A DNA stretch of 37,619 bases. Origin: a virus. The stretch is from IMG/VR virus record IMGVR_UViG_3300044633_001381, positions 1 through 37,619 of that record, one strand, 5' to 3'. Made by a program: the position numbers and the translations under genes. The notes beneath the pieces were generated by a model. That model searched no databases, was not told the DNA's origin, and saw nothing but the letters and a program-made list of their open reading frames with translations. Below are positions 1-37,619 of this stretch, piece after piece (positions within the stretch are counted from its first letter, which is position 1; the number at the start of each line of letters is the position of its first letter).

Positions 1-8
1 TTTACACA

Positions 9-161
9 ATGAACGTTGACTTCAGCACGATTGATCCCCAGAACGAACTGTCTGACCTCTACACTCCCGACTATCGGGAACAGTCTATCAACGAGGATGC
101 CTATTTGGACCAGGCCTACGAGGACCGTTTTGAATGTGCTTGTATGGCTGACTACCAGTAA
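9..161 (+). CDS. Small acidic protein, start uncertain
   Basis: An open frame of 50 codons from the ATG at 9 to the TAA at 159-161. The frame stays open to the window edge, so the gene may begin further left. The peptide is acidic and rich in Asp, Glu and Tyr, with no recognisable motif, signal peptide or membrane segment. It is GC-richer than most of the window and uses codons such as CTC, CCC and GAC that are rare further right; it shares this with the next gene. Function unknown. The clean stop and the 54-nt gap to the next start support a real gene, but its short length keeps confidence moderate. Confidence 0.45.
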   Translation: MNVDFSTIDPQNELSDLYTPDYREQSINEDAYLDQAYEDRFECACMADYQ

Positions 162-215
162 TTTGTTCGGGGTAATACAATAACAACAACAACTTTAATA
201 AACTCTAATACTACT

Positions 216-734
216 ATGGCTATTAAAAAGAACGACATCGTTACCAATAACAAAGATATCCGCGCTGGTTCATCCTCTAACCCTGTTGTTGTACCTACTG
301 GTACTCAACTACGTGTGTGGAAAGCCACTCGTAAAGGTATCCTCTATTGTACCGCTGTTGATCGTGGTCTACCCTATTCCTATTACACCATCAATGCATA
401 TGCAACTGATGTCACCAAGGTGGAACAACCCAAACCCAAGGTCAATGTGGGTGATATCTTTGTGTGTAGCTGGGGTTATGACCAAACCAATATTGATTAC
501 TACAAGGTGATGGAGGTTAAGAATAAATCAGTGGTCATTGCAGGTATTGGACAAGAACGTGTCTACACTGGTCATATGCAGGGTGAGTGTAATCCAGTTC
601 CTAATGCGGTTGGTAATAAACGTATCACCAAACGCATCATTGCCTGTGGCGATAGTGTGAGTCTCAAGATGACCAGTTACAGTTGGGCTTATCCTTGGAG
701 TGGTAAGACTAATCACTTCACTGAGTGGGCTTAA
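216..734 (+). CDS. Conserved-type phage/plasmid protein of unknown function
   Basis: A 172-residue soluble protein. Residues about 75-105 contain the stretch GDIFVCSWGYDQTNIDYYKV, which I recognise as a recurrent motif of small phage and plasmid proteins of unknown role; this is family memory, not a search result. No signal peptide or membrane helix. It starts at the first ATG after an AT-rich leader with no strong Shine-Dalgarno site. It lies 54 nt after the small acidic gene, shares its higher GC content, and is followed by a terminator at 789-818, so the two probably form one transcription unit. The composition differs from the AT-rich genes that follow, which suggests a different origin or expression class. 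Confidence 0.7.
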   Translation: MAIKKNDIVTNNKDIRAGSSSNPVVVPTGTQLRVWKATRKGILYCTAVDRGLPYSYYTINAYATDVTKVEQPKPKVNVGDIFVCSWGYDQTNIDYYKVMEVKNKSVVIAGIGQERVYTGHMQGECNPVPNAVGNKRITKRIIACGDSVSLKMTSYSWAYPWSGKTNHFTEWA

Positions 735-1091
735 TAGGGTACCCATACGGGGGGCTATGTCACAAATAGCCTATTTATAAAGTGACGGGGTAGGGGGTAC
801 AGCTCCCTACCTCTTTTTGTTTATATAGGGGGGAGGGGGTATGCAGCACCCTACCGAAGTGGTTCTGAACATAACAAACAGCCCCGCGCTACCCCCACGG
901 AGAGCTTCATGACACACAAGGAGGTTTTTTACTTGGGAAAAGCACATATGTTTTGTGCTTGTGGATGGTGTTTTTGGTGGGTAGGTTTTGGGATATTTTT
1001 GAAATGGTGTTAAAAAACCATGGGGGATATTTTTTTATGGGGAAAAGTTGTATATGTGATTTTTATATATGTTTGTGGTGTATATATTAAT
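735..1091. other. Intergenic region with G-rich tracts and hairpins
   Basis: No convincing gene here. It holds the terminator at 789-818, further runs of four to six G up to about 840, and a second inverted repeat AAGCACA (940-946) / TGTGCTT (954-960) with a 7-nt loop. The last part (960-1091) is very AT- and GT-rich and leads into the methyltransferase. I see no clear sigma70 promoter. Confidence 0.5.
789..818 (+). terminator. Rho-independent terminator
   Basis: Perfect 7-bp stem GGTAGGG (789-795) / CCCTACC (805-811) with a 9-nt loop, followed by TCTTTTT. It closes the GC-richer two-gene unit at the left end. Confidence 0.75.
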
Positions 1092-1883
1092 ATGCCTATT
1101 AGTCATAACATATTAAAGAGTGATGTTAGAGTATATTTTGAAAAGTATGTAAATATCGGTAGCAAGATATTGGATATTGGAGCTGGTGTTGGTACGTACA
1201 GTAAGTTATTGCGGGATCTTGGGTATAAAATGGATTGTATGGAGGTATGGTTGCCTTATGTGGTGGAGTACAAGTTGAATGAATTGTATGACAATGTGAT
1301 AATAGGCAATGTTATGAATTATGATATTTGCAATTATGATGTTATAATAATGGGGGATATATTGGAGCATTTGAGTGTACAAGAGTCATTGGTGTTGATG
1401 GATATTATAGAGCGTAACAAACAATTGTGTTTGGTTGCGGTGCCTTATCAATTGGAGCAGGGAGAGTATTATGGCAATGTGTATGAGATACACAAGCAAA
1501 GTGATTTGACCAATGATGTTATGTTGAGCAGATATAGCAATTTGAATTTGTTATTTAAAAGCAATTGTTATCAGTATGGATATTATATAAATCGTGGTGG
1601 ATATTACAACAATGATATGCAGTGTTATGTTGATGATATCAATAATGTTAGTGATAGATTACATATCAATAAAATTCAAAATAAGTTTGTGGAGTATGTA
1701 AATGATGGTGGTAGTGTTATAGATGTGAGGTTAGATATATATGATGGTATAAATTTAATATATGCGCATAATATATCTATGGAGTCCAAGGTGCATTATT
1801 GGAGCAGTGTTAACAATGATAGTGGCAACAAGTTGAAGTATGTGTTTAGTGGTGAGGGCATCAACAAGGTGTATGTTTGTTGA
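1092..1883 (+). CDS. SAM-dependent methyltransferase, class I
   Basis: Predicted 263-residue methyltransferase. Motif I, the SAM-binding loop, is ILDIGAGVGTYS at residues 26-37. An acidic strand end follows (MEVW), and a motif IV-like segment reads DVIIMGDILEHL. The frame opens at 1020, but the first 24 residues from there are hydrophobic and unlike the family, so I place the start at the ATG at 1092 (MPISHNILKSDV). Substrate unknown: similar phage enzymes act on sugars, tail glycans or small molecules as well as nucleic acids. It faces two leftward genes, one glycosyltransferase-like, so a glycan or surface-decoration role is possible. Its many TTG, GTG and GGT codons differ from the structural genes to the right. 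Confidence 0.75.
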   Translation: MPISHNILKSDVRVYFEKYVNIGSKILDIGAGVGTYSKLLRDLGYKMDCMEVWLPYVVEYKLNELYDNVIIGNVMNYDICNYDVIIMGDILEHLSVQESLVLMDIIERNKQLCLVAVPYQLEQGEYYGNVYEIHKQSDLTNDVMLSRYSNLNLLFKSNCYQYGYYINRGGYYNNDMQCYVDDINNVSDRLHINKIQNKFVEYVNDGGSVIDVRLDIYDGINLIYAHNISMESKVHYWSSVNNDSGNKLKYVFSGEGINKVYVC

Positions 1884-1900
1884 GTGGTTATGTTGAGTGG

Positions 1901-2581
1901 TTAGAATGTTTTGAGTATTGATTTATTTGAGAAGCATGTGGACATATCGAAGAATGATGTGTCTGTTGACATTGTGTTTGAGTTGGAGAGGTGTATGACG
2001 TTTGCGCTTTTGATGCAAATTTGTTTATATTTGTTATCGAATAAAACTCGTCTACTGAACATCAGGTCTGAGCTTGCGAATGGGGGGTTTAGGCATTCGT
2101 ATGGATATTGTGTCCATATGTGTTTTTTCATACCTGTGTAAAACCATCCTGTGAATGCGGTTTCTATTTGATTTGGAAGCGAGTTAATTTCGTGAGTTTT
2201 GTAGGAAAAGTTGTATTGTTGGTTTTTCAAATAATTGGTTGTGAATTGGTGTTTGAATATGTTTTGTTGTAAGAAGTTGTGTGGTTTGGTGATGGTGGTG
2301 TGTGTGCAATTTTGGCGTATAACTCCCCAGCCTGAAACTATATCGTGGTAATGTAGTGCATTTTTCAATTGATCGAACTGATATGGTTTGATGATCAAAT
2401 CGTCTGGGGTGATGAAGTAGTTTTCGAAGTTTGAATTTTTTATAAAGTCATTTATTATTGGTGCTAGTTCGTGTTCTCTGTATCCTTTGAACCAAATTTT
2501 TTCGCATTGCAATTTATTGACTGATTGTTCGAAGCTTTTGGAATTTCTGACTGATAGTATCATTAGTACTGTGTTGTGCAT
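1901..2581 (-). CDS. Putative glycosyltransferase-like protein
   Basis: A 226-residue soluble protein on the minus strand. It has features in the order expected of a GT-A type glycosyltransferase: an acidic metal-site-like motif ITPDDLII around residues 57-64, a central GW segment, FTGWFYTG near 143-150, then SDLMFSRR (171-178) and a late VIHL (195-198). The family assignment is inference from motif order; no single signature is decisive. It lies 12 nt downstream of another leftward gene that also starts MHN, so the two are probably co-transcribed. It converges on the methyltransferase with 17 nt between the stops. Confidence 0.45.
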   Translation of the reverse strand: MHNTVLMILSVRNSKSFEQSVNKLQCEKIWFKGYREHELAPIINDFIKNSNFENYFITPDDLIIKPYQFDQLKNALHYHDIVSGWGVIRQNCTHTTITKPHNFLQQNIFKHQFTTNYLKNQQYNFSYKTHEINSLPNQIETAFTGWFYTGMKKHIWTQYPYECLNPPFASSDLMFSRRVLFDNKYKQICIKSANVIHLSNSNTMSTDTSFFDMSTCFSNKSILKTF

Positions 2582-2593
2582 ATAGTGTAATGA

Positions 2594-3262
2594 TTAAATT
2601 ATGGTGGTATAGTAGTATAGAATATCGTTTATGATATCCAGTGAATTTTTATTATGCAATTGGTCTGGGTGATAATTTATATCTGGCATTTGAGTATTGG
2701 GTTGATAGAATCTGCCGATGTGTAGACCCAGGTAATATTGTTTATTTGTATCATCGGTGTTGTATTTTACATCTGCGATGTGGTCAAATTCTGTTGTGGA
2801 GGCGACTGTATCATTTTTTATGGATATGTCGCAATGCATTTGTTTTTTGAAATTTTCTATAACATTCATCCAGGTGTATAGTTCACGATCATCTTTTGGG
2901 TGAAGGGTAAAGTTGACCAATTTGTATTTGCAATCCATAGTATCTGACTGATACAATTTGTCGTTGTAATAAATGTCTATGTGATATGGAACAAAGTGTT
3001 TTACAAAGCTTGGCATTAGCCAACATCCCAGATTGCAGTTATTGGTTGTGAGCAGTGTTTTATCTGAAGATGAGTGTGTTTCTTCTATGGTGGCTGTGAT
3101 GCCCAATTGATCTGGGTGAGATTGTAGGCTGCGTTTTATTTTTTTGTGCACAAAGTAAGTTTTGACCATGTAGTGTGATTGTTTGTCTTTGGCGAATTCA
3201 ACGTCGTTATAGTTGTTGTTTATAACAAGTCCGTCTGTATAGTCTATGGTAAAATTGTGCAT
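2594..3262 (-). CDS. Hypothetical protein, first gene of a leftward pair
   Basis: A 222-residue protein rich in His, Tyr, Asp and Asn. I do not recognise it. No signal peptide, membrane helix or catalytic motif is visible; the middle (about 85-150) looks like alternating beta strands and a helix. It sits 12 nt upstream of the glycosyltransferase-like gene on the same strand, so a shared role in glycan or surface chemistry is possible but unproven. The AT-rich region upstream (3263-3356) must hold its promoter; I could not single out a convincing -35/-10 pair there. Confidence 0.55.
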   Translation of the reverse strand: MHNFTIDYTDGLVINNNYNDVEFAKDKQSHYMVKTYFVHKKIKRSLQSHPDQLGITATIEETHSSSDKTLLTTNNCNLGCWLMPSFVKHFVPYHIDIYYNDKLYQSDTMDCKYKLVNFTLHPKDDRELYTWMNVIENFKKQMHCDISIKNDTVASTTEFDHIADVKYNTDDTNKQYYLGLHIGRFYQPNTQMPDINYHPDQLHNKNSLDIINDILYYYTTII

Positions 3263-3356
3263 AACAGATATAGATACTATTGCGTTAATAGTTGTTTATA
3301 ATTTTAATTTAATATAATAAGTTTAATGATTGAAAAACAAGTATGTATTGTGCGAT

Positions 3357-3506
3357 ATGTTTACATTGAGTGAAGAGCAACGTAATATAATTGGTTGGGT
3401 TATAACAATTGGTATGAGTTTTGGAGTGGGTGCTTTGAGTGCTTTGACACTGTATTGTTTTTATAGTTGTTATAAGGTGATAAAGAATTTTGCAAAAAAG
3501 TATTGA
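3357..3506 (+). CDS. Small single-pass membrane protein (49 aa)
   Basis: Read directly: ATG at 3357 to TGA at 3504-3506, 49 codons. A short polar start (MFTLSEEQRN) is followed by a continuous hydrophobic stretch of about 25 residues (residues 11-37) and a basic tail ending KNFAKKY. This is the profile of a one-helix inner-membrane peptide with a cytoplasmic positive tail. Small phage membrane proteins of this kind can be holin-, spanin- or exclusion-related, but nothing here decides between them. Its stop codon overlaps the -35 box of the next promoter (3503-3508). Confidence 0.5.
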   Translation: MFTLSEEQRNIIGWVITIGMSFGVGALSALTLYCFYSCYKVIKNFAKKY

Positions 3507-3531
3507 CGTTTAGTAAATTTCTTGATATATA
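3503..3531 (+). promoter_or_regulatory. Sigma70-like promoter
   Basis: TTGACG (3503-3508), 17-nt spacer, TATATA (3526-3531). The expected transcription start falls at about 3538-3540, on or next to the ATG of the 27-codon ORF, so that mRNA would be nearly leaderless. A terminator at 3651-3682 ends the unit. Confidence 0.65.
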
Positions 3532-3539
3532 TTAACGTA

Positions 3540-3623
3540 ATGAAAGTACATTATACAAATATTAAGCGTTGGAATACCTTTACAAATCGTGAAGATAGAG
3601 GTATGGCGGCTGATATTGTGTAA
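3540..3623 (+). CDS. 27-codon micro-ORF or small RNA
   Basis: ATG at 3540 to TAA at 3621-3623, encoding 27 residues (MKVHYTNIKRWNTFTNREDR followed by GMAADIV). It lies exactly between its own promoter (3503-3531) and terminator (3651-3682). The transcript of about 140 nt also has a perfect 8-bp inverted repeat, GATATTGT (3612-3619) / ACAATATC (3643-3650), that would tie up the end of the ORF. It could therefore be a micropeptide gene or a structured small RNA. A unit of the same design, with another micro-ORF, stands before the second tRNA array at 11765-11881. Confidence 0.4.
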   Translation: MKVHYTNIKRWNTFTNREDRGMAADIV

Positions 3624-3650
3624 ATGTAGATCTGAAACCCAAACAATATC

Positions 3651-3682
3651 AACCGTCACCAAAAAAAGTGACGGTTTTTTTA
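3651..3682 (+). terminator. Rho-independent terminator
   Basis: Perfect 9-bp stem AACCGTCAC (3651-3659) / GTGACGGTT (3668-3676) with an 8-nt A-rich loop, then a run of T. It closes the micro-ORF unit just before tRNA array I. Confidence 0.9.
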
Positions 3683-3691
3683 TTTTCTGGG

Positions 3692-3719
3692 TTGACGTTC
3701 TTTGAGTGTGTGGTAAAGT
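3692..3719 (+). promoter_or_regulatory. Promoter of tRNA array I, first copy
   Basis: TTGACG (3692-3697), 16-nt spacer ending TGTGG, TAAAGT (3714-3719). The same spacer end and spacing recur at 6456-6483 and 11894-11921, both before tRNA genes. Confidence 0.65.
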
Positions 3720-3781
3720 AGTTAAACAGTGAACGAAGTAAGTAGTTCATTGGATGATGAAAAAGAAATTTTAAAAAGTTG

Positions 3782-3809
3782 TTGACGAACTCTGAAGTTC
3801 TGATAGACT
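3782..3809 (+). promoter_or_regulatory. Second promoter before tRNA array I
   Basis: TTGACG (3782-3787), 16-nt spacer, TAGACT (3804-3809). The -10 box is weaker than in the neighbouring copy. Transcription would start just upstream of the conserved leader RNA. Confidence 0.5.
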
Positions 3810-3826
3810 GAGTAAAGAGTAAGGAA

Positions 3827-3943
3827 GGTTTGAAACTCCATCTGTTGAGCCACCGCCAGTAACCAAAGGTAAAGAACTGGGAAAATCAATTGATTGGTCC
3901 GTGGGTGTTATGTATAAATTCAGAACCCATAGGGCGATGACGG
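3827..3943 (+). ncRNA. Conserved leader RNA, copy A
   Basis: This stretch shares three blocks with 11937-12032, in the same order: TTGAAACTCYATCTG; GATYGGTC..TGGGTGTTATG; and CAGAACCCA...GGCGAT. The blocks imply a conserved fold: GGTT/AGCC around the first block, and a long hairpin TGGGTGTT...AACCCA in the second half. In copy B the first closing helix becomes GGGG/CCCC, which is compensatory change. Both copies lie directly after TTGAC promoters and directly before a tRNA array. I do not recognise it as a known riboswitch, ribozyme or RNase P RNA. Confidence 0.6.
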
Positions 3944-3990
3944 AATTACTGAGGTGATTTTCGTGAATGTGTAAAAAGTAATTTTTTTAT

Positions 3991-4065
3991 GCCTCCTAAG
4001 CATAGGCAGCGATGCAGAGGTTTTGTAAACCCCAGAGTTCGGCGCAAGCCCGGAAGGAGGCTCCA
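3991..4065 (+). tRNA. tRNA-Thr (anticodon TGT)
   Basis: Acceptor GCCTCCT / AGGAGGC, discriminator T, encoded CCA (4063-4065). D-stem GCAT/ATGC with loop AGGCAGCG; anticodon loop TTTGTAA, anticodon TGT at 4024-4026. The T-stem TTCGG/CCGGA closes the non-canonical loop CGCAAGC (G55, C56). First tRNA after leader RNA A. Confidence 0.75.
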
Positions 4066-4077
4066 ATTTATAGTAAT

Positions 4078-4156
4078 GGTGATGTTAGCATAACTGGTTT
4101 AATGCCCCAGATTGTGAGTCTGGCAGATACGGGTTCAAATCCCGCACATCACCCCA
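4078..4156 (+). tRNA. tRNA-His (GTG)
   Basis: Acceptor GTGATGT / ACATCAC with the extra G at 4078 facing C73, the hallmark of tRNA-His, and encoded CCA. Anticodon loop TTGTGAG; D-loop has GG; T-loop TTCAAAT is canonical. Confidence 0.92.
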
Positions 4157-4164
4157 ATTTTAAT

Positions 4165-4240
4165 TACCCTATCGTCTAGGTTTAGGACGGATGTGTTCTC
4201 TGAGACATCAACCTTGGTTAAAATCCAAGTGGGGTAACCA
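4165..4240 (+). tRNA. tRNA-like gene with 10-nt anticodon loop
   Basis: Acceptor TACCCTA / TGGGGTA, discriminator A and encoded CCA are good, as are the D-arm (GTCT/GGAC) and T-stem (CTTGG/CCAAG). The anticodon stem GATGT/ACATC closes ten nucleotides (GTTCTCTGAG), so the isotype is unclear. The T-loop is TTAAAAT, with A instead of C56. The Glu-like D-arm hints at Glu or Gln. Either a decayed gene or one with an abnormal loop. Confidence 0.5.
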
Positions 4241-4246
4241 ATTTAT

Positions 4247-4324
4247 GCTTCGGTGGTGAAAATGGATTTATCACGCAACGCTACGAACGTTGAGGTCGGG
4301 GTTCGATTCCTCGCTGAAGCACCA
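4247..4324 (+). tRNA. tRNA-Arg (ACG)
   Basis: Acceptor GCTTCGG / CTGAAGC, A73, encoded CCA. Anticodon stem CAACG/CGTTG with loop CTACGAA (ACG at 4283-4285). D-loop has GG; T-loop TTCGATT. Fully canonical. Confidence 0.92.
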
Positions 4325-4331
4325 ATTTAAT

Positions 4332-4406
4332 GGCCTATTCGACAACCAGCTAAGTCACTTGGCTTTCATCCAAGAGTAGCCGGGGCAGCACCGGCATAGG
4401 CTACCA
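4332..4406 (+). tRNA. tRNA-Glu (TTC), non-canonical elbow
   Basis: Acceptor GGCCTAT / ATAGGCT (G1-T72 wobble), A73, CCA. Anticodon loop CTTTCAT (TTC at 4365-4367). The D-loop AACCAGCTAA has AG where GG is normal, and the T-loop is GGCAGCA instead of TTCRANN, under perfect T-stem GCCGG/CCGGC. Confidence 0.85.
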
Positions 4407-4413
4407 TTTCAAC

Positions 4414-4490
4414 GGTCGCATCGTCTATGTGTGTTAGGACACCATCCTCTCAAGATGGAGAATAGGGTTCAAATCCCAATGTGACTACCA
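4414..4490 (+). tRNA. tRNA-Glu (CTC)
   Basis: Acceptor GGTCGCA / TGTGACT with two wobble pairs, A73, CCA. Anticodon stem CCATC/GATGG, loop CTCTCAA (CTC at 4449-4451). T-loop TTCAAAT is canonical; the D-loop ATGTGTGTTA lacks a clear GG. One mismatch in the T-stem. Confidence 0.85.
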
Positions 4491-4500
4491 TTTATAGTAT

Positions 4501-4578
4501 ATCCGCTAATGTTCCAAGGATTAGGCGACAGGCTCTCCAAAAGCCCGTGGGAAAGTTCGATTCTTTCAGCGGATGCCA
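4501..4578 (+). tRNA. tRNA-Trp (CCA)
   Basis: Acceptor ATCCGCT / AGCGGAT, G73, encoded CCA. Anticodon loop CTCCAAA (CCA at 4537-4539), T-stem GAAAG/CTTTC with loop TTCGATT. The D-stem is weak, but its loop contains GG. Confidence 0.85.
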
Positions 4579-4604
4579 TTTTTCAAATACATTAGGTGAA
4601 GGCA

Positions 4605-4669
4605 ACGAACGTAGCTTAATTGGTAAAGCAACTGCGCTGTATGCAGTAGTCATTCAGTTCGAATCTGAA
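4605..4669 (+). pseudogene. Degenerate tRNA, Thr(TGT)-like
   Basis: A canonical-looking D-arm (TA GCTT AATTGGTA AAGC), anticodon stem ACTGC/GCAGT and T-arm TTCAG/CTGAA with loop TTCGAAT are present. No 3' acceptor strand pairs with ACGAACG (4605-4611), and there is no CCA. The anticodon loop GCTGTAT has C at position 33 instead of the near-invariant T. Probably a decayed or 3'-truncated tRNA; a promoter follows at 4697. Confidence 0.5.
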
Positions 4670-4696
4670 TCAATAGTTGAAGTAGTAAGTAATGTA

Positions 4697-4726
4697 TTGA
4701 CACTGATAGACATTGAATGTTATAAT
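4697..4726 (+). promoter_or_regulatory. Strong sigma70-like promoter inside tRNA array I
   Basis: TTGACA (4697-4702), 18-nt spacer, TATAAT (4721-4726): both hexamers match consensus. The spacer segment GATAGACATT also occurs in the promoter at 13230-13257. Both are followed by an ATGGAAC...AGTGAAATCC block. It would drive tRNA-Asn and the genes after it. Confidence 0.75.
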
Positions 4727-4793
4727 CTGACGAGGTTATAATTAGTAGATGGAACAAGCATAGTGAAATCCAGTAAACGTTTTAATTTTTAAT

Positions 4794-4867
4794 TCTCGGA
4801 TCGTATAATAGTATTACCTTCGGTTGTTACCCGAATGATAAGGGTGCGATTCCTTTTCCGAGAGCCA
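4794..4867 (+). tRNA. tRNA-Asn (GTT), non-canonical elbow
   Basis: Acceptor TCTCGGA / TCCGAGA, G73, CCA. Anticodon stem TTCGG/CCGAA, loop TTGTTAC (GTT at 4826-4828). The D-loop contains AATAGTA (AG for GG); T-loop TGCGATT (G55). Confidence 0.87.
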
Positions 4868-4875
4868 TTTTCAAT

Positions 4876-5001
4876 TCCAGAGTAGCTCAATGGTAGAGCA
4901 TGCGGCTGTGGGCCATAAAGTATTATTTAATAGAGAGTGCAAATCTCACAAGGCCAAAGTTAACCGCAGGGTTGGGGGTTCGAAACCCTCCTCTGGAGCC
5001 A
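4876..5001 (+). tRNA. tRNA with 51-nt insertion in the anticodon loop (Asn GTT or His GTG)
   Basis: Acceptor TCCAGAG / CTCTGGA, G73 and CCA; D-arm GCTC/GAGC with canonical loop AATGGTA; anticodon stem TGCGG (4901-4905) / CCGCA (4964-4968); T-loop TTCGAAA. The anticodon loop holds 58 nt instead of 7. Removing 51 nt gives CTGTTAA (anticodon GTT, Asn) at several equivalent junctions, or CTGTGAA (GTG, His). G73 and the lack of an extra 5' G favour Asn. The insertion is itself foldable: GGCC (4911-4914) / GGCC (4952-4955), with TATTA/TAATA and GAGA/TCTC hairpins inside. Confidence 0.75.
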
Positions 5002-5008
5002 TTTTCAA

Positions 5009-5111
5009 GTGGGACTAGTAATTGATAAAAAACGAATCAGAGAGATAAGCAAGTTCGAAATTGCTTGACCAATGTGAAATCCTGATGTAAGTTTAGATGA
5101 AAGTTCCTACA
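5009..5111 (+). ncRNA. Structured element inside tRNA array I
   Basis: Closing helix GTGGGACT (5009-5016) / AGTTCCTAC (5103-5111, one bulge) and internal hairpin AAGCAA/TTGCTT. It is flanked by the same short AT spacers that separate the tRNAs, but has no CCA. A promoter-like pair TTGACC (5065-5070), 17 nt, TAAGTT (5088-5093) lies inside and could serve the following small gene and tRNA-Tyr. It contains GTGAAATCC, also seen at about 4770 and 13312. Confidence 0.4.
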
Positions 5112-5122
5112 ATTTCTTTTTA

Positions 5123-5274
5123 TGAAAAATAAAAAATGCAATAAACGTCGATTCGACAAAATTAAAGCCATGTTGGTATTAAGCCAAGCGTTAAACTCAA
5201 AATGGAGTCATAGACGAGAACGAAGAATGTATTTATGTGACCAATGTAAAGCATGGCATTTGACAAGTAAGTAA
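5123..5274 (+). pseudogene. Small zinc-finger-like protein gene split by a frameshift
   Basis: The ATG at 5123 opens a basic frame (MKNKKCNKRRFDK) that hits a stop within 20 codons. From about 5161 the frame one base back continues to TAA at 5272-5274, encoding MLVLSQALNSKW, then RRERRMYLCDQCKAWHLTSK. Together the halves make a 50-residue protein with a C-x2-C-x3-H end, like small phage proteins ending CxxCxxWHLTS. A single missing base in the A-run near 5159-5161 would explain the break. It is either a real inactivation, a frameshifting site or a sequence error. The second half alone could be read from the ATG at 5170 (34 aa). Confidence 0.5.
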
Positions 5275-5286
5275 CAATAATTTTTT

Positions 5287-5373
5287 GGGAGCATCGCATA
5301 GCAGCTATTGCAGGAGACTGTAAATCTCCCGGCCTAACGGCCTTCGTAGGTGCAAGTCCTACTGCTCCCACCA
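5287..5373 (+). tRNA. tRNA-Tyr (GTA), long variable arm
   Basis: Acceptor GGGAGCA / TGCTCCC, A73, CCA. Anticodon stem GGAGA/TCTCC, loop CTGTAAA (GTA at 5320-5322). Variable-arm hairpin GGCC-TAAC-GGCC, normal for bacterial Tyr. D-loop TAGCAGCTAT has AG for GG; T-loop TGCAAGT (G55). Confidence 0.92.
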
Positions 5374-5378
5374 TTTTA

Positions 5379-5474
5379 GATTGTGTGTAGTTCAGAGGTA
5401 GATCAGTGCTCACTATGATGGTAAATGACACCGTAAAAGTGTGAATAAGCACGGGCCGTTGGTTCGATTCCAAC
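5379..5474 (+). tRNA. tRNA-like gene with 37-nt anticodon loop, no CCA
   Basis: The acceptor TTGTGTG / CACGCAA can be extended to 9 bp (GATTGTGTG/CACGCAATC). T-stem GTTGG/CCAAC with canonical loop TTCGATT directly abuts it. The anticodon stem GTGCT (5406-5410) / AGCAC (5448-5452) closes 37 nt containing an ACAC/GTGT hairpin, so about 30 nt are extra. The 3' end reads TCGAAA, with no encoded CCA. Isotype undetermined. Confidence 0.5.
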
Positions 5475-5488
5475 CACGCAATCGAAAT

Positions 5489-5569
5489 TTGACAGGTGCT
5501 AGTGCGCAAGGCGTGGTAAAGGAGCAGGCGACTCTGTTCCGAAAAGGTTCGATTCCTTTGACTTGTCAA
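5489..5569 (+). tRNA. tRNA-like gene with 10-nt anticodon loop, no CCA
   Basis: Nine-bp terminal helix TTGACAGGT / ACTTGTCAA and canonical T-arm AAAGG/CCTTT with loop TTCGATT. The likely anticodon stem GGAGC/GTTCC closes ten nucleotides (AGGCGACTCT); the D-arm is irregular. No CCA is encoded. Like the previous element it has an extended acceptor, and no isotype can be given. Confidence 0.45.
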
Positions 5570-5581
5570 TAGATTTAAGAT

Positions 5582-5657
5582 CCCAGTTAAGCTAACCTAG
5601 TGAAAGCGCAAGTCTGAAGAACTTGAGAGGTTGGGGCGGAACCAACAACTGGGACCA
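5582..5657 (+). tRNA. tRNA-Phe (GAA), non-canonical elbow
   Basis: Acceptor CCCAGTT / AACTGGG, A73, CCA. Anticodon stem CAAGT/ACTTG, loop CTGAAGA. D-stem GCT/AGC with loop AACCTAGTGAA (AG, no GG). T-stem GTTGG/CCAAC with loop GGCGGAA (G55, C56). Confidence 0.9.
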
Positions 5658-5675
5658 TTTTTTTGACGATGTAGA

Positions 5676-5683
5676 TATTTATA
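5676..5683 (+). promoter_or_regulatory. TATTTATA start-proximal box
   Basis: TATTTATA, then 4 nt, then the ATG of the Mom-like gene. One of eight such boxes 3-5 nt before a start codon. Confidence 0.5.
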
Positions 5684-5687
5684 TCAT

Positions 5688-6437
5688 ATGATTAAATTGA
5701 AAGAATTAATATTGGAGGGTTTGAAAGATAGTGTATATTTGGAACCCAAGAGTAAATCTGAAGTATTGAATTTTATTAAGCAGCATTATTTAAAGACATA
5801 TCCTACGGCGGTGGCTGCTAATTATGGTGTGATGTACAAGAAGACAGATGGTAATGTGGATATGGTAGGAGTGATTGTTTATGGACAAACCACCAAGCCA
5901 CAAGATTATGAAGAAATAGCTGTAGATGCAGAGGGCAATAGTTTATTGCAAAAGAATGAAGTATTTGAGTTATTGAGATTATATTTGAAACCTGAGGCAA
6001 AACAAATACCTGAGTTAAGCAACTTGGCGTCGTATGTAATTGGTTTGGGTAATAAAAAGATTAAACAGGATTATCCCGAATTAAAGGTTGTTATTACACG
6101 GGCTGATAGTGGACAGGGACATACTGGATCTATATATCAAGCAACAAATGCAATTTATTTAGGCAAGAGTAAAGATACAAAACGTTTGTGGGATAAAAAA
6201 GAAAACAAGTGGGTGTATAGATTACCACAAATAAAGAAGTATGGTTTTGAAACTGGTAAAGATGCAGCAAATGATGCAAGAACCAATCCTAATAGTCCAT
6301 TTGAAATAAGAACTGCTACTGGAAAACATATGTACATTTATATTTTATCCGGACAAAATTCTAGTGATGGTAAAAGAATATTGGGTGGATTGATTAAGTC
6401 AATTCAACCATATCCAAAGAAACAAAGTAACGTTTAA
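5688..6437 (+). CDS. Mom-like DNA-modification N-acyltransferase (GNAT fold)
   Basis: A 249-residue protein. Residues 94-100 (ELLRLYL) and 139-158 (ADSGQGHTGSIYQATNAIYL) match my memory of the Mom family, GNAT-related enzymes of phage Mu type that modify adenine in phage DNA and so block host restriction. Residues 46-68 fit the strands before them. The first residues, MIKLKELILEG, form a short amphipathic helix ending in I-L-E-G. This fits the L/I-x-E cleavage site of T4 prohead protease and resembles T4 capsid-targeting peptides, so the protein may be packaged in the head. The start is fixed by the TATTTATA box 4 nt upstream. It stands alone between tRNA blocks. Confidence 0.65.
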   Translation: MIKLKELILEGLKDSVYLEPKSKSEVLNFIKQHYLKTYPTAVAANYGVMYKKTDGNVDMVGVIVYGQTTKPQDYEEIAVDAEGNSLLQKNEVFELLRLYLKPEAKQIPELSNLASYVIGLGNKKIKQDYPELKVVITRADSGQGHTGSIYQATNAIYLGKSKDTKRLWDKKENKWVYRLPQIKKYGFETGKDAANDARTNPNSPFEIRTATGKHMYIYILSGQNSSDGKRILGGLIKSIQPYPKKQSNV

Positions 6438-6455
6438 AGTTTTTTTAAAAAGCTG

Positions 6456-6483
6456 TTGACGAAACTATAAAGTGTGGTAAGAT
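6456..6483 (+). promoter_or_regulatory. Promoter of a tRNA sub-array
   Basis: TTGACG (6456-6461), 16-nt spacer ending TGTGG, TAAGAT (6478-6483). It lies 40 nt before tRNA-Lys(CTT). The spacer end matches the promoters at 3692 and 11894. Confidence 0.7.
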
Positions 6484-6522
6484 GATTATAGTTCGTTGAC
6501 AATAGTAGATGAAATTTTTAAT

Positions 6523-6600
6523 GGATCGGTAACTCAACTGGATTAGAGTATTCGGCTCTTACCCGAAAGGTTGTGGGTTCAAATCCCACCCGATCCACCA
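6523..6600 (+). tRNA. tRNA-Lys (CTT)
   Basis: Acceptor GGATCGG / CCGATCC, A73, CCA. Anticodon stem TTCGG/CCGAA, loop CTCTTAC (CTT at 6558-6560). D-loop AACTGGATTA and T-loop TTCAAAT are canonical. Confidence 0.94.
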
Positions 6601-6604
6601 ATTT

Positions 6605-6688
6605 AGACATCTAGCGGTAACTCGTAACCGATATTTGCCGGGGTTGAAATCCTAGGGATTAAAGAGTGACAGAGGGAAAGACCCACCA
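6605..6688 (+). ncRNA. CCA-ended structured element, not a recognisable tRNA
   Basis: It lies between two tRNAs, separated by the usual ATTTA spacers, and ends CCCACCA. Hairpins CGGT/ACCG (about 6615-6630), AATCC/GGATT and GGG/CCC can form. No 5' strand pairs with the 3' end, so no acceptor stem exists. GGGTTGAAATCC resembles a T-arm with C56 changed to G. Either a broken tRNA or a separate small RNA. Confidence 0.35.
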
Positions 6689-6694
6689 ATTTAT

Positions 6695-6773
6695 GGAGTC
6701 AAAGCCACAATAGACGGGCAGCCGGCTTTTAACCGGACGATTCGTGTGGGAGCATTACCCACTGGCTCCACCA
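6695..6773 (+). tRNA. tRNA-Lys (TTT), non-canonical elbow
   Basis: Acceptor GGAGTCA / TGGCTCC, A73, CCA. Anticodon loop CTTTTAA (TTT at 6728-6730). D-loop ACAATAGACG has AG for GG; T-stem GTGGG/CCCAC with loop AGCATTA (G55, C56). The variable loop is slightly long (about 8 nt). Confidence 0.87.
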
Positions 6774-6779
6774 ATTTAA

Positions 6780-6855
6780 TGGGTAACTGGCCCCATAAGT
6801 GACTGCCGACCGGTACAATCGGTAAAACACAGAGACGGCGTGGAGAGCACAGCAC
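6780..6855 (+). ncRNA. CCA-ended structured element, not a recognisable tRNA
   Basis: Flanked by tRNA spacers and ending AGCACCA. Helices GGG/CCC near the 5' end, GCCG/CGGC, and ACCG/CGGT with the 7-nt loop GTACAAT can form. That loop has T at the position of U33, but no acceptor stem is present. Possibly a degenerate tRNA. Confidence 0.33.
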
Positions 6856-6862
6856 CAATTTT

Positions 6863-6936
6863 GGCCATATAAAGTAATAGTAACCTAACCCTCTGTCTAA
6901 GGGAAGTCCGGGGAGCGTAACCCCGTATGGCCGCCA
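6863..6936 (+). tRNA. tRNA-Asp (GTC), non-canonical elbow
   Basis: Acceptor GGCCATA / TATGGCC, G73, CCA. Anticodon loop CTGTCTA (GTC at 6895-6897). D-loop AATAGTA (AG for GG); T-stem CGGGG/CCCCG with loop AGCGTAA (G55, C56). Confidence 0.87.
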
Positions 6937-6941
6937 TTTTT

Positions 6942-7178
6942 ATGACACTAAAAGAAGTAAAACAAAGATATAAAAGCGATATAAATGCTTTTAAACAAAA
7001 TCCAAAACAATTTTTGTGGTTGTTTCTTTCGCAACCAAAACAGTTTCGAGATTGGGAGTTTATGTGGTTAAAAGTAGTATTTAATCTTTGTAGACTATAT
7101 ACATTTCGATTTTTTTGTATACTAAGATTTTGGGTGGTATGTTTATTGAACGGATATTTTCCGTGGGAAATAAAATAA
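6942..7178 (+). CDS. Small hydrophobic basic protein between tRNAs
   Basis: A 78-residue protein starting at the ATG at 6942. An in-frame ATG at 6927 lies inside tRNA-Asp and is unlikely. The N-terminal half is basic and helical (MTLKEVKQRYKSDINAFKQN). Residues about 42-72 are strongly hydrophobic and aromatic (LCRLYTFRFFCILRFWVVCL), probably one membrane helix. It is inserted between tRNA-Asp and tRNA-Ile with only 5 and 7 nt to them, so it is co-transcribed with the array. I do not recognise the family. Small membrane proteins with basic ends could act in lysis timing or superinfection exclusion; that is speculation. Confidence 0.55.
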   Translation: MTLKEVKQRYKSDINAFKQNPKQFLWLFLSQPKQFRDWEFMWLKVVFNLCRLYTFRFFCILRFWVVCLLNGYFPWEIK

Positions 7179-7185
7179 TTTCAAT

Positions 7186-7259
7186 TGACCGTTAATTCAA
7201 TAGCAGAATAGACGACTGATAATCGTCCTACGCCGGAGCGTAACCGGCACGGTCAACCA
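7186..7259 (+). tRNA. tRNA-Ile (GAT), non-canonical elbow
   Basis: Acceptor TGACCGT / ACGGTCA, A73, CCA. D-stem ATTC/GAAT with loop AATAGCA (AG for GG). Anticodon stem GACGA/TCGTC, loop CTGATAA. T-stem GCCGG/CCGGC with loop AGCGTAA (G55, C56). All stems are perfect, so the odd loops are not sequence decay. Confidence 0.92.
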
Positions 7260-7263
7260 TTTT

Positions 7264-7372
7264 CACCAACTCTATGAAGCAGGTCGTGTGGTAAAAGAGA
7301 TAGCGGGATTTGTGTTGACGACGAACACAAACCGAATAAGCCTATTAGCAAACTATCGTGTTGGTGCCACCA
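7264..7372 (+). ncRNA. Structured RNA with acceptor-like stem
   Basis: Perfect 7-bp terminal helix CACCAAC (7264-7270) / GTTGGTG (7360-7366), followed by CCACCA. Inside are CTCT/AGAG, GATAG (7299-7303) / CTATC (7353-7357), and a perfect 8-bp hairpin TTTGTGTT/AACACAAA (7309-7331). At 109 nt it is too long and too irregular for a standard tRNA. It sits between tRNA-Ile and tRNA-Arg. A giant or disrupted tRNA-like RNA is the best description. Confidence 0.45.
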
Positions 7373-7401
7373 TTGTTCGAACAGTGGTGGGTAATTTTAA
7401 C

Positions 7402-7479
7402 GCACTCGTAGCTAAACTGGACTAAAGCGACTCGGTTCTAACGAGAAGATTGCAGGTTCGAATCCTGCCGGGTGTGCCA
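7402..7479 (+). tRNA. tRNA-Arg (TCT)
   Basis: Acceptor GCACTCG / CGGGTGT (two wobble pairs), G73, CCA. Anticodon loop GTTCTAA (TCT); D-loop AACTGGACTA with GG; T-stem GCAGG/CCTGC with canonical loop TTCGAAT. Confidence 0.88.
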
Positions 7480-7484
7480 TTTTT

Positions 7485-7558
7485 GCCTTCATAGTATAAA
7501 AGTATTACACATCATTGGTAATGATGAAACACAGGGGCGGTACCTGTTGGAGGCTCCA
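7485..7558 (+). tRNA. tRNA-Thr (GGT), non-canonical elbow
   Basis: Acceptor GCCTTCA / TGGAGGC, T73, CCA. Anticodon stem CATCA/TGATG, loop TTGGTAA. D-loop TAAAAGTAT (AG, no GG); T-stem ACAGG/CCTGT with loop GGCGGTA (G55, C56). Confidence 0.88.
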
Positions 7559-7611
7559 TTTTAAAAATATATTTAAGTGTGAGGGTATTATATATATAAT
7601 AAAATAAATTT

Positions 7612-8415
7612 ATGGAATCTACAAACTCTCCCCAAACATTTTCGTTTACTAATAAAAAGGTATTATATTCAATAATTGCTGTAATAGTGTTAATAACTTT
7701 TGGATTATGTGCATTATTTAGCTCATTAAATAAAGACAATAAAGTTTTGTCTAAAAAAGTTGCTAATCAGTCTGAGATTGTTGTAAATCAAAGTTTATTG
7801 ATTACCAATTTAAATCAAAAAAATGTGGAAATGACTTCATTATTGAAGAGTTATGACAATAAATTGAGTATATTGCATACTAATTTAACTCAGTTACAGA
7901 ATATTACTGAGAAGTTAAAATTATCATCTGATGAAAAAGACATAAAGATTAAAGATTTGACCCAAGAAAAATCTGCGCTTGAATCTGATTTAAAATCATT
8001 GCGTAATACGCTTGTAAAAATGACTAAAGAGATCGTAGATTTGAGTGATGAGCTTAAAGTTGCAAAGACTGATAAAGATCAAAATGAGCTTGTGGCTAAG
8101 ATTGAAGAGCTTACAAAAGAAAGAGATTTCTTGAAGAACAAGATTGTTGAGTATGAAAAAATTATAGAGGAATTGAAGAGAGAAAATGCACTTTTGGCTC
8201 AAAATTTGAGACAAAATATGAAAAAAAGTGGTTATGAATTTAAAAACAAATTGGGTGAGTGGCCAAAAGGTGCGGAAGTTTTGATGAAAATTTCAAATCA
8301 GCACTCAAATAATTTATCAAAAGAAATTAATCAAGTAGATGAATCAAAACAAGAGGAAAAACCTAAAAAAGTGGGTTTTTGGAAGCGTATTTTTGGTTCA
8401 AATGCGGACGAATAA
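7612..8415 (+). CDS. Membrane-anchored long coiled-coil protein
   Basis: A 267-residue protein with one N-terminal membrane helix (about residues 17-38) after a short cytoplasmic-type start. About 160 residues of heptad-rich coiled coil follow (45-205), then a basic-aromatic tail (VGFWKRIFG). I do not recognise a family. The layout of an anchored coiled coil suits a spacer or scaffold at the membrane, for example a spanin-like or phage-factory protein, but no lipobox or partner gene supports a spanin. It sits between tRNA-Thr(GGT) and tRNA-Thr(CGT), with an AT-rich 53-nt upstream gap that includes TATATATAATAAAA. It is expressed from inside the tRNA array. Confidence 0.7.
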   Translation: MESTNSPQTFSFTNKKVLYSIIAVIVLITFGLCALFSSLNKDNKVLSKKVANQSEIVVNQSLLITNLNQKNVEMTSLLKSYDNKLSILHTNLTQLQNITEKLKLSSDEKDIKIKDLTQEKSALESDLKSLRNTLVKMTKEIVDLSDELKVAKTDKDQNELVAKIEELTKERDFLKNKIVEYEKIIEELKRENALLAQNLRQNMKKSGYEFKNKLGEWPKGAEVLMKISNQHSNNLSKEINQVDESKQEEKPKKVGFWKRIFGSNADE

Positions 8416-8421
8416 TTTAAT

Positions 8422-8496
8422 GCCTGTATAGCTTAATAGTAAAGCATCAATTTCGTAAATTGATAGATATTGGGTCAAAACCAATTGCAGGCTCCA
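8422..8496 (+). tRNA. tRNA-Thr (CGT), partly non-canonical elbow
   Basis: Acceptor GCCTGTA / TGCAGGC, T73, CCA. Anticodon stem TCAAT/ATTGA, loop TTCGTAA. D-loop AATAGTA (AG for GG). The T-loop is GTCAAAA, so U55 and C56 are kept while position 54 is G. Confidence 0.9.
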
Positions 8497-8498
8497 AT

Positions 8499-8573
8499 TG
8501 TCACGTAGCGTAATAGAATCGCAGCTGGTTCTGACCCAGAAGATTGTGGGTGCAAGTCCTACCGTGACAACCA
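8499..8573 (+). tRNA. tRNA-Gln (CTG), non-canonical elbow
   Basis: Acceptor TGTCACG / CGTGACA, A73, CCA. Anticodon loop TTCTGAC (CTG). D-stem GCG/CGC with loop TAATAGAAT (AG for GG); T-loop TGCAAGT (G55). Confidence 0.88.
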
Positions 8574-8584
8574 TTTTATATAAA

Positions 8585-8675
8585 GCACGATGACGGAGCT
8601 AGTGAACTGAGATGTCTGCAAAACATCATTGTATGAAAATACATATGCAAGGAGCGTAACCTTGATCGTGCTCCA
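8585..8675 (+). tRNA. tRNA-Cys (GCA) with long variable arm
   Basis: Acceptor GCACGAT / ATCGTGC, T73, CCA. Anticodon stem GATGT/ACATC, loop CTGCAAA (GCA). The variable region is about 20 nt and forms hairpin TGTAT-GAAA-ATACA, unlike normal bacterial tRNA-Cys. D-loop AGCTAGTGAA (AG, no GG); T-stem CAAGG/CCTTG with loop AGCGTAA. Confidence 0.85.
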
Positions 8676-8737
8676 AAAATTTTAAAATTAATTCGTATAT
8701 TACACAATACTCCATTTTATTTTCTATTTATTTGGGT

Positions 8738-8908
8738 ATGGAAAAAAGTAATCTCTATCAAAAGTTTTTGGAATTGAAAAAAGAAATTGAAAAACATAAA
8801 TGGATAGAGAGTGAAAAACTTGGAAACGATATAGGATTTGAACAAGCGTTGGTAGATTGGATGACCAAACACAGAGTTGGTTGGAGTGAAAGCATAAAAC
8901 AAAAATAA
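8738..8908 (+). CDS. Small conserved-looking helical protein (56 aa)
   Basis: Read directly: ATG at 8738 to TAA at 8906-8908. The protein is polar and helical, with a compact motif in the second half: HKWIESEKLGNDIGFEQALV then DWMTKHRVGW. This W-I-E-S-E-K...D-I-G-F...A-L...W...H-R...W pattern resembles small bacterial and phage proteins I have seen without a known role; I cannot name the family. It is preceded by TATTTATTTGGGT, a variant of the start-proximal box. It follows the end of tRNA array I by 62 nt. Confidence 0.6.
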   Translation: MEKSNLYQKFLELKKEIEKHKWIESEKLGNDIGFEQALVDWMTKHRVGWSESIKQK

Positions 8909-8931
8909 GTGTACCTATTTGACAATTTTTA

Positions 8932-8939
8932 TATTTATA
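8932..8939 (+). promoter_or_regulatory. TATTTATA start-proximal box
   Basis: TATTTATA, 4 nt, then the ATG at 8944. A TTTGAC lies 8 nt before the box, as it also does before the Mom-like gene. Confidence 0.5.
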
Positions 8940-8943
8940 ACAT

Positions 8944-9357
8944 ATGACCAAGAACGATTTAAAAAAGTTAATCAAAAGTTTGACCAAGGAAATTTTAGTT
9001 GAAGATTTTGACAATGCAGCTGAAGTAGAGAGTGATAAATTGACTGCTACTTTATCTGAAACTGATAAAGCTAAAGACATCAAAGACTTGGAAAATTTGT
9101 TAAAAAATCCTGATCCAAGTAGAGCAAAAGATTATGGTTCTATTGAGAAATACAAACAGATGTTGAAAGATAAAATTGCCAGACTTAAAGAAAGTGGTGA
9201 TCCATTTAGAGACATTGTAAAGAAATATGCTAAACTATATAGAGACAGTGAAGACGCTCGTAATGAAAAAAGCAATTACAATGCTTGGTTACAATCAAAA
9301 GCTCAACAAGACCCAAAATTAAAAAAGGCGTTGCAGTTGATGAAAAAATCAAAGTAA
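8944..9357 (+). CDS. Charged helical protein, possible internal head protein
   Basis: A 137-residue, Lys/Glu/Asp-rich and almost fully helical protein with no membrane segment. The N-terminus MTKNDLKKLIKSLTKEILVE is an amphipathic helix followed by L-V-E-D. That resembles the capsid-targeting peptide plus protease site of T4 internal proteins, though D after the site is less usual than A, G or S. Low complexity and high charge also fit an internal or scaffold-like head protein. The role is inference. A terminator (9384-9417) follows, so this is a single-gene unit. Confidence 0.65.
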   Translation: MTKNDLKKLIKSLTKEILVEDFDNAAEVESDKLTATLSETDKAKDIKDLENLLKNPDPSRAKDYGSIEKYKQMLKDKIARLKESGDPFRDIVKKYAKLYRDSEDARNEKSNYNAWLQSKAQQDPKLKKALQLMKKSK

Positions 9358-9383
9358 AAATTAAATAAATTTATATAAAGTAC

Positions 9384-9417
9384 AACGATTAATGTAAAAA
9401 TTAATCGTTTTATTTTT
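9384..9417 (+). terminator. Rho-independent terminator
   Basis: Ten-bp stem AACGATTAAT (9384-9393) / ATTAATCGTT (9400-9409), 6-nt loop, then a T-rich run. It ends the 8944 gene. Confidence 0.85.
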
Positions 9418-9419
9418 TA

Positions 9420-9447
9420 TTGACAATGTGACATTAACAAGTATAAT
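9420..9447 (+). promoter_or_regulatory. Strong sigma70-like promoter
   Basis: TTGACA (9420-9425), 16-nt spacer, TATAAT (9442-9447): both hexamers match consensus. The start codon of the next gene is at 9459, so the 5' leader would be only a few nucleotides. Confidence 0.8.
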
Positions 9448-9458
9448 AAAAGTATAGT

Positions 9459-9782
9459 ATGAATGAATTAAGTAAAATTGATATGGCTAATCTGGTCTTT
9501 AGTGAAGACAAGAAGGCTAAAATTAAAGACATTTTGTGTTCTTTTTATGGAGCTACAGATGTACAATATAAAAGTTTAAATTACGGCATTTGTATTGAAA
9601 TATCTGGTACTGATAGTTTTAGGTTTATTAAAAATGCTATTGGTAAAGTGTTGGAGGTAAGTGAAGATACGCTTAGTGTTTTGGGTGAAAATAAAAAGTC
9701 ACAAAAAGCTTCGTATGTTTATTTGCCTGAGAAAGACAAAGCTTTGTATAAAAAACTCAAAAAGTCAGCGGTAAATAAATAA
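9459..9782 (+). CDS. Hypothetical small protein (107 aa)
   Basis: A soluble 107-residue protein, basic at its C-terminus (KKLKKSAVNK). Predicted helices at residues 1-30 and 55-75 surround beta-type stretches (YGICIEISG, SYVYLP). I recognise no motif or family. It has its own consensus promoter 12 nt upstream, the strongest-looking in this part, and almost no 5' leader. It is probably made early from host polymerase. The following gene has its own leader and Shine-Dalgarno site. Confidence 0.6.
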   Translation: MNELSKIDMANLVFSEDKKAKIKDILCSFYGATDVQYKSLNYGICIEISGTDSFRFIKNAIGKVLEVSEDTLSVLGENKKSQKASYVYLPEKDKALYKKLKKSAVNK

Positions 9783-9821
9783 TTTATTATAAAAATATAA
9801 AACTATTTATATACAACAATA

Positions 9822-9838
9822 TTTGGGACGGTCCCAAA
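9822..9838. promoter_or_regulatory. Perfect 17-bp palindrome, operator-like
   Basis: TTTGGGAC-G-GTCCCAAA. The central loop would be one base, so it is poor as an RNA hairpin but good as a dimer binding site. No T-run follows, so it is not a terminator. It lies 83 nt before the outer-membrane protein gene. Confidence 0.5.
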
Positions 9839-9920
9839 ACGCATTAAAGATGGTTATTTTTTGTAATCTGAATTAGTGTGGTGTAAATAACAAAACAAAC
9901 AAAATAAAGGATAGTTAAAT

Positions 9921-10619
9921 ATGAAGAAAGTATTAGTATTAGTGTCATTATTGACCGCTCTAGCAGTTACTGCTGGAGATAATTCTAACATCTCAGTAGA
10001 GGCTGGTTATAACAACCAGTACATCGTTAACGGTGTAGCTCGTTCTGAAGGCACGCCATTTGTGGGTGTAGGTGCTGTAAAGAGTTTAAAGTATGCGGAT
10101 GTATATTTGGGTGGTACTCTTTTGGCCAATGGTGACCTAGATCAGTCTCATTGGACTTTGGGTGCTGGAAAAGAAGTAAATGTGTGGAAGGATGTATTTT
10201 CCGCACGATTGGATACTACTGTAACTCGTCACCAAGCTGGTAACTTTGGTATTCCCAACAGCACTGAATTTGGTGTTAAGTTGGCACTACCAAACAAGAT
10301 TGTCACACCATATGTTCGTGGATATTATGATGTAGACTTGAAGCAAAGTGGTGTATTTGTTGGTGCAGAACGTGCTCAAAAACTTCCATTTGGATTTGTT
10401 GTAACTCCTGGAGTTGAGTATGGTAAGGTAGAAGATTATACCGCTGTAAATGCAAAGTTGGCATTGACTCGTCCGTTTGAAACTTCATTTGGTGTATTTA
10501 CTCCATTTGTAAGTGCTGGATGGTATGACAACAACTTTAATACTACCAAGTACAATTGGGCAACCCGTGAATTTAGTGGTGACATTGTATATTCTGGTGG
10601 TTTGAAATTGACCTTCTAA
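9921..10619 (+). CDS. Outer-membrane beta-barrel protein
   Basis: A 232-residue protein with a clear signal peptide (MKKVLVLVSLLTALAVTA, cut near residue 18-20). Alternating beta strands follow, rich in Gly, Tyr and aromatic girdle residues (VEAGYNNQYIVNG, YADVYLGGTLLA, VYSGGLKLTF). The last residue is Phe, the usual beta-barrel assembly signal. It should sit in the outer membrane of an infected Gram-negative cell. A phage copy could mask or change a receptor, exclude other phages or alter uptake; the sequence does not say which. It has a good Shine-Dalgarno site (AAAGGA), an operator-like palindrome upstream, and its own terminator. Confidence 0.75.
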   Translation: MKKVLVLVSLLTALAVTAGDNSNISVEAGYNNQYIVNGVARSEGTPFVGVGAVKSLKYADVYLGGTLLANGDLDQSHWTLGAGKEVNVWKDVFSARLDTTVTRHQAGNFGIPNSTEFGVKLALPNKIVTPYVRGYYDVDLKQSGVFVGAERAQKLPFGFVVTPGVEYGKVEDYTAVNAKLALTRPFETSFGVFTPFVSAGWYDNNFNTTKYNWATREFSGDIVYSGGLKLTF

Positions 10620-10645
10620 TCTACTAGACTAGAATAGTGTATAAT

Positions 10646-10675
10646 AACCCGCTTAGAAATAAGCGGGTTTTTTTA
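10646..10675 (+). terminator. Rho-independent terminator
   Basis: Stem AACCCGCTTA / TAAGCGGGTT around a short GAAA-type loop, then TTTTTT. It ends the outer-membrane protein gene. Confidence 0.92.
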
Positions 10676-10714
10676 TTTTAATAGTCTATTTATAATTAAA
10701 GAAAGGTTTATTTT

Positions 10715-11686
10715 ATGTCATCAACAAGTGGATCAAGTGGTAGTATCGGAATAGGCACTTCCTCATTAAAAACAATAGTCGTTAAATCAACATCTGTAGT
10801 AACTAAATTTATATCTAATATATTGGTACCAAAAGTGGTACAAAGTACGATAGTTGGTAGTAGTGGTATAGGTGGTAGTAGCGGTACGGGTGGTAGTAGT
10901 GGATCTTCTGATAGTATACGTACTAACTGGACATCGAATATCAAATCCACGCTGATAAAAATGATGGCAGCCAGTAAAGACCGTAGTTTATTCAGTGCGT
11001 TTATCCAATCTACTTTTTCTTGGGTTCGAAATTCTGTTTCTTGGGTAATATCTTATAAATGGACAGGTACTGCTGCTGGTATAAATGGACTTGGTGGTGT
11101 TGGAGGTGGAACTCTCATTACTAATAAGCATGTATTATTGTCTGCACACGTTCCTTATTTGCCAAATTCAGAAATCTTTTTTGTTAACGATAACAATGTG
11201 ACTTTCAAGTACAACATCATCAAGATCGACAAGATTGATGGAAGTGATATTGCAATTGGAACGCTTGATCGATCAATTGATAGTAGTTTGAAGATATATT
11301 CGGTATTACCAGACAACTGGCAACAATACGTCAAAACTGAAATTAATAGTGCAATGGGGGTACAATTCATAACTTTACGGTTACCTGTATTGTTCCTCAA
11401 TCAAGACAAAAAAGTTTCAATTGGAGATATGACACGATTGATTGATGCTGTTGCCGATGTAGAATCTCCCGGATTTGGCACATCACAATCGTATTATGAA
11501 ACACAAAGAGTTGGCGATTCTGGAAATCCGATATTTGTGCAAGTAGGCAGTGAACTGGCACTGTTGGGTGCATGGTATAAAGTTGGATCTTTTGCTTGGG
11601 TAATCAGTAGAAAAACTCAAATTGAGTCTATTATTGGTCAAAAACTGAACGTAATTAATATGACTGGATTTGAGAAGGTATCCTGA
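10715..11686 (+). CDS. Trypsin-like (chymotrypsin-fold) serine protease
   Basis: A 323-residue protein. Residues 129-148 (VGGGTLITNKHVLLSAHVPY) carry the catalytic His145 in an S-A-H context. Asp178 lies in GSDIAIGTL, and Ser269 in the hallmark GDSGNP after RV. Order and spacing fit family S1-like peptidases. The first 70 residues are low-complexity Ser/Gly/Thr, a linker or surface tail, and 100-118 are hydrophobic (STFSWVRNSVSWVISYKW). There is no classical signal peptide. It may be a virion or infection-stage protease; the target is unknown. The start has AAAGG upstream, and TATTTATA lies at 10687-10694. Trypsin-fold proteases are uncommon in tailed phages. Confidence 0.8.
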   Translation: MSSTSGSSGSIGIGTSSLKTIVVKSTSVVTKFISNILVPKVVQSTIVGSSGIGGSSGTGGSSGSSDSIRTNWTSNIKSTLIKMMAASKDRSLFSAFIQSTFSWVRNSVSWVISYKWTGTAAGINGLGGVGGGTLITNKHVLLSAHVPYLPNSEIFFVNDNNVTFKYNIIKIDKIDGSDIAIGTLDRSIDSSLKIYSVLPDNWQQYVKTEINSAMGVQFITLRLPVLFLNQDKKVSIGDMTRLIDAVADVESPGFGTSQSYYETQRVGDSGNPIFVQVGSELALLGAWYKVGSFAWVISRKTQIESIIGQKLNVINMTGFEKVS

Positions 11687-11764
11687 AAGTTAATAAAGTT
11701 TATTTGAAAATTATTTAATAATTTTGTTGATTTCTAATTTCAAACACTATATATTAGTACGAAT

Positions 11765-11881
11765 ATGAATTTAATTTCACAACCTAGTCAAGCCAGTCAA
11801 CTCCCATCCGGAAGTTGAGTGAGAGGTTGTTTGCTGTAAATATCCAACCCGTCACTCTACGAAAAAAGAATGACGGGTTTT
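11765..11881 (+). ncRNA. Small RNA or 17-codon micro-ORF unit
   Basis: ATG at 11765 opens 17 codons (MNLISQPSQASQLPSGS, stop TGA). The same stretch folds well: ACAACCT/AGGTTGT encloses TCAACT-CCCATCCGG-AAGTTGA. It ends in a terminator stem AACCCGTCA / TGACGGGTT (about 11847-11880). The fold is stronger evidence than the ORF, so a small RNA is more likely. It parallels the 3540-3682 unit. Confidence 0.4.
11847..11881 (+). terminator. Rho-independent terminator
   Basis: Nine-bp stem AACCCGTCA / TGACGGGTT with an A-rich loop, then TTTTGA. Its core resembles the terminator at 3651-3682, which occupies the same place before array I. Confidence 0.75.
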
Positions 11882-11893
11882 TGATTTTAGTGG

Positions 11894-11921
11894 TTGACAA
11901 TTTGACGAAGTATGGTAAATT
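11894..11921 (+). promoter_or_regulatory. Promoter of tRNA array II
   Basis: TTGACA (11894-11899), 16-nt spacer ending TATGG, TAAATT (11916-11921). Transcription would start about 10 nt before leader RNA copy B. Confidence 0.7.
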
Positions 11922-11936
11922 AGAAATATAACGAAC

Positions 11937-12032
11937 GGGGTTGAAACTCTATCTGATGTCCCCAACATAAGTTAAAACATTTGATCGGTCACTGGGTGTT
12001 ATGCTCTAATACAGAACCCAACTGGCGATAAT
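11937..12032 (+). ncRNA. Conserved leader RNA, copy B
   Basis: Shares its three conserved blocks with 3827-3943 (see that entry). First helix GGGG/CCCC around TTGAAACTCTATCTGATGT; second-half hairpin TGGGTGTT...AACCCA followed by CTGGCGATAA. Shorter than copy A because the middle segment is reduced. It lies 30 nt before tRNA-Val. Confidence 0.6.
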
Positions 12033-12061
12033 TAAAATAAAGTATATAACAATTTTTAAAT

Positions 12062-12136
12062 GGGCGGTTAGCTCAGTGGAAGAGCAGGACCTTTACACGG
12101 TCAAGGCCAGAGGTTCAAATCCTTTACCGCCTACCA
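12062..12136 (+). tRNA. tRNA-Val (TAC)
   Basis: Acceptor GGGCGGT / ACCGCCT, A73, CCA. Anticodon loop TTTACAC (TAC). D-loop AGTGGAA and T-loop TTCAAAT are canonical. First gene of array II. Confidence 0.93.
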
Positions 12137-12143
12137 TTTTAAT

Positions 12144-12221
12144 CGGAATGTAGCTCAGTTTGGCTAGAGCGCTTGCTTTGGGAGCAAGATGTCGTAGGTT
12201 CAAATCCTATCATTCCGACCA
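12144..12221 (+). tRNA. tRNA-Pro (TGG)
   Basis: Acceptor CGGAATG / CATTCCG, A73, CCA. Anticodon stem CTTGC/GCAAG, loop TTTGGGA. D-loop AGTTTGGCTA and T-loop TTCAAAT are canonical. C1-G72 fits bacterial Pro. Confidence 0.94.
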
Positions 12222-12228
12222 TTTTATT

Positions 12229-12313
12229 GGGCATATGATGTAATTGGCAGCCATGCGAGTCTTAGAAGCTCGTGGAGAAATCCGTGGGGGTTCAAGTCCC
12301 TCTATGCCCACCA
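12229..12313 (+). tRNA. tRNA-Leu (TAG)
   Basis: Acceptor GGGCATA / TATGCCC, A73, CCA. Anticodon loop CTTAGAA (TAG). Variable arm GGA-GAAA-TCC as expected for Leu. GG in the D-loop; T-loop TTCAAGT. Confidence 0.92.
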
Positions 12314-12328
12314 ATTTATAATTTATAC

Positions 12329-12415
12329 GGAAGTAGTCCGGTTAGTCGAGGAAAGCGTCTTGAAAACGCCTGGGGCCATAAACCCTCGTAGGTGCGAGTC
12401 CTACTGCTTCCGCCA
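12329..12415 (+). tRNA. tRNA-Ser (TGA), non-canonical elbow
   Basis: Acceptor GGAAGTA / TGCTTCC, G73, CCA. Anticodon stem GCGT/ACGC, loop CTTGAAA (TGA). Long variable arm GGGG/CCCT as expected for Ser. D-loop contains TTAGTCG (AG for GG); T-stem GTAGG/CCTAC with loop TGCGAGT (G55). Confidence 0.9.
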
Positions 12416-12424
12416 TTTTAATAC

Positions 12425-12491
12425 AACTCCACTTGACAATGGAACCGAAGACTGATATAGTAAGTTATCGTCTCTTGAAGAAATCGGAGTT
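12425..12491 (+). ncRNA. Structured element with internal promoter
   Basis: Closing helix AACTCC (12425-12430) / GGAGTT (12486-12491). Long internal hairpin AGAC-T-GATA / TATC-GTCT (12449-12473). A promoter-like pair TTGACA (12433-12438), 17 nt, TATAGT (12456-12461) lies inside. It may be an internal promoter of the array, a small RNA, or both. Confidence 0.4.
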
Positions 12492-12505
12492 TGTCAAAAT
12501 TTTAT

Positions 12506-12598
12506 GGAGGTGACGTAGATAGTCAGGTTTCTACAGCAGTTTGCTAAACTGCCGTGGTCTAAAAGCCACTGAGGGGGCAGCACCCTTCGCCTCCGCCA
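12506..12598 (+). tRNA. tRNA-Ser (GCT), non-canonical elbow
   Basis: Acceptor GGAGGTG / CGCCTCC, G73, CCA. Anticodon stem GCAGT/ACTGC, loop TTGCTAA (GCT). Long variable arm GTGG/CCAC. D-arm GTAGA/TCTAC with TAGTC in its loop; T-stem GAGGG/CCCTT with loop GGCAGCA (G55, C56). Confidence 0.9.
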
Positions 12599-12604
12599 TT
12601 TAAA

Positions 12605-12678
12605 GCGGGTGTGATGTAACGGTAGCCTGGGGCTCTTCCAAAGCCCATGAGAGGGTTCGATTCCCTCTACCCGCTCCA
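12605..12678 (+). tRNA. tRNA-Gly (TCC)
   Basis: Acceptor GCGGGTG / TACCCGC, T73, CCA. Anticodon stem GGGCT/AGCCC, loop CTTCCAA. GG in the D-loop; T-stem GAGGG/CCCTC with loop TTCGATT. Confidence 0.93.
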
Positions 12679-12685
12679 ATTTAAC

Positions 12686-12759
12686 TGGGGATTTGCATAA
12701 TGGTAGTGCGGCAGACTTTGAATCTGCTTGTGGTGGTTCGATTCCATCATCCCCAACCA
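12686..12759 (+). tRNA. tRNA-Gln (TTG)
   Basis: Acceptor TGGGGAT / ATCCCCA, A73, CCA. Anticodon stem GCAGA/TCTGC, loop CTTTGAA. D-loop with GG and T-loop TTCGATT are canonical. Confidence 0.93.
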
Positions 12760-12768
12760 TTTTATATA

Positions 12769-12872
12769 TGTCGGTTAAGGGTGTAATTTTAGAGAAATTG
12801 TAATGAGTGATCATCAGTTACAAGAGTAAGAACTAGTGATCGAAAGATCCATTCATCAAACACCGACAACAA
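12769..12872 (+). ncRNA. Structured element inside tRNA array II
   Basis: Terminal helix GTCGGT near 12770 / ACCGAC near 12864; internal hairpins AATTT/AAATT, GTAA/TTAC and GATC-GAAA-GATC. It has no CCA or tRNA arms. It occupies a tRNA-like slot between two tRNAs with normal short spacers. Unknown small RNA. Confidence 0.38.
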
Positions 12873-12878
12873 TTTAAT

Positions 12879-12952
12879 CAGAAAGTAGATAATAATATAG
12901 TCGCACAACTCTGGGTTGTGAGGTACGGGTGCGAATCCCGTCTTTCTGACCA
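12879..12952 (+). tRNA. tRNA with anticodon CTG (Gln-like), non-canonical elbow
   Basis: Acceptor CAGAAAG / CTTTCTG, A73, CCA. Anticodon stem CACAA/TTGTG, loop CTCTGGG, giving CTG by position with G37. D-loop AATAATATA has neither GG nor AG; T-stem ACGGG/CCCGT with loop TGCGAAT (G55). It would duplicate the Gln(CTG) at 8499, but the arms are unlike; the charging identity is uncertain. Confidence 0.7.
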
Positions 12953-12959
12953 TTTTAAT

Positions 12960-13036
12960 CGGGGTGTATTGTCAATTAGGAGACGGCCTGATCTGGAGTC
13001 AGGAAGCTGCAGGTGCAAGTCCTGTCACCCCGACCA
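12960..13036 (+). tRNA. tRNA with anticodon TGG by position (Pro-like), C33
   Basis: Acceptor CGGGGTG / CACCCCG, A73, CCA. Anticodon stem CCTGA/TCAGG, loop TCTGGAG: position 33 is C, not T, and the anticodon is TGG. D-loop AATTAGGA (AG for GG); T-loop TGCAAGT (G55). C1-G72 fits Pro. Loss of U33 should weaken normal decoding. Confidence 0.65.
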
Positions 13037-13045
13037 TTTTTATAT

Positions 13046-13155
13046 CAGACAATGGTAGAGGTTTGAACTTGGCTAGGTCCGAAACAATAACCAACGGCTG
13101 TGTTCGGCTAATAATCTGTGGGTTAAATATGCCCATAAAACCGCCAAGGTGTCTG
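13046..13155 (+). ncRNA. Structured RNA with stacked terminal helices
   Basis: CAGACA (13046-13051) / TGTCTG (13150-13155) and CTTGGC (13068-13073) / GCCAAG (13143-13148). Their 3' strands are separated by one base, so the helices would stack like an acceptor/T-stem. CCGAA/TTCGG and TGGG/CCCA hairpins lie inside. No CCA follows. Type unknown. Confidence 0.4.
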
Positions 13156-13171
13156 GGATAAGTTTTAGATT

Positions 13172-13348
13172 TGATCGTTGGTGTATAGAATTATAGCACT
13201 CTGCCATTAGGAGGTAGATGAGACTGAAGTTGACGAGATAGACATTCGATTTAAGTTTATGGTTTCTGTGCGCACAGTGCCGTTGGACTTGATCGAAATA
13301 TGGAACGACCAGTGAAATCCTCGTATATTCGCAAGTCACGATCATCCA
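13172..13348 (+). tRNA. Giant tRNA-like RNA (anticodon TAG by position)
   Basis: Perfect acceptor TGATCGT (13172-13178) / ACGATCA (13338-13344), then T73 and encoded CCA. D-arm GTG/CAC (13181-13199). Anticodon stem CTGCC/GGTAG with loop ATTAGGA (TAG at 13208-13210). Then about 68 nt where a variable loop should be, including palindrome CTGTGCGCACAG. T-stem GACTTG (13286-13291) / CAAGTC (13332-13337) closes 40 nt instead of 7. Total 177 nt. A promoter-like pair sits inside at 13230-13257. Confidence 0.5.
13230..13257 (+). promoter_or_regulatory. Sigma70-like promoter inside array II
   Basis: TTGACG (13230-13235), 16-nt spacer containing GATAGACATT, TAAGTT (13252-13257). It shares that spacer block and the downstream ATGGAAC...AGTGAAATCC block with the promoter at 4697-4726. 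Confidence 0.45.
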
Positions 13349-13364
13349 ATTTTTGTTTTTTGAT

Positions 13365-13393
13365 TTGACTTATACTATGTATTGGTGTAAGAT
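13365..13393 (+). promoter_or_regulatory. Promoter of tRNA-Ala
   Basis: TTGACT (13365-13370), 17-nt spacer, TAAGAT (13388-13393), 9 nt before tRNA-Ala. Confidence 0.65.
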
Positions 13394-13401
13394 TTTTAAA
13401 T

Positions 13402-13477
13402 GGGGCAGTAGCATAATTGGCAATGCACCACTTTTGCAAAGTGAAGATTGTGGGTTCAACTCCCATCTGCTCCACCA
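13402..13477 (+). tRNA. tRNA-Ala (TGC)
   Basis: Acceptor GGGGCAG / CTGCTCC, A73, CCA. Anticodon loop TTTGCAA (TGC). D-loop AATTGGCAA and T-loop TTCAACT. The third acceptor pair is G3-T70, in place of the canonical G3-C70 and matching the G-U identity element of Ala. Confidence 0.93.
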
Positions 13478-13525
13478 ATTTCTAAGTTTAGAGGAAAGAA
13501 CGAATCGTTTTTGTCTCCACCAGTA

Positions 13526-13533
13526 TATTTATA
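13526..13533 (+). promoter_or_regulatory. TATTTATA start-proximal box
   Basis: TATTTATA, 3 nt, then the GTG start at 13537. The box supports GTG as the true start of the endonuclease gene. Confidence 0.5.
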
Positions 13534-13536
13534 TCT

Positions 13537-14334
13537 GTGAAACAAATAGAATTAAAATGTAATGGATGTGGAATATCTTTCCTGAAAAATAAGGCCGAAT
13601 ATAATAGGCAAATCAAAAATGGAAATTCAAATTTCTATTGCACATCAAGATGTTGTGGAAAGTCTACCGCTGGGGCTCGGATAAAACATATTGAGATAGA
13701 AAGAGAGTGTCTGTGTTGTAATAAAAAGTTTTTATCTACTACACATAAAAGTCATAAAAAATGTTGCAACATAACTTGTGCTAAAAGATATTCTCAATCA
13801 AAGATTGATGTATCTACTACCAGTGAATCGCTTAAAAAGTTTTATGCGAGTCAGCCAAAAAAAGAACTATTATGTGTAATATGTAAAATAAAGTTTCCGA
13901 AAAAAAGAAACGAAACGAAAACTTGTTCCAGAAAATGTTTATCGGTATTACTTAGTCAAAACTCTGCCGCAAATCCGAATTGTGGCGGTGAAACGAATTA
14001 TAAAAAATTCAAATATAAAGATGTATGGATGGATTCAAGCTGGGAAGTTAATTTAGCTAAATGGTTGGATAATAATTCAATTGAATGGAAAAGAGATAGA
14101 AAAATAAATTTCATTTGGACGGACATATGTGGGAAAAAAAGAAGATATTATCCGGATTTTTATTTACCAAAATATAATATTTACCTAGATCCAAAAAATA
14201 AATTTAAATTGAAAAAAGATGAATATAAACTGTCCAGAGTTATTTTGGAGAATAATATAAAATTGATTTATGGACTTGAAAGTGATGTAATTTGTCAGTT
14301 AAAAAAATATTTGAAATTTCACAAATTTCACTAA
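13537..14334 (+). CDS. Zinc-binding PD-(D/E)XK endonuclease, homing-type
   Basis: A 265-residue protein read from GTG. The N-terminal half has several Cys pairs spaced like small zinc ribbons (C8/C11, C35/C39, C58/C61, C113/C116, C130/C134). The C-terminal half has SSWE (167-170), KRRYYPDFYL (201-210) and YLDPK (216-220). That is the order of a PD-(D/E)XK nuclease, with Asp207 of PDF and D-x-K as active-site candidates. Similar phage proteins are thought to be free-standing homing endonucleases or short-patch nucleases. Its place between tRNA-Ala and tRNA-Gly suits an invading homing gene. It is more AT-rich and Lys-rich than the RNA genes around it. Confidence 0.65.
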   Translation: MKQIELKCNGCGISFLKNKAEYNRQIKNGNSNFYCTSRCCGKSTAGARIKHIEIERECLCCNKKFLSTTHKSHKKCCNITCAKRYSQSKIDVSTTSESLKKFYASQPKKELLCVICKIKFPKKRNETKTCSRKCLSVLLSQNSAANPNCGGETNYKKFKYKDVWMDSSWEVNLAKWLDNNSIEWKRDRKINFIWTDICGKKRRYYPDFYLPKYNIYLDPKNKFKLKKDEYKLSRVILENNIKLIYGLESDVICQLKKYLKFHKFH

Positions 14335-14354
14335 TATATATTGTTAATTAGAGC

Positions 14355-14428
14355 GCGGGTATGATGTAGTGGTAGCCTGCAACCTTGCCAAGGTCGATGT
14401 GCCGGTTCGATTCCGGCTACCCGCTCCA
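14355..14428 (+). tRNA. tRNA-Gly (GCC)
   Basis: Acceptor GCGGGTA / TACCCGC, T73, CCA. Anticodon loop TTGCCAA (GCC). GG in the D-loop; T-loop TTCGATT. One mismatch in the anticodon stem. Confidence 0.9.
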
Positions 14429-14450
14429 ATTTCAGTTCTTTAAAATTTAT

Positions 14451-14835
14451 GGGCGCGTACTGGTATCGATTTAATAGTACACGTATGTTAGGCACGTAGA
14501 GGATGATAGTTGGCCTCTTTAATACACCTATCGAAACATTAACTGCTGAAGATAACGTAGTTAGCTATGACTTCTCTTACGATGACGTTGTAGCCATTGC
14601 AGCCTAAGTTGTTGCACATTCAATACAATGAAGTCTGATATTTGTGTTGGGTGAAAATTATTGGACTGGACCAAATATTTGATTTGCGTAAATGGTCGAG
14701 ATATTAGTAAATCTTAAGGGTAATATTTTTAGATATTTTTCATTATTATTCCCTAACAATTTAAAATATATAAGCGTGTAGTCTGATGTAAGTTATCTGT
14801 TAAAGACGGCGGTTCAACTCCGCCCGCGTCCACCA
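14451..14835 (+). ncRNA. ssrA: tmRNA (transfer-messenger RNA)
   Basis: The 5' end GGGCGCG (14451-14457) pairs with CGCGTCC (14825-14831); A and encoded CCA follow. The T-arm GGCGG/CCGCC has canonical loop TTCAACT. The open frame 14545-14607 encodes AEDNVVSYDFSYDDVVAIAA and ends in TAA. The start AEDN and the end A-x-AA match tmRNA proteolysis tags (ANDENYALAA in Escherichia coli), though 20 residues is long. It would rescue stalled ribosomes and tag products for degradation. It is the last RNA of array II. The resume codon is inferred as GCT at 14545. Confidence 0.9.
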
Positions 14836-14837
14836 TT

Positions 14838-15053
14838 TTATTCGGATTCAAAATCAATGTAACTATCAATGATTAACACTCCACTATCGTTGATATAACC
14901 TTCTTCAATCAAATACTTCGTAATTCTTTCTCTACAACAATCATCTTCATATAAATCACATTTTTCTGGATGTCTTAGTACCACAAATCTATTTGCCCAG
15001 ACTGTAATTTCGTGGTTATTTATACTAACTTGGTGAAAATTAATGTCTTCCAT
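14838..15053 (-). CDS. Small acidic protein, hypothetical (71 aa)
   Basis: A 71-residue acidic protein on the minus strand. It begins MEDINFHQVSINNHEITVWA and has a Cys cluster (EKCDLYEDDCCRERI) in the middle. I do not recognise it; a metal site is possible with only three Cys. Its start is 25 nt from that of the rightward ADP-ribosyltransferase-like gene. The shared region holds TATAAATA on this strand, the exact T4 late-promoter box, which reads TATTTATA on the other strand. Its stop is 2 nt from the tmRNA end, facing it. Confidence 0.55.
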   Translation of the reverse strand: MEDINFHQVSINNHEITVWANRFVVLRHPEKCDLYEDDCCRERITKYLIEEGYINDSGVLIIDSYIDFESE

Positions 15054-15065
15054 TATACATAAGTA

Positions 15066-15073
15066 TATTTATA
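15066..15073 (+). promoter_or_regulatory. TATTTATA box in a divergent promoter region
   Basis: TATTTATA, 5 nt, then the ATG at 15079. Read leftward it is TATAAATA, 12 nt upstream of the minus-strand gene start at 15053. It could serve either or both genes. Confidence 0.5.
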
Positions 15074-15078
15074 GATTA

Positions 15079-15489
15079 ATGAAACGATATAGTTTATTAT
15101 ACGAATCCAGCATATATGATTATCTAGTATGGGAACCAACTGGAAAATTACAATATATTGCGGATGAATTGGATAAAATTCCCACTGACAGTACGAAATT
15201 ATATAGAGGAATGTCTGAGAAAGAATATAATATTCTAAAGAGTACTGGTAAAGTTACGTCAAAAGGTAGAGGCAACACTCGAAACATTACGGGAAGTTAT
15301 CTAGCAAGTGATTTTAAATTGGCAGCTAGATTTGCGTTGGTTAATTACAGAGACAAAAAAGAGGGTATAATAGTAGCTGTAGATAAAAGTAAATTACCAG
15401 ATTTAAAAAATGTAGATCCAGGTAATTATGTTACTAGTTATATACCGATAGAATCAGTAACACAAATTATAGACTTAAAAAAGTTATGA
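15079..15489 (+). CDS. ADP-ribosyltransferase-like protein, possibly packaged
   Basis: A 136-residue protein. LYRGMSEKEY (41-50, Arg43), TGSYLASDF (71-79, Ser73/Ser77) and the late YIPIESV (121-127, Glu125) follow the Arg-Ser-Glu order of ADP-ribosyltransferase folds. They also match a family of small phage proteins I know by its YRGMS start. A classical E-x-E is absent, so the activity is unproven. The start at 15079 is chosen over 15043 because of the TATTTATA box and because MKRYSLLYESS is a T4-like capsid-targeting peptide with an L-x-E-S cleavage site. T4 Alt is a packaged ADP-ribosyltransferase, which makes the analogy attractive. Its stop overlaps the next start (ATGA). Confidence 0.55.
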   Translation: MKRYSLLYESSIYDYLVWEPTGKLQYIADELDKIPTDSTKLYRGMSEKEYNILKSTGKVTSKGRGNTRNITGSYLASDFKLAARFALVNYRDKKEGIIVAVDKSKLPDLKNVDPGNYVTSYIPIESVTQIIDLKKL

Positions 15490-15671
15490 GTAATATTAAA
15501 TTAACAAAGGCTGAAGCCGAAAAGAAAGTATATGAACTAACCGAAAATCTTTTGCATGTAAAGAAAGATTTTAAAGATGTAGCTGCTGGCTACAAAGAAC
15601 GCATGAAAGAAATCGAAAATGAAATTAAAGCGATTGTCGAAGATGCTTCTATAGGTGATCCAACTAAGTAA
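15486..15671 (+). CDS. Small coiled-coil protein (61 aa)
   Basis: A 61-residue charged helical protein with heptad-like spacing (EAEKKVYELTENLLHVKKDF). The start overlaps the stop of the ADP-ribosyltransferase-like gene by four bases, so the two are translationally coupled. No family recognised. It could be a partner or inhibitor of its neighbour, as in toxin-antidote pairs, but nothing in the sequence proves that. It is closed by a two-way terminator. Confidence 0.6.
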   Translation: MSNIKLTKAEAEKKVYELTENLLHVKKDFKDVAAGYKERMKEIENEIKAIVEDASIGDPTK

Positions 15672-15677
15672 AACAAA

Positions 15678-15706
15678 AAGCCGGTCAATTAAGACCGGCT
15701 TTTTTA
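15678..15706. terminator. Bidirectional terminator
   Basis: Nine-bp stem AAGCCGGTC (15678-15686) / GACCGGCTT (15693-15701) with A-run and T-run on the two sides. It ends the rightward pair and the leftward gene whose stop is at 15707. Confidence 0.92.
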
Positions 15707-15991
15707 TTATTGTTCTTTTGGAGATGGCTTAAATGTGCCATCTTTTAAATTAAGACTACCATCTCCATATTTTGTAGCCAGACTATTTAGTAAGTTTTCT
15801 TCTAGTTTTTGAATATCTTTCCACTCTGTTAGAATAGCTGATCTACGTTCAGTTAATTCTGTTTTTGTTTGTTCTAGTTCAATTTCTTCTAATTGCAATT
15901 GACCAAGTTCAAATATTTTTTGTTGATATTTGGATTGAACGATTGCGATTTCTTGCATTTCTTGTTCTGTAAATTTAGTAACTTCACTCAT
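15707..15991 (-). CDS. Coiled-coil phage protein with YGDGSL tail
   Basis: A 94-residue protein. Residues about 8-70 form a long amphipathic coiled coil rich in Gln, Glu and Leu. The tail KYGDGSLNLKDGTFKPSP resembles the conserved end of small proteins I have seen in T4-like marine phages, of unknown function. It is the last gene of a leftward group; the 58-nt gap to the upstream gene has no clear terminator, so co-transcription is possible. Confidence 0.65.
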   Translation of the reverse strand: MSEVTKFTEQEMQEIAIVQSKYQQKIFELGQLQLEEIELEQTKTELTERRSAILTEWKDIQKLEENLLNSLATKYGDGSLNLKDGTFKPSPKEQ

Positions 15992-16049
15992 AATATTTTT
16001 AGATACATATTCAATAATGATGTGTCACAGTTATTATATTTGTATAATA

Positions 16050-17843
16050 TTATTTTGATAATGAATCGATTGATCTTTTCACTTTTGGATCTATTACTAA
16101 ATCTTGTGTGTTCTTATTAACAACTGCTTTTAAAAACTTCTTTAAAATGCCCATCAACATTTTGTCTTCTTGTGTAGACATTTTGACTTTGGAAAGTTCT
16201 TTTAATAACATTACCATAGCTGGTAAACTTTTCTTTATAACATCGATTATAGATGTAGATTGTGCCAATATATTGGTTGATGTATTTCCCGATCCAACTG
16301 ATTCTTGTTCATTTATCTTTCCTATTAAATCTTTAACTTGTGATATAGATGGTGTATTATTTAGTTCCCACAAAAATCTTTTAATAAATTTTTTCTTTAA
16401 TTTTTTAGCTATAGGTTTGTTTTCTATTGAGATAAAATCAAGTAGTTTTAAAGATCCCAATGTGTTTTTTAAAGTAGTAAAGTATTTATTTACATCTTTA
16501 TTTGTTTGCAAATTTTTACCAAGATTTTTTTCAAATTCAGATTGAAGTCTTATTAATTGTGAATAATAAGCTCCGAATTTATTTATTTCGTCCGTGGTTA
16601 ACATATCTTCATCTACGCCTGATGTACCTGTAGTACCAGTAGTACCTGATGTGCCAGTAGTGCCAGTTGTGCCAGTTGTGCCAGTTGTGCCAGTTGTACC
16701 TGTAGTGCCAGTAGTGCCAGTAGTGCCTGAAGTGTCTGTTAATGTAAAAGCATCTTTTATAGGTTTATTAGCTTTTAATACAATATATGCTGCAAATAAT
16801 TTATTAAAAATATCACCAATACCATTTTTATGTAAAATAATATAAAGTTTTTTATGTTCATATGGTTTAATACCTAAAGACGATACAATTGAGTTAGTTA
16901 TTGTTTCAAACTTGTTTATAAATTCTTGTTTTTTATTAGTATCATCCCAATAAGATAATTCATCTATTTCTGTTATGACAGGAGGTCTAATAGGCAATTG
17001 TATGTTTTTAGGTAATATTTTGCTATCATTTGTTATATTATTTAAAACATTCTTCGCATCTACAGGCAAATTGTTGTATAAATTATCAAAATCTTGTTTT
17101 ATTTTATTTACATTTATTTGTTTTAGTATAGTACCACCACCAATATCATCACCAAAATTTAAATCATCAATTTGTTTAGTTTGATATCCAGGTCTTTCGG
17201 ATCTACCCGTAGTGCCTGATGTACCTGTAGTGCCTGATGTACCTGTAGTGCCTGTTGTGCCTGTAGTGCCTGTTGTGCCTGTTGTGCCTGTTGTGCCTGT
17301 TGTGCCTGATGTACCTGTAGTGCCTGTTGTGCCTGTTGTGCCTGTAGTGCCTGTTGTGCCTGTTGTGCCTGTTGTGCCTGTTGTGCCTGTTGTGCCTGTT
17401 GTGCCTGTTGTGCCTGTTGTGCCTGTTGTGCCTGTTGTGCCTGTTGTGCCTGTTGTGCCTGTTGTGCCTGTTGTGCCTGTTGTACCTGTTGTACCTGTTG
17501 TGCCTGATGTACCTGTTGTGCCTGTTGTGCCTGCGGTTCCGGCTACTGATTTGATTTTATTTAATAAGTTTGTTAATTGTGTTGCGTACTGAATTATTTC
17601 TGGCGTAACTAAATCTTTACTAGGGCCATTTGTCAAGTCGTTAATAAGATTTTCTTTGGTCGAACCAATTTCATTTGCGATATTGGTTAGTAGGGAATTT
17701 ATATTTTGTTCTAATATCTGAAGATCATTAGAAGACAATTGTTTTTTACCTCCCAAACCTACAGATCCTTTTAATTTATCAAAAAAACCAGCTTCATTTA
17801 AAAATTGAGTATATAACTCTTTAGTATAATTCATATCATTCAT
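16050..17843 (-). CDS. Large protein with Gly-Thr-Thr repeat tracts, probable virion protein
   Basis: A 597-residue protein. Domains: an N-terminal helical part (1-95) starting [20 protein letters not shown], where L-N-E-A fits the T4 prohead protease site; a long Gly-Thr-Thr/Ser tract (about 103-213); a middle domain (215-370); a second shorter tract (about 370-412); and a helical C-terminal domain. Each tract is built from 9-bp DNA units. Such tracts act as flexible, collagen-like or glycosylatable linkers. The size, N-terminal peptide and pairing with the next large gene suggest an internal or injected virion protein. It starts one base after the stop of the upstream gene. Confidence 0.65.
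16619..16736. repeat. Short 9-bp minisatellite
   Basis: About 13 copies of a 9-bp unit close to GTTGTGCCA / GTAGTGCCA. On the minus strand it encodes the second Gly-Thr-Thr tract. More varied than the larger tract, with GTACCAGTA-type units mixed in. Confidence 0.85.
17208..17537. repeat. Long 9-bp minisatellite
   Basis: About 36 tandem copies of a 9-bp unit, mostly GTTGTGCCT. They encode (Gly-Thr-Thr)n with a few Gly-Thr-Ser units on the minus strand. The near-identity of the central units suggests recent expansion by slippage, so copy number may vary between isolates or be misassembled. Confidence 0.92.
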
Positions 17844-17844
17844 A

Positions 17845-19584
17845 TTATATATATAGTTTTTTAATAATCGACTTGTATGCTGATTCTTGTACTGTCGGAG
17901 TAACTGATTTTCCAGCTTTTGTTGCCAACTTAGCTAAAACATCTTCATCAACTGGATTCCCCATTTGCTTAGCCATACTCATTGCAGTGTATGCAGTTTC
18001 TGCTTCGTTTGGTGTCAATTTATCAATAACACTTACGCCATTTATAGATATTGGTATATGGCCTCTTAACTCAGCAGTCAGATTGAGAGTTCGTGGTCCA
18101 ACTCCTGAAAAAAACTGATTTCTATCAATTATTCCGGCATCCATAGCTTTTTTCAAGATTCTATACTGATCCACACCCAGAGATTTGGTCGCCATAAATT
18201 TTTGCAAGTAAGCATCCATAGCTTTATTGTCACCTTGTAAAGCAAGTTTGCCAATTTCTTTTAGAGGTTTGTCAGTATATGATTGAGTAGCAGTATCTGC
18301 TATACCTGTTGCTAATTTAGTCAATGATTCTTTAGGTATTCCGCCCGCACCATTAATAATGTCTGCGAGGTCAGATCGGTCCTGGAACCTAATGAATGTT
18401 TTTATATCAGGATAACTCTCCGATTCTTCTTTAAAAGCTTTGTACAATTCTGGAGTGTTTTTAATAATAGTAAGTAATTTTTCATCACCACCTCGTCTAG
18501 TGGCGACCATTAATTTTGTTATATCAGCCTCAGATACTTTAATATTTCCACTGGTAATATTTTGATCTGATATGTCAGCGCCTGGAACTCCTGTAAAATA
18601 AGACTTAGCGCCGTCAATAAATCCACCACCTTTGAAGTAGCTAAATAGTCCTTTTGTAAGTGCGCCACCAACTAAAGATAAACCTGTAACTAATAATGCA
18701 TTTTTTAATGCATCTTTCCAAGATTCTTTTTTGAGATAGTGACCAACAATTGTTCTTACTAATAATCCAGTTAACACACCGATTACCAAAGATGTGCCTA
18801 CAGTAGCACCTGTTAATGATATTGATAACATTTTTGTAATGTTAATTAATAGACCAATTATGGTATTAGTCCATTTTGGATTCAACTTTGTAAAATCTTG
18901 TAATTTATTGAGCATCGATGTTCCTGAAGAATCACTTTCATATGTTATGGTGCCATCAGCTGCTCTTTTTGCAATCTTCATACTTGGACCCAATTTGGTC
19001 ATTATCATTTGCCAAGCCGATCCTTGTTTTTTAGCGTCTAAAATATCTGATTTTAATGCAGATGACCAATTTACAAATCGATTGAGTGCATTTACCACAA
19101 TTGATTGAAATAAAGTCATTGCAATCTGACCTGCTTTACCACCCAATTCTTTTGTTTTTAATGCTGCCTTTTGAATAATACTTGGTTCGGCACCAATATT
19201 TTTTGGTACAGATGTGTCTTTTAATCTTTCATCAGAATCAACGTTATCTAAGTATTGTTTATTATCTGTGTGAAATTTATTGATTAGTGATAGTATATTT
19301 TTTGAAGTATCTGCTGTTGATACTGGATCTGTGGAAGCTTCTACTAACAATGATATATCAGAAATTTGTTGATTGTTTTCACGTATTTCTTTTAATACTT
19401 TACGTGTACCAACACTCAATTTAAATTCTGCTAAATGTAAATTGTTAGTTTCTATGCATTCTTGAAGAATTGCTAATTCCTTCAACATTCGATTGAATGT
19501 GAATTCTAATTTTTTTAAATTGTAAATCTCTTGCTTAGATAATTTTGGATTTAACAGTTGATTTTCTTCCAATAAAGCTATCAT
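17845..19584 (-). CDS. Large membrane-active-looking protein, probable internal virion protein
   Basis: A 579-residue protein. It has a helical N-terminal part (1-150), a hydrophobic central region with two or three potential membrane helices (about 235-345: [46 protein letters not shown]), and a helical C-terminal half. The layout resembles phage internal or ejected proteins that insert into the membrane, but I see no enzymatic motif. [11 protein letters not shown] at the start again gives an L-L-E site. It heads the leftward operon with the repeat protein, preceded by a TATTTATA box 5 nt before the start. Confidence 0.65.
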
Positions 19585-19589
19585 ATTTA

Positions 19590-19597
19590 TATAAATA
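19590..19597 (-). promoter_or_regulatory. TATTTATA start-proximal box (minus strand)
   Basis: On the minus strand TATTTATA, TAAAT, then ATG (19584-19582). The only leftward member of the set of eight. Confidence 0.5.
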
Positions 19598-19630
19598 TGT
19601 ATACGTGAATAAAAACTGATTAAAATAAAC

Positions 19631-19659
19631 TTGACGTATATGCGTTTTGTATATATTAT
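19631..19659 (+). promoter_or_regulatory. Sigma70-like promoter
   Basis: TTGACG (19631-19636), 17-nt spacer, TATTAT (19654-19659). The leader before the next gene (19737) has a small hairpin CTAAG...CTTAG at about 19671-19689. Confidence 0.7.
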
Positions 19660-19736
19660 TACGTTATGTTCTAAGGCTGGTAATCTTAGAATCCGTAGTT
19701 ATATTACCACATTCAAATATTAAATTATAAATTAGT

Positions 19737-19928
19737 ATGACAGCGAAAAGCGACAGTTTGACAGATAATAATATTAAGTACGTAATTCTACGAGACGGTA
19801 GAAGAGTTTCCGATTTGGAATATACTTCCAAGGATGAGGCTAGAACGGAGTATGAACATTGGTCATCAATTATTAAACGATGGCCGGATGGTTCTAAAAT
19901 TGAAATTGTAGAAACGAAAGGTAAATAA
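19737..19928 (+). CDS. Small hypothetical protein (63 aa)
   Basis: A 63-residue soluble protein (KYVILRDGRRVSDLEYTSKD, then EYEHWSSIIKRWPDGSKIEIV). It looks like a compact beta-alpha fold of the kind found in many small phage proteins; family not recognised. Driven by the promoter at 19631-19659. Its TAA stop overlaps the ATG of the next gene (TAATG), so the two are translationally coupled. Confidence 0.6.
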   Translation: MTAKSDSLTDNNIKYVILRDGRRVSDLEYTSKDEARTEYEHWSSIIKRWPDGSKIEIVETKGK

Positions 19929-20161
19929 TGAGTGGTACTACATTTGGGTTAAAACAAAGAATTGTAGCAGCTGGTTCTGAGAAAGAAGTGTTGGATTTGT
20001 TGCAACTTGGCAAAACTTACACAGATGCTTCTCAAGAAACAATTCGTTCTTGGAAAAACGCTTCTAACAGAAGGTTACAACAATTAAATTCAACCGTGAC
20101 ACAAACAGAAACGGTCGAAAACGATAGTGACAAACCTGTTAAAAAGAAGAAGAAAAAGTAA
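19928..20161 (+). CDS. Small hypothetical protein with Lys-rich tail (77 aa)
   Basis: A 77-residue protein. The N-terminal 55 residues form a helical domain (KQRIVAAGSEKEVLDLLQLG...SWKNASNRRLQQL). A disordered Thr/Glu segment follows, then a tail of Lys residues (KPVKKKKKK), which suggests nucleic-acid or membrane contact. Not recognised. Second gene of a two-gene unit, ended by the UUCG-loop terminator at 20186-20214. Confidence 0.6.
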   Translation: MSGTTFGLKQRIVAAGSEKEVLDLLQLGKTYTDASQETIRSWKNASNRRLQQLNSTVTQTETVENDSDKPVKKKKKK

Positions 20162-20185
20162 AAGGTTAGATAAATTGGTTATGAA

Positions 20186-20214
20186 AAGACGTTACTTCGG
20201 TAACGTCTTTATTT
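20186..20214 (+). terminator. Rho-independent terminator with UUCG loop
   Basis: Ten-bp stem AAGACGTTAC / GTAACGTCTT around TTCG, then TATTTTTT. Very stable; ends the 19737-20161 pair. Confidence 0.93.
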
Positions 20215-20232
20215 TTTGTTATATACTTATAT

Positions 20233-20586
20233 ATGATGACAGATAAGTACTCTTCATTAACTTTGCCATCTGATTATGATCAGATGGAGAGTTTAATTAA
20301 ATCTAATAAAATTAAATTGATGGAACAAATTGTTTCATCAATATGTTATGCGGTAGACAATAATTTGAATGCGATAGAGGTCTTTAACTTTAAAGATTCT
20401 GATTTCATAGTAGTATTAGACCGCAATTCATTTGAAGATAATCTAAATAATATTTACGAATATTATATTTTGTCTGAGAAATATGAACATTGTGGTCGTG
20501 TTTTAAACATTAAACAACAACTAACCAACAAAAATGAGCAAGAAAAAAGACACAAGCCCAAAGGTTCATCAAAACGAAAAAATTAG
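20233..20586 (+). CDS. Hypothetical protein preceding and overlapping phoH
   Basis: A 117-residue protein with a helical N-terminal region, then beta strands (LNAIEVFNFKDSDFIVVLDR) and a basic tail (EQEKRHKPKGSSKRKN). Two consecutive ATG codons at 20233 and 20236 could start it; the sequence before them, ATACTTATATATG, is a variant of the start-proximal box. Its last 53 nt overlap the phoH start in another frame, so the two are co-transcribed and probably translationally coupled. Not recognised; small conserved proteins next to phoH are common in marine T4-like phages. Confidence 0.6.
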   Translation: MMTDKYSSLTLPSDYDQMESLIKSNKIKLMEQIVSSICYAVDNNLNAIEVFNFKDSDFIVVLDRNSFEDNLNNIYEYYILSEKYEHCGRVLNIKQQLTNKNEQEKRHKPKGSSKRKN

Positions 20587-21244
20587 AGAAACAATAAAAA
20601 TTGATGACCGAACTCTTACGCCAAAACAAATTGAATTATTAAATTTACTACAAAATAAAACAACTAAACTAGTCTTCATTTCAGGTCCAGCTGGAACTTC
20701 AAAAACATATACATCTGTATTAGCCGGTTTAAATTTGATAAACCAAAAAAGAGTAAGTGAAATCGTATATGTCAGAAGTATTGTAGAAAGTAGTGATAGT
20801 AAATTGGGATTTTTACCAGGTGAAATGGATGAAAAGATGAGTCCTTACATTCAACCACTAATAGATAAATTAGAAGAATTATTGCCAAAACACGATATTG
20901 ATAAGTTAAAAAAAGAAGAACGTATTCACGGTTTTCCAATAAATTTCTTACGTGGTTTGAGTTGGAACGCTAAATGTATTGTAGCTGATGAAGCTCAGAA
21001 TATGAGTAAGAAAGAATTGACCACATTAATTACCCGTGTTGGAGAATTTAGTAAGTTGTTTATATGTGGTGATCCCGATCAAAGTGATATCAATGGTAAA
21101 AGTGGATTTGTGCCAATGATGAACATCTTTGACGATGAAGAAAGTAGAAATAACGGAATTTATGTATTTAAATTCGATGAAGATGATATTGTTAGAAGCG
21201 GTTTAGTAAAATTTATATTAAAAAAACTAAAAAATGTTGGGTGA
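20534..21244 (+). CDS. phoH: PhoH-like ATPase
   Basis: A 236-residue P-loop ATPase of the PhoH family. Walker A GPAGTSKT at 51-58, Walker B CIVADEAQN at 148-156, and FICGDPDQSD further on, typical of PhoH and superfamily 1 helicase-like ATPases. The length matches phage PhoH proteins. The role is debated: RNA metabolism, or phosphate-stress response by analogy with the host gene. It is a frequent marker of T4-like marine phages. The start overlaps the previous gene by 53 nt; no later ATG would keep the N-terminal region. Confidence 0.93.
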   Translation: MSKKKDTSPKVHQNEKIRETIKIDDRTLTPKQIELLNLLQNKTTKLVFISGPAGTSKTYTSVLAGLNLINQKRVSEIVYVRSIVESSDSKLGFLPGEMDEKMSPYIQPLIDKLEELLPKHDIDKLKKEERIHGFPINFLRGLSWNAKCIVADEAQNMSKKELTTLITRVGEFSKLFICGDPDQSDINGKSGFVPMMNIFDDEESRNNGIYVFKFDEDDIVRSGLVKFILKKLKNVG

Positions 21245-21264
21245 TTAATAATTATTAATATATT

Positions 21265-23637
21265 ATGGCGATAGTATCCAATCAAGGTAGAACTGTTCCC
21301 GAATTACCAACACTAACAGCTGGTACTATCGGTAATAATGATTATTTAATCATACAAAATGTAAGTAGCAACTCTACAAAAAAGTCTACTGTTAGTAGTT
21401 TTGTACAAAAAACAGCAAATCTTCTAACAACATTCAACAACTTGAATTTTGTAGGACCAAATAATACATACACGGGTTCATTTAGAAGTTTTGAAGGTGA
21501 CAACTATTCTGTCATAAGTCAAAAGGTACCAAATATATTTAAAAGAGCCATAGTAAGTGATTATCTTACTATCGGATACAATCCATCGGCGCCAACGTTT
21601 TTGGGAATCTATGCAAAAACAATAGATGTTAATCAATCACTTGGCGGCGGTGGCAATATTACGTTTACTGGAAATTCTATAAATAGTCAAATAACAGTTT
21701 TAGATTACCCTAACGGTCTAACTCTTGAAAATACTCCATTTAATATAGAACAACTCACAGCTAGTGTTGGTATAACAGGCAGTTTAAAAGGACGTTTACT
21801 AGGCAATGTAACGGTTGGTATAGGTAAAAGTTCATTTAACAATGTAGATGTAAATAACAATTTATATGCTGTAAATGGTGAAATAGACAACGCAGCTATA
21901 AATGGCGGTTCTATTGGTGGGGTAACTATTAATAATAGTCCGATTGGAACTACTGTGCCAAATGTCATATCTGGTTCAAAGATTTATTCTGCAAATGGAT
22001 TTTCAGGAGTATTTTCTGGTAGTGGTAATATCTCACTCACAGGTAGTTTAAAAGGTAAGTTAACAGGTAATGTTACTGCTACCACTGGTACAAGTGTATT
22101 TAACAATATTACTGCAGCTAGTGTATATTCAAGTGTATATATTGAGTCACCATCATTTATAGGCACAGCTAGTTATTCTTACAATGGAAATGGAGCACTA
22201 TCATCTTTATCCAGTAGTTACGCACAAACCTCAAGTATGTGTATGTCAACTACCGCAGATACCGCTTCGTATTTAGTTTGGTCAAACCTAAGAGTAAATG
22301 GTACATCTAGTTATTCTTATAATGGCAATCAAAAATATTCATCTTTTTCGAGTAGTTATGCACTTACTTCAAGTAAAGCTATAAGCAGTAGTTATTCTAC
22401 AAGAACTACCAGTGCTTCATACGCATTGAGAGCTTCAACTGTACTTGGAACTGTAGATAATGCTTTACATTCTATAACCGCTGATTCTTCAACTACGTCA
22501 TTAACATCCTCTTATTTGTTAAAAGGATCTTTGAATAGTTCAAGCGCTGTACCATATTTTGATGGCAACAGATTAACAACATCTCCTCTATTTTATAAAA
22601 ATGAGTTTGGTCAAATAAATTTTTATGTATCTGCGTCTGCTAAATACGCTCAATCAAATCTTTTTGTAGTAAATAGAGGATCTGGTACATTAAGTTCAGC
22701 TGGTTTTGTATTGCAAAATAAAAACAGATCAACTGGATATCCAAATCAAGATCAGTGGTTTATACAATCCGTTTCCAGTGGCAGTTTGACATTGAGTATT
22801 ACCACAGGATCATATCATCTTAAAAATAGTACCATTACATCGAGAACTTCGGATTCATCTGGTACAATGGCCGCATTGAAACAAATACGTAATGGTTTTT
22901 ATTTCTGGCCATATATTAATACGGATTCAGCTGCTAGAGATGGTTCAGTTGGTATAGGTGTAACTCCTCCAGCAGAGCCAAGTGGTTCTATAAATAAGTA
23001 TCTACGTGCTAAGTTGCAAATCAGAATGTTTAGTGGTAGCAATGAAGCCGCAAACGTTGCTGGATCGGTATTAGCTGGTAAATTCGTGGGAGGTGCTCCA
23101 GTTGGAGTAGAAAACAAACAAACCGCTATATTAGTACAATATGGATCAAGTAGTTTTGCCAATACATTTTATGTATCCAGTAGCGGTGATATGCGTGCTT
23201 ATGGATCTATCAGTGGTAGTAAAATGTATTCTTATGGAAATATTAAAGTTGACAATGGTTCAATTATTTCCAAGACAGATGCGGCTATTATCACAGGATC
23301 TTTCAAGGGTAATTACCAAAAAGATTATACAACTGTAAGTGCTACTGTTGCAGCTGCAACTACCAATTTGAGTTTTGATGATTATGATATGATCTATGTA
23401 ACGGCTACAGCATCTCAAACTTTTAATGTAAATCTGACTCAAAAGAAGGTGTGTTATTTGTATTTTTATAACAATAGCGGTGGCACTTCATTTACGTGGA
23501 GCACCGGTACACCTAATTCTTTAAAGTGGCCAGGTGGTTCGGCATCAAATCCATCAAATGGGTCTAGAGACTTGTATTCAATTGTATTGATGGGCAGTGA
23601 AATTCTTATTAATCGAATAGGAGCTTCTTACTCTTAA
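21265..23637 (+). CDS. Tail-fibre-like structural protein
   Basis: A 790-residue protein. The N-terminal region (MAIVSNQGRTVPELPTLTAG, then NDYLIIQNVSSNSTKKSTVS) resembles the starts of the next two genes and is probably the virion-attachment domain. The middle is rich in short Gly/Ser/Thr repeats and S-S-Y-A / T-A-S-Y motifs, which usually form trimeric beta-helical fibres. The C-terminal 130 residues form a separate beta-rich domain (YDMIYVTATASQTFNVNLTQ), perhaps the receptor or cap domain. No S74 chaperone is present. It starts 20 nt after phoH. Confidence 0.75.
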   Translation: MAIVSNQGRTVPELPTLTAGTIGNNDYLIIQNVSSNSTKKSTVSSFVQKTANLLTTFNNLNFVGPNNTYTGSFRSFEGDNYSVISQKVPNIFKRAIVSDYLTIGYNPSAPTFLGIYAKTIDVNQSLGGGGNITFTGNSINSQITVLDYPNGLTLENTPFNIEQLTASVGITGSLKGRLLGNVTVGIGKSSFNNVDVNNNLYAVNGEIDNAAINGGSIGGVTINNSPIGTTVPNVISGSKIYSANGFSGVFSGSGNISLTGSLKGKLTGNVTATTGTSVFNNITAASVYSSVYIESPSFIGTASYSYNGNGALSSLSSSYAQTSSMCMSTTADTASYLVWSNLRVNGTSSYSYNGNQKYSSFSSSYALTSSKAISSSYSTRTTSASYALRASTVLGTVDNALHSITADSSTTSLTSSYLLKGSLNSSSAVPYFDGNRLTTSPLFYKNEFGQINFYVSASAKYAQSNLFVVNRGSGTLSSAGFVLQNKNRSTGYPNQDQWFIQSVSSGSLTLSITTGSYHLKNSTITSRTSDSSGTMAALKQIRNGFYFWPYINTDSAARDGSVGIGVTPPAEPSGSINKYLRAKLQIRMFSGSNEAANVAGSVLAGKFVGGAPVGVENKQTAILVQYGSSSFANTFYVSSSGDMRAYGSISGSKMYSYGNIKVDNGSIISKTDAAIITGSFKGNYQKDYTTVSATVAAATTNLSFDDYDMIYVTATASQTFNVNLTQKKVCYLYFYNNSGGTSFTWSTGTPNSLKWPGGSASNPSNGSRDLYSIVLMGSEILINRIGASYS

Positions 23638-23644
23638 TACTTTA

Positions 23645-23652
23645 TATTTATA
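23645..23652 (+). promoter_or_regulatory. TATTTATA start-proximal box
   Basis: TATTTATA, 4 nt, then the ATG at 23657. It would let the two shorter fibre genes be made independently of the 790-residue one. Confidence 0.5.
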
Positions 23653-23656
23653 AAAT

Positions 23657-24199
23657 ATGTCAACTCCGTGTAACAGTTTAAATGTACAACTAATAAAGGT
23701 CAGCGATCTAGCAACTTATTCTAGTATCAAAGATGCAGATCAACTGATGGTTATTGAAAATACAGGTGGTTCAAAATATTCTAGAAAATCCACTTTATCT
23801 GATTTAAAAGATTATGCTAACTCAGATGGTATATCTGGATATACCACTTCTTTATTTAATACCACAACTGATAGTAATAGTATATCATATTATTCATCTG
23901 GAAATGTTCTTTCATTTTCCCACGGATTTTCTGCTGTACCTTCTTTGGTCCGAGTAGTTTTAAAATGTAATAGTAATGATGGAAGATTTGTTATTAACCA
24001 AGAAGTTGACGTAACATCTTTTTTCAATAACCAAACAAAACCAATTTGCAGTATCGTTTCGAGTTCTAGTACTGTGTTACTAATTGTCCCAACTTATACC
24101 AGCATTACTGTTTACGACTATAACAGTAGCACCAGTGTAATAAGTCAATATAATATCGATACAACCAAATGGTATCTTAAAATTTACGCCTGGAAGTAA
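23657..24199 (+). CDS. Short fibre-type structural protein
   Basis: A 180-residue protein. Residues 1-50 (LIKVSDLATYSSIKDADQLM ... SRKSTLSDLKDY) are a paralogue of the start of the next gene. The rest is a beta-rich domain (SFSHGFSAVPSLVRVVLKCN, WYLKIYAWK at the end). This fits a virion-anchor domain joined to a compact cap or receptor-binding domain. Two nucleotides separate it from the next gene. Probably a minor adhesin or fibre component; receptor unknown. Confidence 0.65.
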   Translation: MSTPCNSLNVQLIKVSDLATYSSIKDADQLMVIENTGGSKYSRKSTLSDLKDYANSDGISGYTTSLFNTTTDSNSISYYSSGNVLSFSHGFSAVPSLVRVVLKCNSNDGRFVINQEVDVTSFFNNQTKPICSIVSSSSTVLLIVPTYTSITVYDYNSSTSVISQYNIDTTKWYLKIYAWK

Positions 24200-24201
24200 T
24201 T

Positions 24202-25692
24202 ATGTCAACTACCTGTAATTTAATACAACAAGTAAAAGTTAGCGATCTGGTACGATACAGCACGTTAACGTCTAAAGATTTAATTTTAACAATTGAATCT
24301 GGTTCTTCCAACGATTTATACTCCAGAAAAAGCACATTTGGGGACGTTGTAACATTTTTATCATCTGTAACAGGATCTTATACCGGAAGTTTTTCTGGAT
24401 CTGCAAAAACATTAAGTGGTACTTTTACAGGAAGTTTTACTGGTAGTTTTCAAGGTGATCACTCCGGTAGTTTTAGTGGAAACTTCAACGGTACCAATAC
24501 AGGTAGTTTTACAGGCAGTTTTAACGGACTAACAACGGGAAAATCCAATACTTCAGGATCATTGAGTGGTAGTTTTTATGGTTATATATTGACTAAGAAA
24601 GCAAGTGCTAGTGGAAGTTTCAGTGGAAGTTTATATGGTTCATTGATTAGTAAAAACTCTAAATTAACTGGTAGTTTTAGTGGTGTTTCAAGAGGACGTT
24701 TCTCAGGAAGTGTTTCTGCTAGCATCAAGGGTTACATTAGTGCATCAAATCATTACAACGCAAATAGAAAAGTTGCATTTTATGGTACGGCTAGTTGCGC
24801 TAAAACCGCTTCTTATGCTTTGAATTCAGGAGGAAACATAACAGGCACTGGTACTGCAAATCAATTTACATACTGGACAGCAGGCACTGCTATAGGATCT
24901 ACTAATTATCTGGTGAGAAATAGTAGTATTAATAATTTGGGAAGTATGGGTTCAGGTAGAGTTACTGTAAACAACCCATTACAATTTTCCGCTGTAGGTG
25001 AACATTTGATTCAAAATTCTTCATCGGGTCAATCCATATATGGTATAGGATTACAAACCTCAAACAATTATTTAAGAACATCTGCTAATTTTGCATTTTA
25101 TTATTCTGGATCTCACGTAAATACATCAGCTTTACCAGGCAAAGATGTAACTTGGCAATCAGGAAAATCTGGTTGGGGAGTTTTGGGAATCAGACAAAGA
25201 TTATTAAGTGTTGGAAATATAGTGAGTTCCGACAACGTAAATGCTCAATTACATTTGCATTTAAGTGGGTCTACTGGATGGCCATCTGGATACAATCCAA
25301 ATTCAAATGTATTTTTAATTACATCTGGTAGTTCACAAACCAAATTATTACGTGTTAGTGGAAGCGGACAGTTGGATGTTAGAGGTGATATAGTTGCACT
25401 TTCTACATTTGCTACATCTGATATCAGACTTAAAGATAATATTAGACCAATTGAAAATGCACTGAAAAAAGTGGAACAAATCAATGCAATTGAATTCAAT
25501 TGGAAGTCTAATGGCAAACAAGATTTCGGAGTTATTGCTCAACAAATTGAACAATTGTATCCTGACTTGGTAATGGAAAATCTTGAGGGATACAAAGTTG
25601 TAAAATATAATCCATTGATAGCACTATTATTAAAATCTATTCAAGAACTTAACAAAGAAGTTCAAGAACTAAAAAATAAGATTAAATCTTAA
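24202..25692 (+). CDS. Tail-fibre protein with S74 intramolecular chaperone
   Basis: A 496-residue protein. The N-terminal anchor (QVKVSDLVRYSTLTSKDLIL) is followed by short repeats of the type GSFTGSF / SGSFSG (about 55-180), a beta-helical shaft, a central domain and a C-terminal peptidase-S74 chaperone of endosialidase. That domain starts near 404 with SDIRLKDNI and ends in a coiled coil. S74 domains help the fibre trimerise, then cut themselves off at the Ser of the S-D motif (Ser406-Asp407). This is the clearest receptor-fibre gene of the window. Confidence 0.9.
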   Translation: MSTTCNLIQQVKVSDLVRYSTLTSKDLILTIESGSSNDLYSRKSTFGDVVTFLSSVTGSYTGSFSGSAKTLSGTFTGSFTGSFQGDHSGSFSGNFNGTNTGSFTGSFNGLTTGKSNTSGSLSGSFYGYILTKKASASGSFSGSLYGSLISKNSKLTGSFSGVSRGRFSGSVSASIKGYISASNHYNANRKVAFYGTASCAKTASYALNSGGNITGTGTANQFTYWTAGTAIGSTNYLVRNSSINNLGSMGSGRVTVNNPLQFSAVGEHLIQNSSSGQSIYGIGLQTSNNYLRTSANFAFYYSGSHVNTSALPGKDVTWQSGKSGWGVLGIRQRLLSVGNIVSSDNVNAQLHLHLSGSTGWPSGYNPNSNVFLITSGSSQTKLLRVSGSGQLDVRGDIVALSTFATSDIRLKDNIRPIENALKKVEQINAIEFNWKSNGKQDFGVIAQQIEQLYPDLVMENLEGYKVVKYNPLIALLLKSIQELNKEVQELKNKIKS

Positions 25693-25706
25693 TATATATA
25701 GGATAT

Positions 25707-28589
25707 ATGCCTGTCAATATATTAAATAGATTTGGACCGATTAGTTTTAAAAGTGAAACCAACAATAGTGAAAATTTATCTATCAATAGTTTATTAAGTA
25801 ACTTTTATAATCCAGGATCAAGTAATTTTTCTATATCACAGAGTTATTACCAGATGGAAAATAGAATCGGTAATTCCAATACTGATTCAAGTACGATTAA
25901 TATCACAAAAGCTTTGGGAGTTGGGTTTATAAACAAAGACAATAGAAGACCAATAAAATTTAGTGAGTTTTATGGCGCATCTTATATAAGCAGTTCTTTT
26001 AAAGTAGCTGCGTCTACAGGAGTAGCAACTGTTAAAATTTATTCACCAAGCGTTATACAAAACAACAACTTTTTAACCAACAACATACAAGATAAAGTTT
26101 ATCAATATACATTGTATTCTAAATCTGATGTTACTACTCCAATTGTTGATTCTGGATGGAATAAAGTTTTTTCTTATGCTAAATCAGGAGATAACATCGA
26201 ATTGTTTTATAATTTGGTAGATACGAAAGCTTATAAATTGGTATCAAAAGATTGTTTATCGAATGCATTTACGTCCAGTATGTTTATAGGCACTTGTGCC
26301 AGTGCCGTAACGGATAATACAACTTATACATACACAATAACCGCTGCAGATTTACCTACTGCAAGTTCACTACTGTTTCAAAAAATCAACGGTGATAAAA
26401 CTGCAAATGGATATACAAACACCAAAATAACTGATTTATCAAACATATTAAATAACTTAAATAGTTTGTTACAAAATCCCAATATAACAACATACAAATC
26501 GAGTGGACAACTTTTGCCTATTATATCTTACAGAGATAACTTAGGATACAATAGAACTTTGACATTTGACGGATTGATTTTGCAAAAATCAAATACACCT
26601 GACGGATCACTTGGATATTTTTATACAGGTTTGGTTACAGCAACTAGTTTGGGTGGAACAAATGTTAATTATGAATATGCATTTGAAAACACATCTACAT
26701 TTGGTCAAATAACACTTTATATTTTGGGTACACAAGATTCAAATGCATCCTCTTGTACGTCTCCACCAGCAACTGTTGGAAATTTTCCAACAAATATATC
26801 ATTTACAGGTCCGAGATGTGGTTATTTAGATTGTGGTGATGGTTATACTCAACCAGTATGTAATCCAACTTCTACTACTCAAATAAAACACAGTGGTAGC
26901 TTCATAATCACGAATAACAACAATGCGGAAATGTTGGCAACTATTAGTCCCACTTGGACTAATTTAGATGGAACACCATTAAATGCATTAATTAACACTG
27001 TTGATGTTAGTCCATCAGGAATGTTTTCTATTTCTGCTAATAGTACACGTAAAATTAGCATTGGTTTTGGTTTATCTAATTATCAAAACACACTTCAACC
27101 AAAAACTTTTACGGCTAAAGGTTCTGTAAATTTGACTTTACCATTAGGATATTCTCCGCAATCTCAAAATTGTGAGATTATAGCTAGTTTTGATAAAAAT
27201 TCATGTAATATAAGTTTGCCTCTGAAACAAGTATGGATCACTCCAAGTTTTTGGCAAGATATGGGAGTAGATGAATTATCATGCAATTCAAATCCAAATT
27301 CCGCTCAGATTGTATCAAATCCATCTTCTACAATTCAAGTGAGACATAGTGGTAGTTTTATAATAACGAACAATTCGTCTGTTACACCAATTACAATTAC
27401 GTTTGATAAAAATAATTGGAAAAATCAAAATGGTACCGTTATCGATTCTTTACTTACTCCGGTCGAGATGAATCCTGATTCACCTATCATACTACAACCA
27501 AACGAAAGTAAAAAAATATCAGTGTCATTTGGAAAAAACAATTATAATAATCCAAGTCAACCAGTTAGTGTGTATTTAAATTGTCCATTTACCGCAACTA
27601 CAGATTCAAATTATTATATAAATCCAATTTCTCAAAATACGTTTTATTTTTCATCTGATAAAAACAGTTGCGTTGTCACCACGCTAAAAACTCCAAATTG
27701 GCCACAAGATATTGGTATATCGGGTGGGGCAAATTCTATAAATTGTAATTGTGGTACATCTACATCTCCGCAAATATGCGATCCTACACTTTTAACACAA
27801 ATAAAACATACAGGAAGTTTTGTTATTCTAAATAACAACCCCGATTCAATGACAATTACTTTGAATCAAAATTGGACCAATAACGATGGCAGCGTATTAA
27901 ATTCGTTGTTATCGCCTGTTACAATTGATCCACAATCTCCCATTTCTATTGAACCATATAAATATAAAAAAATAAGTATAGGAGTCGGGATTGCAAATTA
28001 TTCAAATTCAAATCAACCAACAAGCATTGATATAAAAAATGAAGCTGTGGCCACTCTACCATCAGGATACAGCGAGACATCTAAAAATATAACAATTAGA
28101 TTTTTATCCGATAAAAATAAATGTAAAAAAGAAGTTGTTACTCCAGTGATACCTCCAGTGGTTACACCTGTAACAAGTAATCTTGGGTGTATTAGTTATA
28201 ATCCAAGTATGTTGGAGAGTTGGACACAGATAAAAACCAGAACAGTAGTAACAATTGCCTACAAAACAGGTACATCTGCAGATAAAACTTTTGCTAAAGC
28301 GGTTGTTAATGCTTTGCCAAATTCAGGCTGTACATTACCTTCTACTATAACTCAAGACGGATATACTATTAATATTTCGTGGACATTAGATCCAGCCGGA
28401 GGTCAAGACTATGCGTGTACCACTGGTGCATCGGGACAATTTTCAGGTACTTATACAGTTGTAACAACAAATTCAATATTGGGTAGTGCAAGCTTTTACA
28501 TATTGTTCTTGAGAAGAAACAATAATATTGTGTCTATCGAAAACTATATTAATTTGTGTCAAACAGGTGGAGTTTCGTCTGTAGGATAA
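25707..28589 (+). CDS. Large structural or adhesin protein with three Ig-like repeats
   Basis: A 960-residue protein. The start (MPVNILNRFGPISFKSETNN ... KFSEFYGASY) is like small tail-associated proteins. Three homologous domains of about 130 residues follow. Each has a Q-x-(K/R)-H-(S/T)-G-S-F-(I/V)-I motif, a W-(T/K)-N-x-x-G core and a closing D-K-N-x-C; they span roughly 390-505, 530-650 and 680-805. They look like beta-sandwich Ig-like modules. A proline-rich hinge (about 812-825) leads to a final domain. It probably decorates the tail or fibres and binds host surface material. Confidence 0.7.
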   Translation: MPVNILNRFGPISFKSETNNSENLSINSLLSNFYNPGSSNFSISQSYYQMENRIGNSNTDSSTINITKALGVGFINKDNRRPIKFSEFYGASYISSSFKVAASTGVATVKIYSPSVIQNNNFLTNNIQDKVYQYTLYSKSDVTTPIVDSGWNKVFSYAKSGDNIELFYNLVDTKAYKLVSKDCLSNAFTSSMFIGTCASAVTDNTTYTYTITAADLPTASSLLFQKINGDKTANGYTNTKITDLSNILNNLNSLLQNPNITTYKSSGQLLPIISYRDNLGYNRTLTFDGLILQKSNTPDGSLGYFYTGLVTATSLGGTNVNYEYAFENTSTFGQITLYILGTQDSNASSCTSPPATVGNFPTNISFTGPRCGYLDCGDGYTQPVCNPTSTTQIKHSGSFIITNNNNAEMLATISPTWTNLDGTPLNALINTVDVSPSGMFSISANSTRKISIGFGLSNYQNTLQPKTFTAKGSVNLTLPLGYSPQSQNCEIIASFDKNSCNISLPLKQVWITPSFWQDMGVDELSCNSNPNSAQIVSNPSSTIQVRHSGSFIITNNSSVTPITITFDKNNWKNQNGTVIDSLLTPVEMNPDSPIILQPNESKKISVSFGKNNYNNPSQPVSVYLNCPFTATTDSNYYINPISQNTFYFSSDKNSCVVTTLKTPNWPQDIGISGGANSINCNCGTSTSPQICDPTLLTQIKHTGSFVILNNNPDSMTITLNQNWTNNDGSVLNSLLSPVTIDPQSPISIEPYKYKKISIGVGIANYSNSNQPTSIDIKNEAVATLPSGYSETSKNITIRFLSDKNKCKKEVVTPVIPPVVTPVTSNLGCISYNPSMLESWTQIKTRTVVTIAYKTGTSADKTFAKAVVNALPNSGCTLPSTITQDGYTINISWTLDPAGGQDYACTTGASGQFSGTYTVVTTNSILGSASFYILFLRRNNNIVSIENYINLCQTGGVSSVG

Positions 28590-28595
28590 AAAATA

Positions 28596-28623
28596 TTGAC
28601 ATTTTTCAAAATTTGGTTATATA
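28596..28623 (+). promoter_or_regulatory. Promoter of the hsp20 gene
   Basis: TTGACA (28596-28601), 16-nt spacer, TATATA (28618-28623). The leader of about 90 nt can fold into GAATGACAC/GTGTTATTC (9 bp, loop GGAT) and TCGAA/TTCGA around TATTAGGTTAATA. The Shine-Dalgarno AAAGG lies just outside these hairpins. Confidence 0.7.
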
Positions 28624-28721
28624 TATTGTTGAATGACACGGATGTGTTATTCACTATAGTGCTCGAATGAGGCTATTAGGTTAATAAGTTCGATAGAATT
28701 ATTAAAAAGAAAGGTAAATAT

Positions 28722-29204
28722 ATGTCAGTAGTAAAATATAGTCCGTTTGCATTGCGACACATTGATCGTGATGAATTTTTAACACCATTTGACCGCGTAT
28801 TTGATGAAGTATTTGCGGCTCACTTCCCAGAATTAAACAAAGAATTAGGTGTTGGTTTTTTTGAAAAACAAAGTTATCCCCGCGTAGATGTTATTGATTA
28901 TAATGACCGTGTGGAAATTTTAGCTGAAATTCCAGGTTTGTCTAAAGACGAAGTATCTGTAGATGTACAAGAAAACGTACTTACTATCAGTGGTCAAAAG
29001 ATCAAAAACGTGGATGATAAGGAGTCTACAGGAAAATACATTCGTAGAGAACTAAAGCACAGTAGTTTCAAACGTAGTTTTACTTTAGGAGATCAAATTG
29101 ATCGAGCGAATCCCACCGCAAAGTTTGAAAATGGATTGTTAAAGGTTACATTATTAAAGGTGAAACCAACGATTCCTGTCACGAAAAAAGTAAAGATTGA
29201 TTAA
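28722..29204 (+). CDS. Hsp20 / alpha-crystallin small heat-shock protein
   Basis: A 160-residue small heat-shock protein. The alpha-crystallin domain runs from about 48 to 140: RVDVIDYNDRVEILAEIPGL, then SVDVQENVLTISGQK, and the late NGLLKVTLLK motif. The C-terminal I-P-V is the usual I-x-I/V oligomer tail. It holds unfolded proteins during virion assembly or stress. Phage copies are typical of T4-like marine viruses. It has its own promoter, a folded leader and a good Shine-Dalgarno site (AAAGG), and a terminator follows, so it is a single-gene unit. Confidence 0.93.
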   Translation: MSVVKYSPFALRHIDRDEFLTPFDRVFDEVFAAHFPELNKELGVGFFEKQSYPRVDVIDYNDRVEILAEIPGLSKDEVSVDVQENVLTISGQKIKNVDDKESTGKYIRRELKHSSFKRSFTLGDQIDRANPTAKFENGLLKVTLLKVKPTIPVTKKVKID

Positions 29205-29224
29205 TATTCAATCAAGGTTATATT

Positions 29225-29255
29225 AACCCCGTTATTAAATTAACGGGGTTTTTTA
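29225..29255 (+). terminator. Rho-independent terminator
   Basis: Ten-bp stem AACCCCGTTA (29225-29234) / TAACGGGGTT (29241-29250) then a T-run. Ends the hsp20 unit. Confidence 0.93.
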
Positions 29256-29263
29256 TTTTTATA

Positions 29264-29271
29264 TATTTATA
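29264..29271 (+). promoter_or_regulatory. TATTTATA start-proximal box
   Basis: TATTTATA, 3 nt, then the ATG at 29275. It lies directly after the hsp20 terminator, so it must be close to a new transcription start. Confidence 0.55.
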
Positions 29272-29274
29272 GAT

Positions 29275-30330
29275 ATGATAAAATTTCATCATTTGGTAAT
29301 GGCAACGTCACTTTTAATCGCCGGGTGTGCTGCCTATTTTAGTGTATATGGTATTGGATTGTTATTTTCAGGAGCAACTATTGCTGCAATGATTATGGCT
29401 GGTTCATTGGAACTAGGTAAACTTGTGACAACATCGTGGTTATTCAGATATTGGAATAAAGCCAATATATTAATGAGAACCTATATGATAATTGCTGTAT
29501 TTGCTTTAATGGCAATTACATCTCTAGGTGTATTTGGATTTTTAACAGCTGCGTTTCAAAAATCTTCATTGGAGACCGAGTTATCTATGAATAAGATTGT
29601 CACACTTGAGTCTCAGAAAAAAGAAGAACTTAGTAAGATGGAGTCTACTAAAAAGACAATTGAAAAACTTTATAGTTTGAGAAGTAGTCAAGAGGTCAGA
29701 TTGAACGAAGTACTTACAAATGTATTAATTGCGAGAAATCCAATACAATTACAAAATATTCAAAATCAGATTAATGATCAGATTGGGGATTTAAACAAAC
29801 AATTGGAGGGGGAAAATGAAAAGATTAAAACTTATAGTACCAAAGTAAGTTCTATAGATGATAACATTTACAAATTAAAAGTGGATAATAGTCAAAAGAA
29901 GGATATTACCACATTTAAATTTGTTGCGGATCAATTCAACACTACAATTCAAACAGTAGTTAAATGGTTCATAGTAGTGCTTATTACAGTATTTGATCCA
30001 CTTGCAGTTATATTGTTATTGGCATACAATATAAGTAGCAATAAAACCTACGTAGAGGAAGACAAAAATTACGAACTATATAAGAAACAAGAAAAAAATA
30101 CGGCTGACTCTAATGATAAAAACATATCCGCTACTCCATCTGTTGTTGAAAAGATAGTAGAGAAGCCAGTAGAGGTTGAAAAGATAGTGGAAAAAATTGT
30201 GGAAAAACCAGTGGAAGTGGAAAAGATAGTGGAAAAAATAATAGAGAAGCCAATAGAGGTTGAAAAGATAGTAGAGAAGGTTGTTGAACGAAAAGGCAAA
30301 ACTGGTACGAGAGGTATGTTTAGTTTTTAA
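29275..30330 (+). CDS. Multi-pass membrane protein with coiled coil and VEKIVEKP repeats
   Basis: A 351-residue protein. Three N-terminal membrane helices lie at about 5-25, 28-48 and 68-92. A coiled coil follows (about 100-205) and a fourth helix at 222-250 (WFIVVLITVFDPLAVILLLA). The C-terminal tail is built from five or so copies of VEKIVEKPVE and ends GTRGMFSF. Proteins of this layout are common, without known function, in large T4-like phages. The tail is highly charged and repetitive and could form an extended rod. It sits first in the unit that runs on to the late sigma factor. Confidence 0.75.
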   Translation: MIKFHHLVMATSLLIAGCAAYFSVYGIGLLFSGATIAAMIMAGSLELGKLVTTSWLFRYWNKANILMRTYMIIAVFALMAITSLGVFGFLTAAFQKSSLETELSMNKIVTLESQKKEELSKMESTKKTIEKLYSLRSSQEVRLNEVLTNVLIARNPIQLQNIQNQINDQIGDLNKQLEGENEKIKTYSTKVSSIDDNIYKLKVDNSQKKDITTFKFVADQFNTTIQTVVKWFIVVLITVFDPLAVILLLAYNISSNKTYVEEDKNYELYKKQEKNTADSNDKNISATPSVVEKIVEKPVEVEKIVEKIVEKPVEVEKIVEKIIEKPIEVEKIVEKVVERKGKTGTRGMFSF

Positions 30331-30394
30331 CAATTACAATTAAAATAATTTTTTATTCGTTTTGTAGATCATCCATATATATGTAGTTATAAGT

Positions 30395-30538
30395 ATGGAT
30401 GAAACTGAGCTTAAAGAATTGTACAAATTGATCAAAAGATCATACGATGAATCGTGTTGGAAAACCTTAAATGACGCTTTAGATTACATATCTGAATTCG
30501 TTGAAGTAGATGATGAATCTCCTATAGACAATGATTGA
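30395..30538 (+). CDS. Small acidic protein (47 aa)
   Basis: Read directly: ATG at 30395 to TGA at 30536-30538. Residues MDETELKELYKLIKRSYDES and DALDYISEFVEVDDESPIDN make an acidic, mostly helical peptide. It overlaps the next start by 8 nt (ATGATTGA), which argues for a real, translationally coupled gene. Not recognised. Confidence 0.6.
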   Translation: MDETELKELYKLIKRSYDESCWKTLNDALDYISEFVEVDDESPIDND

Positions 30539-30812
30539 AATTTTATTATTAATACTGTTATTGGTATCCGTATCAGCTAATGTGTTTTTATTAATCACAT
30601 TAAAAAAATCATTTAATCAAATAGATATACTTGAAGACTGGATTATAAACTTTAAAAATTCTGTAGAAAGTACTTTTAATAAATTGAAAGATGTTGATAA
30701 CCGTGGTATATTTGAAAAAGATGACGATGTTGGTTTTCTTTTCACGGATTTGAAACAAATCATTGAATCTTTGAATAAAAAAGTAAAAGAAGAAGAAACC
30801 GACAACGTTTGA
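30531..30812 (+). CDS. Small membrane-anchored protein (93 aa)
   Basis: A 93-residue protein with one N-terminal membrane helix (residues 3-24) and a cytoplasmic-type helical tail. The segment VDNRGIFEKDDDVGFLFTDL resembles a conserved stretch I have seen in small proteins of T4-like marine phages. Function unknown. Overlaps the previous gene by 8 nt and lies 13 nt before the late sigma factor. Confidence 0.65.
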   Translation: MIEILLLILLLVSVSANVFLLITLKKSFNQIDILEDWIINFKNSVESTFNKLKDVDNRGIFEKDDDVGFLFTDLKQIIESLNKKVKEEETDNV

Positions 30813-30825
30813 CATTATTACTTGA

Positions 30826-31830
30826 ATGAAAAAAATAAAAAAAAGTAAAGTCATTACCAAGAAAGTGACTAAAGTAGTAAATCCTAAAAAACGTAAAGTA
30901 TCTGCTATGGTAAAAAGTGTTAATAAAAAAATAAAGAAGCCAACAAAAATAACATCTGTAAAAAAGATAGTTAAAAAACCCAAAAAGGTAAATAAATTAA
31001 AATTAGACATTACATATGAATCTAAAAATTTATCTGAGATCAATGTACCCCGCACCATAACAAGCAAAGATGTAATAGTAATTAATGAATTGGACGCGAT
31101 TAATAAAGAAGTTGAAGAACTTACAGAAGTAAGAAAAAAACGTAGAGGTCGTAATAAAAAAGAAAAAATTTACTTTTCTAAAAAAACCGAAGAAGCTATC
31201 ATCGAATACAATTCCGAAACCGACAACGTAAAAAGAAATGAAATTTACGAAACTCGTATAAAATACAGCTTTGATAAATTGGTAGAAAATATTTTTAATA
31301 CATTTAAATTTACTTATTTTGACAACAGTCCATTAGAGATTCAAAAAGAAACCGTAGCACACTTGGTTTCAAATATTCACAAATTTGAAGCTGGTAAAGG
31401 TAAGGCATTTAGTTATTTTAGTATTGTAGCTAAAAATTACTTGATATTCCATAACAATAACAATTATAAAAGATTTAATCAACACGTAGATATTAGTGAA
31501 ACTCCAGGTGAAGATAGTGTTTGTTTGCAAACAGAAGATGCACATCATAAGACTATTCAGACACAAGAGTTTATGAAATTGTTAATTAACTATTGGGAAA
31601 GAAATATAACAAAAATATTCACCAAACAAAAAGATCTCAATATAGCATATGCGGTTATAGAATTATTTAGAAACAGCGAAAGAATTGAAAATTTCAATAA
31701 AAAAACACTATATCTTTACATCAGAGAACTAAGTAATTGTAAAACACAACAAATTACTAAAATTATCAATAAAATGAAATCATATCAAAATATAGTTATA
31801 AAAAATTACATTGATAACGGAAAAATATAA
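30826..31830 (+). CDS. Late-transcription sigma factor, T4 gp55-like
   Basis: A 334-residue protein. The central part (about 115-220) has the gp55 pattern: KIYFSKKTEEAIIEYN, then SFDKLVENIFNTFKFTYFDN, HLVSNIHKFEAGKGKAFSYF, SIVAKNYLIFHNN and NYKRF. T4 gp55 lets host RNA polymerase recognise TATAAATA late promoters. This copy is longer than the 185-residue T4 protein, with a Lys-rich N-terminal extension of about 110 residues and a C-terminal helical part. It is the likely reader of the TATTTATA/TATAAATA boxes in this window. A terminator follows directly. Confidence 0.85.
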   Translation: MKKIKKSKVITKKVTKVVNPKKRKVSAMVKSVNKKIKKPTKITSVKKIVKKPKKVNKLKLDITYESKNLSEINVPRTITSKDVIVINELDAINKEVEELTEVRKKRRGRNKKEKIYFSKKTEEAIIEYNSETDNVKRNEIYETRIKYSFDKLVENIFNTFKFTYFDNSPLEIQKETVAHLVSNIHKFEAGKGKAFSYFSIVAKNYLIFHNNNNYKRFNQHVDISETPGEDSVCLQTEDAHHKTIQTQEFMKLLINYWERNITKIFTKQKDLNIAYAVIELFRNSERIENFNKKTLYLYIRELSNCKTQQITKIINKMKSYQNIVIKNYIDNGKI

Positions 31831-31842
31831 TACAAAACAAAT

Positions 31843-31869
31843 AAACCACTCAAATAGAGTGGTTTTTCT
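31843..31869 (+). terminator. Rho-independent terminator
   Basis: Nine-bp stem AAACCACTC / GAGTGGTTT, 5-nt loop, then TTCT. Separates the sigma-factor unit from the tail operon. Confidence 0.9.
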
Positions 31870-31876
31870 ATTTATA
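31869..31876 (+). promoter_or_regulatory. TATTTATA start-proximal box of the tail operon
   Basis: TATTTATA, 5 nt, then the ATG at 31882. It directly follows the terminator and is the only candidate promoter for the baseplate genes downstream. Confidence 0.55.
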
Positions 31877-31881
31877 GATAT

Positions 31882-32223
31882 ATGGACTTAAATTTTGAAA
31901 TTTATAAAGGAAAGAATTTTTCTGGTCTTTGTAAAGACATAGTGAAAAATTCAGAGAGCAAGAAAGATCAAATTGATATTTTAATATCTGAGTTAAGAAG
32001 TTTAATTAAAACTGTTAACGACGCTACTATCGTAGTGCCTATGATAAAAGACTATTATGATGTAGGCGTTAAAAACGATGAACAATTGGTCAAATTAGCC
32101 GCAGTTATACAAAGATTGGTAGCAAAAGGTGAAGCTACTGGCGAAGGCAATTCAATGGTATTAAGTGAAGACGAACGTAAACAGTTAATGGATGAAGTTA
32201 TAACAATTAGTAAAGGCGAATAA
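31882..32223 (+). CDS. Tail-operon protein, hypothetical (113 aa)
   Basis: A 113-residue, mostly helical soluble protein (SKKDQIDILISELRSLIKTV ... VGVKNDEQLVKLAAVIQRLV). No known motif. It is the first gene of a run of closely packed baseplate and tail genes; the TAA at its end is 1 nt from the next ATG. Its position suggests a small tail-assembly or structural protein, an inference from context only. Confidence 0.65.
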   Translation: MDLNFEIYKGKNFSGLCKDIVKNSESKKDQIDILISELRSLIKTVNDATIVVPMIKDYYDVGVKNDEQLVKLAAVIQRLVAKGEATGEGNSMVLSEDERKQLMDEVITISKGE

Positions 32224-32224
32224 T

Positions 32225-33901
32225 ATGGTAGTTACGGATGTATCCAAATCAAATAAATCTCCACAGTTAAACGATCAACAAATAAAAGATTTGGTTGATA
32301 TTCGTTCACCTATACAACTCGCCGTTGTAGTTGATGTGATTTTCAATGAAAATCACGTAAAATTGCAGGACGAATATAAACAAAAAATAAATCCACAAAC
32401 AGTTCCTCTTAACTATAAGAATGAACCAGCCAAAGAAAACGATGTGGATTTTTCGTACATAGGACGGGCCAAAGTAAGAATCTTATCACAAGAAAAAAAG
32501 TCATCGGTGGAAAAATTGCCTTGGGCTATACCTTTGGATCAAACTATTACGCAATATCCATTGGTCAATGAACTTGTATTGGTTCAAAAAGTAGGCAATA
32601 ACTACTATTACAGCAAACCTTTAAATAAATTCAACTTTCCAACCAATATAGATTACACTGTAGAAACAGTATATAGTGAAAATGGAAAGCCTGCTGTGCC
32701 TTTTTACTTTGACGGAAATAGAGCTACTTATACATCAGCTCCAATTTATTCAAAATACAATAACATTGGGTATGTTGGGGAATATTTCATTTCCAATCCA
32801 TTTATAAGACTGATTAGAAAAAACGAAGGAGATACAGCAATAGAAAGTAGATTTGGTCAATCAATTCGTTTTAGTGCTTATGATAATAATAGACTTAATG
32901 ATAAAGGATCATATCCATCCTATACATTAAACAGCAATTTATTAAAAGAATCTAGTGGTGGTGGATATGGAAATCCAAAGATTACTATTAGAAATAGACA
33001 GAGAAATATCTCTTTAGACGAACCACAACAATTACATCCCAAGTTACCACCTATTCCAAAAATAACTCCATCTGAGAAAAATTTTGGTGGACAAATAGAT
33101 GAAGATATTAACAATGATGGCAGTACAATACAAATAACAAGTGGAAAAACAGAAAGCGATTGGAAAACTACAGTTTATAAAAGTATATTTGGCAAAACGT
33201 CAAACGGAGAACCAACTGAAGAACAAGTAAGATTCAATCCGAAAAATTCCACTCCATTTGTATTACCAACTTTAAATGGCGATCAAATCGTAATAAATAC
33301 CGATAGATTGGTATTGAGTAGTAGATTTGCAGAAACACTACACTTTAGTAAAAAACGTTATGCTGTGACCACTGACAGTGAATACACAGTAGATGCTAAT
33401 GATAATGTAGTTATAACTACAAATAATACCGCTTGTATAAATGCACCACAAATATTTTTGGGTCAATATGGCGAAACAAATGAACCAGTATTACTAGGTC
33501 AAACAACTGTAGATTGGATGTACGATTTGTGTAATTGGTTATTAGACCACGTACACTGGCATCACCACGTACACCCACATCCACATACACATCCTAGATC
33601 AGGAGATGCAACGCCTGAAAATACAAAGGATGCTAATCCAGATCAAACGCAAATACCAGTACAACAAATCAAGCTTAAACTGTTGAGAGATAATCTACAC
33701 AAAACACTAAGTAGAAGAGTATTTGTTACAGGTGGCGGATATGCGCCTGGTAGTAATGGAGTCAAACCACCTGGAAGTGGTGGTGAATGTAAAGATCCAG
33801 TAGAAATTAATACGGTTACAGGAACTGGAGTTGTGGGTGATTTCAAAGGTAGAAATCGCCGTGAAGGTCCAGTACAAGTTGAATTTGAATTTGAGGATTA
33901 A
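32225..33901 (+). CDS. Baseplate hub/spike-like protein with OB fold and His-rich segment
   Basis: A 558-residue protein. Residues 80-125 (IGRAKVRILS ... PWAIPLDQ ... YPLVNELVLV) fit the OB-fold start of gp5/VgrG-like hub proteins, and FGQSIRFS is a usual strand just after it. Near residue 440 there is a dense histidine cluster, DHVHWHHHVHPHPHTHP, which probably binds metal; the iron-binding tip of contractile-tail spikes also uses His pairs. No lysozyme domain is seen, unlike T4 gp5. Strong context: next to gp25- and gp6-like genes. Confidence 0.65.
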   Translation: MVVTDVSKSNKSPQLNDQQIKDLVDIRSPIQLAVVVDVIFNENHVKLQDEYKQKINPQTVPLNYKNEPAKENDVDFSYIGRAKVRILSQEKKSSVEKLPWAIPLDQTITQYPLVNELVLVQKVGNNYYYSKPLNKFNFPTNIDYTVETVYSENGKPAVPFYFDGNRATYTSAPIYSKYNNIGYVGEYFISNPFIRLIRKNEGDTAIESRFGQSIRFSAYDNNRLNDKGSYPSYTLNSNLLKESSGGGYGNPKITIRNRQRNISLDEPQQLHPKLPPIPKITPSEKNFGGQIDEDINNDGSTIQITSGKTESDWKTTVYKSIFGKTSNGEPTEEQVRFNPKNSTPFVLPTLNGDQIVINTDRLVLSSRFAETLHFSKKRYAVTTDSEYTVDANDNVVITTNNTACINAPQIFLGQYGETNEPVLLGQTTVDWMYDLCNWLLDHVHWHHHVHPHPHTHPRSGDATPENTKDANPDQTQIPVQQIKLKLLRDNLHKTLSRRVFVTGGGYAPGSNGVKPPGSGGECKDPVEINTVTGTGVVGDFKGRNRREGPVQVEFEFED

Positions 33902-33903
33902 TT

Positions 33904-35466
33904 ATGAGTGATTATTATATATCCTATGAAGAAACTGTACCTTGGAATGGTAGCATTTTTAATGCGAATGAATATAGAAGAGCTATAAACTCATTCTATT
34001 CAAAAGTTGATCTCGTAAAACCAAATGCAATAGTGGAAGATGGTGCGACAACCCCAAGTATTTCTGTAAAAAATTTGTCTCCAGACGCAAATTTTCCTAA
34101 TGAATGGAATTTTAGTTTAAGTGGGAAATTTTCAACATCGAAACGTGATGAATTAACCGGAAATTACTTAGCAAATGTTACTTTAAGTGGAGACGTTAAA
34201 GTTCCAAGACAAACATCTAGTGGAAAAACACTGAAATCTATTATAGCATCCGATTTTAAGACTACACGTGGTATTGGAAAGACTCCAGGTGAAGCTTTCA
34301 ATAATGCTTTTAAACAACTAAGAGAATCTTTGTTACAAACTTTAGCTGATCAAGTTGGTATTTCTGGCAAGGGAATTAAAGTGGAACGACAAGATGCATT
34401 TACCGATCCAGATCCCGCTTTAGTAGGACCACCTACACAAACAATTAATGGTGTAGCAAATAAAGCTCCCGTAGTAGATAATCCAAATATAAAACTTCCT
34501 ACCCAAGAAGTAAAAGGGTTAGATGCAAATGCAGCGCAACAAGCAGCTTCAAAAGCCCAAGACGTAACAAGCAATGCGACATCTCAAGTACAAAGTGCAG
34601 CTGGAGGGTTAACATCACAAGTTCAAGGTGCGGCCGGCCAGGCACAAGGTGCATTAGAAGGTGCAGCTGGTCAAGTACAGGGAGCAGCTGGTCAAGCTCA
34701 AGGTGCATTAGAAGGTGCGACTGGTCAGGCACAAGGTGTAATTGGCGGCGCTCAAGAATCTGCCGGTGGCGTACTTAGTAATTTATCATCTGGGGTTAAA
34801 GGTGCAATTGGAGGAGGTGCTTTAGGAGCCGGTATAGGTGCATTAGCAGGCGGAGGAAAAGGTGCATTGATTGGAGCTGGTGCCGGATTGGTTGCGGGTG
34901 GTATAGCTGGCAAAGTCTTTGACAAACTAAATCCTAAAGGAATAAAACCAGATGGACTAGGCAAAGATTGGTCTCCTGATAAATATAGCCCTGAATCTAT
35001 AGCTGGAAATACTAAATTTGTAAATGCTAAAACAGGCGTGGTTGAATCTACTTCTGAATTAGCTAAAGGATTAAAAGGTGGATTGTTAGGTGGTGCTCTT
35101 GGAGCCGGTGTAGGTGCATTAGCTGGTGGTGGTAAAGGTGCATTAATAGGTGGATTAAGTGGTACTGCACTTGGTGCTGGATTATCCGTTGGAGGTGTAA
35201 CAGGAGGAGCTTTAGCCGGTGGTGGATTGGGAGCTGGAATAGGAGGAATAGTTGGAGGCGGAAAAGGTGCTGTAATTGGAGCAGTTTCTGGAGGAGCTGT
35301 TGGTGCAGCTGCAGCTAAATTAGCTAGTGTTCAAAAAGGAATGCCTAAGCCAAATATACCAAAACCACCTAGTACGCCACGTATTAAAACGATTAAAATA
35401 CCAAGACCATCATATCCAAAAGGCGCAACAGATTTATTAAATTTACCTAAATCTCCTCTGGGTTAA
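33904..35466 (+). CDS. Tail protein with Gly-zipper segments
   Basis: A 520-residue protein. The N-terminal 165 residues form a folded beta/alpha domain (ISYEETVPWNGSIFNANEYR). Next comes an Ala/Gln-rich helical repeat, GAAGQAQGALE (about 210-285). Then there are three Gly-rich hydrophobic blocks (about 300-340, 392-430, 430-480) of the type GALGAGIGALAGGGKGALIG, as in Gly-zipper membrane proteins. The C-terminal tail is Pro- and Lys-rich. Such blocks can insert into membranes, so a role in membrane penetration or as a tail-tip protein is possible. It lies between the hub-like gene and gp25. Confidence 0.6.
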   Translation: MSDYYISYEETVPWNGSIFNANEYRRAINSFYSKVDLVKPNAIVEDGATTPSISVKNLSPDANFPNEWNFSLSGKFSTSKRDELTGNYLANVTLSGDVKVPRQTSSGKTLKSIIASDFKTTRGIGKTPGEAFNNAFKQLRESLLQTLADQVGISGKGIKVERQDAFTDPDPALVGPPTQTINGVANKAPVVDNPNIKLPTQEVKGLDANAAQQAASKAQDVTSNATSQVQSAAGGLTSQVQGAAGQAQGALEGAAGQVQGAAGQAQGALEGATGQAQGVIGGAQESAGGVLSNLSSGVKGAIGGGALGAGIGALAGGGKGALIGAGAGLVAGGIAGKVFDKLNPKGIKPDGLGKDWSPDKYSPESIAGNTKFVNAKTGVVESTSELAKGLKGGLLGGALGAGVGALAGGGKGALIGGLSGTALGAGLSVGGVTGGALAGGGLGAGIGGIVGGGKGAVIGAVSGGAVGAAAAKLASVQKGMPKPNIPKPPSTPRIKTIKIPRPSYPKGATDLLNLPKSPLG

Positions 35467-35488
35467 TAATTATATATATATAAACAAT

Positions 35489-35962
35489 ATGAAAATAGAA
35501 GTGCTTAAAGAGTTTATTAAAAAAACAGTACAACAAGAAGTTCGCAACGTATTAAAGACTGAGTTGAAAAGTCAATTATCAGAAATATTTGCGAATAATT
35601 CATCAAAGCCTCAAAAAAAGACAAAATCTGCAGATTCTGATCTAGAAGCTAAAATTTTGAATGAACTTGAATCTATGAATGAATCAGTAGCAGAAGTTGA
35701 AACTAAGCCTACGAAGAAATATGTTAAATATACAAACAATCCAATGTTGAATGACATATTAAATCAGACTACAGGAGGAGTACCACAAGAAGGTGGTATG
35801 GTTAGTATGATGGGTGGGTATGGATCAACTTCCTCTCAAGTAATTACAGAAACAAAAGCTCCCGAGAATGCTCCTGAACCAGTTAAATCTGTATATTCAG
35901 CTATGACCAGAGATTATTCTAAGTTGATGAGTGCTATAGAGAAGAAGAAATCTAAGATTTAA
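35489..35962 (+). CDS. Conserved-type tail-operon protein (157 aa)
   Basis: A 157-residue protein. The N-terminal amphipathic coil (MKIEVLKEFIKKTVQQEVRN) is followed by a disordered acidic/Lys linker, a short motif NNPMLNDILNQTTGG (about 91-105), a Met/Gly-rich patch (VSMMGGYG) and a helical end. I have seen similar small proteins just before gp25 in marine T4-like phages, without function. The stretch before the start is TATATATATA, a variant of the start-proximal box. Two nt separate it from the gp25-like gene. Confidence 0.6.
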   Translation: MKIEVLKEFIKKTVQQEVRNVLKTELKSQLSEIFANNSSKPQKKTKSADSDLEAKILNELESMNESVAEVETKPTKKYVKYTNNPMLNDILNQTTGGVPQEGGMVSMMGGYGSTSSQVITETKAPENAPEPVKSVYSAMTRDYSKLMSAIEKKKSKI

Positions 35963-35964
35963 TT

Positions 35965-36366
35965 ATGTCTAAAAAAGCACTAGGACTTAAAATACCTTTC
36001 AGATTGGGTCAAAATGGTTATTTTGAAACCAATGTGGATACTATTTCCCAAGTTTCGAGTAATATAAAGAATCTTTTATTAACACGACCTGGCGAACGTA
36101 GATTTAACAATGCGTTTGGGTCTTCTTTATATAAAGTATTGTTTGAACAGAATGAATTACAAGAAATGTTGCCTATGTTGGTAAATCTTATTCAAAATGA
36201 CGTAAATAGATTTATGAATGGGGTAATAGTAGAAGATGTTAAAGTTCAATTAGTAGAAAATGATGTTGTAAATAATGATTACAATAAAATATTTATAAAA
36301 GTAGCCTTTAGTTATAAAGAACTGAAGTCTACAACCGAAGTAATTATCACAAACAATAATATATAA
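35965..36366 (+). CDS. Baseplate wedge protein, gp25-like
   Basis: A 133-residue protein of the gp25/GPW family. Signature segments: LKIPFRLGQNGYFETN at the start, SNIKNLLLTRPGERRFNNAF (the conserved T-R-P-G-E-R core) and the following GSSLYKVLFEQ. gp25 is part of the baseplate wedge sheath-docking site in contractile tails and is conserved even in type VI secretion (TssE). Length is normal. Its stop overlaps the next start (TAATG), as expected for coupled gp25-gp6 genes. Confidence 0.93.
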   Translation: MSKKALGLKIPFRLGQNGYFETNVDTISQVSSNIKNLLLTRPGERRFNNAFGSSLYKVLFEQNELQEMLPMLVNLIQNDVNRFMNGVIVEDVKVQLVENDVVNNDYNKIFIKVAFSYKELKSTTEVIITNNNI

Positions 36367-37619
36367 TGCAACAACTAATTAACAAAACATTCAAAGCTAA
36401 TACAAAAGACGTTTTGTATTTAAATCGTGATTTTACTTCGTTAAAGCAACAACTGATCGATTTTACCAAACAGTATTACCCACAAAGTTACAAGGACTTC
36501 AGTGAAAGTTCGCCAGGACAAATTTTTATTGAACAAGCTAGCTTTGTTGGTGATGTACTATCTTACTACACTGATTATCAATTCAAAGAAAGTTTTATTC
36601 AATTTGCGGGTGAACGTAAGAACATTATAAATCAAGCACAATTTTTGGGTTATAAACCAAAAGTGTCTTCAGTATCGTCTACATACGTAGAATTATTTCA
36701 ATTATTACCAGCAACTCGTACATCAGGAGTTAATGGCGAATATATACCAGACGAAAGATATTGTTTGATTTTGAAACCATATACACAACTATCCAGTGTA
36801 TCTGGTGTATCATTTATCGTTGAAGAAAGTGTAGATTTTAGTCAAGACACACTATTCTCACCAAGAGAAATAAGTGTTTACAATCGTGACAATACAGGTG
36901 CTCCATTGTTTTATTTGATAAAGAAAACAGCGCAGTGTTATTCAGGCAGAATTACATCAAAGACTTTTAGTATTGGTGACCCGCAATCTTTCTTAAAAAT
37001 TAAGTTGGATGAAACAAATGTTGTCAAAATAATAAGTGTGGTTGATTCAAATGGTATTAACTATTATGAAACCCAATACTTGGCGCAAGATACCATTCCT
37101 ATTTTGGTTGATAACGTTCCGCTTAATAATCAAACACTGTCACCATATAGAAATGAAACACCTAAGATTTTAAAGTATTTAAGAACTGAACGCAGATTTA
37201 TAACAACAATAGATCAAAATAACTTCACTTACATCCAATTTGGAGCAAATACAGAAAATTACGAAAATACTGTTATTATACCAAATCCAACCAATGTTGG
37301 TGTAGCTCTATCCAATTTAAAAAATCTCAATATATCTTTGGATGGAACAAACGTATTGAAAGCAAATTCTTATGGTGTATCTCCATCAAACACAACATTA
37401 ACAGTTACTTATGTTGTAGGTGGTGGTTTGGATTCAAATGTAAATTCCGACGAAATAAATAAGATTGCTAGTACCGATTATTTAAATGATGTCACTAGTT
37501 TGACTGACAGTGAAGTTATTTTATTAAATAACATAAAAAACTCATTGAGAGTAAATAATCCACAGTCATCTACAGGTGGTAACAATGCTGAAACAGATGA
37601 AGAAATACGTCAAAGTGCA
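36366..37619 (+). CDS. Baseplate wedge protein gp6-like, 3' end outside the window
   Basis: ATG at 36366, open for all 418 codons to the window edge, so the gene is cut. Early segments YLNRDFTSLKQQLIDFTKQY, SSPGQIFIEQASFVGDVLSY and the late STGGNNAETDEEIRQSA are typical of T4 gp6 and related J-type baseplate wedge proteins. gp6 forms the inner ring of the baseplate and links the wedges. It follows gp25 by a TAATG overlap. T4 gp6 has 660 residues, so about a third is missing here. Confidence 0.92.
   Translation, partial: MQQLINKTFKANTKDVLYLNRDFTSLKQQLIDFTKQYYPQSYKDFSESSPGQIFIEQASFVGDVLSYYTDYQFKESFIQFAGERKNIINQAQFLGYKPKVSSVSSTYVELFQLLPATRTSGVNGEYIPDERYCLILKPYTQLSSVSGVSFIVEESVDFSQDTLFSPREISVYNRDNTGAPLFYLIKKTAQCYSGRITSKTFSIGDPQSFLKIKLDETNVVKIISVVDSNGINYYETQYLAQDTIPILVDNVPLNNQTLSPYRNETPKILKYLRTERRFITTIDQNNFTYIQFGANTENYENTVIIPNPTNVGVALSNLKNLNISLDGTNVLKANSYGVSPSNTTLTVTYVVGGGLDSNVNSDEINKIASTDYLNDVTSLTDSEVILLNNIKNSLRVNNPQSSTGGNNAETDEEIRQSA

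Follow-up and report, generated by a model that had tools for sequence, protein, structure and literature searches.

The window analysed here is the 37,619-base IMG/VR virus record IMGVR_UViG_3300044633_001381. It contains, located between tRNA genes, an open reading frame that encodes a putative serine protease, and the features of this gene and of its immediate surroundings are as follows:

9921-10619 (+): upstream neighbour gene, 232 aa, product outer-membrane-barrel-like as judged by eye (signal-peptide-like start, C-terminal Phe)
10647-10674 (+): terminator-like hairpin and T-run separating the protease gene from the outer-membrane-like gene, read from the sequence
10687-10694 (+): TATTTATA motif, located 20 nt upstream of the protease start codon, invariant in all eight copies
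10715-11686 (+): putative clan-PA serine protease gene, 323 aa, ATG to TGA, with seven close relatives and the remote homologue L009
10718-10765 (+): first Ser/Gly-rich stretch, residues 2-17, read from the translation
10766-10852 (+): residues 18-46, a fairly hydrophobic segment enclosed by the Ser/Gly stretches and conserved in the alignment of relatives
10856-10912 (+): residues 48-66, the second stretch rich in Ser/Gly, in which relatives differ by an indel of 6 residues
11147-11149 (+): codon of His145, putative catalytic His, in the context LSAHV
11246-11248 (+): codon of Asp178, putative catalytic Asp, in the context GSDIAIG
11519-11521 (+): codon of Ser269, putative catalytic Ser, in the context GDSGNP

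The initial annotation had pointed to His145, Asp178 and Ser269 in this frame, and all three residues are present at these positions and in the contexts given for them. The Ser/Gly-rich N-terminus that it described is likewise real and consists of two stretches (about residues 2-17 and 48-66); the segment enclosed by them is a possible docking peptide. No cysteine occurs among the 323 residues, and no signal peptide was recognized when the translation was judged by eye.

Concerning the surroundings, the order of the gene block 7612, 8944, 9459, 9921 and 10715 is constant in all seven related loci (L002 to L008), and the tRNA genes around this conserved block vary among them. The outer-membrane-like neighbour is found in all seven related records (84-100% identity), without any match of its product in Pfam or PHROGs, and positions 10648-10667 of the hairpin are invariant in the alignment of all eight copies. 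A tRNA-like gene of 123 nt (4876-4998, plus strand) follows just downstream of an ordinary tRNA-Asn; ARAGORN, when allowing for introns, reads it as tRNA-Asn(gtt) whose anticodon loop contains a 51-nt insert, and its score with the Rfam tRNA model is 52.5 bits. At full length and with 92-100% identity it exists in four of the seven related loci (L002, L003, L004, L008); L005 and L006 exhibit a short match only, and L007 apparently ends short of the site. The window furthermore encodes a phage tmRNA (14451-14835, plus strand; Rfam 117.5 bits; tag AEDNVVSYDFSYDDVVAIAA), which is also present in L002 and L004 and is not reported in the available sequence of the other five loci.

Two further genes of the window are assigned by Pfam. 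The product of 5688-6437 (plus strand) is a Mom-family DNA-modification protein (Pfam Mom, 1.1e-24), whose gene is present in L002, L007 and L008 and was not found in the available sequence of L003 to L006. The gene at 16050-17843 (minus strand; 597 aa; Pfam Collagen) contains two long collagen-like GTT/GTS repeats and occurs in five of the seven related loci. Both belong to a set of otherwise different proteins (window ORFs at 5688, 8944, 15043 and 16050, and several ORFs of the related contig G004) on which N-termini such as MIKLKELxxE and MTKKELKELIKEVIxEE recur. We take these N-termini to resemble the head-targeting peptides of T4 and the YRG found in some of the proteins to correspond to that of ADP-ribosyltransferases, so that the proteins may be packaged and injected; Pfam gave no support for an ADP-ribosyltransferase among them.

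The initial annotation had assigned the DNA to a tailed phage, which is borne out by a tail sheath gene on G004 (115 kb) and can be made more precise, as this gene points to a contractile tail. The ORF cut by the end of the window exhibits 35-41% identity to proteins of Microcystis phage Mel-JY01, of a 484-kb uncultured phage and of Flavobacterium phage immuto, and its counterpart in immuto is annotated as baseplate wedge.

The TATTTATA motif upstream of the protease gene also precedes six of the 33 window ORFs (about 0.02 expected) and 11 of the 112 ORFs of G004 (about 0.05 expected), in each case at 3-5 nt from the start codon. Within the window it occurs, e.g., at 5676, 8932, 23645, 29264 and 31869 on the plus strand and at 19590 on the minus strand; on G004 the tail sheath gene has it as well, 33 nt upstream. 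Its carriers are mixed, comprising the sheath gene, a gene of the fibre region, a Mom-like gene and several ORFs without assigned function. We read the motif as a phage promoter-like element, and the spacing of 3-5 nt might fit near-leaderless transcripts. Since it is not exclusive to structural genes and lies 20 nt, rather than 3-5 nt, from the protease gene, the assumption that TATTTATA marks late genes, and with it the late expression of the protease, is weakly supported.

Seven further IMG/VR contigs encode the protease, with 89-100% identity to the copy in the window. The eight copies represent six distinct nucleotide sequences and six protein variants, and the His-Asp-Ser triad is kept in every one of them (six of the eight compared by alignment). 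When residues 86-323 were shuffled 200,000 times, no shuffle matched a pattern of the triad with spacing limits. The pattern was matched by eight of the 1,511 distinct ORFs (at least 150 aa) of the loci collected, namely by the six protease variants and by two phage proteins whose annotation reads trypsin-like or serine protease. This pattern was composed after the sequence of the protease was known (allowing, e.g., Asn following GxSG) and is therefore no independent prediction; it left L009 and several proteases of the phiM9 type among the scanned ORFs unmatched, and is thus specific and less so sensitive. The triad is more than a chance arrangement. Five sequences, compared in ten pairs, gave a dN/dS of 0.065-0.134 for residues 86-323 and of 0.213-0.610 for residues 1-85, which indicates purifying selection on the catalytic half and a looser regime in the linker part.

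Further relatives were sought by several routes. A profile search of IMG/VR yielded nothing beyond the same seven contigs, and no relatives were found there with L009 as query. A scan for NQD encoded with AAT followed by GDSG returned 59 stretches, of which seven were the known contigs and 52 lay elsewhere, with no protease-like ORF among the in-frame matches listed; the version with AAC returned eight stretches, none of them related. The 15 stretches found with LPxxxxNQD comprised the seven known contigs and eight in which the ORFs carrying the motif had at most 29 codons. Among bacterial genome contigs, 80 of 104 stretches were covered, and no ORF of more than 150 codons with a GxSGxP-type box after the motif appeared; a plasmid scan revealed no relative of the protease either. 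All these scans depend on short exact motifs, such that diverged relatives may escape them, and within their reach the putative family consists of eight contigs and one GenBank podovirus.

The podovirus, from Manatee Spring (MW202510.1), encodes the homologue L009 (UOF78081.1, a hypothetical protein of 411 aa). The database match is weak (tblastn E = 0.8, 26.4% identity; 22-23% identity in MAFFT alignments), whereas residues 86-323, when aligned directly with L009, reach a score of 157, the highest score among 2,000 shuffles being 65. His211, Asp245 and Ser347 of L009 align with the triad of the window protease, and the two proteins share, in identical order, the motifs GSDxxIGxLD, LR(L)LPxxxxNQD and RxGDSGxP. 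Despite this similarity, L009 differs in its length and N-terminal part and has no Ser/Gly linkers. Its gene is situated at the end of a structural operon, downstream of genes whose annotations are internal virion protein, structural protein and rhamnogalacturonan lyase; it is followed by an fn3 gene and then by genes on the other strand, whereas the protease gene of the window lies outside such an operon.

Concerning fold and family, the eight records tested (the window, the contigs of six of the seven relatives, and MW202510) matched neither Trypsin_2 (PF13365) nor Trypsin (PF00089) at E <= 10, whereas these models were found in 14 and 13 of 14 control genomes, respectively. Sequence searches of Pfam, NCBIfam, PHROGs and PDB gave no credible protease match. 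The 60 PDB matches listed are mostly antibody-fragment (scFv) chains, aligned via the Ser/Gly part. The structural model that the initial annotation had suggested as a check was attempted twice with AlphaFold, each time with near-identical relatives only, and neither attempt gave a usable model by which to judge the two six-stranded beta barrels, with the triad in their cleft, that characterize clan PA, as both remained below pLDDT 35 (full length, six rows, mean pLDDT 30.4; residues 100-323, five rows, 32.8). In hhalign, the profile of the protease reached a probability of 3.4% against phage Trypsin_2 proteins, with His139 instead of His145 aligned; the score exceeds all of 60 column shuffles and is discounted as support because the register is wrong. 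The His-Asp-Ser order with a G-x-S-G box, as in clan PA, is found in the protein, and as neither profiles nor PDB nor AlphaFold provided a fold, the assignment to this clan is one by motif order, spacing and conservation. The protein is probably a clan-PA protease of an unrecognised family, outside Trypsin and Trypsin_2 as filed. The residue six positions before Ser269 is Thr263, which, assuming no indel, we take to occupy the place of trypsin Asp189 (chymotrypsin numbering), so that a trypsin specificity for Lys/Arg is unsupported. Of the designation as trypsin-like serine protease, the conserved and selected chymotrypsin-type triad thus stands; the specificity of trypsin is unsupported, and the fold is without support from profiles, PDB or AlphaFold.

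The preferred explanation, to which a probability of roughly 0.4 is given, is that the gene encodes an active clan-PA protease of an unnamed phage family, which would be borne by the virion, most probably by its tail, and would cut proteins of the host surface during adsorption, comparable to the tail polysaccharide depolymerases that clear sugars. The Ser/Gly stretches may serve as flexible linkers around the possible docking peptide. The position of L009 in a structural operon, together with the missing signal peptide, favours a protease of the virion or tail that acts on surface proteins, and delivery by the particle fits a protein without signal peptide and cysteines better than Sec export. 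The triad kept in all eight copies and in L009, the purifying selection, the conserved neighbourhood and the shared TATTTATA also speak for the explanation as a whole. The role in the virion is weakened by the location of the window gene outside a structural operon, among tRNA genes, beside the outer-membrane-like gene and behind its own terminator-like hairpin, and the explanation as a whole by the missing profile and PDB matches, by the low probability in hhalign, by the pLDDT values below 35 and by the weak database match of L009.

The main rival, rather unlikely in our estimate, is an intracellular maturation protease, which would cut precursors of fibres or other virion proteins in the cytoplasm and would not be found on the particle. 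The missing signal peptide suits it, as do the TATTTATA motif common to some structural genes, the collagen-like and fibre genes that begin about 4 kb downstream, and the trypsin-like protease genes of phiM9, AF3 and RHph_N34, which lie near the major capsid gene. Proteases of the phiM9 type, however, have a hydrophobic N-terminus unlike that of the window protease, to which their homology is unsupported by hhalign, and the place of L009 behind an annotated rhamnogalacturonan lyase suggests action at the surface. The same place of the homologue in a structural operon counts against a host-takeover or anti-defence protease with targets among host proteins inside the cell, which is considered improbable; such a function would agree with a solitary gene in an accessory region whose set of tRNA genes varies, but the strong conservation and the gene order fixed in seven of seven loci fit poorly with a fast-changing counter-defence gene. 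That the protein is a protease-like domain used for binding, without proteolytic activity, or has another fold in which the triad is a look-alike, is improbable as well: profiles and models leave room for it, having given no evidence of the fold, yet neither the copies nor L009 show any change in the triad or in GDSG, and shuffled sequences never produced the pattern. Pseudo-enzymes often lose one of their catalytic residues.

The wider form of the tail-protease explanation, in which the enzyme would represent a new family of tail-borne clan-PA proteases, found both in large contractile-tailed phages and in a podovirus and stripping proteins from the host surface at adsorption, is unlikely on present evidence. 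In this form the enzyme may act on, or alongside, the adjoining outer-membrane-like protein of the phage. The known tail-borne enzymes of phages mostly act on sugars or peptidoglycan, and such a protease, if real, would be the protein-cutting counterpart to the tail depolymerases. With a conserved chymotrypsin-type protease linked to tail genes, protein receptors or protein coats would become a barrier to phage entry that can be tested, and a family absent from the searched profile libraries would gain a name.

Among known families, Trypsin (PF00089; chymotrypsin family S1A) has similar GGTLI...HVL...AH and GDSG motifs; the window protease differs from it in having no cysteines, no equivalent of Asp189, and Asn after GDSG. 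The initial annotation fairly called chymotrypsin-fold proteases rare in tailed phages, yet precedents exist: phiM9_102 of Sinorhizobium phage phiM9 is annotated as trypsin-like serine protease (Trypsin_2, PF13365), and a tblastn search with it found 29 phage records (duplicate RefSeq accessions included), 25 of which are Rhizobium or Sinorhizobium phages. In one Acinetobacter record inspected among the matches, nadB and lepA lie next to degQ, and the record resembles bacterial chromosome. According to PMC10783043, the phages of the phiM9/P10VF cluster, T4-superfamily phages of rhizobia, have a trypsin-like serine protease in common. The proteases of phiM9 (phiM9_102), P10VF and AF3 (Pootjesviridae) and that of the window are all phage-encoded, belong to phages of the T4 superfamily and exhibit trypsin-like His and Ser boxes. 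Despite this general similarity, no profile similarity between them was detectable with hhalign, and the Ser box is of the GMSGGG type in the phiM9-type proteases, whereas it reads GDSGNP in the window protease. Given these phage precedents and the missing match in the libraries searched, this kind of enzyme is known in phages and the family of the window protease is unnamed in those libraries; the protease looks like a new branch, with similar enzymes known from a few other phages.
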